Below are positions 1 through 39,471 of a stretch of DNA of 39,471 nucleotides, in pieces. Source of the stretch: Candidatus Poribacteria bacterium (GTDB taxonomy: Bacteria > Poribacteria > WGA-4E > WGA-3G). Every line of letters begins with the position of its first letter. The stretch's first letter is position 1. The notes below the pieces were generated by a model, which had not been told where the DNA came from, searched no databases, and worked only from the letters and a program-made list of their open reading frames with translations. The stretch lies in assembly GCA_009841255.1 (NCBI GenBank), contig VXMD01000013.1, positions 3,950 through 43,420 of the forward strand, read 5' to 3'. Both the position numbers and the translations under genes were made by a program.

Positions 1-157
1 TATAAGACTTGACCCGGATTATGCTGGGGCATATAACAACCGTGGCAATGCTTACATCAGCAAAGGTGAGTTTGATAGAGCCATCGCGGACTTGAACGAA
101 GCTATAAGACTTGACCCGGATTATGCTGGGGCATATAACAACCGTGGCAATGCTTAC
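1..157 (+). repeat. 102-bp tandem coding repeat (TPR unit pair boundary)
   Basis: Bases 1-55 are repeated exactly at 103-157, a period of 102 bp, which equals one 34-residue TPR. The intervening part of the unit diverges. The repeat keeps the reading frame, so it reflects recent duplication or gene conversion of TPR units and not a CRISPR or a transposon. Confidence 0.9.
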
Positions 158-3100
158 TTCCAAAAAGGCGAATTTGATGATGCTGTTCAAGACTATAGTA
201 AAGCAATAGAACTGATACCCGATTACACCGAGGCCTATAGCAATCGCGGGAATGCTTATAACGGTAAAGGTAAGATTGGTCTGGCTATCAAAGACTATGA
301 TACTGCAATACAACTTAAGCCTGATTATGCCGAGGCATATTGCGGTCGCGGCAATGCTTACACGGACAAAAATCAACTTGATGCTGCGATTAAAGACCTG
401 AACAAAGCGATAGAGTTAAATCCAGAACTTGCGGCGGCATATAACAACCGAGGCAATGTTTACGCTCAAAATGATGAATATGACCTCGCTATTCAGGATT
501 ATGACAAAGCGATAAAACTTAATCCGACACTTGCCATAGCGTATAATCATAGGGGTATTACTCATCATCAGAAAGGGAATTCTGCTGAGGCGATAAAGGA
601 TTTGGACACAGCGATAGAACTAAACCCGAATGACGGTGAAGTTCATTTTAATCTCGGAAATATTTATCAAGACAACGGCGATAGCGATCTCGCTATTGCG
701 GCCTATACCACCGCGATTAAACTCAAATTTGACCGTGCTGGTACCTATTACAGCCGAGGGAACGCGCATCGCAGCAAAGGTGATTATAGGCGTGCTATTG
801 AAGATTATATAACAGAGACACAATTGAACCCAAGCTTCACTGATGCTTACGTTAATCTTGGGGTTGCGTATCGTGCCGTCAAGCAACTTGATCTCGCTAT
901 TGAAAGTTATGCTGTGATGATAGCCCTGGATCCAAACAGCCCTCTAACTTATGAAGCCTATAATAATCGCGGTTTGGTTTATCTTGACAAAAGGGATTTT
1001 AACCTTGCTATCCAAGATTTTGAAATGGCGATAAAACTTCAGCCAGAAGCCGTTCCTGGCTACGTCAATCGAGCGGCTGTCTATCTCTCGAGAAACAGGT
1101 GGTACCTAGCTATTGAAGATTATACTAAGGTGATAGAACTAAATCCTGAACTTGTAATGGCTTATTATGGTCGAGGAACAGCGTGGTTAAGCCTAAGAGA
1201 ATGGGAAAAAGCCAAAACTGACCTAATGACTGCCAAAGATAAAGGATTAGATATTACTGCTGCGTTTCACAATATCTACAGAGGCGTTGCAGCCTTTGAA
1301 CAGAAGCACGGTGTGCAGTTACCAGAAGATATAGTCATTCTACTGAGCTCTGAAGTAAAACCTAATAAGGCAACTATCTATAATGCTCGCGGTGTTGCTT
1401 ATGTCGCAAATGGTGAGTTTGATAAAGCAATAGGAGCGTTTACCAAGGCGATAGAACTGAATTCAAAGGATGCTGGTGTATACTATAATCGCGGTCTCAT
1501 TTACTGCAATCAAAGGAAATTTCGCGAGGCAATTACTGATTTTAATATGGCAATAAACCTCAAATTTGACGGTCCACTTGTTTACTTTTTCCGCGGTATT
1601 GCTCACCGCGGCTTATTGGTTTTTGATAAAGCGATTCAAGACTTCAACACAGCGATAAGTCTTGAACCTGATTATATAGATGCCTACTACAAGCGTGGGG
1701 AAACCTACTACAATCAGAATCAGTTTGACTTTGCTATTGAAAACTATAACAGAGTCATAGAATTAAATCCCGAATTTGCATCGGCTTATTTCAATCGTGG
1801 TTTAGCTCATCATGGCAAAAATGACCTTGAGCGTGCGATCACAGACTATAATAAAGCCATAGAACTAAATCCCAAACATGCTGGTGCCTATTACAGTCGA
1901 GGGAATGCTTACAACCATATAGGCAACTTTGACCTTGCTATTGAAGACTATACCAAGGCAGTACAACTTACGCCTGATGATGCTTTCATTTATAACAATC
2001 GAGGGGTAGCTTATTTGAAAAAAGGCGAAGTTAAGAGAGCTATTGAAGACTATACCAAAGCGATAGCACTAAAACCTGATGATGCTGGTGTCTACTACTA
2101 TCGCGGAGAAGCGAGGCTACACCTGCAAGAGTGGGAGAAGGCAAAAGAAGATTTAATGACTGCCAAGAATATGGGGGTAGATATCGTCGCAACATTTCGG
2201 AACGATTATAGAAATGTTGCCGCCTTTGAGCAGAAACATCAGGTTAAATTGCCAAAAGACATCATTGCCCTCGTCCGTCAAGGTTTTAGGCACCGCTACC
2301 CCATGGTGGAGAAAACTTTAACCCCGGATGGAAGGAACTTTGAGTCGCCGGAGGTATTGGATCTGCTGCAGCTGTTCCGGGACGCTGGTCCCCCCTTGGG
2401 TGAGTATCTCAAGGTGTCCCCCTCTTTCGGTATTGAAACAGTACCCACTGAAGTGTTTGTGGTAGATGGCAAGACGCGGGATAAACTCATTGCCGAACAC
2501 CCCGCATCGGTTAATATTTTGAAACCGTTTTTACAGGGATCAGATATCAAACGCTGGCAGGCAGAGCCACAGGATCAGTGGTTAATCTTTACCTACCGCG
2601 GTATAGAGATTAACGATTATCCTGCAATCCAGAGATACTTGGGAAAATACAAAGAACTACTGAGCAAAAGAGGAAACGAACAGGAATGGTATGAACTCCA
2701 AGCATCTGTTGAGGAGGCGGAGCATTTCGCGCAACCGAAACTGGTCTGTCCAAATCTCTATAATGAGCAAACTTTCGCCGTTGAGGCTGAAGGTCTTTAC
2801 TGTGGATATACCTGTTACGTTATTCCGACCGACGAGAAGTGGCTATGCGGTTTACTCAATACACTCCCTGTGGAGTGGTTCTATTCGCAAGTATCCAAAC
2901 AATTAGATGGTGGTAAACTTGAGGCACGCAGTGATTATATCAAGCAGATTCCTGTACCTGATATCGATGCAACACAGATAGATTTGGTTCGCAAACTCGT
3001 CGATTATCTTATCTATCTTAAGAAACAACCGACAATAAACAGTAAAGATTTGGCGGACTCCCGCGACTTCGCTGTGCTTAGATATTTTGAGTGGATCATC

Positions 3101-3334
3101 AACGGATTAGTTTATGAGTTTTATATGCCAGATCTGCTCCAGAATGCTGACAGAGATATTTTTACACATCTAATAGCAGAACAGTTGCCTGAGATAGATG
3201 AGATTCAAGGAGATAAAATGTCTGTGTTTCGTTCTCTCTATGAGCATTTATATGATAGAGAACACCCGGTTCGAGTAAACCTATTTTTTCAGGATAGTTT
3301 AAGACCTATCCGTATCATTGAGGGTAAGTGGTGA
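2..3334 (+). CDS. TPR-array protein with C-terminal TaqI/type IIG-like target-recognition domain (5' end outside window)
   Basis: The frame is open to the left edge, so the N-terminus is missing; the TTG at 92 is not a convincing start because TPR repeats continue upstream of it. About 20 TPR units of 34 residues are visible, with YNNRGNAY and AIxDYxKAIELNP signatures. They fall in two blocks. Each block ends in a W-EKAK-DLMTAK helix followed by a VAAFEQKH-V-LP-DI segment (near residues 370-415 and 680-726 counted from position 92). From about residue 812 the sequence changes to FLQGSDIKRW, YRGIEINDYPAIQRYL, EWYEL, PKLVCPN, LNTLPVEWFY and IPVPDID. These are hallmarks of the TaqI_C specificity domain of type IIG and PglX-like enzymes. 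The tail (LVYEFYMPDLL, EHPVRVNLFFQDS, RIIEGKW) also resembles type IIG C-termini. No methyltransferase NPPY motif or nuclease motif is visible, but either could lie upstream. It probably binds DNA or a partner together with the ATPase encoded next. Domain identity is judged by eye. Confidence 0.85.
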   Translation: MRLDPDYAGAYNNRGNAYISKGEFDRAIADLNEAIRLDPDYAGAYNNRGNAYFQKGEFDDAVQDYSKAIELIPDYTEAYSNRGNAYNGKGKIGLAIKDYDTAIQLKPDYAEAYCGRGNAYTDKNQLDAAIKDLNKAIELNPELAAAYNNRGNVYAQNDEYDLAIQDYDKAIKLNPTLAIAYNHRGITHHQKGNSAEAIKDLDTAIELNPNDGEVHFNLGNIYQDNGDSDLAIAAYTTAIKLKFDRAGTYYSRGNAHRSKGDYRRAIEDYITETQLNPSFTDAYVNLGVAYRAVKQLDLAIESYAVMIALDPNSPLTYEAYNNRGLVYLDKRDFNLAIQDFEMAIKLQPEAVPGYVNRAAVYLSRNRWYLAIEDYTKVIELNPELVMAYYGRGTAWLSLREWEKAKTDLMTAKDKGLDITAAFHNIYRGVAAFEQKHGVQLPEDIVILLSSEVKPNKATIYNARGVAYVANGEFDKAIGAFTKAIELNSKDAGVYYNRGLIYCNQRKFREAITDFNMAINLKFDGPLVYFFRGIAHRGLLVFDKAIQDFNTAISLEPDYIDAYYKRGETYYNQNQFDFAIENYNRVIELNPEFASAYFNRGLAHHGKNDLERAITDYNKAIELNPKHAGAYYSRGNAYNHIGNFDLAIEDYTKAVQLTPDDAFIYNNRGVAYLKKGEVKRAIEDYTKAIALKPDDAGVYYYRGEARLHLQEWEKAKEDLMTAKNMGVDIVATFRNDYRNVAAFEQKHQVKLPKDIIALVRQGFRHRYPMVEKTLTPDGRNFESPEVLDLLQLFRDAGPPLGEYLKVSPSFGIETVPTEVFVVDGKTRDKLIAEHPASVNILKPFLQGSDIKRWQAEPQDQWLIFTYRGIEINDYPAIQRYLGKYKELLSKRGNEQEWYELQASVEEAEHFAQPKLVCPNLYNEQTFAVEAEGLYCGYTCYVIPTDEKWLCGLLNTLPVEWFYSQVSKQLDGGKLEARSDYIKQIPVPDIDATQIDLVRKLVDYLIYLKKQPTINSKDLADSRDFAVLRYFEWIINGLVYEFYMPDLLQNADRDIFTHLIAEQLPEIDEIQGDKMSVFRSLYEHLYDREHPVRVNLFFQDSLRPIRIIEGKW

Positions 3335-4812
3335 AAATTACTAAAATTGAAATCAAAAACTTCAAAGCTTTCCGAGGACCAGATATAATTAATCTTAACG
3401 AGAATAGGCAGAAAGGCCAGAACCTTTTACTTTATGGCGAAAACGGAAGCGGGAAAACATCTCTGTATAAGGCATTAGAATTATTCCTTGAATCCAGTGA
3501 GAATGATTCTATAGAATTTATAGATCATAAAAACTTTTCTGCGATAGATGATGGTAATGATGGCTACGTAAGACTGCACTTTACACCCGCCCCAAATTTA
3601 CAGAAAACAACCTATAAATGGTCGGATTCAAAAGATGCTTTAGATGATACGAAAGTTCAACCGATAAGGGAGGCATCAAAAGCAAAAGGGTTTCTTGACT
3701 ATAAGGCACTTCTGGACACGCATTATCTTCATTATAAAGATGATACTGTAGATGTGTTTGATTTGATGATTAGTACACTCTTGAAAAACGTTATTAACGA
3801 CATAAGTGTCCCGTCGCGTAGTTTTGCGGAGGAATGGCAGGACCTGTCGGAATTGCTTTTTCCAGAACAAGGAGAAGAAGAAGTTGAAATTCCACAACAA
3901 CAATTTGCAGATTTCAACACAGGTATTGAAAATATATTAACCAGACTGAAAGCGGATGCAAATAAAATACTTCCTAAGTTTGGATACGAAAACACAGTTG
4001 TTGAACTTGACCTTGAATATCACGAACCGAAACTCAACAATGATACTAACAAGTATGAGTCTCCGCAGATCCTCCTAACGGTAAGTTTCCTTGGTAGTAT
4101 TCGCCCTAAGCATCATCAATTTTTGAATGAGGCAAAACTATCGGCAATTGCCCTTTCCATTTTTTTTGCCGGACTTCAACTTCAACCACCCAGCGACCTG
4201 AAGATTCTTGTTATAGATGACGCGCTCATTGGCTTGGATATTTCACATCGCTTGCCTCTGCTTGATATTCTGGATGAAAGAGATTTTGCAAAATACCAGA
4301 TTATCTTGATGACTTATGACCGAACATTTTATGAGATAGTCAAAAAGCGTAAATCTGGAGATACAAAATGGAAAGCTGCCGAACTCCGTTGTGGCAAGGT
4401 TGATGGATATGATATACCAGTCTATGTAGAAGATAAAACATACCTTGAAAGAGCGAGGGAATATCTTGATGTCAATGATTACAAGGCTTGTGCTGTTTAC
4501 GTTCGTACTGCTTATGAAGCAACAATTAAAGGGTATTGTGAGAAAAACAACATTGAGGTCAAATACCGAGAGAATATAAATGAATTGAACAGCAATGATT
4601 TTTGGACCCTCATAAGAGATAGGAAAGTACCGGATTCAAAAGGAAATAATAAAACAAAACGCCTGATAAAACTTGCTCTTGTTAAAAAGATAGAATTGGC
4701 TAGAAAATTTACTCTAAATCCGCTAAGCCATGCTAACATTGTGAATATTCCCAGAAAAGAACTTGAAGATGCGATTGAAGCAGCCGAATGGCTTGAGGAT
4801 GCGTTAGCATAA
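3331..4812 (+). CDS. RecF/SMC-like AAA ATPase, partner of the TPR-specificity protein
   Basis: The N-terminus has the RecF/SbcC-type opening (ITKIEIKNFKAFRG) and a Walker A GENGSGKTS at residues 36-44. Residues 291-297 are a Walker B (KILVIDD), followed by a GLD D-loop-like segment. An LNEAKLSAIALSIFFA stretch just before it occupies the place of the ABC/SMC signature region. The protein (493 residues) has no long coiled coil. After about residue 370 comes a helical C-terminal domain with ACAVYVRTAYEATIKGYC and LNPLSHA. That domain could be HEPN-like, but the R-to-H spacing is not the usual RX4-6H. The GTG at 3331 is preferred over the GTG at 3328: it has GAGGG six bases upstream and overlaps the previous TGA as GTGA, which suggests translational coupling. 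The ATPase call is firm; the role in restriction or anti-phage defence is inferred from its neighbour. Confidence 0.85.
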   Translation: MKITKIEIKNFKAFRGPDIINLNENRQKGQNLLLYGENGSGKTSLYKALELFLESSENDSIEFIDHKNFSAIDDGNDGYVRLHFTPAPNLQKTTYKWSDSKDALDDTKVQPIREASKAKGFLDYKALLDTHYLHYKDDTVDVFDLMISTLLKNVINDISVPSRSFAEEWQDLSELLFPEQGEEEVEIPQQQFADFNTGIENILTRLKADANKILPKFGYENTVVELDLEYHEPKLNNDTNKYESPQILLTVSFLGSIRPKHHQFLNEAKLSAIALSIFFAGLQLQPPSDLKILVIDDALIGLDISHRLPLLDILDERDFAKYQIILMTYDRTFYEIVKKRKSGDTKWKAAELRCGKVDGYDIPVYVEDKTYLERAREYLDVNDYKACAVYVRTAYEATIKGYCEKNNIEVKYRENINELNSNDFWTLIRDRKVPDSKGNNKTKRLIKLALVKKIELARKFTLNPLSHANIVNIPRKELEDAIEAAEWLEDALA

Positions 4813-4919
4813 GACTAAGCGACGCTAGGGTTGTTCACGATCATTAAGAACACCCAAAAACTTGAAGCAAGGTCAGAGCACATCAGGTGCTTCTAAAGTG
4901 GAGGAAGCCTAAGTAGTCA

Positions 4920-6683
4920 ATGATAAATCCCTATATGAAAGAGGAAGTTAGATCTGCACTCACACGCGGCACGGCTTCTTTATTGGCACAACACTGCAAA
5001 GACGGAAACTTTGAGGGACAGCTCTCCTCAAGTACCTTCCCTACCTGCGCGTATGCGTGGATCGAACTCGTCCGAGGCGAGACCCCGGATCAGGCTCTGA
5101 TTGAATGGTTTATCGCAAATCAGAACGAAGATGGCGGCTGGGGATTAGATACCGCGAATGTTTCAAATGCAGAAGCGACCCGATTCGTTCACCTAATATT
5201 GGAACAAACCCATCAACGTTCACCGGGTACAGCCCTCCAAGAACTGCTGGCATCGGTTCCGAAATTCGCACCTCACCTTGCCTTAGTCAAATTGGCTTAT
5301 GCGGCTTTTAATGAGTTCGATTGGAACGAATTGACGCTCTCAGAAAACGCCCTACCGCTCATGAGACTCGCAAGACAATTGATGAAGATTCCGCTGCTTG
5401 GCAATCGGTTGAAGCCGCCGAGACACCGTCTGCCGCCCGTTGCACTTTTCAACACGCCAATGTTCGATGCTCTCTTCATTGCGGAGCAGCATACCCTCGT
5501 GCCCGTCTTCATCATGATTGAGCTGAATACGGCAAGACGTCCTGAAATGATAGCCGCTCTCTCGGCATGGTTGAAAACGCATGTTCTCAGCGATGGGAGC
5601 TGGTTTCGAGTGAACTACATTACTGCCCTTTCGGTTTTGGCACTTATTGAGCTCCAAGAAAAGTGGGAAGCAGATGAGGAGATTGCGGGATTTATCGAAC
5701 GCGGTATGGGGTGGCTCCGAATGACGCGAAATCGTGACGGCGGATGCCGAGAGGCATTAAACCTGAATGTGTGGGACACAGCATTGAGCATTATTGCACT
5801 CACGGAGGTGTACGCGACACACAATGAATCGGGGGTACAAATCCTTCCTACAGATGAACTTACGGATAAAGTGAAACGCGCCGCGCAGTGGCTCGTCACC
5901 CATCAAAATGAAGATGGCGGATGGGCGTTTTCAGGATTAGACGATAGCACACTTCCAAGCGATGCCGATGATACAGCACTTGGGACGCTTGCACTGATTC
6001 GCTCACTCCTTGTGGATTCACCGATCGATCGAGAGGCATTAGAGAACTCAGTTCAGCGTGGCATTGAATGGTTAAAGACCCAACAGGTACGCGATGGAAG
6101 TTGGAGCACATATCAACCCGGTCAAGGAGATGTTGGTTGTGTAAGTATCACAGCACATGCAATTGAAGCACTTCTCGCTTTTGATCAGAGCGATATCCCT
6201 GATATACCGTATGTTCGCGAGGCGATGATTACTGGTGTCTACTGGCTCCGCAAACAAATTAATCGCGATGGGTATTGGCGAGATCTCTGGTTAGCGAAAG
6301 ATACATACGGCACTGCTTGTGCTATAGCAGCATTTGTCAAGGTCGGACTCAAAAATGCTCCCGAAGTTCAGCGTGGTGTCGAATGGTTGGAGCGCACCCA
6401 AAATGCGGATGGTGGATGGGGAGAAGATATGTTTGGGAATCCGACTGAAAGCACAGTGGAACAGACGGCTTGGAGCACCTATGCCCTGCTGCTTGCGAAT
6501 CCCGAAAATACTGCGGCTGAACGGGGGACAGCGTTTCTGCTCAAACACCAGCGAGAAGACGGTTCCTGGCCCGAACAGTGTGTCGGCATCTATTGGGAGA
6601 TCATCGGCGGTTACGCCGATCCGATTTATGCATCGGTTTTTCCGATACTTGCCCTCAATCAACAATCACAAATATCTCCTTAG
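4920..6683 (+). CDS. Squalene-hopene-cyclase-like class II terpene cyclase
   Basis: A 587-residue protein of the squalene/hopene cyclase superfamily, whose members cyclise squalene or other polyprenes by protonation at the membrane surface. Residues 348-351 are D-A-D-D followed by TA, the DXDD acid motif. QW-type repeats (Q-x-x-DGGW/DGSW) recur near 68-75, 271-276, 329-335, 389-395, 495-500 and 544-550. VWDTALSI at 284-291 and YASVFPILAL near 570-579 match conserved blocks of the cyclase family. The length is slightly under that of typical hopene cyclases (about 630) and the N-terminal half is divergent, so the substrate may not be squalene. The ATG at 4920 has GGAGGA 14 bases upstream, a rather long spacing; the Met codon at 4935 is an alternative. 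A glycosyltransferase follows 6 nt downstream. The 107-bp spacer before the gene holds only a weak 5-bp hairpin (4877-4891). Confidence 0.85.
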   Translation: MINPYMKEEVRSALTRGTASLLAQHCKDGNFEGQLSSSTFPTCAYAWIELVRGETPDQALIEWFIANQNEDGGWGLDTANVSNAEATRFVHLILEQTHQRSPGTALQELLASVPKFAPHLALVKLAYAAFNEFDWNELTLSENALPLMRLARQLMKIPLLGNRLKPPRHRLPPVALFNTPMFDALFIAEQHTLVPVFIMIELNTARRPEMIAALSAWLKTHVLSDGSWFRVNYITALSVLALIELQEKWEADEEIAGFIERGMGWLRMTRNRDGGCREALNLNVWDTALSIIALTEVYATHNESGVQILPTDELTDKVKRAAQWLVTHQNEDGGWAFSGLDDSTLPSDADDTALGTLALIRSLLVDSPIDREALENSVQRGIEWLKTQQVRDGSWSTYQPGQGDVGCVSITAHAIEALLAFDQSDIPDIPYVREAMITGVYWLRKQINRDGYWRDLWLAKDTYGTACAIAAFVKVGLKNAPEVQRGVEWLERTQNADGGWGEDMFGNPTESTVEQTAWSTYALLLANPENTAAERGTAFLLKHQREDGSWPEQCVGIYWEIIGGYADPIYASVFPILALNQQSQISP

Positions 6684-6689
6684 GTTTGC

Positions 6690-7394
6690 ATGGAAAGGAA
6701 GTCGGGGTTACAGACCCCTCCCACAATATCTATTATTATCCCGATCCTGAACGAAGCGAAGATTCTGGCCCGAACATTGTCCCGACTTCAGCCTGAATTG
6801 GGACCTCATGAACTTATCATCGTAGACGGTGGAAGCAGCGATAACTCTGTGTGTATCGCCGAGAAATATGGAAAAGTACTAACATCGGCACGTGGGCGGG
6901 CAAAACAGTTAAACGCAGGTGCGGCGGCGGCAACAGGCGACATTCTGCTTTTCCTACATGCAGATGTCTGGCTTGAATCCGGGGCATTGGCGGCAGTAGA
7001 AACAGCACTCGCAACCGGTTACATCGGTGGCGGATTCCATCAGAAAATTGATGGCAATAGTATGCTCTATCGTTCGATTGAAAGAGTAGGGGATATCCGA
7101 GGCAAATATCTAAAGGTGTTCTATGGGGATAGCGGCATTTTTTTAGCACGCACTAACTTTGAGAAGATCGGCGGTTTTCCGGATATTCCGATTCTGGAAG
7201 AAATGGAATTTTCAAAAGGGTTGCGGAAACTCGGTAAAACAACGCTCATCGTGCCACACATCCATTTATCCGCCAGGCGCTGGGAAGCGCGGGGTATCAT
7301 CCGAACGACATTAAACAACTGGCTGATAACGCTCCTATATTTCCTGAAAGTCTCACCGGAACGGCTTGCCAAACTCTATAGCCATATCCGGTAG
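6690..7394 (+). CDS. GT2 family glycosyltransferase (TIGR04283-like)
   Basis: A 234-residue GT-A fold glycosyltransferase. The N-terminus has ISIIIPILNEAKIL and a DGGSSDNS nucleotide-sugar loop; GRAKQLNAGAAAATGD and LLFLHADVW contain the metal-binding DxD-like segment. YGDSGIFLARTNFEKIGGFP and ILEEMEFSKGLRKLG are diagnostic of the family often annotated as rSAM/selenodomain-associated transferase 2 (TIGR04283). The gene starts 6 nt after the terpene cyclase stop, so the two are probably co-transcribed. This allows, but does not show, a role in glycosylating a hopanoid-type lipid. There is no strong ribosome-binding site, consistent with coupling to the upstream gene. The 117-bp spacer after it shows no clear feature. 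Confidence 0.85.
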   Translation: MERKSGLQTPPTISIIIPILNEAKILARTLSRLQPELGPHELIIVDGGSSDNSVCIAEKYGKVLTSARGRAKQLNAGAAAATGDILLFLHADVWLESGALAAVETALATGYIGGGFHQKIDGNSMLYRSIERVGDIRGKYLKVFYGDSGIFLARTNFEKIGGFPDIPILEEMEFSKGLRKLGKTTLIVPHIHLSARRWEARGIIRTTLNNWLITLLYFLKVSPERLAKLYSHIR

Positions 7395-7511
7395 CAGCAA
7401 CCATAGAAAGGCAGACAATACCTTGTCGTCGATTCAAGCAATCGGCAGGCGTGATTAAGCAATAAAGACGTTGGAAATTCGATTCTGGTTTGAAGCGTGG
7501 AGGAATTTACT

Positions 7512-8495
7512 ATGAAATGCACACACATTCTTTGTATTCTCTGTCTGATACTGTTCTGCACGAGCATTTATCCGATTTTGGCACAAGCACCCACAACCCC
7601 TAAAGTAGCGTTTATGACAGCCCGCAATGGGAATCGGGATATTTACCTAATGAACCCTGATGGTAGTAAGATGGAGAGAATTACTCGGCATCGCGCGATG
7701 GATGTCGATCCCAAATGGTCGCCGACGGGTGAACAGATCCTTTTTGAATCCGATCGAGACCGATTTCCATTCAGTTGGGACCTATACCTGATGGATGCCG
7801 ATGGTGCTAATGTTCGGAGAATTTTTGCCAAATCGATGGATAGAAGCGGGGCAGACTGGTCCTCGGATGGAAAACAGATTGTCTACACGCGCTGGGAGCA
7901 AGGGAAATATTTCATTTACATCGCGCCAATAGATGGGAAAAAAGAGGAGCGTATGGCAATTGGGAGTCAACCTTCATGGTCCCCGGACGACACGGAGATA
8001 GCCTTCATTGAGGGCGCGCCGCGAGATCCCAAGCGTATTAGTATCCTCAATGTGAAAACGGGGAAACATAAATTTTTCTTTCCACCCAAGGCACCTGACT
8101 GGGTCCGGCATGTCGCGTGGTCTCCAACGGGAGACAAATTCGCGTTTTCTTGGAGCAAAGTCCCTGGGGACTTTGATACAGAAACCATTTACATTGTCAA
8201 TCGGGACGGCACGGGGGTTCGACAGGTCATTAACAAAGACGCCGGTCGCGCTGTGGAACCGAGTTGGTCTCCAGCCGCTGACGCGCTTCTTTATCATGCT
8301 TTTGATAAGAACGATGACCTACAGGTGTTCAAAGTCTCTTTGGCGGACGGCGTGCCCGTCCAACTCACGCCTCCGGGATTCTGGCATTATGTCGGGGATT
8401 GGTTTGATCCAGCGTTTGCCTTGCCTGTTTCTCCACAACCACATCTATTAGCAACTACGTGGAGCAAACTGAGAAAAATTACATCGCGGGAATAA
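7512..8495 (+). CDS. Secreted TolB/PD40-type beta-propeller protein
   Basis: Start at the ATG at 7512, chosen because GGAGG lies at 7499-7503, eight bases upstream; an in-frame GTG at 7497 lacks this. The first ~26 residues form a signal peptide (hydrophobic ILCILCLILFCTS, cleavage after AQA). The mature part has PD40/TolB-like blades: VAFMTARNGNRDIYLMNPDG, then repeats with WSPTGEQILFESDRD, DLYLMDADGANV, WSSDGKQIVYTRW, WSPDDTEIAFI, WSPTGDKFAFSW, IYIVNRDGTGV and WSPAADALLYHA. These give a propeller of about six blades. Such proteins are periplasmic or surface scaffolds; no enzymatic function can be assigned. It is convergent with the secretin gene; the 98-bp spacer contains only a weak AGGTG/CACCT hairpin (8529-8548). 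Confidence 0.85.
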   Translation: MKCTHILCILCLILFCTSIYPILAQAPTTPKVAFMTARNGNRDIYLMNPDGSKMERITRHRAMDVDPKWSPTGEQILFESDRDRFPFSWDLYLMDADGANVRRIFAKSMDRSGADWSSDGKQIVYTRWEQGKYFIYIAPIDGKKEERMAIGSQPSWSPDDTEIAFIEGAPRDPKRISILNVKTGKHKFFFPPKAPDWVRHVAWSPTGDKFAFSWSKVPGDFDTETIYIVNRDGTGVRQVINKDAGRAVEPSWSPAADALLYHAFDKNDDLQVFKVSLADGVPVQLTPPGFWHYVGDWFDPAFALPVSPQPHLLATTWSKLRKITSRE

Positions 8496-8593
8496 TTTTC
8501 CATTGAGGATGAAGATCCACAGCGAATTAGGTGGTATCGACTTCACCTCAAGATTCAAAACTCTCATGCTTTGTCGCGCGATCTCTGCAACCT

Positions 8594-11563
8594 CTACTCC
8601 TCTGGTGTCTCCTTTCCCGTTTGGGAATTCCCATTACCATTATTCTGCCAATTGTCTGCTTTCTCCTTGAGTTTTTCGAGGTCTTCAGGGTTCTTAATGT
8701 CTACAATGTGTGGTGTAATAATAATGACGATCTCAGCATCTTCGACAGCGGTTTCGGTGCTTTTAAAGAGCCGCCCAAGCAAGGGAATGTCGCCCAGAAT
8801 CGGAAGTTTATTCTCTACTTGCTTCTGCTTCTTACGGATGATACCACCGACGACAATCTGCTGACCGTCCTCGACATCAATATAGACACTGATAGAATTG
8901 TCATCGGTAATGGGTGCGTTGAAATCCGTAAACTCAATGAAGTTGCTGGCACTGATATTCTCAATATCCAATCCGATAGTTCGCTTGCCGTCCTCGCCGA
9001 CTTGTGACTTGGCGATATAAGGCGTGAGCGAGATGTTGATACCTACGGGTGGATCGATGAAGTCGTAGTTGAAAAGCGGTTGTGAGACAGCCTCACCTAA
9101 AATGCTGGTCGTATCAACACTCTGGAGATAGGGGATGCGGCGACCGCTACTCCACGTAGCGTTCCAGCTATCACGGGTCAAAAGCGAGGGCGTCGAAAGG
9201 GTTTGCACCTTGTTCTCGCGCATCAGCGTGTGGAGGAGTGCCATATACTCCTTGGTTGCCAAACCGTAGTTAAACCCCGAAATTTCCTGTCCAAGCCCGA
9301 GCTGTGAGTCGAGTTCCCCGATAAGGGGATTTCCGGGTCTTGCGGACACACCGAAAATTTTATTCTCTTTCGCAGTAAGCTCAATGCCGAGTTTGGTTGT
9401 TTCATCAAGCGTCACTTCGAGGATCTGGATGTCGATCCAGACCTGACCGCGGACGAAGTCTAACTTTTGAATGAGTGCCTTGACAGCTGGGAGGTACCGT
9501 TGCTGCGTCGTGATAATCAGCGAATTTGTATCTGAATCCGCAAAAACAGTGACTTTTCCGCGCAGGGAATTGATGTCTTGCTGTTCCTGTCTGCCCCCAG
9601 AAGCAAAGAAACGGCTGAAGCTAAAACCCCCGGCATCTTCCTCTCCCGCCCAGACCTGTTCAAGGACTTGTTGGAGATGATCGGCACTCCCGTATTCGAG
9701 ACGAATGGCTTCCGTAACCTCTTTTTGACTTTCCGGTGTGGGGACATCCATGGAGTCAATAAACTCCGTGATGAGGTCAAAGTTGCGTTGTGTGGCGGTC
9801 GAAACGATAACGGCGTTGAGTGTCGGATACGGTTCGGCAGTGACGTTCCCGGCGAGTGAACCTTGTGTTTGATTGCGGTTGCGTTCAGCGAGGAAAAAGA
9901 AAAAGTTGTTATTGTTTTGGGAACTGCCTTGATAGACGTTGTTGATGACAGCGGCGACGTTCTCCGCGTCGGCATACTTGAGTTTATACATGCGGGTTCC
10001 CCACTCCTGGTCCGGCATGTTGACATCGAGTCTTTTGATGAGCGCATCAATGGTTTCAAAGTTCTGGGCGCTCGTTGATATAAGGATAGCGTTGAGACGT
10101 AAATCCGCAACGAGATGCACCTCGCCTTGGACTCCGAAACCAGTGGTGTTTTCAGTCGGTTCCCGATCCCTGCGTCGCCACCACGGAAGTTCTCTGTCTG
10201 TCCCTGCGCTGCCACCTTCAAAGAGGTCTTGTAGACTTGGGGCAAGGGTTTCAGCATCGGCGAACTTCAGAAAATAGAGTCTGATTTCTTCTTGGGTTTG
10301 CTCTTGATCAAGTTCATTGATGACTTTCTCAATAATAGAGAAGTTGCGTGGATCCGATGAAACGACAACGACGTTGATTCGATCGTTATGGGAAACATTG
10401 ACAGTACCGACAATGCCTTGGGCGGTATCGATACCCTGTTCGCGTTGATAAGTTCTCAATTTCGCACGATCCCAGGCGTCCATTCTGCGTCGATTATCGG
10501 GGGCATCACCGCTAAGTACTTCTTGGAGGGTTTGTGCGACATCTGCAGCGGTTGCGTATTTAAGTCGGAATGTGCGTATTTCGGTTGTGACGTTGGGAGC
10601 AATGTCAAGCTCCTTGATAATTTCTTGGAGAAAAACGAGGTTCGCCTCGGACGCTTTGAGTACAAGTGAATTTGAGTTAACATCGGCGATAATTTTGATT
10701 CTGCCTTGAAGGACTTCATAGCCGGTGCCATCGGCTTTCATTTGCGCTGCTGCGGCTTTTGCCTGCTCTGCATCACCCCCGAGCCGACCGCGTTGGCTTT
10801 TGCCCTCCTCACCCCCTTCGCCTTCCTCTTGAAAAACGTTCGTAAGCGTCCGTGCCAACGGTTCAGCTTCAGCGTAAGTGAGCGGCACGATGAGAATCTT
10901 TAAAGGGAATCGTTCCCCTTCATCTGCGATCTGGAGAATGGAAACAATGCGGTGTATATTAGAAGCGACATCGGTGATGACGAGGGCATTCGTAGCGGAA
11001 TCTGCGAAAATATTTGCTTGTTTATTGAGGAGCGGTTTGAGTCGATCTACCTGTTCCGATGCGACAACGGTATCTAATTGGATGATATACGTTTGGATCT
11101 CGTCGGTCATGTCAACCCGTTCGGGATTCGGTGGGATACTTTTAACAATGCCTTTCGTCGCTATTGCACGTGCGAAGGTTGTGACTAAGAGGGTACTATC
11201 GGTTTGAATGAGTGTAAGGTCATATTGGGTGAGGACGGTTTTGATCTTTTCAATAACTTCTTCAATCGTCACATTATTGAGGTTAATCAGTGAGAATTTC
11301 TTGTCTTTAATGTCTTCTTCACTTGCGATGATCGTGAGGTCAGCCTCCCGCGAGAGCCATTCAAAGAGTCCTTTGAGTTCTTGGCTTGTGAAGTTAAAGT
11401 CGAAACGGATTGCCCGTCCTTGTTCGTCAGTTTCGGCGACGCGCATTGTAGGTTGCTGTTCTTGTGCATAAAGCTCAGCAATCCCAACAATAAGCACTCC
11501 TAAACAGACTAGAAAAATAAATGAGAACCGACCAGGATTATTGTGATTTATGTGATTTACCAT
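8594..11563 (-). CDS. gspD: Type II secretion system secretin GspD, expanded N-domain array
   Basis: Outer-membrane secretin, the export pore of the T2SS. The ATG at 11563 is preferred over the in-frame ATG at 11635, because the latter lies inside gspM and AGAGG sits 10 bases upstream of 11563; this gives 989 residues. A signal peptide (FSFIFLVCLGVLIVGIAELYA) is followed by an STN/N0-like domain (about 55-125). Six secretin-N-like modules follow (about 135-700), each ending in a xNxLxIxxxxxxxxxIxxxIxxLD pattern; typical GspD has N0-N3. The secretin core runs from about 700, with WIDIQILEV, TLSTPSLLT, VVGGIIRKKQ, LPILGDIPLLGRLF and VIIITPHIV. Asn-rich loops (SSQNNNNFFFF) and Glu/Gly-rich loops occur inside modules. 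It is the last gene of the T2SS cluster. Confidence 0.93.
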   Translation of the reverse strand: MVNHINHNNPGRFSFIFLVCLGVLIVGIAELYAQEQQPTMRVAETDEQGRAIRFDFNFTSQELKGLFEWLSREADLTIIASEEDIKDKKFSLINLNNVTIEEVIEKIKTVLTQYDLTLIQTDSTLLVTTFARAIATKGIVKSIPPNPERVDMTDEIQTYIIQLDTVVASEQVDRLKPLLNKQANIFADSATNALVITDVASNIHRIVSILQIADEGERFPLKILIVPLTYAEAEPLARTLTNVFQEEGEGGEEGKSQRGRLGGDAEQAKAAAAQMKADGTGYEVLQGRIKIIADVNSNSLVLKASEANLVFLQEIIKELDIAPNVTTEIRTFRLKYATAADVAQTLQEVLSGDAPDNRRRMDAWDRAKLRTYQREQGIDTAQGIVGTVNVSHNDRINVVVVSSDPRNFSIIEKVINELDQEQTQEEIRLYFLKFADAETLAPSLQDLFEGGSAGTDRELPWWRRRDREPTENTTGFGVQGEVHLVADLRLNAILISTSAQNFETIDALIKRLDVNMPDQEWGTRMYKLKYADAENVAAVINNVYQGSSQNNNNFFFFLAERNRNQTQGSLAGNVTAEPYPTLNAVIVSTATQRNFDLITEFIDSMDVPTPESQKEVTEAIRLEYGSADHLQQVLEQVWAGEEDAGGFSFSRFFASGGRQEQQDINSLRGKVTVFADSDTNSLIITTQQRYLPAVKALIQKLDFVRGQVWIDIQILEVTLDETTKLGIELTAKENKIFGVSARPGNPLIGELDSQLGLGQEISGFNYGLATKEYMALLHTLMRENKVQTLSTPSLLTRDSWNATWSSGRRIPYLQSVDTTSILGEAVSQPLFNYDFIDPPVGINISLTPYIAKSQVGEDGKRTIGLDIENISASNFIEFTDFNAPITDDNSISVYIDVEDGQQIVVGGIIRKKQKQVENKLPILGDIPLLGRLFKSTETAVEDAEIVIIITPHIVDIKNPEDLEKLKEKADNWQNNGNGNSQTGKETPEE

Positions 11564-11582
11564 GATGAAGGAACCTCTTATT

Positions 11583-11600
11583 GCTGACAACTGATAACTA
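11583..11600. repeat. ACTGATAACT-type degenerate repeat between gspM and gspD
   Basis: The short spacer between the gspM stop and the gspD start contains GCTGACAACTGATAACTATT. This is one member of a degenerate ACTGATAACTG / GTCGGTTGTCAGT family seen also at 15092-15110, 17552-17590, 19587-19698 and inside gspK. Confidence 0.6.
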
Positions 11601-12872
11601 TTAAAATATTCGAGCGATGAGAAGCATATCCACATTCAGATTTGTCCCACCTTCAGAATTTCGGCCGCGTGCTCCCGGCCGCGTGCCTGTTTGCTTATCA
11701 GCGGAGATCCGTAAATCTCGCACCGTGAGCCATTTGGCACCCGTTTCGATGAGATGGTTCAAGTTAACGAGTTTCTCAAGATCTGTTTTAAATTTCATTT
11801 CGACTGTGTAGTGTTCCGTTTGATATGTCAGGGGTGCAAGCGCGAGTTGCTCTAAAAGCGTTGCGCGCTGCTCCTGAATCTTCTCAATGTATTTAACAAG
11901 CGCGTATTGGAGTTCAGTTATATCTACGGAATTCTCTGATTGCGCGAGAATCTCCAAAAGGACACTATCGCTTCGCAATTGGATTTCGATGGTAGCGGGC
12001 TTTGCACCAATACCCAAGATGCCGGGTGTAGCGGCGGTTTTAACTCTATGGAGTTGCGTCTCAAAGAAATCCTGCTTTGAATCCGTCGCACCCCGAAGTT
12101 GCTGTGTCATCCTGCTTTTGATAAATGCGGCAAGTTTGACTCGGATAGGGACGGGTATTCCCTCTGGAAGTGAGGCGAATTTCCACTGCGCCGCAGTATC
12201 CATTGAACGCGTCGATTGTGCTTTATCCGTGAGTTCCGTTTCCTCTGTTGTTGATTCGGTTTCAGGTCTTGAACCCTCTGTTTTACTCGTTTTCTCATCT
12301 ATTTCAGCTTCCATTCCCGATAACCAGGCATCCATTAACATGTTGAAGGTATCTTCTTCTGCTTGCCGCTCAGATACTTCAGCAAGTTCTATTCCCTCCA
12401 TCTCTATATGCTTAAGATAGAGATAGAGAACAAGATTTCCTCGGTTCTGCCCTGTTAGTTTCTGTGTTTGCTTGGTGGTTCCGGGCTTCGTAAGGAGTTG
12501 ATAATTCTGTTGAATGCCGGCGCGTCTCATGAGCGCGTCAATACGAGATCTAATAACAGTTTCCGGTAGTTCGGTATCAAAGAGGGTCTTAGCAGGCTGT
12601 GAGTTCGTACGTCCCTGCGGATTCTCGATGAGTGTCAGTCCAGTCTCTTTGTAAATCTCGGATTCAATGGGTTGGAGCACCTCTGCAGCACGCACCAAAT
12701 TTTGAGTCCGTAACAACTGTTCTTGTTTCGCTTTAGTATCTTGATTGATAAATAGGCGATAAAAAGCGGGACCTCCCTGCATGGCGAGCAAGATTAAAAG
12801 CACGCCCGCCAAGATACCAAGCAAGATTCGACTTCGCGGTGTTAATTGGAGATCCAGTTCCATCTTTTTCAT
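11601..12872 (-). CDS. gspM: GspM/PilO-like T2SS inner-membrane protein
   Basis: Position between gspL and gspD and topology (short cytoplasmic N-terminus, one TM at about residues 17-34, coiled segment, periplasmic domain) match GspM/PilO, which pairs with GspL in the inner-membrane platform. At 423 residues it is much longer than usual GspM (under 200). The middle (about 185-235) is a Glu/Ser/Thr-rich linker (KTSKTEGSRPETESTTEETE). Two segments resemble PilO-type ferredoxin folds (around 105-175 and 300-385). The start at 12872 (MKKMELDL) has AAGG close upstream; the ATG at 12863 is equally possible with better spacing. Sequence conservation in this family is low, so the call rests mainly on order and topology. 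Confidence 0.75.
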   Translation of the reverse strand: MKKMELDLQLTPRSRILLGILAGVLLILLAMQGGPAFYRLFINQDTKAKQEQLLRTQNLVRAAEVLQPIESEIYKETGLTLIENPQGRTNSQPAKTLFDTELPETVIRSRIDALMRRAGIQQNYQLLTKPGTTKQTQKLTGQNRGNLVLYLYLKHIEMEGIELAEVSERQAEEDTFNMLMDAWLSGMEAEIDEKTSKTEGSRPETESTTEETELTDKAQSTRSMDTAAQWKFASLPEGIPVPIRVKLAAFIKSRMTQQLRGATDSKQDFFETQLHRVKTAATPGILGIGAKPATIEIQLRSDSVLLEILAQSENSVDITELQYALVKYIEKIQEQRATLLEQLALAPLTYQTEHYTVEMKFKTDLEKLVNLNHLIETGAKWLTVRDLRISADKQTGTRPGARGRNSEGGTNLNVDMLLIARIF

Positions 12873-13075
12873 GTGCCTTGCGGTTCAATGACATGAGATT
12901 GAAATTTGACGCACCTTCCTTGAAAGTCGCCTGCGCCGTTGTTGCAGGCTTGCGCTTTGATTCACAAAGAACAGTGCCCGTATTCAATTATGCGAGTTGT
13001 CCCTTTGTAGCATAACCTGTTAGGTTGTGCTATCCCCTACTCCGTTTAGAAACGTATGACTATTATGAGGTTCGC
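12873..13075. repeat. gspL-gspM spacer with dispersed repeats and a 10-bp hairpin
   Basis: This 203-bp spacer carries a CCTTGCGGTT element (12878-12887). A GCCTG-x-GCCGTTGTTGCAGGCT element (12929-12950) has a copy at 18225-18246 and a 6-bp GCCTGC/GCAGGC stem. A strong palindrome (13009-13031) has arms AGCATAACCT and AGGTTGTGCT, nine of ten Watson-Crick pairs plus one G-T, and a 3-base loop. It may be an RNA hairpin or processing site inside the T2SS transcript, or simply a mobile repeat. Confidence 0.6.
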
Positions 13076-14860
13076 TTATTTTGTTTTTTCGTTCATTTCG
13101 TTTTCAAAGGTTTCCTGCATAGGAGGTCCAACATAAGGTTCCATATTCGCTACCTTATCGATTTGTGGTTCGGGCAATGGATAGCGTTTTTTAGCAAACG
13201 CTTTTACAGCGGATGCTGTTAGATTACACCGGACCTGTACTTGGAAAATTTGTTTCCTATCTTGAGAAATTGTTGTGACCTCGCCCGGACGGACATTGGT
13301 AAATACGCCTGTCCGATCGAGCGCACTTAAGAGCGTATTAATGGCATTGTGAGATGTACTTTCCAAGTTAAATGTAATGCGCGCTGTTGTGGGTTCATGA
13401 AGATTGGTGATATTAAAATTAGTCCATGCCACCTGTGTCCTATCACCAAACATCTCACTAAGGGCATGCAAAATATCAAGCGGCGAGACCTGATGCGCTA
13501 ACATATCGGTGAGTGCTAACTCCTTCCCAAGTTGCACTTTCGCGGCAGACATCGGTTGTGCGTAATACGCGAGTTGTGCCTCTACTGCTTCACTTCTATA
13601 CTGTTGCGAACGGTGGAGCATATAGAGCCCAAAAAGAATACCGCCGATTATCAAAACACACAATCCAGCGACGGCAAAGAGTTGGCGCTGCTTTGTTGTT
13701 TGCGCGAGTGTATTAACCGTTTCCTTCGGCAATAAAGAGACTGGGGTTGTTGACTTCAATGCATTGAGGCCTGCACCTAAAGGGACAGCGAGGGTATCAC
13801 CCCATTCATCAAGAATAGCTTCTACTTCTGGATGCGCGGGGTGGAGGGCAACACTGGAATGCTGTTGAACGGCGTGAAGCGGGTTCCACAGTTGTGTTGG
13901 GATGTTGAGTTCCACTTCACAAGTGGATGCGAGGTCGCGAATCCGGGCACTGCCACCACACAACCAGAGTTCAGTTTCCGTCCCTGACTCGGAGAGATTC
14001 TGATATCCATCGGTGTTCACTTCCGCTCCATAATGTGTAGTGGCGGCAATAGAACGCCGGAGTTCACTAAGAAATTGTGTTGTCCAAGTGTATGTAGGGG
14101 TTTCGCGTGCCGAGATGTGCTGTTTTTCCTCTGCTGCCGTTTCAACATCTATATTCAAAGTCCGACTCAGATGTTCAGAGAGATGGTTACCGCCGAAACG
14201 GAAGCTCCGCGAAAATCGGAGTTTTCCATCCTGCATGAAACAGAAGTCTGTTTGTTCGGCACCGATGTCAACAATAAATGTAGGCTTTGTGCATCCACTG
14301 CTTGCGGCGACCTCCGCTATGGCGATCATTGAAGGCGTAACTGCTGATACGGAAACGTCAATCTGGTCAAGGAGATCCAAGTAGTTTGCAACTGTCGTTC
14401 GTCGTGTGGATATCAATTCTACGGAAGAGGTTTCTGGTGTCTGTTGGACATCGTGATACGTAAAGATAGCCTCTTCAACTCGAAAGGGGAGTTCGGCTTC
14501 CGCAGCGATTGCGACGATACTTGCGAGTTGTTCATCCGTTACAGCCGGCAAATTGGATAAGCGTTTAGTATTCACTAAGGATCGGGGAAGGGCGAGAACT
14601 ACTTCTGTCCTATTTCGATTGAACATTGTCCTGCAAGCCTCTATAGGCTTGCGCCAGTGGATACCGCTTTCTGCCGGTGGATTTCCTAAAGAATCCCAGA
14701 GGTGTTTCACTGATTCAGATACCAGCAACCGGTCATCTTTGTCTGGATACGTCACAACGCTAGCATTGGTAAGATGCACGGTTGTAAACGATTGTTCCAG
14801 TTGAACGATTTTCGCTGTATTTGTGCCGATGTCTATCGCCACGACTCGATTTGTTGCCAT
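13076..14860 (-). CDS. gspL: GspL-like protein: PilM-type actin-fold domain fused to PilN-type domain
   Basis: Residues 1-370 form an actin-like ATPase domain of the PilM/GspL type. Phosphate loop 1 is VVAIDIGTNTAKIV at 6-19, phosphate loop 2 is FIVDIGAEQTDF at 195-206, and an adenosine-loop-like WLCGGSARI is at 299-307. A TM helix at about 394-414 is followed by a coiled region and a periplasmic PilN-like fold (about 440-570). The protein therefore joins in one chain what type IV pilus systems make as PilM plus PilN, the arrangement typical of GspL. It should couple GspE in the cytoplasm to GspM and the pseudopilus. The ATG at 14860 has AAGG 12 bases upstream, which comes from a dispersed repeat element. 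Confidence 0.88.
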   Translation of the reverse strand: MATNRVVAIDIGTNTAKIVQLEQSFTTVHLTNASVVTYPDKDDRLLVSESVKHLWDSLGNPPAESGIHWRKPIEACRTMFNRNRTEVVLALPRSLVNTKRLSNLPAVTDEQLASIVAIAAEAELPFRVEEAIFTYHDVQQTPETSSVELISTRRTTVANYLDLLDQIDVSVSAVTPSMIAIAEVAASSGCTKPTFIVDIGAEQTDFCFMQDGKLRFSRSFRFGGNHLSEHLSRTLNIDVETAAEEKQHISARETPTYTWTTQFLSELRRSIAATTHYGAEVNTDGYQNLSESGTETELWLCGGSARIRDLASTCEVELNIPTQLWNPLHAVQQHSSVALHPAHPEVEAILDEWGDTLAVPLGAGLNALKSTTPVSLLPKETVNTLAQTTKQRQLFAVAGLCVLIIGGILFGLYMLHRSQQYRSEAVEAQLAYYAQPMSAAKVQLGKELALTDMLAHQVSPLDILHALSEMFGDRTQVAWTNFNITNLHEPTTARITFNLESTSHNAINTLLSALDRTGVFTNVRPGEVTTISQDRKQIFQVQVRCNLTASAVKAFAKKRYPLPEPQIDKVANMEPYVGPPMQETFENEMNEKTK

Positions 14861-15109
14861 CTTTTAATTTTACCTTGCGGAGTAATACGCAGAAATACGC
14901 AGAAATACCCAAGCAAAAACACCCCAAGCAAAAACATATGCGCTTGAACTTTGATGTGTGTTCTGTATATCCACCTGCGTGTTTTTGCAAACGCTAAAAT
15001 CCAATGCGAAGAAAGTATTTCTGCGTATTGTTGCAGGCTACGGGTTTAGGACTATCTGAAAAAATAAAGCGTGTTAGACGAAAACCTCTTTACTGATAAC
15101 TGGTGACTC
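14861..15109. repeat. gspK-gspL spacer built from dispersed repeats
   Basis: The spacer holds a TTTTAATTTTACCTTGCGG element (14862-14880) directly before gspL on the minus strand. After it come repeated ATACGCAGAA units and a CAGAAATACCC/AAGCAAAAAC block; 23 bp of this (14898-14920) recur exactly at 34847-34869. A TTGTTGCAGGCTA fragment (15029-15041) and an ACTGATAACTGGTGACT string (15093-15109) follow. No coding potential is seen. Confidence 0.7.
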
Positions 15110-16669
15110 TTAAAAACCCTGTTGCCAATACTGTACGGTTATTTGGTCGCCTGTCCGATCAATGATGCCAATACAGGACGAAATAACTTTGCCCGCAAGA
15201 TCAACACCCTTTGCCTCAATACGATACCCGTGCGAACGGTAGGTTACCGAATCGACAACCTCGCGGAACGTTGCGAAGTCAATTTCGTCTACTTGCGAGA
15301 GTTGTGCGATGTTCGTGAACGGATTTCCTTTTACCTCATCTTCAGTAAAACCTTGGACCTGCGAGGCATCGGATACATCTTCTTCACGGCGTTCGACGAT
15401 TGCTTGTGCCTTTTGTGGGTCCATCCCGGGCAGTAGTGCTAATATCTCAGGCGGTGCTGTATTTACATTAATAAGCCCTTGGCGCGTTTCAGCATCTTTT
15501 AGTGTTATTTTGTCAACAATTCCGATGAATTCCTGCTGCGTTAACATCTTTACCTCTTTAATTGCATCGATATTCTGGAAAAGTCCCTGCGTCTCACGAT
15601 GGCTGACGATTCGTTCGGCAATACCTTGGTCAATGCCTTCTAAGGACTGCAAAGTTTCGACATCGGCGGTATTGATATTGACTTTCCCACCTTCATCATT
15701 GGCTGTCGGCTGGCGGTTGCCGGTTTCCGTCGGTGAAGTTACATCCTCTTTTTGATCGCTGGTCGCTGACTGCTGATTGCTATCTTCGGTTGTCAATTGG
15801 TCTTGGATGTTGTTGAAAAGTTCATCGGAAACTGCTTGAACATCCATGAGGGCAGCAAACCTATCAAAATCACGTTGCTGGATGAGTGATTCTGCTTCAG
15901 CTTGTGTAAACACAGGTTGATTTTGCTGTGCAGTAACTTTCGTCAACTCGTCTGCATCCGCCGTGTTGACGTTGACCAGCGGCTCTCCGCTCGGATCCGT
16001 GCTCGCATCAACCGAATAGATAGTAGTCAAGCCAACAAGTCCCAATGGAGCGGTTGTCGATTGTCGGCTGCTGGCTTCTGTTAGTAAAGCGACAGTTCCC
16101 GAAGGTTGACTGTTGGTGGCTATTTCTTGTTGCGGGTTTCCGTAGAGAAGTTCGGATGTTATGCCTTCGACCCGAGCGAGATCTCGAACAGTGCGATAGG
16201 GGCGTCCTTCCACAATTTTGTTGGCAAGTTCTTCAGTGCGCGCCTCATCTGGAGAAGCCCCTGCCTGTGCCAGCAAATTACTGAGAAGTCCTACGTCGGC
16301 GGTATTGATATTAACTTTAGATGCCTCATCTACAACTGTCACTTGATAATTTAAGAAATTGCCAACCTGAATCCCATCCTCAACCTGCCCTTGGATCGGT
16401 TCAGCCCACGTTTCGCCGAGTGCATCAAAAGGGGTTTGGTCCCCGCGCATAACGGCGAGGGTCCACTCGAAGCCTGCTCTTGCGGCGTAGTGGAACTTGG
16501 ACCTGTCTAAGAAATTCCGTTGGGTTCGCTGCTCTATGTGGATTGAATAGAGCAACTGTGCCGCAAGAATGGACAGAATCGTGAGTATCCAGAGTGTTGA
16601 GATGAGGGATAAACCGCTCTGTTCCTTGTAGAATATGTAGGAATTCCGTTTTATGAAGTGTGCCATCAA
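15110..16669 (-). CDS. gspK: GspK pseudopilus tip protein with four VNxNTA motifs
   Basis: The N-terminus EQSG/LSLISTLWILTILSILAAQLL is a prepilin-like segment cleaved after Gly19. It lacks Glu at +5, as is normal for GspK, the minor pseudopilin at the pseudopilus tip. GspK usually contains helix-hairpin-helix-like segments opening with VN-NTA. Here there are four: VNINTAD at 119-125, VNVNTAD at 232-238, VNINTAD at 330-336 and INVNTAP at 400-406. Each precedes hairpin-like sequence such as LLPGMDPQKAQAIVERR. At 519 residues it is longer than the family norm (about 320). The linkers between the modules (about 185-210 and 295-328) are Gln/Ser/Thr-rich and lie on ACTGATTG-type repeat DNA (15703-15780, 16050-16113). 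The start is one of two adjacent Met codons. Confidence 0.88.
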   Translation of the reverse strand: MMAHFIKRNSYIFYKEQSGLSLISTLWILTILSILAAQLLYSIHIEQRTQRNFLDRSKFHYAARAGFEWTLAVMRGDQTPFDALGETWAEPIQGQVEDGIQVGNFLNYQVTVVDEASKVNINTADVGLLSNLLAQAGASPDEARTEELANKIVEGRPYRTVRDLARVEGITSELLYGNPQQEIATNSQPSGTVALLTEASSRQSTTAPLGLVGLTTIYSVDASTDPSGEPLVNVNTADADELTKVTAQQNQPVFTQAEAESLIQQRDFDRFAALMDVQAVSDELFNNIQDQLTTEDSNQQSATSDQKEDVTSPTETGNRQPTANDEGGKVNINTADVETLQSLEGIDQGIAERIVSHRETQGLFQNIDAIKEVKMLTQQEFIGIVDKITLKDAETRQGLINVNTAPPEILALLPGMDPQKAQAIVERREEDVSDASQVQGFTEDEVKGNPFTNIAQLSQVDEIDFATFREVVDSVTYRSHGYRIEAKGVDLAGKVISSCIGIIDRTGDQITVQYWQQGF

Positions 16670-16678
16670 TGAACGCTC

Positions 16679-17716
16679 CTAAGGCCCACCAGCGGCAGTC
16701 GCACTTGCAGGAAGGTACACCATTGTCGCTTGCGTCATCCCCGTTGACTGCATCATGGGCTGGATCTGCTCTGTGCTTTGTCCCGCATCAATATTCGAAG
16801 GCACGCGTGCGTCACCTTGGACGGTTATCAAGATTTGTACAGCACTCGGGACGCTTTCAGTATCATCCCATGAGGTGCGCCATGCCTCTGCCTCCGCATC
16901 GAAATACTGGAGATCAAAACTGACGAGTCCAGCAACAAGGGTTGCGATATTGACATAAATTGGCTCCCCATTTTCATTGGTCGTGGGAATCTCACCCGTC
17001 TGTAAGAGGGCACTGATAACAATTTCAGGATCGAGTGCTGTCGTTGTAACCCGAAAGAGTGCGAGTCCACCGATTTGCTCCTGAACAGTGTCTCTGGTGA
17101 GGGACCCTTGGAAGTTCGACGCACTCAAAGGGGATTCATTGGGTAACGGTTCGTCTCCAACAAAGTAAGCCACACGCTGCACGTCACTTAAAAGTGGTAA
17201 AGGCGTTTGCGAGGCACGCTGTGATTGGAAACTTGTGAGTTGTTCTAAGAACGGATCTGGATCCGTTTTAACGAGCGTAACAAAACTGAGCAGGTCCCTA
17301 TCACCCAATTGGCTTGGACCATCTTGCGTGTAGAGAGCGAGTTCGGGCTCCTGCGGTGAGATTCTCATGTTGCTGAGATCCGTCACAAGTTTATCCATCG
17401 CAACCCGACATCTCTGCGCAGCTAATATTTTTGCCTCCGTCTGATGGTATGCATCCACGGCTGTTTTGAAGGCGAAATACGCTGAACCGCCGATGATGAC
17501 GAGGATACTTACTGCCATAAGCATCTCAATGAGTGTAAATCCACGTTCGGTGTATTGGTTGTCGACTGTCGGTTGTCGGCTATCAGCAAAAAGATTCTCT
17601 GCCTGACTGCGATGCAAGCCGCGTGTGGGCTTGCGGGACAATGCGATGCAAGCCGCGTGTGGGAGATCTGCGGGACAATGCTGACTGTTATTAACGTGGG
17701 TTTCTTGGATTTTCAT
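16679..17716 (-). CDS. gspJ: GspJ minor pseudopilin with unusually long leader
   Basis: The prepilin motif RG/FTLIEMLMAVSILVIIGGSAYFAF (cleavage after Gly59, Glu at +5) and the position between gspI and gspK identify GspJ, a minor pseudopilin that caps the pseudopilus with GspI and GspK. The leader of about 59 residues is far longer than usual. It is encoded by repeat DNA: a tandem block at 17608-17680 and a GTCGGTTGTCGGCT string near 17556-17580. No alternative start near the motif is obvious, and the ATG at 17716 has GGAG three bases upstream. The C-terminal half has typical beta-rich GspJ sequence. Confidence 0.85.
   Translation of the reverse strand: MKIQETHVNNSQHCPADLPHAACIALSRKPTRGLHRSQAENLFADSRQPTVDNQYTERGFTLIEMLMAVSILVIIGGSAYFAFKTAVDAYHQTEAKILAAQRCRVAMDKLVTDLSNMRISPQEPELALYTQDGPSQLGDRDLLSFVTLVKTDPDPFLEQLTSFQSQRASQTPLPLLSDVQRVAYFVGDEPLPNESPLSASNFQGSLTRDTVQEQIGGLALFRVTTTALDPEIVISALLQTGEIPTTNENGEPIYVNIATLVAGLVSFDLQYFDAEAEAWRTSWDDTESVPSAVQILITVQGDARVPSNIDAGQSTEQIQPMMQSTGMTQATMVYLPASATAAGGP
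17608..17680. repeat. 34-bp imperfect tandem duplication inside gspJ leader
   Basis: TGCGATGCAAGCCGCGTGTG plus GG occurs at 17608-17629 and 17642-17663. Each copy is followed by a TGCGGGACAATG segment. The offset of 34 bp is not a multiple of three, so the two copies are translated in different frames within the leader. Confidence 0.8.
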
Positions 17717-17741
17717 AATCTCCAGTGCCTTCGCAAACAGG

Positions 17742-18308
17742 TCATCGGGTGCTTCCCTGCTGTGCTTGGTCTTGCGGCATTTGCCGATCTGCGATATAGG
17801 TGCTCATAGACAGTGAGCGTTCTCTGTTTCTATGTATCCATGTGACGGTTACTTGAACCCGACGGATGTTTTCAATATCTTCAGAATCTACGTCTTCAAC
17901 GATGGAACGCCAACGGTAGCGTGTATTTTCACCGAACTCGTCGGATTCTTCACCGACATCTGGGTAGCCCTCCATCTCAATCTCCGCCATCCGGTATTTG
18001 AGAAGATAGAGGGCTGTGGTACTGTTGTCTGAAAGCCCCTGGTTACGTGCCGCGGAAGCAAACGCTTGCAACAGTGCGGGCAGGACAGCCGCCAAAATCG
18101 CCAACGTCACAAGTACCTCGACGAGAGTAAAGCCGCTTTTTTCTTCTGGAGCTGGTCGCGTTTTTTTAATGATTCGCAAGGCGTTAAACGAAGTTATTTG
18201 TTCATTGAAGATTTTTTTATATCCGCCTGTGCCGTTGTTGCAGGCTACCATCACGTTCATATCAAGACCGTAGCCCGTAATGAAATGGAGGGCGGATTTG
18301 AGGAACAC
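17742..18308 (-). CDS. gspI: GspI minor pseudopilin (start uncertain)
   Basis: SG/FTLVEVLVTLAILAAVLPALL is a clear type IV prepilin motif with Glu at +5; the order G-H-I-J-K and a length near 130 residues after cleavage fit GspI. The longest frame begins at GTG 18308 and gives a 59-residue leader, but that part is translated repeat DNA (18225-18297). Alternatives are the ATG at 18260, the ATG at 18251, and a TTG at 18179 that would give a normal 16-residue basic leader (RIIKKTRPAPEEKSG). No strong ribosome-binding site distinguishes them. GspI binds GspJ and GspK in the pseudopilus tip. Confidence 0.82.
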   Translation of the reverse strand: MFLKSALHFITGYGLDMNVMVACNNGTGGYKKIFNEQITSFNALRIIKKTRPAPEEKSGFTLVEVLVTLAILAAVLPALLQAFASAARNQGLSDNSTTALYLLKYRMAEIEMEGYPDVGEESDEFGENTRYRWRSIVEDVDSEDIENIRRVQVTVTWIHRNRERSLSMSTYIADRQMPQDQAQQGSTR

Positions 18309-18356
18309 ACGTCAGCGTCCAAACGCTCGTTGTTACTCCGCAAGGTAAGATTAAAA
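18225..18356. repeat. Cluster of three dispersed repeat elements at gspI start
   Basis: 18225-18246 repeats the element at 12929-12950 with one mismatch. 18270-18297 (GTAGCCCGTAATGAAATGG and following) recurs inverted at 26883-26910 with one mismatch. 18333-18356 is an inverted copy of the ACTCCGCAAGGTAA element seen before gspL (14862-14886). The cluster spans the gspH-gspI junction and the proposed long leader of GspI. Confidence 0.75.
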
Positions 18357-19106
18357 TTCAAAGCCCAACATCTCGATCTCTTGGGCTGTGAGTTGTCGTA
18401 CACGAACACGTCCACTCGCTGCCTCAACAGTAACAGACATTACTTGATTCCGTGCGTTTTGGAGGTATACGAAAGCATCTTCAGAAGCGGCAGTTGGCGA
18501 GAAATAGATGTACGCCACGCCAGAATCGACCTGAACAGTCCTACCGTTGTGGTTGGTTATTATCGTGGCTAATGTTACAGCCTGTTCCATGGGGTAGGGT
18601 ACCCCCAAGACACCGCTGGATCGTGCCAAAGGAGCCTGTGAAGCGGAGGTTCCTGTTGTGAATGGGTTTGTGTTTATATTATTCTGGGCAGCAGCGACAA
18701 CAGTCGAATTTTGAGCCGTCAGTGCCGACGTAAGTGGATTACTGGGATCAAACGTTTCGCTGGAGGCAAGCCAGTATCGCTGGTTGTCAAAGTCTAAAAC
18801 CACGAGATGTGTCGTTCGATCCGTGACTGCCATATCCCGTGCAAACGTTAGGAGGTTGCGGAGTGTGTAAGCAGAGGCTTTTAGGCGACGTGTTGCGGCG
18901 AACCCTTTCAGTGCCGGCATAGAGATTACTGATAGGATACCGATGAGGGTCAAGACGATTAGCAGTTCCGTAATCGTGAATCCTAGGGTTCCCGTAGCGG
19001 CTGGAGGTGGAAGACTCGAAGGCTGAACGGTTGGATCGGAGGCATTTCTTCCTTTCTTCCATCCTTCCGCTCTTCCTGCCTTCCATCTTTCTGTAGTTCG
19101 CAGCAT
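18351..19106 (-). CDS. gspH: GspH minor pseudopilin with purine-repeat-encoded leader
   Basis: LG/FTITELLIVLTLIGILSVISMPAL is a prepilin motif (cleavage after Gly42, Glu at +5), followed by FAATRRLKASAYTLRNLLTFARDMAV, which is typical of GspH/FimT. The gene starts 3 nt after the gspG stop (TAA-ACA-ATG) with GGAG about 12 bases upstream, so it is translationally coupled. The first ~20 residues (basic and Trp/Gly rich) come from a GGAAGGATGGAAGAAAGG-like purine tract (19041-19092). The 42-residue leader is long for the family. No later start codon exists before the motif. Confidence 0.85.
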   Translation of the reverse strand: MLRTTERWKAGRAEGWKKGRNASDPTVQPSSLPPPAATGTLGFTITELLIVLTLIGILSVISMPALKGFAATRRLKASAYTLRNLLTFARDMAVTDRTTHLVVLDFDNQRYWLASSETFDPSNPLTSALTAQNSTVVAAAQNNINTNPFTTGTSASQAPLARSSGVLGVPYPMEQAVTLATIITNHNGRTVQVDSGVAYIYFSPTAASEDAFVYLQNARNQVMSVTVEAASGRVRVRQLTAQEIEMLGFEF

Positions 19107-19109
19107 TGT

Positions 19110-19565
19110 TTAGTAGGCTCCGGTGGTTTCATCAACCCAATTGGTGATGTCTGCGTCCAGTTCAGTGCCACCGACCTTTCCATCCTTACCCATCGAATAG
19201 AGGTCATAATCGTATCCGTAGTGCGTACTGGGTTGACGATAGACATAAGGGTTATTCCACGGATCGATGAAATTGGGGGTGTCGATATAGGGACCATTCC
19301 AACTGGCGGGGGCGGGGCTCGGTGCTCGCCACAAGGCACTTAATCCTTGCTCGGTTGTCGGATATTCACCCGTCGCGATTGCGTACTGTTCCAACGCCGT
19401 TTTGATGCCGTTAATCTCTGTTTGTGCCTTCGCGACTTTCGCTTGCTGCGGGGCGTTGATAACACGCGGTGCGATGAAGGCGGCCAAAATCCCTAAAATA
19501 ACGATCACAATCGTCAATTCAATGAGCGTCAACCCGGATTGGTCGGATTTAAGTCCAGCGTACAT
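19110..19565 (-). CDS. gspG: Major pseudopilin GspG
   Basis: The major pseudopilin that forms the T2SS piston. The leader is 11 residues, with cleavage in QSG/LTLIELTIVIVILGILAAFIAPRV and Glu at +5. The diagnostic GspG body follows: QTEINGIKTALEQYAIATGEYPTTEQGL, PYIDTPNFIDPWNNPYVYR, and a C-terminal loop with YDLYSMGKDGKVGGTELDADI that carries the calcium-site aspartates of the family. The length (151 residues) is standard. The start is supported by GGAG eight bases upstream. Confidence 0.96.
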   Translation of the reverse strand: MYAGLKSDQSGLTLIELTIVIVILGILAAFIAPRVINAPQQAKVAKAQTEINGIKTALEQYAIATGEYPTTEQGLSALWRAPSPAPASWNGPYIDTPNFIDPWNNPYVYRQPSTHYGYDYDLYSMGKDGKVGGTELDADITNWVDETTGAY

Positions 19566-19586
19566 TTCTTTTTCTCCATTTTAGAG

Positions 19587-19698
19587 TTGTCAGTTGTCGG
19601 TTGTCGGTTGTCAGTTAAGAGCGTGTGGGAGTTGCAAACGTTTTGTCCGCCACAAAATTTAACTGAAGACTGAAGACTGAAAACTGTTAACTGATAAC
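19587..19698. repeat. GTCGGTTGTCAGT / ACTGAAGACTGA repeat strings upstream of gspG
   Basis: The 136-bp gspF-gspG spacer is largely made of degenerate strings: TTGTCAGTTGTCGGTTGTCG and continuation at 19587-19617, and AACTGAAGACTGAAGACTGA with following ACTGATAACTATT at about 19660-19698. The two halves are roughly inverted relative to each other, so an RNA stem is possible. Confidence 0.7.
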
Positions 19699-19701
19699 TA
19701 T

Positions 19702-20928
19702 TTAATTGCTTAATAATTGGTTTGCCTCAAAGATCGGGAGAATCATTGCGACGGCGATAAACCCGATGACAAGTCCCATCAACAAAATGACGAGCGGACC
19801 GATGGAACTCGTTAGACGTTCAAGACTCTTTTTTATTTCTAAATCGTAGTATTCAGAGAGTTTGCTAAGCATGTGAACAGGTTCGCCGGATTCCTCACCA
19901 ACGGCTACCATGTGGGTAACGAATTCGGGGAAATCTTTGCTTCTACCCAGCTCACGTGAGAGCGAGGAGCCCTGTTCAACTTCGGTTTCTGCGGCGGCGA
20001 CCACATTGCTGTATACCTTATTCCCAATAGTGTCTTTGACGACTTGGAGGGCAGGCAGCATCCGTACACCATTTTCCAAGAGCGTTGCCATCGTTCGGGT
20101 GAAGCGGACAATGGCAAAGGTGCTAAATATGGGTCCGATGAGGGGTAATTTCAATTTTAGGCGATCGAACCAGACCTGACCGGTTTCACGCTGGAGATAT
20201 TGTTTTAAACCTGCTCCACCTATGAGGACTACGAGAAGTCCAAGCCACCAATAGGTTTGGAAGGCATCGGTTGCTCCAATGAGAATCCGCGTAGGTAATG
20301 GCAACTCGACCCCGAGGTCGTTGAACATCGCAGTGAATTTGGGTATGACAAGAATCATGAGTACGGCTACAGCGGAGACGCTCAACGTTAGCAAGATGAC
20401 AGGATAGAAGAGTGCCGAGACGACATCATTTTTAAGAAGCCGTTGGCGTTCGGCGAATTCTGCAAGACGCTCCAGCACTAAACCGAGGACGCCCCCACTC
20501 TCGCCGGCTCTTACCATGTTGACATACAGATCTGAAAACACCTTCGGATGCTGGGTGAGGGCATCGTGAAAAGTCGCACCGTGTTCCACATCGTACTTCA
20601 CTTGTGAGACGATACGATGTAATGCAGGATTTTGGATTTGGCCGAGTGTAACTTCCAATGCGCGTGGTAGCGGAACATGCGCGTTCACCAATGTCGCCAA
20701 TTGGTACGTAAAGAACTCAACATCCGCCGCCTTGACGCCACGTCCACCGATTTTAAACCAGCGACGCACATCCGTCTGCACAGCCTCCTCTGTCTCTTCA
20801 ACAATGTCCGTGGGCCAATAACCCATCTGCCGTAAACGAGAGACCAATTCGGCTTTGGAGTCGGCTTCTATTGTATTCTTAACGGTACCACCACCATGAG
20901 TGAGTGCTTCATATCGAAATACTGGCAC
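19702..20928 (-). CDS. gspF: T2SS inner-membrane platform protein GspF
   Basis: Polytopic platform protein of the T2SS/PilC family. The GTG at 20928 is chosen: it gives the family-typical opening MPVFRYEALTHGGG and has GGAGG eight bases upstream, whereas the TTG at 20934 sits almost on the Shine-Dalgarno. Two T2SSF domains are seen. The first (about 65-190) contains FFTYQLATLVNAHVPLPRAL, MVRAGESGGVLGLVLERLAEF and the first TM. The second (about 270-395) has FTRTMATLLENGVRMLPALQVV, MVAVGEESGEPVHMLSKLSEYYD and the last TM. The length (408) is standard. Confidence 0.95.
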   Translation of the reverse strand: MPVFRYEALTHGGGTVKNTIEADSKAELVSRLRQMGYWPTDIVEETEEAVQTDVRRWFKIGGRGVKAADVEFFTYQLATLVNAHVPLPRALEVTLGQIQNPALHRIVSQVKYDVEHGATFHDALTQHPKVFSDLYVNMVRAGESGGVLGLVLERLAEFAERQRLLKNDVVSALFYPVILLTLSVSAVAVLMILVIPKFTAMFNDLGVELPLPTRILIGATDAFQTYWWLGLLVVLIGGAGLKQYLQRETGQVWFDRLKLKLPLIGPIFSTFAIVRFTRTMATLLENGVRMLPALQVVKDTIGNKVYSNVVAAAETEVEQGSSLSRELGRSKDFPEFVTHMVAVGEESGEPVHMLSKLSEYYDLEIKKSLERLTSSIGPLVILLMGLVIGFIAVAMILPIFEANQLLSN

Positions 20929-20968
20929 AATCAACCCCTCCGCTACACTTCAGGACTACAAGCCTATA

Positions 20969-21760
20969 TTAAAAACGCTTCAGACTTCCCCACATTGTTG
21001 CGAGTTTTGCTTTCGGCGTTACCGATAACCCACTATTTTTCGGGATACTGTCGCCAGTAATTACAACATTGTCGAATCGCGCTGTCTGATTCGAGAGCCC
21101 CAAACCCGCCGCTCCTGTCAAAAAGTCTTGGAACCCATTTAAGTGCCACGCTTGAAACCTTGCCAGTCTTCCTTCTTCTTCCGCATGCTGTTTCCTGATG
21201 GCGTTAATCTGTTCAAAAGTTCGACGGCTTGGAAGTTGGATAGGTCCAATAACCTGATTCCCGTTAATCCAAAAATTTAGGATATTTTCTTTCACATCTA
21301 ACTTTAACTTCGACCACCTGTTTAATTTTAAAGATCGATGGGGTGCAAAATGTGAAAATAGGAACGTTTTTGGGTCGTGAAAATTGCCCGCAGCAAAGCC
21401 AGTTCTGGAAACGTTGTCGCCAAGCAGCGTATCGCCGATGAAGCACCATGCAACCCAACTACCGTTAATTCGAGCGGCAATAGTGATATAGCCGGGACCT
21501 GGTTTTTCAAGCGGTTTGACATCAAATTCGATGGTGTAATCGTTCCATGACTCATCACCAACCGTGAGTAAACGGAGCCAGCCATCAGGGCTTACCGCAT
21601 GAAGTTCGCCTTTAACGATTTTCCAAGAACCCGGTAGTGCATCACGAACGAGAAATTCTTTCCATACGCCGAGGTTATTATCAAAATCCTCCTGAAAAAC
21701 TTCCGCTCCTGCTGAGAAGGTAAAGAAGGAAATAATACTTGCAATTACTACCAGTTTCAT
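20969..21760 (-). CDS. Secreted LamG/DUF1080-like protein inside the T2SS operon
   Basis: A 263-residue protein with an N-terminal signal peptide (VVIASIISFFTFSAGA) and a jelly-roll-like body. Visible motifs are FQEDFDNNLGVWKEF, SWKIVKGELHAVSPDGW, YTIEFDVKPLEKPG, LKLDVKENILNFWINGNQVI and GLGLSNQTARFDNVVITGD. These fit concanavalin-like LamG/DUF1080 (3-keto-disaccharide hydrolase-type) folds, which bind or cleave carbohydrate. AAGGAG lies 5 bases before the ATG. It is 48 nt after gspE and 40 nt before gspF, so it is probably transcribed with the T2SS. It may be a secreted substrate or an accessory factor; this is inference. Confidence 0.78.
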   Translation of the reverse strand: MKLVVIASIISFFTFSAGAEVFQEDFDNNLGVWKEFLVRDALPGSWKIVKGELHAVSPDGWLRLLTVGDESWNDYTIEFDVKPLEKPGPGYITIAARINGSWVAWCFIGDTLLGDNVSRTGFAAGNFHDPKTFLFSHFAPHRSLKLNRWSKLKLDVKENILNFWINGNQVIGPIQLPSRRTFEQINAIRKQHAEEEGRLARFQAWHLNGFQDFLTGAAGLGLSNQTARFDNVVITGDSIPKNSGLSVTPKAKLATMWGSLKRF

Positions 21761-21808
21761 ACCTGCTCCTTTTGCTACTTATAGGAGTGAGCTCCGGTTC
21801 GCCAGCAC

Positions 21809-23692
21809 TTACACAACTTCCACGAAATCAAATTCGTCTTCCTGCGTTAACCTGATGACTTCGTCGACCGTTGTCAACCCAGCGGCGACTTTACGCCACC
21901 CATCTTCACGTAAGCCTTTCATTCCCATCTGGACGGCGCGGCGACGAATCTCACTCGTTGATGCCTGCTTGAGTGCCATTGCGCGAATTTCATCCGTCAT
22001 AAATAAAACCTCGAAGATGCCGATTCTACCCTTGTAACCTCTCCCGCGGCACTCCTGACATCCGACTGCGCGCGGAATTTTCAGATTTTCTAATTTTCCT
22101 TGCAGTTCGGTCAGGGCTGTTTTGGTATTCACGTGTTTTTGCGTAGAGTCGCCTTCCATTACATTAGAGGCTTGGTTTTCTGGGGGAATAGAAGACACAG
22201 GAATAGCGGGGTTGTGGCCAGTGCCGTTACCGTTCCCCATCAATCCCGCCAACTCTTGCATGTCGGGAGGATACATCTCACAACATGCCTTGCACACACG
22301 GCGAGCAAGTCTTTGGGCAATGACCCCCTCTACCGTGGAGGCGACGAGGTAGGGTTCAACGTTCATATCAATCAGTCGCGTGATAGCACCAGGGGCATCG
22401 TTTGTGTGAAGTGTGCTAAAGACGAGGTGTCCTGTGAGTGAAGTATGGATCGCCATCTCAGCGGTTTCGTAGTCCCGGATCTCACCCACCAATACCTTGT
22501 CGGGGTCCTGCCGTAGGATATGTCGGAGTCCTTGAGCGAAGGTAAAACCTATATCGGGATTGACTTGGATTTGGTTAATACCCTCTAATTCGTACTCTAC
22601 TGGGTCTTCAAGGGTGATGATTTTAACATCGGGCGAGTTAATTTCTTTCAAACATGCATATAGCGATGTGGTTTTCCCGCTACCGGTGGGTCCCGTCGCA
22701 AGGATGATACCGTGCGGCTTACGAATCATACGTTGAAAGAGGTGAAGGTTTTCTGCAGTTAACCCGAGTTCTTCAAGCCCGAAGTCAATGGACTGTCGAT
22801 CGAGGATACGGAGGACAACACTTTCACCGTGCAGCGTCGCGACTGTTGGCACAGTAGAGACGCGGAGGTCGATTTGCCGGTTACCGACGCTCCCAATCTG
22901 ACGACTGATTTTTCCATCTTGCGGACGTCTCCGTTCTGCGACATCCATGCCGGCCATGATTTTAATACGTGAAGTAATTGCGGATTGGAGATAGGCGGGT
23001 GGTTGCGGCTGGTCCTCCAGTACACCGTCGACGCGGAAGCGGATCTTCAGTTGCGCTGGATAGGGTTCAATGTGAATATCGCTTGCCCCCATCCGGACAG
23101 CATCGATAATCATCTGGTCGACAGCATGTATAACTGTCGGATCTTGGCTGAGATCTTTCTCATCAATTCCGAAATCGTCAATCGTCTCGCGTTCAAGCGT
23201 CGCAGTTGCACCAACGGGTCCCTTGATACCCGCACTGAGTAGACTTTCAGCGGTGCGTCCATAGAGACGGACGATTGCCTCATCAATATCGGCTTCATTC
23301 GCAAGAATAGGTGTAATTTGGCAATTTGTGATGAGTTCAATCTCGTCAATGAGAACGACATCCAGTACATCTACCATCGCAACCGTGAGTTGATCGCCCA
23401 TCAACGCAGTAGGCACGATTTTATTTCGGTATGCGAACCCCGGGGACACCTTTTCAAGCACATCAGGTTCAGGAACAATACCTTCCAATTGAATGAAGGA
23501 TGTGCCGCATTCGACACTTTTTGTGGCGAGTGCGAGGATATTGGAGGTGACACCATGCTTAGAAAGCACAGCGACTTCGGATGCCCCGGTCTGTTTTATC
23601 TCTGCAACAATGTCTGTATAGTCTTGTTCAGAAATGAGAGATGCCTGTCGCATCACCTCAACAAGCGAATCGGCATTCGGTGTCTGTTGCAT
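21809..23692 (-). CDS. gspE: T2SS ATPase GspE
   Basis: Cytoplasmic hexameric ATPase that powers pseudopilus assembly. An N-terminal MshEN-like region (1-150) precedes the conserved core with ASDIHIEP (203-210), RIKIMAGMDVAERRRPQDG, and Walker A GPTGSGKTT at 334-342. The Asp-box ITLEDPVEYE is at 359-368, Walker B DPDKVLVGEIRD is at 396-407, and the His-box is STLHTNDAPGA. A zinc-binding tetracysteine (C467/C470 and C545/C548) is split by an unusual insertion of about 60 residues rich in Gly/Asn/Pro. There is only a weak AGAG upstream of the ATG at 23692. The 152-bp spacer upstream is AT-rich. Confidence 0.96.
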   Translation of the reverse strand: MQQTPNADSLVEVMRQASLISEQDYTDIVAEIKQTGASEVAVLSKHGVTSNILALATKSVECGTSFIQLEGIVPEPDVLEKVSPGFAYRNKIVPTALMGDQLTVAMVDVLDVVLIDEIELITNCQITPILANEADIDEAIVRLYGRTAESLLSAGIKGPVGATATLERETIDDFGIDEKDLSQDPTVIHAVDQMIIDAVRMGASDIHIEPYPAQLKIRFRVDGVLEDQPQPPAYLQSAITSRIKIMAGMDVAERRRPQDGKISRQIGSVGNRQIDLRVSTVPTVATLHGESVVLRILDRQSIDFGLEELGLTAENLHLFQRMIRKPHGIILATGPTGSGKTTSLYACLKEINSPDVKIITLEDPVEYELEGINQIQVNPDIGFTFAQGLRHILRQDPDKVLVGEIRDYETAEMAIHTSLTGHLVFSTLHTNDAPGAITRLIDMNVEPYLVASTVEGVIAQRLARRVCKACCEMYPPDMQELAGLMGNGNGTGHNPAIPVSSIPPENQASNVMEGDSTQKHVNTKTALTELQGKLENLKIPRAVGCQECRGRGYKGRIGIFEVLFMTDEIRAMALKQASTSEIRRRAVQMGMKGLREDGWRKVAAGLTTVDEVIRLTQEDEFDFVEVV

Positions 23693-23844
23693 GGTGTAAA
23701 ACTCTACTTTTCGGCGAGATCCCAGCCCTCACGCAAGAAGTAGCCTCTGTGTTATTTGTTTTATAAAGTTCTATAAAATCTATCGTATAGTATCCGTTGT
23801 TGATAATTAAGACGCAAGAGATAGGGATAAGTTTAACGGGCTGC

Positions 23845-25029
23845 CTATTCCTCAATCCGTCGCATCGCTTTTTTCGCTGCCTCGCGAACGGCTTTGGAAC
23901 TATCATCGAGCGCGTGTGTCAAGGCGGTCCGCACTTCAGAAGATGTTGCGCGCATTTCACCTAATTCATCAGCGGCATTGCGTCGAACATCCTCGGCAGC
24001 ATCACGTAGGGCTTCAAGGAGCGGTTGCACGACCACCTCTCCAGACTTACCGTCGTCTACGAGTGCCTCACCGATTGCCCCAAGTACATCAACGATGTGC
24101 CCACGCGTTACGGCTGACTGACTATTCGTAAGCGCATCTGCTAACATCGGTGTGATGGTCATAGCGGCATGCTCACCCAATTCAATTAAGGCATCTTCAG
24201 CATCTGCTCGGACTGAGTCCGAGTTATCCGATAACACACCTATCAACGCGGTGAACGTTTCAGTGGAGACGGCTCGCATATCAGACAACTCCTCAATCGC
24301 ATTCGTTCGAACTTTTCTGGATTTATCATTGAGACTTGCAATTAAAGCATCTCGTATAGTATCCGTGGACTGCCCATTTTTTGCGAGGATTTCACCGATC
24401 CGTCCTAAAACGTTGAGGACATCGTCGCGGGCACTCGATGAGCCTTTCGTCCGTACAGCGATGAGTGCTGGGACGACAACGGCAACTGATTCCGGGGAGG
24501 TCGGACGCACATCATCCAATTCTTCAAGTGCCTCCCGAAAAACCTCTTCAGATGGATCTTCGAGTGCCATCGCCAATGCGATCGCGACGGTATCTGAATT
24601 TCGTCCCGCTTTCCTTTCCCGTTCACCGATTGCTCCTAACGCGTCAACTACCTCTTTACGGACGCGTTTAGCCGGATCTCGAAGCATCGAAATGAGGGCG
24701 GCGGTGCCAGGACTTCCAATTTCTTCGAGGAAATCCACAAATTTACGTTTGACGTCATTGGATTCATCCGCCAAAGTAGGCACGATCTGTGTAAGCAATT
24801 CGGATTGCCATCTCGCTTGTAGCATTTCATGCTTCGTTTTGAGCTCATCGAGTTCAGCGGCGAGTTCGGATAATGGACTCTCCTGTGATTCTGCTATCGC
24901 CTCATGAAGCTGAACCATCTGGTTAATCCCCAAACCGAGGAATATCCCTATAACAGTTATTATCACCCAAAACCAACGTCTCACAGGTCCTGCAGTGTTC
25001 ACATTCGGTATAAGCCTTTTCTGAATCAT
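23845..25029 (-). CDS. Membrane-anchored HEAT-repeat protein
   Basis: A single N-terminal TM (about residues 19-36) is followed by a coiled coil (about 50-75). Seven or so HEAT/PBS-lyase-type repeats of about 37-40 residues then run to the end, each of the form DPSEEVFREALEELDDVRP or DKSRKVRTNAIEELSDMRA. Such repeats are protein-interaction scaffolds. GAGGA lies seven bases before the ATG at 25029. It lies between the DUF3352-like gene (28 nt away) and gspE on the same strand, so it may scaffold or regulate the T2SS; no function can be read directly. Confidence 0.8.
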   Translation of the reverse strand: MIQKRLIPNVNTAGPVRRWFWVIITVIGIFLGLGINQMVQLHEAIAESQESPLSELAAELDELKTKHEMLQARWQSELLTQIVPTLADESNDVKRKFVDFLEEIGSPGTAALISMLRDPAKRVRKEVVDALGAIGERERKAGRNSDTVAIALAMALEDPSEEVFREALEELDDVRPTSPESVAVVVPALIAVRTKGSSSARDDVLNVLGRIGEILAKNGQSTDTIRDALIASLNDKSRKVRTNAIEELSDMRAVSTETFTALIGVLSDNSDSVRADAEDALIELGEHAAMTITPMLADALTNSQSAVTRGHIVDVLGAIGEALVDDGKSGEVVVQPLLEALRDAAEDVRRNAADELGEMRATSSEVRTALTHALDDSSKAVREAAKKAMRRIEE

Positions 25030-25057
25030 TGTTAATTCCTCAATTAATTAGTTGCGT

Positions 25058-26782
25058 CTATTCAGACGATTCCCACTGGACCTCCATATTCCAAAGCAAA
25101 AATGGCACCAGTTTCGCGAGCATCTCAACGGGGGATTCTTTCTCCGACAGCGTTACTTCCAGCAAAGCCGTATCATCTTCGACTGAAAGCCACGCGAGCA
25201 ACAGTGGTATCTCTTTCGCATCGACAAGTCGTTTGTCAGCAGGTGGTGAACCTTTTTCCCTCTCCAAAGTCCGTGCTAAATTCAGTTGAGCAAATGCTGT
25301 CGGTGTTTTCGGAAGCCGTTTTAGATAGGCGGGTTTCTTTTTCTGTTTGATTTCATCAATGAGGGCATACACCTGATCCTCGGCGAAACCCAAAAGGAAC
25401 AGTCCATCTATGTCACTGTAATGGATATTCGAGGCAAACCCTGATACTGTTACGCCTTTGTAATCGGTTTGAGAAACAGAAGCACTTTGTAGGTTAGACA
25501 GAGAATTACCGACCTGATTCCATTTCATCCGGTTGCTGGGTCTGAAAATAATGCCACCATTCGTTTCCACATCACTAGCATCAAGCGCAAAAGCACCATC
25601 TACCTCGACCTGAATGCCACTTACGGCTTCTGGATCAAAACGTGTAAGATCAGATACCGACAAAGCAAGTTCACCTGTTAACCCAGTCACAATATCCTCT
25701 TCCAAATCGAGATTCAAGAGTCCCTCAACAAAGGCGATGCCCGCATCAATATCAGCTTCCGATTCTTCCGCTATCAGGGTGAGGACAAGTTCCCATACAC
25801 CCTCCACAACTTGCGGTGCTATCGCAACAAAGAGATCTTCTTCACCGGATACTGCGTTAAGGGTTTCAAGTTCTTGTCCCTCCTTTAGAAACAGACCTAT
25901 CTCGTTTTCTGGTGGATTAGGCGTAAACTGAGTAGTAACTTGAAGGAAGGGCCCTGTTTCCAGCAAATTGAGTCGTCCAAACACAGATTGAAAAGTAGCG
26001 AGATTCTTGCGTTCCCAATCTGCTAAACCCAGCATGGGCAAAATAGGCGGAACATTCGCAAATACGATAACTTCTCCTGACCCAATTTTCTCTAACGCCG
26101 CGTCAAATTTCGGGTTCTGCTGAAGAGACGGCATATCGGTTCGGTAGGTGTCCATCAATTTTTCAAAACTTTCGTCACCGACCCCAATAACAAGGAAATC
26201 GTCTACAAACCCATATTTAACGATAGCGTTGTGCCTTTCCAAGGCATTGTAGCGAACCCGCTGGTATATCCCGGCATCCAAGTGTAGGGTATTCGCAGTA
26301 TCCATCCCTAAGAGCCCTTCTACAATTTTGGTCAGCTGCTGGAGTTTGTCGAGGTTTCCGCCCGAATGTATCACGACCCCAATTTGTCCATCGTTCGCCT
26401 CCTCCAGCCACACGGCTAACGCCGTTCGGTAGCCGACTGTCTCAATTATCCCTTGCAGGTTCGTGCCAAGCATGCCTTGTAGCATCGCGAGTCCCTGCTG
26501 CATCTCCTGCCAGTCTGACACGTTCGGTAATAGTGAGAGCACTTTCTCCCAATTTTCCGAAATCTCAATTTCGCCATAGACTTCGTCTATATCTTGGAGT
26601 TTCACATATAAAATACTCTCCTTTGGTATGAAATCTTCTACCTCCGCGGCATGTGCCAAAGGGGTCATTAACATCAAAATTAGACAGGAGATTGTGAGAA
26701 CTGCTTGGAACCTACACCGAGAAAGCGTTCCTACACGTTGAACAAGAAATTGCCGACTACTCCATGAAAATTCTACGTTCAT
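25058..26782 (-). CDS. DUF3352-like secreted protein
   Basis: A 574-residue protein with a basic N-terminus and a signal peptide or anchor at about 25-45 (AVLTISCLILMLMTPLAHA). The body opens with FIPKESILYVKLQDIDEVY, the pattern of DUF3352 proteins (uncharacterised, periplasmic or cell-surface). It continues with ALAVWLEEANDGQIGVVIHSGG, QRVRYNALERHNAIVKYGFVDDFLVIG and MRWN-like segments. GAGG six bases upstream supports the ATG at 26782. It is the first gene of the minus-strand run leading into the T2SS genes, 28 nt before the HEAT-repeat gene. Function unknown. Confidence 0.72.
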   Translation of the reverse strand: MNVEFSWSSRQFLVQRVGTLSRCRFQAVLTISCLILMLMTPLAHAAEVEDFIPKESILYVKLQDIDEVYGEIEISENWEKVLSLLPNVSDWQEMQQGLAMLQGMLGTNLQGIIETVGYRTALAVWLEEANDGQIGVVIHSGGNLDKLQQLTKIVEGLLGMDTANTLHLDAGIYQRVRYNALERHNAIVKYGFVDDFLVIGVGDESFEKLMDTYRTDMPSLQQNPKFDAALEKIGSGEVIVFANVPPILPMLGLADWERKNLATFQSVFGRLNLLETGPFLQVTTQFTPNPPENEIGLFLKEGQELETLNAVSGEEDLFVAIAPQVVEGVWELVLTLIAEESEADIDAGIAFVEGLLNLDLEEDIVTGLTGELALSVSDLTRFDPEAVSGIQVEVDGAFALDASDVETNGGIIFRPSNRMKWNQVGNSLSNLQSASVSQTDYKGVTVSGFASNIHYSDIDGLFLLGFAEDQVYALIDEIKQKKKPAYLKRLPKTPTAFAQLNLARTLEREKGSPPADKRLVDAKEIPLLLAWLSVEDDTALLEVTLSEKESPVEMLAKLVPFLLWNMEVQWESSE

Positions 26783-26793
26783 CGAAAACCTCT

Positions 26794-26910
26794 TTTTAAT
26801 TTTACCTTGCGGTTAAACAACTTGAGATTGGACTTTTGCGGTTAAACAACTTGAGATTGGACTTTTGACGTTCCTTTCTTATATCCGTCCTCCATTTCAT
26901 TACGGGCTAC
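26794..26910. repeat. Repeat-dense promoter-side spacer of the DUF3352-like gene
   Basis: This spacer contains the TTTTAATTTTACCTTGCGG element (26794-26812). It overlaps a perfect 29-bp tandem pair (26809-26837 and 26838-26866, unit GCGGTTAAACAACTTGAGAT and following). A third element (26883-26910) is the inverted copy of the repeat at 18270-18297. The remaining 58 bp to the symporter stop show nothing clear. Confidence 0.85.
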
Positions 26911-26968
26911 CCGCTTTGGTAGATGTTTTTAAGAAGATTTTGGCGAAAGATACGACGCTCCCGTATTT

Positions 26969-28666
26969 TCAAGGAACGCGGATATCATCAACGAGTGCTT
27001 GGACGTCAGCGGGTGGTGGTGGTGTCAACGCAGCGACTGCGATGGAGACAATGAAGTTTAGCACCATGCCGAGGGTTCCGATACCTTCGGGTGAAATGCC
27101 CCATAACCAATGCTCCGATGTGTTTAATTCTGGATTGACGAACTTGAAGTAGATGATGTACGCCGCTGTAAAGGTAATGCCGACAATCATACCACTGACT
27201 GCCCCTGCCTTGTTCATGCGTTTGGAGAAGATACCCATCACAATCGCGGGGAAGAATGAACTTGCTGCGAGACCGAAGGCGAAGGCGACAACCTGCGCGA
27301 CGAATCCGGGTGGATTTATGCCGAAATATCCGGCAATACAGACGGCGACGCCTGCGGCAATACGTGCGGCAGTCAATTCCTGTTTTTCTTGGAGTGTTGG
27401 CACAATCGCGCCTTTGAGGAGATCATGGGCCACTGCGGTAGAAATGACCAATAGCAAACCGGCGGCAGTTGAGAGGGCGGCTGCTAAACCGCCAGCAGCG
27501 ACTAAACCGACAATCCAGTTCGGGAGTTTCGCGATCTCAGGATTTGCCAGAACCATGATGTCTCGATCAATTGTCAATTCATTCTGGATGTCCGAGTTTG
27601 GACCGCGGTACTGAATAGCGCCATCACCATTCAGATCGTCGAACTTAATGAGGCCTGTCGCCTCCCAATTTTTAAACCAGTCTGGGGCATCCATATATTT
27701 CACATCTGTCAATTCACCGTTCTCTTCATAACTGACAGTGTTAAGCAAGTTTGTGCGGGCAAATATAGCCACTGCTGGTGCAGTTGTGTAGAGAAGCGCG
27801 ATGAATAGCAGTGCCCACCCCGCAGAGACCCGTGCATCGGCGGCTTTGCGTACAGTGTAGAATCGGATAATCACGTGCGGCAACCCTGCGGTTCCTAACA
27901 TCAACGCCGCTGTGATAAAAAAGACATCGATCGTGGCTTTATTTCCATCCGTATAGAGGTTAAACCCCAACTGCTCGTTCAGCCCGTTGAGCCGATCGAG
28001 GAGATAGAGTCCCGAACCATCTGTCACCTTTCCCATCAGTCCCATCTGAGGGATAGCATTGCCTGTAATCAAGATAGAGATGAAAATCGCAGGCACGAGA
28101 TACGCAAAGATCAGCACACAATATTGTGCGACCTGCGTATAAGTAATGCCTTTCATCCCGCCAAGGACGGCGTAGAAGAACACAATCCCCATACCGATGA
28201 GCACACCTGTTTCAACATTGACACTCAGGAATCGAGAAAAGACGATGCCAACGCCACGCATTTGCCCTGCGACATAAGTAAACGAGACAAAAATTGCACA
28301 CACCACGGCGACAATCCGAGCCAGTTGTGAGTAATATCGGTCGCCTACGAAATCAGGGACGGTATACTTACCGAATTTACGGAGGTAGGGTGCCAAGAGT
28401 AAAGCGAGCAGGACGTACCCGCCTGTCCATCCGAGTAGATAAACAGATCCATCGCGTCCCATGAACGAGATCATCCCTGCCATTGCAATAAAGGAAGCCG
28501 CGCTCATCCAATCCGCCGCCGTTGCCATGCCGTTTACAACGGGATGCACGTTGCTCCCAGCGACATAGAAATCGCCAGTCGAGCGCGCTTTGGACCAGAG
28601 GGCGACACCGATATACAACGCGAAGGAGAGTGCCACCATGATGAAAGTCCACGCTTGTACGTTCAT
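26969..28666 (-). CDS. Sodium/solute symporter, VC_2705-type large subunit
   Basis: A 565-residue SSS-family transporter with about 13 TM helices. Diagnostic segments are FYVAGSNVHPVVNGMATAAD, ADWMSAASFIAMAGMI, YTVPDFVGDRYYS, TYVAGQMRGVGIVFSRFL and AAGGLAAALSTAAGLLLVIS. A hydrophilic extracytoplasmic loop has an EF-hand-like DLNGDGAIQY followed by ELTIDRDIMVLANPEI, both typical of the VC_2705 subfamily (TIGR03648). These transporters take up short organic acids such as acetate with sodium; the substrate here is unknown. The ATG overlaps the stop of the small-subunit gene by ATGA, so the two are coupled. Confidence 0.93.
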   Translation of the reverse strand: MNVQAWTFIMVALSFALYIGVALWSKARSTGDFYVAGSNVHPVVNGMATAADWMSAASFIAMAGMISFMGRDGSVYLLGWTGGYVLLALLLAPYLRKFGKYTVPDFVGDRYYSQLARIVAVVCAIFVSFTYVAGQMRGVGIVFSRFLSVNVETGVLIGMGIVFFYAVLGGMKGITYTQVAQYCVLIFAYLVPAIFISILITGNAIPQMGLMGKVTDGSGLYLLDRLNGLNEQLGFNLYTDGNKATIDVFFITAALMLGTAGLPHVIIRFYTVRKAADARVSAGWALLFIALLYTTAPAVAIFARTNLLNTVSYEENGELTDVKYMDAPDWFKNWEATGLIKFDDLNGDGAIQYRGPNSDIQNELTIDRDIMVLANPEIAKLPNWIVGLVAAGGLAAALSTAAGLLLVISTAVAHDLLKGAIVPTLQEKQELTAARIAAGVAVCIAGYFGINPPGFVAQVVAFAFGLAASSFFPAIVMGIFSKRMNKAGAVSGMIVGITFTAAYIIYFKFVNPELNTSEHWLWGISPEGIGTLGMVLNFIVSIAVAALTPPPPADVQALVDDIRVP

Positions 28667-28941
28667 GTATGTTCTGTGTCCTCCTTATCTTCACTCTGAC
28701 TATATTTCCTTTCTAAACGATTCATCAGCCATGCGTAAACGAATATAAGTTCAACGAAAATCCAGATGGATGCCTGTTGCGCAAAATAGAAACCGAGCGG
28801 ACAGCCGCCAATACGGATTTTATCCAGTTGTTCTACGAACACAACCGAGCAGAGGTATGAGGTGATAAACCAGATGCCCAATAGGATAGCGAGATATTGG
28901 AGATTTTTTTGCCAATATGCCTTATTCTTTGATGATTCCAT
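28663..28941 (-). CDS. Symporter small subunit, DUF4212 family
   Basis: A 92-residue protein with two TM helices (YLAILLGIWFITSYLCSVVF and SIWIFVELIFVYAWLM). Its conserved inter-helix motif IRIGGCPLGFYFAQQASIW matches DUF4212 (TIGR03647), the partner of VC_2705-type symporters. A 4-bp ATGA overlap with the large-subunit gene supports a two-subunit transporter. The leader of about 130 nt from the promoter at 29081-29109 carries an operator-like palindrome. Confidence 0.92.
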   Translation of the reverse strand: MESSKNKAYWQKNLQYLAILLGIWFITSYLCSVVFVEQLDKIRIGGCPLGFYFAQQASIWIFVELIFVYAWLMNRLERKYSQSEDKEDTEHT

Positions 28942-29046
28942 TTTTAAAGTATTCCTTGAGGGTAAGTGTCAGTGGCTTGTATCTTAATAGTTTCTGTGTC
29001 TTCCGAAGGTTCCCTGCCCGACTTAACCGAAAACCTGCTCGTAATG

Positions 29047-29073
29047 AAATTATGCTTTAAAATGGCATAATTT
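29047..29073 (-). promoter_or_regulatory. Operator-like 9-bp palindrome at symporter transcription start
   Basis: AAATTATGC (29047-29055) and GCATAATTT (29065-29073) are perfect inverted arms with a 9-bp spacer. On the minus strand the palindrome begins about 8 bases after the -10 box, thus near +1. It could be a repressor operator or a 5' RNA hairpin; no T-run follows, so it is not a terminator for gmhA. Confidence 0.6.
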
Positions 29074-29080
29074 GTTGTGC

Positions 29081-29109
29081 ATAGTAGCAAAGGGTTGAAT
29101 CCGTGTCAA
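29081..29109 (-). promoter_or_regulatory. Sigma70-type promoter of the symporter operon
   Basis: On the minus strand TTGACA (29104-29109) is followed after exactly 17 bases by TACTAT (29081-29086). The -35 box overlaps the gmhA stop codon. It reads toward the DUF4212 gene start at 28941. Confidence 0.75.
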
Positions 29110-29717
29110 TAATTCTTCGGAAACATCAACCGTTCGACCTGTTCAATGAGGATGTGGAGGACTTTAATATGGATTTCCTGGATGCGATCTGCGGTGTCCC
29201 CGGGGGCAATGAGATAATTATCACAGTGTTGCTTGAGACTTCCACCATCTCTCCCTAACAATCCGAACACTTTCATTCCACGAGATTTTGCTGCGACTGC
29301 GGCGCGTACAACGTTTTCGGAATTTCCGCTGGTTGAGAGTACCAGGAGCAGGTCCCCGGGATGTCCGAATGCCAACAGCGGGCGAGCGAATATCTCTGCG
29401 AATCCGAAATCGTTGGCTGTGCAGGTGATGTGTGCCGCATCGCCGAGCGCGATGGCTGGAAGCGGTTTCCGATCGCTCCGAAACTTACCTGTGCATTCCT
29501 CGGCAAAATGGATTGCATCGCACAAACTCCCGCCGTTTCCACAGGTAAAGACCCTGCCTTCCCGTTCAAATACATCTCGTATTAATTCTGCGGTTTCCGC
29601 GATGGTCGCAATATTCTCAGGGTTTCGGATAAACCGATCGAGTACGTCCTGCGCTTCTAACAACGCATCGCGAATGTTTTTTAATGTTTCCTTACGGAGT
29701 AATGACGTGGGTTCCAT
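29106..29717 (-). CDS. gmhA: Phosphoheptose isomerase (sedoheptulose 7-phosphate isomerase)
   Basis: SIS-domain protein of 203 residues. GmhA converts D-sedoheptulose 7-phosphate to D-glycero-D-manno-heptose 7-phosphate, the first step to LPS or S-layer heptose. Motifs match GmhA: FTCGNGGS at 57-64, DAIHFAEECTGKFR at 67-80, HITCTANDFGF, STSGNS at 128-133 and RIQEIHIKVLHILIEQ at 178-193. The zinc ligands expected from E. coli GmhA (H61, E65, Q172, H180) correspond to H70, E74, Q180 and H188. The first ~13 codons lie on a dispersed repeat (29679-29707), making the N-terminus about 10 residues longer than E. coli GmhA. There is no obvious Shine-Dalgarno. No other heptose gene is present here. 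Confidence 0.9.
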   Translation of the reverse strand: MEPTSLLRKETLKNIRDALLEAQDVLDRFIRNPENIATIAETAELIRDVFEREGRVFTCGNGGSLCDAIHFAEECTGKFRSDRKPLPAIALGDAAHITCTANDFGFAEIFARPLLAFGHPGDLLLVLSTSGNSENVVRAAVAAKSRGMKVFGLLGRDGGSLKQHCDNYLIAPGDTADRIQEIHIKVLHILIEQVERLMFPKNY

Positions 29718-29771
29718 GTTTGAGATGCCTTCTATCTATCCGTTTTTAATGTTTCCTTGCGGAGTAATGAC
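29679..29771. repeat. Two copies of the TTTCCTTGCGGAGTAATGACG element
   Basis: 29679-29707 and 29744-29771 share TTTTAATGTTTCCTT-x-CGG followed by AGTAATGACG, with a single A/G difference. The first copy encodes the gmhA N-terminus; the second lies in the spacer to the ABC permease stop. Both belong to the CCTTGCGG family seen at 14862, 18333 and 26794. Confidence 0.85.
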
Positions 29772-29809
29772 GCAGGTCCCATTGGGAAATTGCGTAAGTC
29801 CTATTACTC

Positions 29810-31609
29810 CTAAATCCGGAAAATTTCTCCTAATTTTCCACCCAGCACACGTCCGGCGCCGAGCAGGCACGCGATTAGGATTAACATGCCCACTACACCG
29901 AGTGCGCTTGCGGTATATGGACCGTGGTCTGGACGTTGGGAGAGTGCCCAAATCGCTTTTGTAATCGGATAATACTTATCCTGCATTGCCAAGATTAAGC
30001 TATCACTGACTTCTAACATCGAGAATGAGAACACGAGAATCGCACCGGCGAGGATATTCGCGATAACCAAAGGCAAGGTGATTTTATACAAGGTCCGAAC
30101 AGGCGTTGCTCCGACGTTTTGTGACGCTTCTTCGTAACTCACACTCGTCTGCTGGAGTCCGGCGTAAATGGAACGCAGCATATATGGCAATCGCCGCACG
30201 GCGTAGCTAATAATCAGGAGAAAGGTCGGATTTTTTCTCGGATCAATCACATCAATGAAGGTCTCTGGAAGATGGCGTAGCAGAAGCGTCGTATCAGCGA
30301 AGCTCCCCATATATCCGAATGCTATTGCCACTCCGGGCAATGCTAAGGGTAGCATCGCGATTGCATCTAACAAATTCTGGAACGGGAGGCGTTTGCGGGT
30401 CAATAGATATGACACCACGACGCCTACCAAAAGTGCCAACAATGTGCTGAACACACTGTATTTTAGGCTGTTGAGGATACTCGGTAACGTATCGGAATGC
30501 GTGAAGGTCTCAACATAGTGTGCGAAGGTCCATGATTGCGGTAGCACGCTCAATCGCCACTGGCTTGCATCCGGTGTCAAGGAGACGAGGATAACACTGA
30601 TGTGTGGTAACAATGCCATCAATGTCAAGCCGCCGATAAAGAGATAGATGACACCCCGCATGCCCCAGCGTGTCTCCGTTTCCCGTGAAGTCACGTGTCC
30701 TCTACCGAGCATTTCATAGTGCTTACTTCCTGTCCACCGCTTGGAAACATAAAAGGCGAGTGCTGTCAGGACGATAATTAGCACAACAAGGGCGTACCCC
30801 ATTGGGTTCTGATTTGCCTCGGTCACTTGTCGGAAAATTCGCACGGCAACGACTTCATTGTAATTGAAGATGAGAGGTGTACCGAGATCGGTAAATGCCC
30901 AGATAAAGACAAGGATTGCACCGGCGAAATAACCGGGCATCATTAACGGTACTGTTATCTGTCGAAAGACCTGAAAGCGCGATGCCCCCATATTTTCGGC
31001 GGCTTCCTCTAAACTCGGATCGACATTCGCGAGTGCGGCGACGATGTTAAGATACATGATCGGATATAGGTGCAATGTTGATAACATCACCACGCCCGAG
31101 AACCCGCCGCCGAACCAGTCAATAGGTTCCGCTAGGTCCATCAGGTTGAGTTTCGCAAGCAGCATATTGACACTCCCGTATAATCCGAAGAATTGTTGCA
31201 TGCCAATTGCGCCGACGAAAGGTGGCATAATCATCGGAATCAGGATGATAGCACGGAGCATGTCGCGCCCTGGATACCGGTATCGGGTCAAAAAATACGC
31301 CAATGGAAGGCTGATGATGCTCGTCACCAGTGTCACCATTACACCGATCTTGAAACTGTTGATAACGAGTTCCCGGATGTTTGGATCGGTTACGATCAAT
31401 TTGAAGTATGTGAGGTTGAATGTGTTTTCAATCCAGAAGGCTTCTTTGAAAACATAGAGGAGTGGATATATGAGGAAGACCACAAAGAAGAGGACCGTCA
31501 GCCCGAAAATCAGTGTGATGGATGGGGTGAAATCGTATTGTCGTCTGATTTTGTCCATTAAGGATGGACTGCTATGTGCGATGTGTTCTGCCTCTGGGCG
31601 GTCCAGCAT
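29810..31609 (-). CDS. ABC transporter permease, two fused TM domains (iron/spermidine/thiamine type)
   Basis: About 599 residues with two consecutive binding-protein-dependent permease domains, about 12 TM helices in total. Each domain has an EAA loop: EEAAENMGASRFQVFRQITV (about 201-220) and EEASQNVGATPVRTLYKITL (about 493-512). These contact the ATPase. The fused layout is that of FbpB, ThiP and AfuB-like permeases. The start is set at the ATG at 31609, which has GGAG six bases upstream; the in-frame ATG at 31627 has no such site. The matching ATPase is encoded divergently at 33597-34724. No substrate-binding protein is present, so the substrate cannot be named. Confidence 0.9.
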   Translation of the reverse strand: MLDRPEAEHIAHSSPSLMDKIRRQYDFTPSITLIFGLTVLFFVVFLIYPLLYVFKEAFWIENTFNLTYFKLIVTDPNIRELVINSFKIGVMVTLVTSIISLPLAYFLTRYRYPGRDMLRAIILIPMIMPPFVGAIGMQQFFGLYGSVNMLLAKLNLMDLAEPIDWFGGGFSGVVMLSTLHLYPIMYLNIVAALANVDPSLEEAAENMGASRFQVFRQITVPLMMPGYFAGAILVFIWAFTDLGTPLIFNYNEVVAVRIFRQVTEANQNPMGYALVVLIIVLTALAFYVSKRWTGSKHYEMLGRGHVTSRETETRWGMRGVIYLFIGGLTLMALLPHISVILVSLTPDASQWRLSVLPQSWTFAHYVETFTHSDTLPSILNSLKYSVFSTLLALLVGVVVSYLLTRKRLPFQNLLDAIAMLPLALPGVAIAFGYMGSFADTTLLLRHLPETFIDVIDPRKNPTFLLIISYAVRRLPYMLRSIYAGLQQTSVSYEEASQNVGATPVRTLYKITLPLVIANILAGAILVFSFSMLEVSDSLILAMQDKYYPITKAIWALSQRPDHGPYTASALGVVGMLILIACLLGAGRVLGGKLGEIFRI

Positions 31610-31758
31610 CTTTTTCTCCGGTTTCATACATGTAGGGAGGATAATACCTGTTTCTGTGTTTGCAATAGGGAAACCCGCGAACTTTTTTTAATTATACCTT
31701 ATACATTACCGAATTGCACTTATTTTTTCTCAAGACTCACGGTTGGAGCAATGACTGC

Positions 31759-31809
31759 AAAAAAAAGGCGTGATAGCATTCGGTAGAAAACCGACTCACC
31801 CTCACGCCT
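31759..31809 (-). terminator. Rho-independent terminator after the cadherin-like gene
   Basis: On the minus strand AGGCGTGA (31802-31809) pairs perfectly with TCACGCCT (31766-31773). A smaller TCGGT/ACCGA hairpin sits inside the loop, and a run of eight T follows. It lies 28 bp after the stop at 31837. Confidence 0.9.
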
Positions 31810-31836
31810 GGAGTTGTATCTATGGCGCATCTGTGC

Positions 31837-33288
31837 CTATTGTTTTTTCACATCCGCCCACGTCCCAACTAAATTGACTCCCTGTAAGGAGGGGGCTCCC
31901 GGCACATTGACGGGAACAGGAACCGTCCATTCACTTCTGATAAACCAAGAGGCATTCCAGTCAATATCTTTAAGAGAGACATTCCGTAAGACTCTCGGAT
32001 CTTCCAGATCCTTTAGTACCTGAAAGACGTCAAATCGCTTATAGCAGGAGATCCCAAAGTCTACCTTTCGACCTGTGTCATCATAGAGACGGTAATCAAA
32101 GCCTGGGGCAGGCGAGCCCGTAAAACCGACCCCTACCATCGGGAAAGGATTCTCTATTGGGTTTTCGATGAACGCAAACCCGCCTTCTACAAATCCGGCG
32201 TCGAGGACAACGGAGTTCTCTGCTGTGAGGAGATAGTCTCTATGGTGATTATAGGGGACTGCGATCTGTAGTTTCCATCCATCTAAGTTTTCAAGTGTTT
32301 CGTCTGGATGGACATAGATAGCGACCCAGATGGGTTTGTAGATAGAGACACGGTCTCGTAAATCCATTGCTAACTTGACCTCATAGAGAAGCACCCGTCG
32401 GTTCCGTCCTGCAAACCCGTCGGATCTCACCCACCCCACAGGACAGTCCATAATCCGCCGCTTCGGTGGATTGATAGTGATGTCTATTGTATGGGAACTC
32501 CTTACGCCGCCGCCGCTTTCTTCGGTGACCTTGATTGTTACACTGTAAGTCTTTTTGGTGTAATAATTCACACCAGCCTTGGTTTTCAACTGCCCTGTGC
32601 TGGCGTCAATAGTAAATAATGCCGCATCTGTTCCTTCCAGACTATAAGTCAATGTGACATCCTGGCGCCAGTGTGTTGCTGATATAGGATCTCCAATATT
32701 AGTGCCTGCGGCAGCCCCTTTGGGAACGTTAAGTGTCGTTGCGGTACTTCGAAAGTTAAGCACATCCGTAATTCGGCCTGTAAATGCCGCACTTATTATG
32801 TTAAATCCTAGGTTAGATCCTGGCTTTGGCACTGTGATCAAAGCGCCAACGATACAAGTATCATAAAGAGAATCCCTCTTAACCCTTACATAAACAGTAA
32901 CTTCTCCATTGTCATTGGTCTTTGGAAATGGAAGTAGGCTATCGTCAACAAATGATCCATCCGGTGTGAGACTTACCTCAGCATTTTGATAGGTTGCGTG
33001 AGGACCGATTGATACGCCTTTACCAGCTACCGCTGCACCTTGATCATCTGTTACTTTAAACGTCACTGGATGTGGAAACTGTTGACCTCGAGTGGTTTCC
33101 TGATTATTTCCTGAGATGATTTTTATAGTTCGTGCCCTGTCTTCTTGTGCGCTTACTTCGGTCAAAGGCATTGTTGCGAACCCGAAATAGGCTAATGCGA
33201 ATAGAGCATACATGAATATCGACTTGCACACAATTCTTGCTCCTTTAGCGACGGACGTTGGTTGGATGGTTCTCTTGTTAGATTGCAT
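31837..33288 (-). CDS. Secreted cadherin-like/Ig-like surface protein
   Basis: A 483-residue protein with an N-terminal signal peptide (about 22-47, ending VSAQ). Residues 50-170 look like a bacterial Ig-like (Big_1-type) domain (GQQFPHPVTFKVTDDQGAAV, TNDNGEVTVYVRVKRDS). About 180-270 is a cadherin-like domain (GTNIGDPISATH, LTYSLEGTDAALFTIDASTG, YSVTIKVTEESGGG). The C-terminal 210 residues (from CPVGWVRSDGF) are unrecognised. It is a probable surface or exported adhesion protein. It lies between the two divergent ABC transporter genes, but its sequence is not that of a substrate-binding protein. The ATG at 33288 has no strong ribosome-binding site. Confidence 0.8.
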   Translation of the reverse strand: MQSNKRTIQPTSVAKGARIVCKSIFMYALFALAYFGFATMPLTEVSAQEDRARTIKIISGNNQETTRGQQFPHPVTFKVTDDQGAAVAGKGVSIGPHATYQNAEVSLTPDGSFVDDSLLPFPKTNDNGEVTVYVRVKRDSLYDTCIVGALITVPKPGSNLGFNIISAAFTGRITDVLNFRSTATTLNVPKGAAAGTNIGDPISATHWRQDVTLTYSLEGTDAALFTIDASTGQLKTKAGVNYYTKKTYSVTIKVTEESGGGVRSSHTIDITINPPKRRIMDCPVGWVRSDGFAGRNRRVLLYEVKLAMDLRDRVSIYKPIWVAIYVHPDETLENLDGWKLQIAVPYNHHRDYLLTAENSVVLDAGFVEGGFAFIENPIENPFPMVGVGFTGSPAPGFDYRLYDDTGRKVDFGISCYKRFDVFQVLKDLEDPRVLRNVSLKDIDWNASWFIRSEWTVPVPVNVPGAPSLQGVNLVGTWADVKKQ

Positions 33289-33596
33289 TCGTAAGATATA
33301 TCATCCCGAAGAAAGTGGGAAAAAAGACTGAAAAATTTGTTCAAACACCTATAGCGCGCTGACACTTAAGTAGGAACTCAGATTATATAGTTATGATAGG
33401 TTAAATTTTATTATTATTAAATATAAAAATAGTAAAGTCTATATATAACTATAGATTATATGATATTTTTAGGGAACAAGCGAATTGTGTCAGCGTCATT
33501 CAATTGTGGGTTTTCTAAGAGAATTCTTATTGACCTCTGAACGCAAATTGTGCTACACTTTAGCAATATCCACAACACAGAATCGTAGAATTATAC
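33289..33596. other. AT-rich divergent intergenic region
   Basis: This 308-bp stretch separates the divergent cadherin-like and ABC ATPase genes. The middle (about 33380-33475) is very AT-rich with TATATA strings and a 6-bp TCTATA/TATAGA palindrome (33438-33455). Apart from the promoter at 33530-33559 nothing else is recognisable; a TATAAT on the minus strand (33382-33387) lacks a good -35. Confidence 0.6.
33530..33559 (+). promoter_or_regulatory. Probable sigma70 promoter of the ABC ATPase gene
   Basis: TTGACC (33530-33535) and TACACT (33554-33559) are separated by 18 bases, about 38 bases before the ATG at 33597. Confidence 0.6.
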
Positions 33597-34724
33597 ATGG
33601 CAACAGTCCGACTCCAAAACATTACAAAACGGTTTGGCGATCTCATCGCACTCGACGACATCAACCTCGATATCCGAGACGAGGAATTCTTTGTGCTGCT
33701 CGGTCAAACGGGGGCGGGCAAAACGACGACCCTTCGGTGTATCGCCGGTTTGGATAAACCCGAGGAAGGCACAATCTATCTCGACGATGTGAGTGTCAAC
33801 GACAAAACCCCCGCGGAACGCGATGTCGCTTTCGTCTTCCAATCGCATATCCTTTATCCACACCTCAGCGTCTATGAGAACATGGCGTTCCCGCTGCATC
33901 CGAGAAAACTCTCCGAGGAGGAGATTGACCGACGTGTCAAAGATATTGCACAGATGCTTCATATCGAGCATCTACTCATGCGGACACCGAACCAGTTGAG
34001 CGGGGGTGAGACGCAACGCGTTGGACTCGGACGCGCGATGGTCCGGCGTCCTCAAGTCTTCCTGATGGACGAACCAATCTCCAACCTCGATGCGAAACTG
34101 CGGACCGAGATGCGAGCGGAAATCCGCTGGCGGCAACGTGAACTCGGTACAACGACCTTCTATGTGACGCATGACCAGATCGAAGCGATGTCAATGGCAG
34201 ACAGGATCGCTGTCCTGGAAGCCGGCAGAATCCAGCAATTGGGAACACCTGCGGAAATCTATAATCATCCCATCAATCTATTTGTCGCTGGTTTCATCGG
34301 GAATCCGAGTATGAATTGTATTCCGTGCGACATCTCCAGCACTGACGGTGAACTTCGTTTGACGTTGGCGAGTCATCTCGGCAGAGACAGTTCAGTCATA
34401 ATTCAGAACTCTGAGACTGCTAAAGTTGTAAATGACAGTAATCCGGACCGAGATCTTATCTTTGGTACGCACGCTGAAGATGTTATTGTTAGTCATCAGT
34501 CAATCGCTAATGCGTTTCGGGCTGAAGTCTATAGTAGTGAACCCCTCGGTGCGGAAACAATCGTCGAACTGACGCTCGGAACGGATACATCCGGGGCGCA
34601 TACGATCCTTAAAGCATGCACAGCACCTAACTTTGAAGCGGAAATCGGACAGCACCTCTACGTCACATTTGTTCCAGAACGGATGCACTTTTTCGATAAA
34701 AATAGTGGTGAGGCTATCTTGTAG
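33597..34724 (+). CDS. ABC transporter ATPase (MalK/PotA/FbpC-like)
   Basis: A 375-residue ATPase. Walker A GQTGAGKTT is at 36-44, the Q-loop Gln at 82, the signature LSGGE at 134-138 followed by TQRVGLGRAMVRRP, Walker B VFLMDEP at 154-160, the D-loop SNLDAKLR and the H-loop His at 192. The C-terminal ~130 residues form a TOBE-type domain (about 240-375), as in importers for sugars, iron, spermidine or thiamine. It should energise the two-domain permease encoded at 29810-31609 in the opposite direction. The ATG at 33597 is used although the Shine-Dalgarno is weak. The stop codon is TAG. Confidence 0.93.
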   Translation: MATVRLQNITKRFGDLIALDDINLDIRDEEFFVLLGQTGAGKTTTLRCIAGLDKPEEGTIYLDDVSVNDKTPAERDVAFVFQSHILYPHLSVYENMAFPLHPRKLSEEEIDRRVKDIAQMLHIEHLLMRTPNQLSGGETQRVGLGRAMVRRPQVFLMDEPISNLDAKLRTEMRAEIRWRQRELGTTTFYVTHDQIEAMSMADRIAVLEAGRIQQLGTPAEIYNHPINLFVAGFIGNPSMNCIPCDISSTDGELRLTLASHLGRDSSVIIQNSETAKVVNDSNPDRDLIFGTHAEDVIVSHQSIANAFRAEVYSSEPLGAETIVELTLGTDTSGAHTILKACTAPNFEAEIGQHLYVTFVPERMHFFDKNSGEAIL

Positions 34725-34773
34725 GAGGGATTTGTAATCCTGACTTTCAAAAAAACACGGTTCCCTTGGATAT

Positions 34774-34883
34774 CTATATAGACATAGCACTCCGCTGGAG
34801 TGCATTTACCGCTGTATCGGCTTTCTATAGACATATTGAAGAAATCCGCAGAAATACCCAAGCAAAAACCCCAAGCAAAAACC
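34774..34883. repeat. Paired TATAGACATA hairpin repeat plus CAGAAATACCC/AAGCAAAAAC repeat
   Basis: TATAGACATA followed by the palindrome GCACTCCGCTGGAGTGC (34787-34803) is followed about 50 bases later by CTATAGACATATTG (34825-34838). The same two-module layout recurs at 39378-39455. Directly after it, 34847-34869 is an exact 23-bp copy of 14898-14920, with a second AAGCAAAAAC unit. This and the palindrome at 34923-34938 fill most of the gene-free stretch 34725-35048. Confidence 0.85.
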
Positions 34884-34922
34884 CCCTATGGGGTGTGGAA
34901 AGGGGTTCAGGACTTAGGCAAA

Positions 34923-34938
34923 GCGCAATGAATTGCGC
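34923..34938. repeat. Perfect 7-bp palindrome GCGCAAT/ATTGCGC
   Basis: GCGCAAT and ATTGCGC are separated by two bases. It may be a REP-like element or a weak terminator for the ABC ATPase gene; no T-run follows. Confidence 0.5.
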
Positions 34939-35048
34939 GACTACAAACGGGTATTCTTTTCAGAAGTGTTTATATTATAGGAAGTTTATGTTCGTAGTAA
35001 GGAAACCCTTCATCGCCTATCTGCATAAGTCCTAATATTTTAGCAATT

Positions 35049-35183
35049 ATGAACTGGCGACTTAAACTCTTTAACCTTATCCCAAATTTTCTAAAGCGTG
35101 TCGGTTGCCAACTCTTACGCCGACTCGGATATGACCCCGATGCGTGGTTAGAAAACTTCCTCAGAGAACACAAAGGAGAATGA
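35049..35183 (+). CDS. Small 44-residue basic protein (putative)
   Basis: An ATG-to-TGA frame of 44 codons, NWRLKLFNLIPNFLKRVG at the N-terminus and a charged WLENFLREHKGE tail. It is amphipathic and basic in its first half, so it may bind membrane or protein. It ends 3 nt before the GTG of the thiamine-diphosphate enzyme gene, and its last codons contain that gene's AAAGGAG Shine-Dalgarno, which suggests coupling. It has no clear ribosome-binding site itself, and I do not recognise a family. Confidence 0.45.
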   Translation: MNWRLKLFNLIPNFLKRVGCQLLRRLGYDPDAWLENFLREHKGE

Positions 35184-35186
35184 TAC

Positions 35187-36821
35187 GTGAAAGGCGGAGA
35201 TATAATTATTGAATGTCTGAAAGCCCAAGGCGTTTCGGCGGTTTTCGGAATGCCCGGCACCCAAAATATCCAAATCTACGATGCCCTACTGCGACGCGGT
35301 ACAGGCACGATCGATCACTACCTTGTCCGACATGAATACGCGGCGACGCAGATGGCGGATGGTTTCGCACGCGCCACTGGAGAAGTCGGTGTTGCTATCA
35401 CTGTGCCTGGACCGGGTGCCAGCAATGCATCAACGGGAATTTTAGAGGCGTTCACGGATTGCGCCCCTGTTCTGCTGATTACGGGACAGAGCGATTCCAG
35501 TCTCTACAGCAAACATCCGAGCAAAATGTTCCACGGCTTGGACCAGATGCGGTTTTTCGAGTCGATTACAAAGTATTGCGCGATCGCACACACCGTCGCT
35601 GAGATTCCTGTCGTCATCGAAAACGCCTTTAAAGCGATGCGTAGTGGGAGACCGGGACCCACCTTCTTGGAATTTCCGATGGATGTCGTCACTGGTGAAG
35701 GAGAGGTCCGAATCCCGCCGCGTGTCGAACGCACTGAACTATCCCCGCCGGACGATGCATCGCTGCGTACGGCAGTGGAAACGATTCGTAACGCCAAGAT
35801 GCCCCTGATTTTCGCCGGTTCCGCTGTCTTTCATTCAAACGCCCGAAACGAGTTACGTCTCCTCGCCGAAAAACTGAACGCACCTGTCATTGTTACCCGT
35901 AATGCCAAAGGCGTTTTGTCGGAGGACCATCCGTTGGCACTGCAAATTTGCTATGGTTACCTCGGACGCGAGGCGCTCGAACGTACGGATTGTTTGATCG
36001 GTATCGGACCGCGTTTTACCTCCATCGACACCCGAAATTGGAGTTTGGAACTACCGCAACCCTTCATCCAAATAGACGAAGATGCCGACGAAATCGGGCT
36101 TGAATACCCGTGCGACATAGGTGTGGTGGGTGATCTGAAGTTGACGTTGCAGGCACTCATTGAGGACGTTGCCCCGGGTGAAAACGGGTGGGATGAGACG
36201 CTTGCGCACCTCCGCACGGCATTCGATGCACAGCCGCCGTTGCCGGTCATTCACGAATTCCAGGACGTGCTTCCACGGGACACGATCTATGCCATTGATG
36301 TCCATGCGCTCGGTTATGCCTCTTTCGGTGAATTTCCGATCTACGATCCTCGGACGTTCCTCTATCCGAATATCGGGGTCGCCTTAGGACATGCGTATCC
36401 TGCGGCTATCGGTGCTAAGGTCGCCTACCCCGATCGACCTGTTATCTGTTTCAGTGGCGATGGTGGGTTCCTGATGGGAGCCGTGGAAATGGCGACCGCG
36501 ATGAAATACGGCATCAACGTCGTCGCGGTTGTGGTGAACGACGGTGCTTTGTCAGCGATTAAGGGATCCCAGCAGAAAGGGTGTGAGGGACGCACGATCG
36601 ACACGGATCTGCTCAATCCGAATTTCGTCGAATTCGCACAGTCCTTCGGTGCGTATGCCAAGCGGGTCGAGAATTTGGGGGATTTCAAGGACACTTTACG
36701 GGACGCGCTCGCCGCAGAAAAACCGGCACTCATCGAGGTGATGTTGCAAGAACGGCAGGACGATATCGTCAACGTCATTGGATGGTTGATGTCCGAACCG
36801 CTCCGAACATCCACTTTCTAA
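35187..36821 (+). CDS. Thiamine-diphosphate-dependent enzyme (acetolactate-synthase-like)
   Basis: A 544-residue three-domain ThDP enzyme. The N-terminal PYR domain has the catalytic Glu at 50 (RHEYAATQMADGFAR) and VPGPGASNASTGILEA. The central domain (about 190-330) is the FAD/nucleotide-like fold. The C-terminal PP domain has the GDG-N motif: G424-D425-G426 and N451 (SGDGGFLMGAVEMATAMKYG, VVVNDGALSAIK). Homologues include acetolactate synthase, benzoylformate decarboxylase, glyoxylate carboligase and sulphopyruvate-type decarboxylases. The substrate cannot be decided from the sequence, and no small regulatory subunit gene is nearby. The GTG start at 35187 has GGAG eight bases upstream. Confidence 0.9.
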   Translation: MKGGDIIIECLKAQGVSAVFGMPGTQNIQIYDALLRRGTGTIDHYLVRHEYAATQMADGFARATGEVGVAITVPGPGASNASTGILEAFTDCAPVLLITGQSDSSLYSKHPSKMFHGLDQMRFFESITKYCAIAHTVAEIPVVIENAFKAMRSGRPGPTFLEFPMDVVTGEGEVRIPPRVERTELSPPDDASLRTAVETIRNAKMPLIFAGSAVFHSNARNELRLLAEKLNAPVIVTRNAKGVLSEDHPLALQICYGYLGREALERTDCLIGIGPRFTSIDTRNWSLELPQPFIQIDEDADEIGLEYPCDIGVVGDLKLTLQALIEDVAPGENGWDETLAHLRTAFDAQPPLPVIHEFQDVLPRDTIYAIDVHALGYASFGEFPIYDPRTFLYPNIGVALGHAYPAAIGAKVAYPDRPVICFSGDGGFLMGAVEMATAMKYGINVVAVVVNDGALSAIKGSQQKGCEGRTIDTDLLNPNFVEFAQSFGAYAKRVENLGDFKDTLRDALAAEKPALIEVMLQERQDDIVNVIGWLMSEPLRTSTF

Positions 36822-36844
36822 CGCGCTGTTTATGGTGCGTTTGT

Positions 36845-36865
36845 GGGCAGGCACAAGACCTGCCC
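36845..36865. terminator. 7-bp hairpin between convergent genes
   Basis: GGGCAGG (36845-36851) and CCTGCCC (36859-36865) form a perfect stem with a 7-base loop, in the 99-bp spacer between two convergent genes. It could terminate either transcript or be a REP-like repeat; there is no clear T-run. Confidence 0.5.
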
Positions 36866-36920
36866 CGACAAGGTGTCCACATATTCTGATAATTCACCAT
36901 AATAATACGCTGGTGTGTTT

Positions 36921-37745
36921 TTAATACTCGCCGCGGGCGTTCCAGCCGGGATACTGTTCTTCTAACGCTTCAAGCGTTTGCGGCGTATAGTATGGATGCC
37001 CAGCGGGTGGGAACCGAAAGACTTCACGCTCTGCGGCTGTCAGCGTGCCGATGAATTTCGAGAACATCGGGTTCCGACCTTTGTCTGTGTAGTGCCGAAA
37101 GCCTTCCCAATAGTGGTCTGCCCGTCCTAAACCGAATCCCCACGTAAAGCGTTGTCCGTCTTCCCGTAGATAATCGCTTGCTGAATGCAGTGTATAGTTG
37201 TTGAAGATACAGACGGTGCCGCCTTTACAAACAAGCGGTTCGTATTGAGCGGTATCCCGTCCGTGTTCCTTCGCAAGGAGTCTAAGTGGCGCTTGGTCCT
37301 CGTCAACATCCTCAAGGTGTACCCAAAACCCGATTTGCCCGAATTCACGAGCCGTCTCGGACTGCGGTAGCAGTGAGTTATTGCCGTTATCGATGTGCAA
37401 ATTGCTCGGATCGCTATCGACACCGGGTCCCTTAAATCCAGGGTAGCGTGCAATCATACATCCAGCACGGTAGTGAATATGCTCCGTTTTCAGGAATTTA
37501 CGTGCGAATTCCCAGGCATGGTGGTCCACGATCGCACGTAATAAAGCCATTTCAGGGGGCGGGAATTCGGTCAAAATCGCTCTGCCCGGAGGTGGATCGT
37601 CTTTGACTTCTTCCCATGTCTGGAGTACGCGGCGTTGGGCAGCCTGCATCTCCGCAAGTTGTTCACCAGAATAGTAGTCGGGTACGATTAAGTAGCCTTT
37701 CGCTAAGAGTTCATCCAGTTGGGCATCGGTAAATTTCTTAGGCAT
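36921..37745 (-). CDS. Phytanoyl-CoA dioxygenase (PhyH) family oxygenase
   Basis: A 274-residue Fe(II)/2-oxoglutarate-dependent oxygenase of the PhyH family. The iron triad is seen as H117-x-D119 (SNLHIDNGNNSLLP) and H187 (FNNYTLHSAS), with R199 in QRFTWGFG as the likely 2-oxoglutarate ligand. The N-terminus FTDAQLDELLAKGYLIVPDYYS is typical. The substrate is unknown; these enzymes hydroxylate lipids, small metabolites or natural products. The ATG at 37745 has GGAGG about 7 bases upstream. It stands as a single gene convergent with the ThDP gene. Confidence 0.9.
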   Translation of the reverse strand: MPKKFTDAQLDELLAKGYLIVPDYYSGEQLAEMQAAQRRVLQTWEEVKDDPPPGRAILTEFPPPEMALLRAIVDHHAWEFARKFLKTEHIHYRAGCMIARYPGFKGPGVDSDPSNLHIDNGNNSLLPQSETAREFGQIGFWVHLEDVDEDQAPLRLLAKEHGRDTAQYEPLVCKGGTVCIFNNYTLHSASDYLREDGQRFTWGFGLGRADHYWEGFRHYTDKGRNPMFSKFIGTLTAAEREVFRFPPAGHPYYTPQTLEALEEQYPGWNARGEY

Positions 37746-37798
37746 GTTGACCTCCAGTGGAAAAGTTGCGTACGTTTGGACAGGAGCAGGTTAAAAAT

Positions 37799-37851
37799 TT
37801 TTGCTGACGAACCTTGACAATCACAATGAGTGACAAAGCCCGTCAGCAAAA
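37799..37851 (-). terminator. Long-loop hairpin downstream of tRNA-Asn
   Basis: TTTTGCTGACG (37799-37809) and CGTCAGCAAAA (37841-37851) are perfect 11-bp inverted arms with a 31-base loop. On the minus strand the hairpin begins 7 bases after the tRNA 3' end and is followed by an AT stretch (ATTTTTAA). It is a plausible tRNA terminator. Confidence 0.6.
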
Positions 37852-37858
37852 TTGAGAG

Positions 37859-37931
37859 CTCCCCCAGACGGACTCGAACCGCCGACACGATGGTTAACAG
37901 CCATCTGCTCTACCGACTGAGCTATGGGGGA
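37859..37931 (-). tRNA. tRNA-Asn (GTT anticodon)
   Basis: The minus strand folds as a full cloverleaf: acceptor arms TCCCCCA/TGGGGGA, D-arm GCTC-GAGC, anticodon stem GATGG/CCATC with loop CTGTTAA (anticodon GTT), T-arm GGCGG-TTCGAGT-CCGTC and discriminator G. It is 73 nt and CCA is not encoded. Confidence 0.97.
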
Positions 37932-37942
37932 TTGTTAATGTA

Positions 37943-37971
37943 ATTATACACTATTTCATCCGCAATTGCAA
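37943..37971 (-). promoter_or_regulatory. Sigma70 promoter of tRNA-Asn
   Basis: TTGCAA (37966-37971), a 17-base spacer and TATAAT (37943-37948) read toward the tRNA, whose 5' end is 11 bases after the -10 box. Confidence 0.8.
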
Positions 37972-38040
37972 ATTAAATTCAAAATTTTTACAGGGTTTCC
38001 CGAAAAGAAGGTTTGCTACAGATGAAACAGACCGATGTTA

Positions 38041-38069
38041 ATTATACACCCTCTTGTCCACAATGGCAA
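38041..38069 (-). promoter_or_regulatory. Second promoter copy, related to the tRNA-Asn promoter
   Basis: TTGCCA (38064-38069), a 17-base spacer and TATAAT (38041-38046) on the minus strand. The flanking sequence (TTTAATTTGC before, GTGTATAATTA around the -10) matches the promoter at 37943-37971, so one is a duplicate of the other. It lies 21 bp after the rhodanese stop; the 70 bp between the two promoters contains no recognisable gene. Confidence 0.7.
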
Positions 38070-38089
38070 ATTAAATCTTGCTACGGTAT

Positions 38090-38479
38090 TTAACACCCAC
38101 ACGTAACTTGCGAACCCGAAGCACCTTGCTCGCCTTTTGTTTCGTAGCCATCACGTTTCCACCAGTCTAAACCGCCCATCAACTCCTTAACCTGAAACCC
38201 CAATTTCGCCATATTTAAGGCACCTTTGGTGGAGGCGTTGCAACCGATACCATCGCAGTAGGTCACGTACACCTTGGATTTATCGAGTTCTCTTGTCGTT
38301 GCCTCGGACATTGTTCGATGTGGGATATTTATTGCTGTCGGAATGTGTTCAAGGGCATACGCCTCTGGGGAGCGTGCGTCTATGACGACGATGGGTTCCC
38401 CATTATTGAGTGCTTCAAAGAGATCCCAGGAATCGGTTTCGTAATTGAGTTTCGCCTGATAAAATTCGATGTGTCCCAT
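38090..38479 (-). CDS. Rhodanese-domain protein
   Basis: A 129-residue single-domain rhodanese (sulfurtransferase-like). IVVIDARSPEAYALEHIPTA carries the conserved substrate-side Asp-Ala-Arg, and YVTYCDGIGCNASTKGA holds the active-site Cys75 in a C-DGIG-C loop. GALNMAKLGFQVKELMGGLD-W is the usual C-terminal part. The last residues (TCGC) add two extra Cys that could act in thiol chemistry or metal binding. The gene starts 6 nt after the preceding small membrane-protein gene, whose 3' end holds an AAAAGGAG sequence about 17 bases upstream. Confidence 0.9.
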   Translation of the reverse strand: MGHIEFYQAKLNYETDSWDLFEALNNGEPIVVIDARSPEAYALEHIPTAINIPHRTMSEATTRELDKSKVYVTYCDGIGCNASTKGALNMAKLGFQVKELMGGLDWWKRDGYETKGEQGASGSQVTCGC

Positions 38480-38485
38480 AACTTT

Positions 38486-38830
38486 TTAAGCATGTCTCCT
38501 TTTTAACAATCTCCGCAGATCCAATCTCCCTTGACAGAAACCCCAGAGGATGCCGACAGCAAGCCATACCCGGAACCCTATTAATCCAATTTGCAAAGCA
38601 GAACTGTAGACCTCGCCTGCCTTACCACTGTAGCGCCCCTCTCTGGGCGGTCCCGAGTCGTAGAAATGATCGAAGTGGTCAGAATGAATAGGAATCCTAA
38701 CATCCATGATGATATGAAAAAGGTACGCCACAGCGAAAAGCCATACATAGCCCGCCACGATCCCCAGCACAGTCCTGAGAAGTAGAATTCCGACAAACCG
38801 AAGACATGTTTTGAACTTCTGTATAAACAT
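38486..38830 (-). CDS. Small membrane protein, intact member of a tandem paralog pair
   Basis: A 114-residue protein with a TM at about 10-42 (VGILLLRTVLGIVAGYVWLF) and a second TM at about 79-97 (GLIGFRVWLAVGILWGF). The polar loop (about 45-75) is rich in His and Asp. The ATG at 38830 is preferred over an in-frame start at 38935: the upstream paralog starts with the same MFxQK sequence, a purine-rich AAGGCGG lies just upstream, and the longer N-terminus would overlap the other paralog. It is followed by the rhodanese gene 6 nt later. Function unknown. Confidence 0.75.
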   Translation of the reverse strand: MFIQKFKTCLRFVGILLLRTVLGIVAGYVWLFAVAYLFHIIMDVRIPIHSDHFDHFYDSGPPREGRYSGKAGEVYSSALQIGLIGFRVWLAVGILWGFCQGRLDLRRLLKRRHA

Positions 38831-38904
38831 AATTCCGCCTTCAGCGAAATTTGGGCGGCGCAATTGTTCTAATAAGGTAGGATAATAATTACGTGAGTTT
38901 GGTA

Positions 38905-39249
38905 TTAAGGATGCTGCTGCCTTAGCCGTTTCCACAAATTCAATTTACCCTGAGAGAAACCCCAGATAACTCCGACGGCGAGACAAATCCAGGCTCCTGG
39001 CTATGCAACAATATCAACAATATCATAGGCTGATGCACTCATGCGCTCGTACCGTTGTGCGACTTCTGCTATACTCTGGTAGCTACCATCCATATCTCGG
39101 TAAGCGAGCTTTTCTACTATCCAAAAAATGTTGCGAGAGATGAAGGCGACGAAAGCAAGCCATAAGACTCCCGCTACAACGCCCAGTGAAACTCTCATCG
39201 ACAGAATTCCGAGGAACTGAAAGGGTGCTTTGAGTTTCTGCATAAACAT
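38905..39249 (-). pseudogene. Paralog of the downstream membrane protein interrupted by one in-frame TAG
   Basis: From the ATG at 39249 (a GGGGG tract eight bases upstream) the frame reads MFMQKLKAPFQFLGILSMRV and continues to a TAG at 39001-39003 (codon 83). The same frame then continues open to a TAA at 38905-38907. The part after the TAG (WICLAVGVIWGFSQGKLNLW) matches VWLAVGILWGFCQGRLDLRR of the next gene at the same residue numbers. With the TAG read as a residue, both genes are exactly 114 codons plus stop and align without gaps; the intact paralog has Leu at 83. A single TTG-to-TAG change would explain it. Readthrough is possible, but TAG is used as a normal stop by other genes here, so a recent nonsense mutation is more likely. 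Confidence 0.75.
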
Positions 39250-39377
39250 AGTTTCTACCCCCTGTCGTGAATTTTTTGCTTTAATATCTGGCATGCCATT
39301 TCTAAATTCTCTTTCCATGAAGTATATCACATTTTTCTTGCTTTGCCAACTGTAAATTACCTCAAATCGCCACCTAC

Positions 39378-39455
39378 TTTATAGACATAGCACTCCGCTG
39401 GAGTGCGTTGGTTCGCATACGTCTTTTTCTATAGACATATTGCTCCGCTGGAGCA
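39378..39455. repeat. Paired TATAGACATA hairpin repeat, second locus
   Basis: TATAGACATA with palindrome GCACTCCGCTGGAGTGC (39390-39406) is followed by CTATAGACATAT with palindrome TGCTCCGCTGGAGCA (39441-39455). This is the two-module layout of 34774-34838, with a similar spacing of about 50 bases. It occupies most of the gene-free right end (39250-39471); nothing else is recognised there. Confidence 0.85.
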
Positions 39456-39471
39456 AAGAGAGCGTTTATTT

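What the first reader, a model, noticed from the sequence alone, without database searches (positions are those of the whole stretch)
2..4812. TPR array fused to a type IIG-like DNA-specificity domain, coupled to a RecF-like ATPase: candidate new defence module
The first protein has about 20 TPRs and then a TaqI_C-type target-recognition domain with the matching type IIG tail, but no methyltransferase or nuclease motif in the visible part. Its stop overlaps the start of a compact SMC/RecF-like ATPase with its own helical C-terminal domain. Known restriction and BREX-type systems put such specificity domains directly on a methyltransferase. A TPR-borne specificity domain working with an ATPase would be an unusual recognition unit. 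The 5' end lies outside the window, so the missing enzyme could be there.
Basis: partly seen in the sequence, partly recalled or inferred. Interest (0 to 1): 0.8.

Follow-up and report, generated by a model that had tools for sequence, protein, structure and literature searches.

The report
Restriction DNA-reader rewired to immune effectors
Sponge-associated bacteria carry a conserved gene pair in which the DNA-reading end of a restriction enzyme has lost its cutting and marking half, gained a repeat array often tipped with an immune-effector domain, and kept a Rad50-like motor partner; it looks like an undescribed defence system built from restriction-enzyme parts.

Summary
The window (Candidatus Poribacteria) has a TPR protein ending in a TaqI-type target-recognition domain (PF12950, 1.3e-14; profile match to M.BseCI, 2.5e-16), overlapping a Rad50/RecF-like ATPase. 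The missing 5' end, found upstream, is more TPRs, not a methyltransferase or nuclease. In 41 loci mapped in this order the ATPase follows intact in 35 and is cut by a contig end in one. Relatives carry swappable N-terminal effector-like domains: TIR (21), FRG (5), HNH (3), none (12, including the window). In cyanobacteria and a verrucomicrobium the same ATPase follows a complete type IIG enzyme with the same C-terminal tail. The window protein is best read as a type IIG-plus-ATPase system whose nuclease-methyltransferase half was replaced by TPRs and effectors. It is under purifying selection, sits at a chromosomal site that is empty in a relative, and lies beside type IIG, type III, Hma, Thoeris or GmrSD genes at various loci. 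Its recognition domain is conserved, unlike that of the type IIG relatives, and does not track the neighbouring enzyme's specificity domain. Defence function and the recognised DNA are inferred, not shown. I found no published description.

The parts
2..2269 (+). TPR array of the first protein (its N-terminal 274 aa and ATG lie upstream, across a 10-N gap, at G000:C13:3118-3940)
   Evidence: Pfam TPR_1 1.3e-72 on the upstream part
1163..1351 (+). first copy of the TPR 'cap' (WEKAK.DL.TAK..G.DI...F.N.Y..VAAFEQK..V.LP.DI), shared with other TPR proteins of this genome
2093..2275 (+). second TPR cap, ending the TPR part just before the recognition region
2270..2521 (+). linker and pre-TRD segment shared with type IIG enzymes
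   Evidence: PADLOC type IIG profile matches residues 29-269 of P0006, 1.9e-25; A2 alignment
2522..2956 (+). TaqI_C target-recognition domain (P0006 residues 85-229)
   Evidence: PF12950 1.3e-14; M.BseCI 2.5e-16; CamA fold match 8.9e-7
3080..3331 (+). conserved C-terminal tail (P0006 residues 271-354), shared with ATPase-linked type IIG enzymes, absent from plain IIG enzymes of the same organisms; proposed ATPase dock
3331..3334 (+). GTGA overlap of stop and start codons (translational coupling inferred)
   Evidence: Sequence; junctions of 41 relatives
3328..4812 (+). Rad50/RecF/SMC-like ATPase (P0002)
3436..3459 (+). Walker A motif GENGSGKT, invariant in the family up to T/S
   Evidence: Alignment A1
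4441..4809 (+). helical C-terminal domain of the ATPase with conserved LN.LxH motif; weak HEPN/DUF4145 similarity below cut-offs
4920..6683 (+). squalene-hopene-cyclase-like gene that marks the chromosomal insertion site (flank, not part of the module)

Best explanation
A two-gene DNA-sensing defence module derived from a type IIG restriction enzyme with an ATPase partner. SHOWN by sequence: the recognition domain plus tail and the ATPase form a conserved core; in cyanobacteria and a verrucomicrobium the tail-bearing protein is a full type IIG enzyme, while in Poribacteria its nuclease-methyltransferase half is replaced by TPRs, often capped by TIR, FRG or HNH domains. INFERRED: the recognition domain binds a fixed DNA feature; the tail holds the Rad50-like ATPase, which checks or clamps DNA in an ATP-dependent way; on invader DNA the complex switches on the N-terminal effector (TIR: NAD+ loss; HNH: DNA cutting; FRG: unknown). 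In the window allele the TPR array has no recognisable effector of its own and would recruit one in trans or act through the ATPase. This is restriction-type recognition with an abortive-type output instead of cut-and-methylate.
For: TaqI_C identity. ATPase identity. Pair intact in 35 of 41 loci, one more cut by a contig end; ATPase relatives in 39 of 73 genomes of the order, intact ones beside the TRD protein where it could be checked. Swappable TIR/FRG/HNH (Pfam; class counts) with at least 14 changes of class on the ATPase tree; the window (none), L042 (TIR) and L043 (FRG) form one fully supported clade with about 85% identical recognition regions. Ancestry: same ATPase after complete type IIG enzymes with the same tail in cyanobacteria and Verrucomicrobiales; stand-alone TRD+tail plus ATPase on a Nostoc plasmid. 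Purifying selection, dN/dS 0.12-0.24. Defence context: type IIG upstream on the same strand in 13 of 41 loci against about 0.15 expected; type III methylase, Hma, Thoeris, NERD-UvrD, HKD-Snf2, GmrSD at others. Site empty in one relative. Also in Gemmatimonadota and Latescibacterota MAGs.
Against: No phage, plasmid or toxicity experiment exists. 12 of 41 loci, the window included, have no recognisable effector domain. About half of the loci show no known defence gene in the stretch read. Without a cognate methyltransferase it is unclear how self DNA is spared. The tail-ATPase contact is inferred from co-occurrence, and a Syntrophaceae type IIG enzyme (L163) has the tail but no detectable ATPase in its MAG. 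The HNH matches are below Pfam's cut-off.
Confidence: 0.6

Rival explanations
1. Specificity or regulatory accessory of the neighbouring methyltransferase: the TPR-TRD protein works as an extra specificity subunit (or guard) for the adjacent type IIG or type III enzyme.
For: Type IIG gene upstream on the same strand in 13 of 41 loci; type III methylase beside the window and L076 loci. Stand-alone TRD cassettes follow a type IIG gene in another Poribacteria genome.
Against: The neighbouring IIG enzymes have their own TRDs, and their similarity does not track that of the TPR-TRD (Spearman -0.12). 26 of 41 loci have neither enzyme in the stretch read. The core has its own ATPase and occurs without an adjacent methyltransferase on a Nostoc plasmid.
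Confidence: 0.15
2. A decayed type IIG-plus-ATPase system: the TPR fusion is a chance by-product of recombination among the many TPR genes and only a remnant is left.
For: The genome is rich in similar TPR arrays that could recombine; several copies elsewhere have broken or lost ATPases.
Against: Intact pair in 35 of 41 loci, dN/dS 0.12-0.24 on both genes, overlapping junction nearly throughout, presence in other phyla.
Confidence: 0.07
3. A DNA repair or chromosome-maintenance device rather than defence: a sequence-reading Rad50-like complex.
For: The ATPase head is nearest in fold to Rad50/SMC heads.
Against: Patchy presence (39 of 73 genomes), multiple copies, an insertion site empty in a relative, TIR/FRG effector-like domains, and defence neighbours.
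Confidence: 0.1
4. The ATPase C-terminal domain is itself the toxin (HEPN-like RNase), with the TPR-TRD protein as its sensor; effector domains are add-ons, so the window allele is complete.
For: Weak HEPN or DUF4145 matches in all 5 Poribacterial C-terminal domains scanned; invariant N464 and H468; PrrC/RloC precedent of ATPase-RNases linked to type I restriction (own knowledge).
Against: All matches are below curated cut-offs, none was found in the cyanobacterial, verrucomicrobial or Prevotella domains, and the canonical HEPN Rx4-6H motif is not met (LN.LxH, nearest conserved R nine residues before H). The domain's fold could not be searched on its own.
Confidence: 0.15

Closest known systems
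Type IIG restriction-modification enzymes (Eco57I/BpuSI-like, single chain)
   Same: The C-terminal TaqI_C target-recognition domain and pre-TRD segment; similar along P0006 residues about 29-269
   Different: No methyltransferase motif, no nuclease part identified; extra 84-aa tail; TPR array and effector-like domains in place of the catalytic half; ATPase partner; recognition domain not diversifying
Type IIG enzyme + RecF-like ATPase pairs of cyanobacteria and Verrucomicrobia (found here; no description located)
   Same: Same ATPase (profile E 1e-138 to 1e-188), same 4-bp overlap, same TRD-plus-tail C-terminus
   Different: Partner is a complete methyltransferase-bearing type IIG enzyme; TRD varies between enzymes
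PrrC / RloC anticodon nucleases linked to type I restriction (own knowledge)
   Same: Idea of an ATPase-controlled lethal effector attached to restriction recognition
   Different: No HsdMSR partner seen in the module, no convincing PrrC/RloC match; effector-like domain here is TIR, FRG or HNH on the recognition protein
Thoeris and other TIR-effector defence systems
   Same: TIR domain as probable output in half of the loci
   Different: No ThsA in the module (one locus has a separate ThsA/ThsB pair); the sensor is a restriction TRD plus ATPase
DndFGH (inactive methyltransferase with TRDs plus ATPase; PMC10853773)
   Same: Restriction-type TRDs kept without modification activity, working with a nucleotide-driven partner
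   Different: DndH keeps an eroded methyltransferase and an REase; different ATPase; no TPR or TIR

Membership tests
TaqI_C target-recognition domain (PF12950) | Full-length match above gathering score | tested here: met
   54.9 bits against 26.5, profile 1-118 of 118
Type IIG restriction enzyme | N6-adenine methyltransferase with [DNS]PP[YFW] motif in the same chain | tested here: not met
   Absent from the window protein and 40 relatives; N-terminus is TPR or TIR/FRG/HNH
Type IIG restriction enzyme | N-terminal PD-(D/E)xK-type nuclease | tested here: not met
   Recovered N-terminus is all TPR; Pfam finds only TIR, FRG, HNH_5 or TPR in the relatives scanned
Type I specificity subunit (HsdS) | Paired TRDs with HsdS-like fold | tested here: not met
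   One TRD; Foldseek to an HsdS structure not significant (1yf2, E 0.53)
RecF/Rad50/SMC ATPase superfamily | Walker A, signature-like motif, Walker B and ABC-type head fold | tested here: met
   Conserved GENGSGK, LNEAxLSA, DD..IGLD; heads of Rad50 and SMC1 at 1.5e-11 and 4.5e-12
HEPN RNase (ATPase C-terminus) | Above-cut-off HEPN match and Rx4-6H catalytic motif | tested here: inconclusive
   Repeated sub-threshold matches (best 0.0037); canonical motif not present
Described PADLOC systems (AriA/PARIS, Septu, Gabija, MADS, Lamassu, BREX, DISARM) | Convincing family-level match of the ATPase plus the other system genes | tested here: not met
   Best ATPase match AriA 1.9e-11 over residues 3-144 only; mad3 2.2e-8; no further genes of those systems in the module
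Thoeris | ThsA plus ThsB | tested here: not met
   No ThsA in the module; L060 holds a separate ThsA/ThsB pair
Anti-phage defence system | Protects against phage in an experiment | not testable with these tools
   Only genomic-context evidence available

The most novel reading that the evidence does not exclude
A new kind of immunity: a restriction-enzyme recognition domain, freed from its methyltransferase and nuclease, acts as a sequence-reading DNA sensor that works with a Rad50-like ATPase to trigger interchangeable TIR, FRG or HNH effectors, with TPR arrays serving as recombination joints for effector swapping.
Probability: 0.4. Interest if true: 0.87.

Novelty: new variant of a known kind. 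Interest (0 to 1): 0.73.

Why it matters
Restriction systems normally cut at an unmethylated motif and protect themselves by methylating it. Here the recognition part appears to have been uncoupled from both activities and wired to effectors better known from abortive immunity, with an ATPase as likely gatekeeper. If true, it links two classes of bacterial immunity and raises a testable question: how a sequence reader spares self DNA without a cognate methylase. It also brings to light type IIG-plus-ATPase pairs, for which I found no description, and shows close relatives swapping effector domains on a conserved sensor.

Tried and rejected
(1) Ordinary type IIG enzyme with its N-terminus outside the window: rejected after reading upstream sequence. 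(2) Assembly chimera at the 10-N gap: rejected, since the TPR-to-TRD junction is contiguous and recurs in closed genomes. (3) Pseudogene: disfavoured by dN/dS and conservation. (4) Recognition domain co-specific with the neighbouring type IIG: no correlation. (5) phmmer of the single sequences against PDB gave nothing for the TRD region and only weak P-loop hits for the ATPase; profiles were needed. (6) HEPN nuclease at the ATPase C-terminus: not established. (7) Strict rule 'tail means ATPase': exception L163. (8) Literature searches for this fusion or for type IIG-ATPase pairs found no match; the library lacks most subscription papers and preprints. Metagenome and viral collections were not scanned, and the genome-contig scan is pattern-based, so the wider distribution given is a lower bound.

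Full report
WHAT IS THERE. The window is G000:C13:3950-43420, a Candidatus Poribacteria genome judging by the record titles of its close relatives. Frame 2-3334 encodes TPRs followed by a region that matches Pfam TaqI_C over its full length (1.3e-14) and PADLOC type IIG profiles (1.9e-25). A family profile finds M.BseCI in the PDB at 2.5e-16. The AlphaFold model is only fair (pLDDT 63), but Foldseek retrieves CamA, M.BseCI and, weakly, MmeI. The second gene is a compact ATPase whose model (pLDDT 80) matches Rad50 and SMC heads, with a helical C-terminal domain.

THE MISSING 5' END. The window starts right after a 10-N scaffold gap. Upstream (L009) the same protein starts at C13:3118 with 274 aa of TPRs; there is no methyltransferase or nuclease. 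The gap lies between near-identical repeat units, so the TPR number is a minimum. Upstream and divergent lies a type III Mod methyltransferase (L009:1094-2929).

CONSERVATION. Full-length relatives of the 354-aa C-terminal region are common in the order, form a sharply separate family (full-length matches at or below 1e-163, next best about 1e-84 apart from truncated copies), and were not seen in the 12 genomes of the phylum outside the order. In 41 loci mapped in detail, the ATPase follows intact in 35, is cut by a contig end in one (L046), and is broken or lost in five (L055, L069, L073, L078, L080). Both genes are under purifying selection: dN/dS 0.12-0.16 for the recognition region, 0.19-0.24 for the ATPase. 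The family also occurs in one Gemmatimonadota and two Latescibacterota MAGs, each with TIR-TPR-TRD plus ATPase. That these MAGs come from sponges is my reading of the isolate names, not tested.

SWAPPED N-TERMINI. Relatives carry TIR_2 (5.4e-27, 4.5e-17), FRG (4.1e-17, 2.6e-12) or HNH_5 (2.9e-5, below cut-off) ahead of the TPRs. Class counts by motif are TIR 21, none 12, FRG 5, HNH 3. On the ATPase tree the class changes at least 14 times; the window (none), L042 (TIR) and L043 (FRG) form one fully supported clade although their recognition regions are 85-88% identical. In L048 and L050 a separate FRG-TPR protein is encoded just upstream. The same genome has many other effector-TPR proteins with the same TPR cap, which suggests that the repeats serve as recombination joints (inference).

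WHERE IT CAME FROM. In 12 of 390 sampled cyanobacterial genomes the same ATPase is present; in most of the loci read it follows, with a 4-bp overlap, a complete type IIG enzyme with NPPY and the same C-terminal tail. A Verrucomicrobiales locus shows the same arrangement with a broken ATPase. A Nostoc conjugative plasmid has only a 338-aa TRD-plus-tail protein and the ATPase. The tail (P0006 271-354) is absent from plain type IIG enzymes of Poribacteria. So the Poribacterial protein is most simply a type IIG-ATPase system whose catalytic half was replaced. The ATPase tree places the cyanobacterial ATPases in one clade.

RECOGNITION DOMAIN BEHAVIOUR. In cyanobacterial type IIG-ATPase enzymes the TRD varies (mean pairwise identity 45%, minimum 18%) while the tail is conserved (66%, minimum 56%), as expected for diversifying specificity. 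In the TPR family the TRD is as conserved as the tail (65% and 61%). Adjacent type IIG enzymes differ freely in their own TRDs, with no correlation to the TPR-TRD. The TPR-TRD therefore probably reads a fixed feature and is not tied to the neighbour's methylation motif.

CONTEXT. A same-strand type IIG gene lies upstream in 13 of 41 loci; about 0.15 would be expected by chance (rough model that treats loci as independent). Others sit by type III Mod (window, L076), Hma (L050), NERD-UvrD (L057), or GmrSD (L081); HKD-Snf2 (L061) and Thoeris (L060) genes accompany two of the type IIG loci. In the window, L045, L048, L056 and L076 the module lies next to a squalene-hopene-cyclase-like gene; in L045 and L056 the other side is a conserved 676-aa gene, and in G068 these two neighbours are directly adjacent, so the site can be empty.

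MECHANISM, WITH STATUS. Shown by sequence: composition, conservation, coupling, ancestry, effector exchange. Inferred: DNA reading by the TRD, docking of the ATPase on the tail, ATP-gated activation of TIR, FRG or HNH effectors, and an anti-invader role. For the window allele, which has no recognisable effector of its own, output through a trans-acting TPR partner or the ATPase C-terminal domain is a guess; that domain shows only sub-threshold HEPN or DUF4145 similarity and lacks the canonical HEPN motif.

NOVELTY. All domains are known; the combination fails the defining tests for a type IIG enzyme and matches no PADLOC system. Literature searches gave no description, within a limited library. 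I file it as a new variant derived from restriction-modification, with a real chance that it is a new kind of sensor-effector immunity.

Noticed in passing
L244:4124-15857 (G016:C2, Poribacteria): A type IIG enzyme with two TaqI_C domains (1681 aa) is followed by four tandem stand-alone TRD proteins (452-501 aa, 46-69% identical to each other) sharing a common N-terminus (MRIVTRDDIQ..): looks like swappable specificity subunits for a type IIG enzyme.
   Followed up: partly
L196-L205, L184: Type IIG enzyme plus overlapping Rad50/RecF-like ATPase as a two-gene unit in cyanobacteria (12 of 390 genomes have the ATPase) and Verrucomicrobiales; no description found.
   Followed up: yes
L113:3-4826 (own genome, C50): A protein that appears to combine a trypsin-like protease, TPRs, a TIR domain and more TPRs is encoded beside an OLD/TOPRIM-like ATPase (read from the sequence; not scanned with Pfam).
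   Followed up: no
L112:773-3817 and L115:3288-5168 (own genome): FRG-like TPR proteins ending in the same TPR cap, one beside a TIR-like protein without TPRs: a pool of effector-TPR genes in the same genome.
   Followed up: no
window 1-160 and C13:3847-3949: A 93-bp stretch is exactly repeated on both sides of the scaffold gap; the TPR array is collapsed or incomplete in this assembly.
   Followed up: partly
L009:1094-2929 and L076:7055-8950: 93% identical type III Mod methylases sit divergently beside two TPR-TRD modules whose TRD regions are only about 55% identical; no res gene directly adjacent (an unknown 339-aa gene, and a DDE transposase, follow).
   Followed up: partly
window 8594-16669 (-): Secretin with six N domains, PilM-like and T2SS-K-like genes: a type II secretion / type IV pilus-like cluster.
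   Followed up: no
L163:425-4366 (Syntrophaceae MAG): A type IIG enzyme with the ATPase-type tail but without a detectable ATPase partner.
   Followed up: partly

Follow-up and report, generated by a model that had tools for sequence, protein, structure and literature searches.

A single in-frame TAG codon in one of two tandem small membrane-protein genes of a Candidatus Poribacteria genome, probably a recent nonsense mutation

INTRODUCTION

According to Belinky et al. (2021, PMC7918605), in-frame stop codons are widespread in bacterial genes, and frequent readthrough of them is suggested, although such stops persist mostly only on the timescale of population polymorphism. Literature searches for Poribacteria together with stop codons or pseudogenes returned nothing relevant among the matches listed. 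Here, we describe an in-frame TAG in one of two adjacent paralogous genes of a Candidatus Poribacteria bacterium. The DNA analyzed, referred to below as the window, is a stretch of 39,471 nucleotides (C13:3950-43420) from a draft genome of 5.73 Mb in 87 contigs. A first-pass annotation of this stretch, made from the sequence alone, attributed the TAG either to a very recent nonsense mutation or to occasional readthrough.

RESULTS

The interrupted gene and its intact paralogue

The upstream gene of the pair (positions 38908..39249, minus strand) encodes a small membrane protein of 114 codons with a single interruption, as seen from its translation and from comparison with an uninterrupted orthologue, about 88% identical, in G008, the closest relative, a genome assigned to the same genus. 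Minus-strand translation of positions 38905-39249 yields 82 codons, a TAG (39003-39001), 31 more codons, and a terminal stop, which bears out both the location and the content that the first-pass annotation gave for a single in-frame amber at codon 83 (39001..39003, minus strand). The TAG interrupts the second hydrophobic segment (19-residue windows with starts at 76-80) and leaves the first one whole; as had been claimed, the truncated form would retain the first transmembrane helix only. The start codon is present, with AGGGGG upstream of it. The reading frame beyond the TAG is open as far as the terminal stop, and this copy carries no further disabling change.

The downstream paralogue (38489..38830, minus strand), recognized from its translation and a BLASTP comparison with the upstream copy, is intact and also comprises 114 codons. 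The two proteins share 40 of 113 residues (35%; E value of 3e-22) without gaps, and the LAVG-x-x-WGF-x-QG stretch beyond the stop is common to both, in agreement with the first-pass annotation. That annotation also pointed to the equal length that the pair has only if the TAG is read through. The equal codon number and the gap-free BLASTP alignment hold, but the exact match in length is not evidence, because the same pair comprises 114 and 112 codons in G008 and in the related contig L023, the family ranges from 100 to 122 residues (20 aligned rows), and gaps fall between the two window copies in this 20-row alignment. The equal length is a coincidence, and the real evidence lies in the uninterrupted G008 orthologue and the synonymous-only change past the stop. 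Between the window and G008, the upstream copies are 88.6% identical and the downstream copies 75.9%, whereas the two copies inside one genome are 35 to 38% alike. The duplication therefore predates the split of the two genomes.

The locus and its surroundings

The window coincides exactly with the sequence between two 10-N scaffold gaps, one at each end. A repeat with the words GCTCCGCTGGAGC is found on either side of the right-hand gap (window 1-39471; L069 122-131), and the TAG at codon 83 lies ~470 bases from the gap that this repeated sequence borders. A large gene (L069 535-3063) adjoins the pair in the window's genome. The named genome collection yielded a single relative, a Candidatus Poribacteria metagenome-assembled genome (JAJEDB010000070.1, L023), whose version of the upstream gene is identical to that of G008; together with the genus shared with G008, this places the window in Ca. 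Poribacteria. In G008, the same gene pair occupies the corresponding place, next to the tRNA-Asn end and the dioxygenase gene. In the window, a gene for a rhodanese-domain protein (38090-38479, minus strand; Pfam E value of 2.3e-16) lies between the pair and tRNA-Asn and is absent from the matching place in G008. Scans for promoters and terminators gave results no better than those with shuffled sequences.

On the other side of the interrupted gene, a remnant of 14 codons (39255..39299, minus strand) is all that survives of a BolA-like gene (sub-cutoff Pfam match, E value of 0.006) located upstream, which G008 has in full. In L023, two adjoining small genes with similar starts occupy positions 1188-1451 and 1465-1737, and the first of these has a weak BolA-like match; the window retains only the remnant.

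The protein family and its broken members

With the alignment as the query, family matches were found in 34 of the 84 genomes of the phylum, all in two genera of one Poribacteria family. The 45 rows listed include two from G013 that represent one gene, so that there are ~44 genes. The family has only sub-cutoff matches in Pfam and no match in PHROGs or NCBIfam, and no relative was found in viral contigs. Its members resemble one another in an MF-x-Q-K-type start, an LG-VA-type first helix with W30, and WGF-x-QG in the second helix. Of the family's motifs, the latter is the most conserved, and it is positioned after the stop. A structure model from four sequences (mean pLDDT of 70.6, pTM of 0.48) has two long helices, 3-51 and 57-112.

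Copies in this family break repeatedly. Close inspection of the flagged rows revealed four visibly broken members. Besides the upstream copy in the window, these are G017, truncated close to the end of a contig; G013, with a frame shift; and G018, whose second copy is a fragment. Stops among the 44 other rows (84 genomes) occur only in G017 and G018, both at other places, and in G061, whose double TAA was considered as a second interruption but rejected as the natural end of the gene. The TAG in G018 was likewise dismissed as a parallel to codon 83, as it sits just before a fragment that does not have the first helix. This headless fragment (L092, positions ~264-452, minus strand) comes after the end of a gene similar to the terminal part of the large gene that adjoins the pair. 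Taken together, the broken family members and the BolA-like remnant indicate that gene loss is ordinary at this locus and in this family.

Codon 83 and the age of the stop

Codon 83 is TGG (Trp) in G008 and a Trp codon in G028, and the respective column over 19 aligned relatives contains W (13), L (3), S (1), I (1), and F (1). No stop occurs there in any of the 19, and among the aligned family members only the window's upstream copy has one. The relatives thus have a sense codon here; the TTG suggested in the first-pass annotation does not fit the close ones.

The tail after the stop (38908..39000, minus strand) has none of its 31 residues changed relative to G008, and all five base differences are synonymous (dN of 0, dS of 0.281). 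Before the stop, 14 bases differ in synonymous codons and 15 in replacement codons (dN of 0.080, dS of 0.322). Identity of the tail residues in spite of five synonymous differences means that the stop is either young or false. When five changes with the same transition and transversion numbers were placed at random in the tail, the protein remained unchanged in 0.0008 of trials; hence, either selection acted on the tail up to a very recent time, or it continues to act, or the stop does not exist in the organism. For a tail evolving neutrally along the whole branch since the split from G008, ~10 to 12 replacement changes would be expected. Because none is seen, a simple Poisson estimate limits the neutral time to at most roughly 0.26 to 0.30 of the branch. 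Among the placeable changes before the stop, 3 replacement and 4 synonymous ones fall on the window's branch and 7 and 3, respectively, on the G008 branch; these counts, small and leaving 14 differing codons that are not placeable, give no sign of long relaxation on the window's branch.

TAG as a termination codon in this genome

The genome encodes release factor RF1 (518.7 bits versus a 423-bit cutoff). Of 84 open reading frames of at least 180 amino acids on scaffold C13, 41 end in TAA, 27 in TAG, and 16 in TGA; inside the window, TAG ends 9 of 24 such frames. The tRNA search, in which 150 of 287 candidates were scored, gave 47 hits. ARAGORN named all but one of these, which is cut by a contig end and reads CAT, and no CUA anticodon is among them; with that many candidates scored and genome completeness estimated at 96%, a suppressor tRNA could be missed. 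The only match to PylS scored 25 bits versus a 178-bit cutoff, and the same search gave a match in 13 of 14 control genomes as well. Genome-wide recoding of TAG is rejected on the basis of RF1, the ordinary use of TAG as a stop, and the tRNAs, and pyrrolysine on that of the sub-cutoff PylS match that the control genomes share. The search for an amber suppressor tRNA proposed in the first-pass annotation therefore came back empty within the scored part of this draft genome.

DISCUSSION

The assembly has a stop, the relatives have a sense codon, the tail is conserved, and the family includes further broken members. The best reading, and a likely one, is a nonsense mutation from TGG to TAG that struck a dispensable paralogue very recently. 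A single G-to-A change would have turned Trp83 into a stop and disabled, in one lineage or strain of Ca. Poribacteria, the upstream member of two tandem genes for small two-helix membrane proteins. The resulting protein of 82 residues, terminated within the second membrane segment, would have one complete membrane helix and is probably non-functional. The presence of an intact neighbor and the family's patchy distribution suggest that loss of the upstream copy is tolerated. Of the two possibilities raised in the first-pass annotation, the nonsense mutation gains support from the TGG in the closest relative, the protein-identical tail with its synonymous-only differences, and the members broken elsewhere. 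Occasional readthrough finds no positive evidence, with no CUA tRNA among the hits, RF1 present, TAG serving as an ordinary stop, and no stop at this codon in the aligned relatives.

The base at the stop, seen in one draft genome, is presumably real in the organism. The main rival reading, unlikely but worth serious consideration, is that the TAG is a consensus error or a minority allele in the draft assembly and that the gene of the organism is intact. Such an error would look just like the pattern seen, one isolated change in front of a perfectly preserved tail, and the codon is close to one of the gaps that bound the window, beside the repeat present on both sides of that gap. However, stops arise from only 43 of the 1,026 possible single-base changes in the gene, so that a random error would have to hit an unusual site, and the reduction of the nearby BolA-like gene shows real turnover at the locus.

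The protein identity of the tail to that of G008 would also suit functional readthrough, in which the TAG yields some full-length protein and regulates its level; indeed, a conserved tail is equally expected with full-length protein from low-level readthrough as with a recent nonsense mutation. This explanation is nevertheless improbable in view of the 47 tRNA hits, none with a CUA anticodon, the presence of RF1, a PylS match no different in kind from that of the controls, and the absence of the stop from all 19 aligned relatives, and programmed readthrough is unlikely. A tolerated leaky amber that would keep the full-length upstream protein low relative to its intact neighbor, without a dedicated suppressor tRNA, is likewise improbable. 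Very little probability indeed attaches to the 82-residue one-helix form being a useful product, specialized from the neighbor: its first segment is intact and has a start codon preceded by AGGGGG, but WGF-x-QG lies beyond the stop, and the tail shows no decay, which makes the truncation too recent for a new function to have become established.

With the recent nonsense mutation as the preferred reading, the observation holds, and its biology is ordinary. In annotation, the upstream gene is to be flagged as interrupted, with no single cause assigned; beyond this, the stop has little significance. It interrupts a member of a small-protein family that carries no name in the libraries searched and that, as far as these searches show, occurs in only two genera of one Poribacteria family. 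As in recent nonsense pseudogenes, the stop occupies a position that encodes an amino acid in close orthologues and is followed by a little-changed tail free of other disabling changes. Whereas the set of Belinky et al. (2021, PMC7918605), as described there, consists of stops common to two or more species and the present stop occurs in a single genome, it resembles the single-nonsense pseudogenes and in-frame stop polymorphisms of that work in combining one in-frame stop, nearly unchanged surrounding codons, and a sense codon in close relatives.
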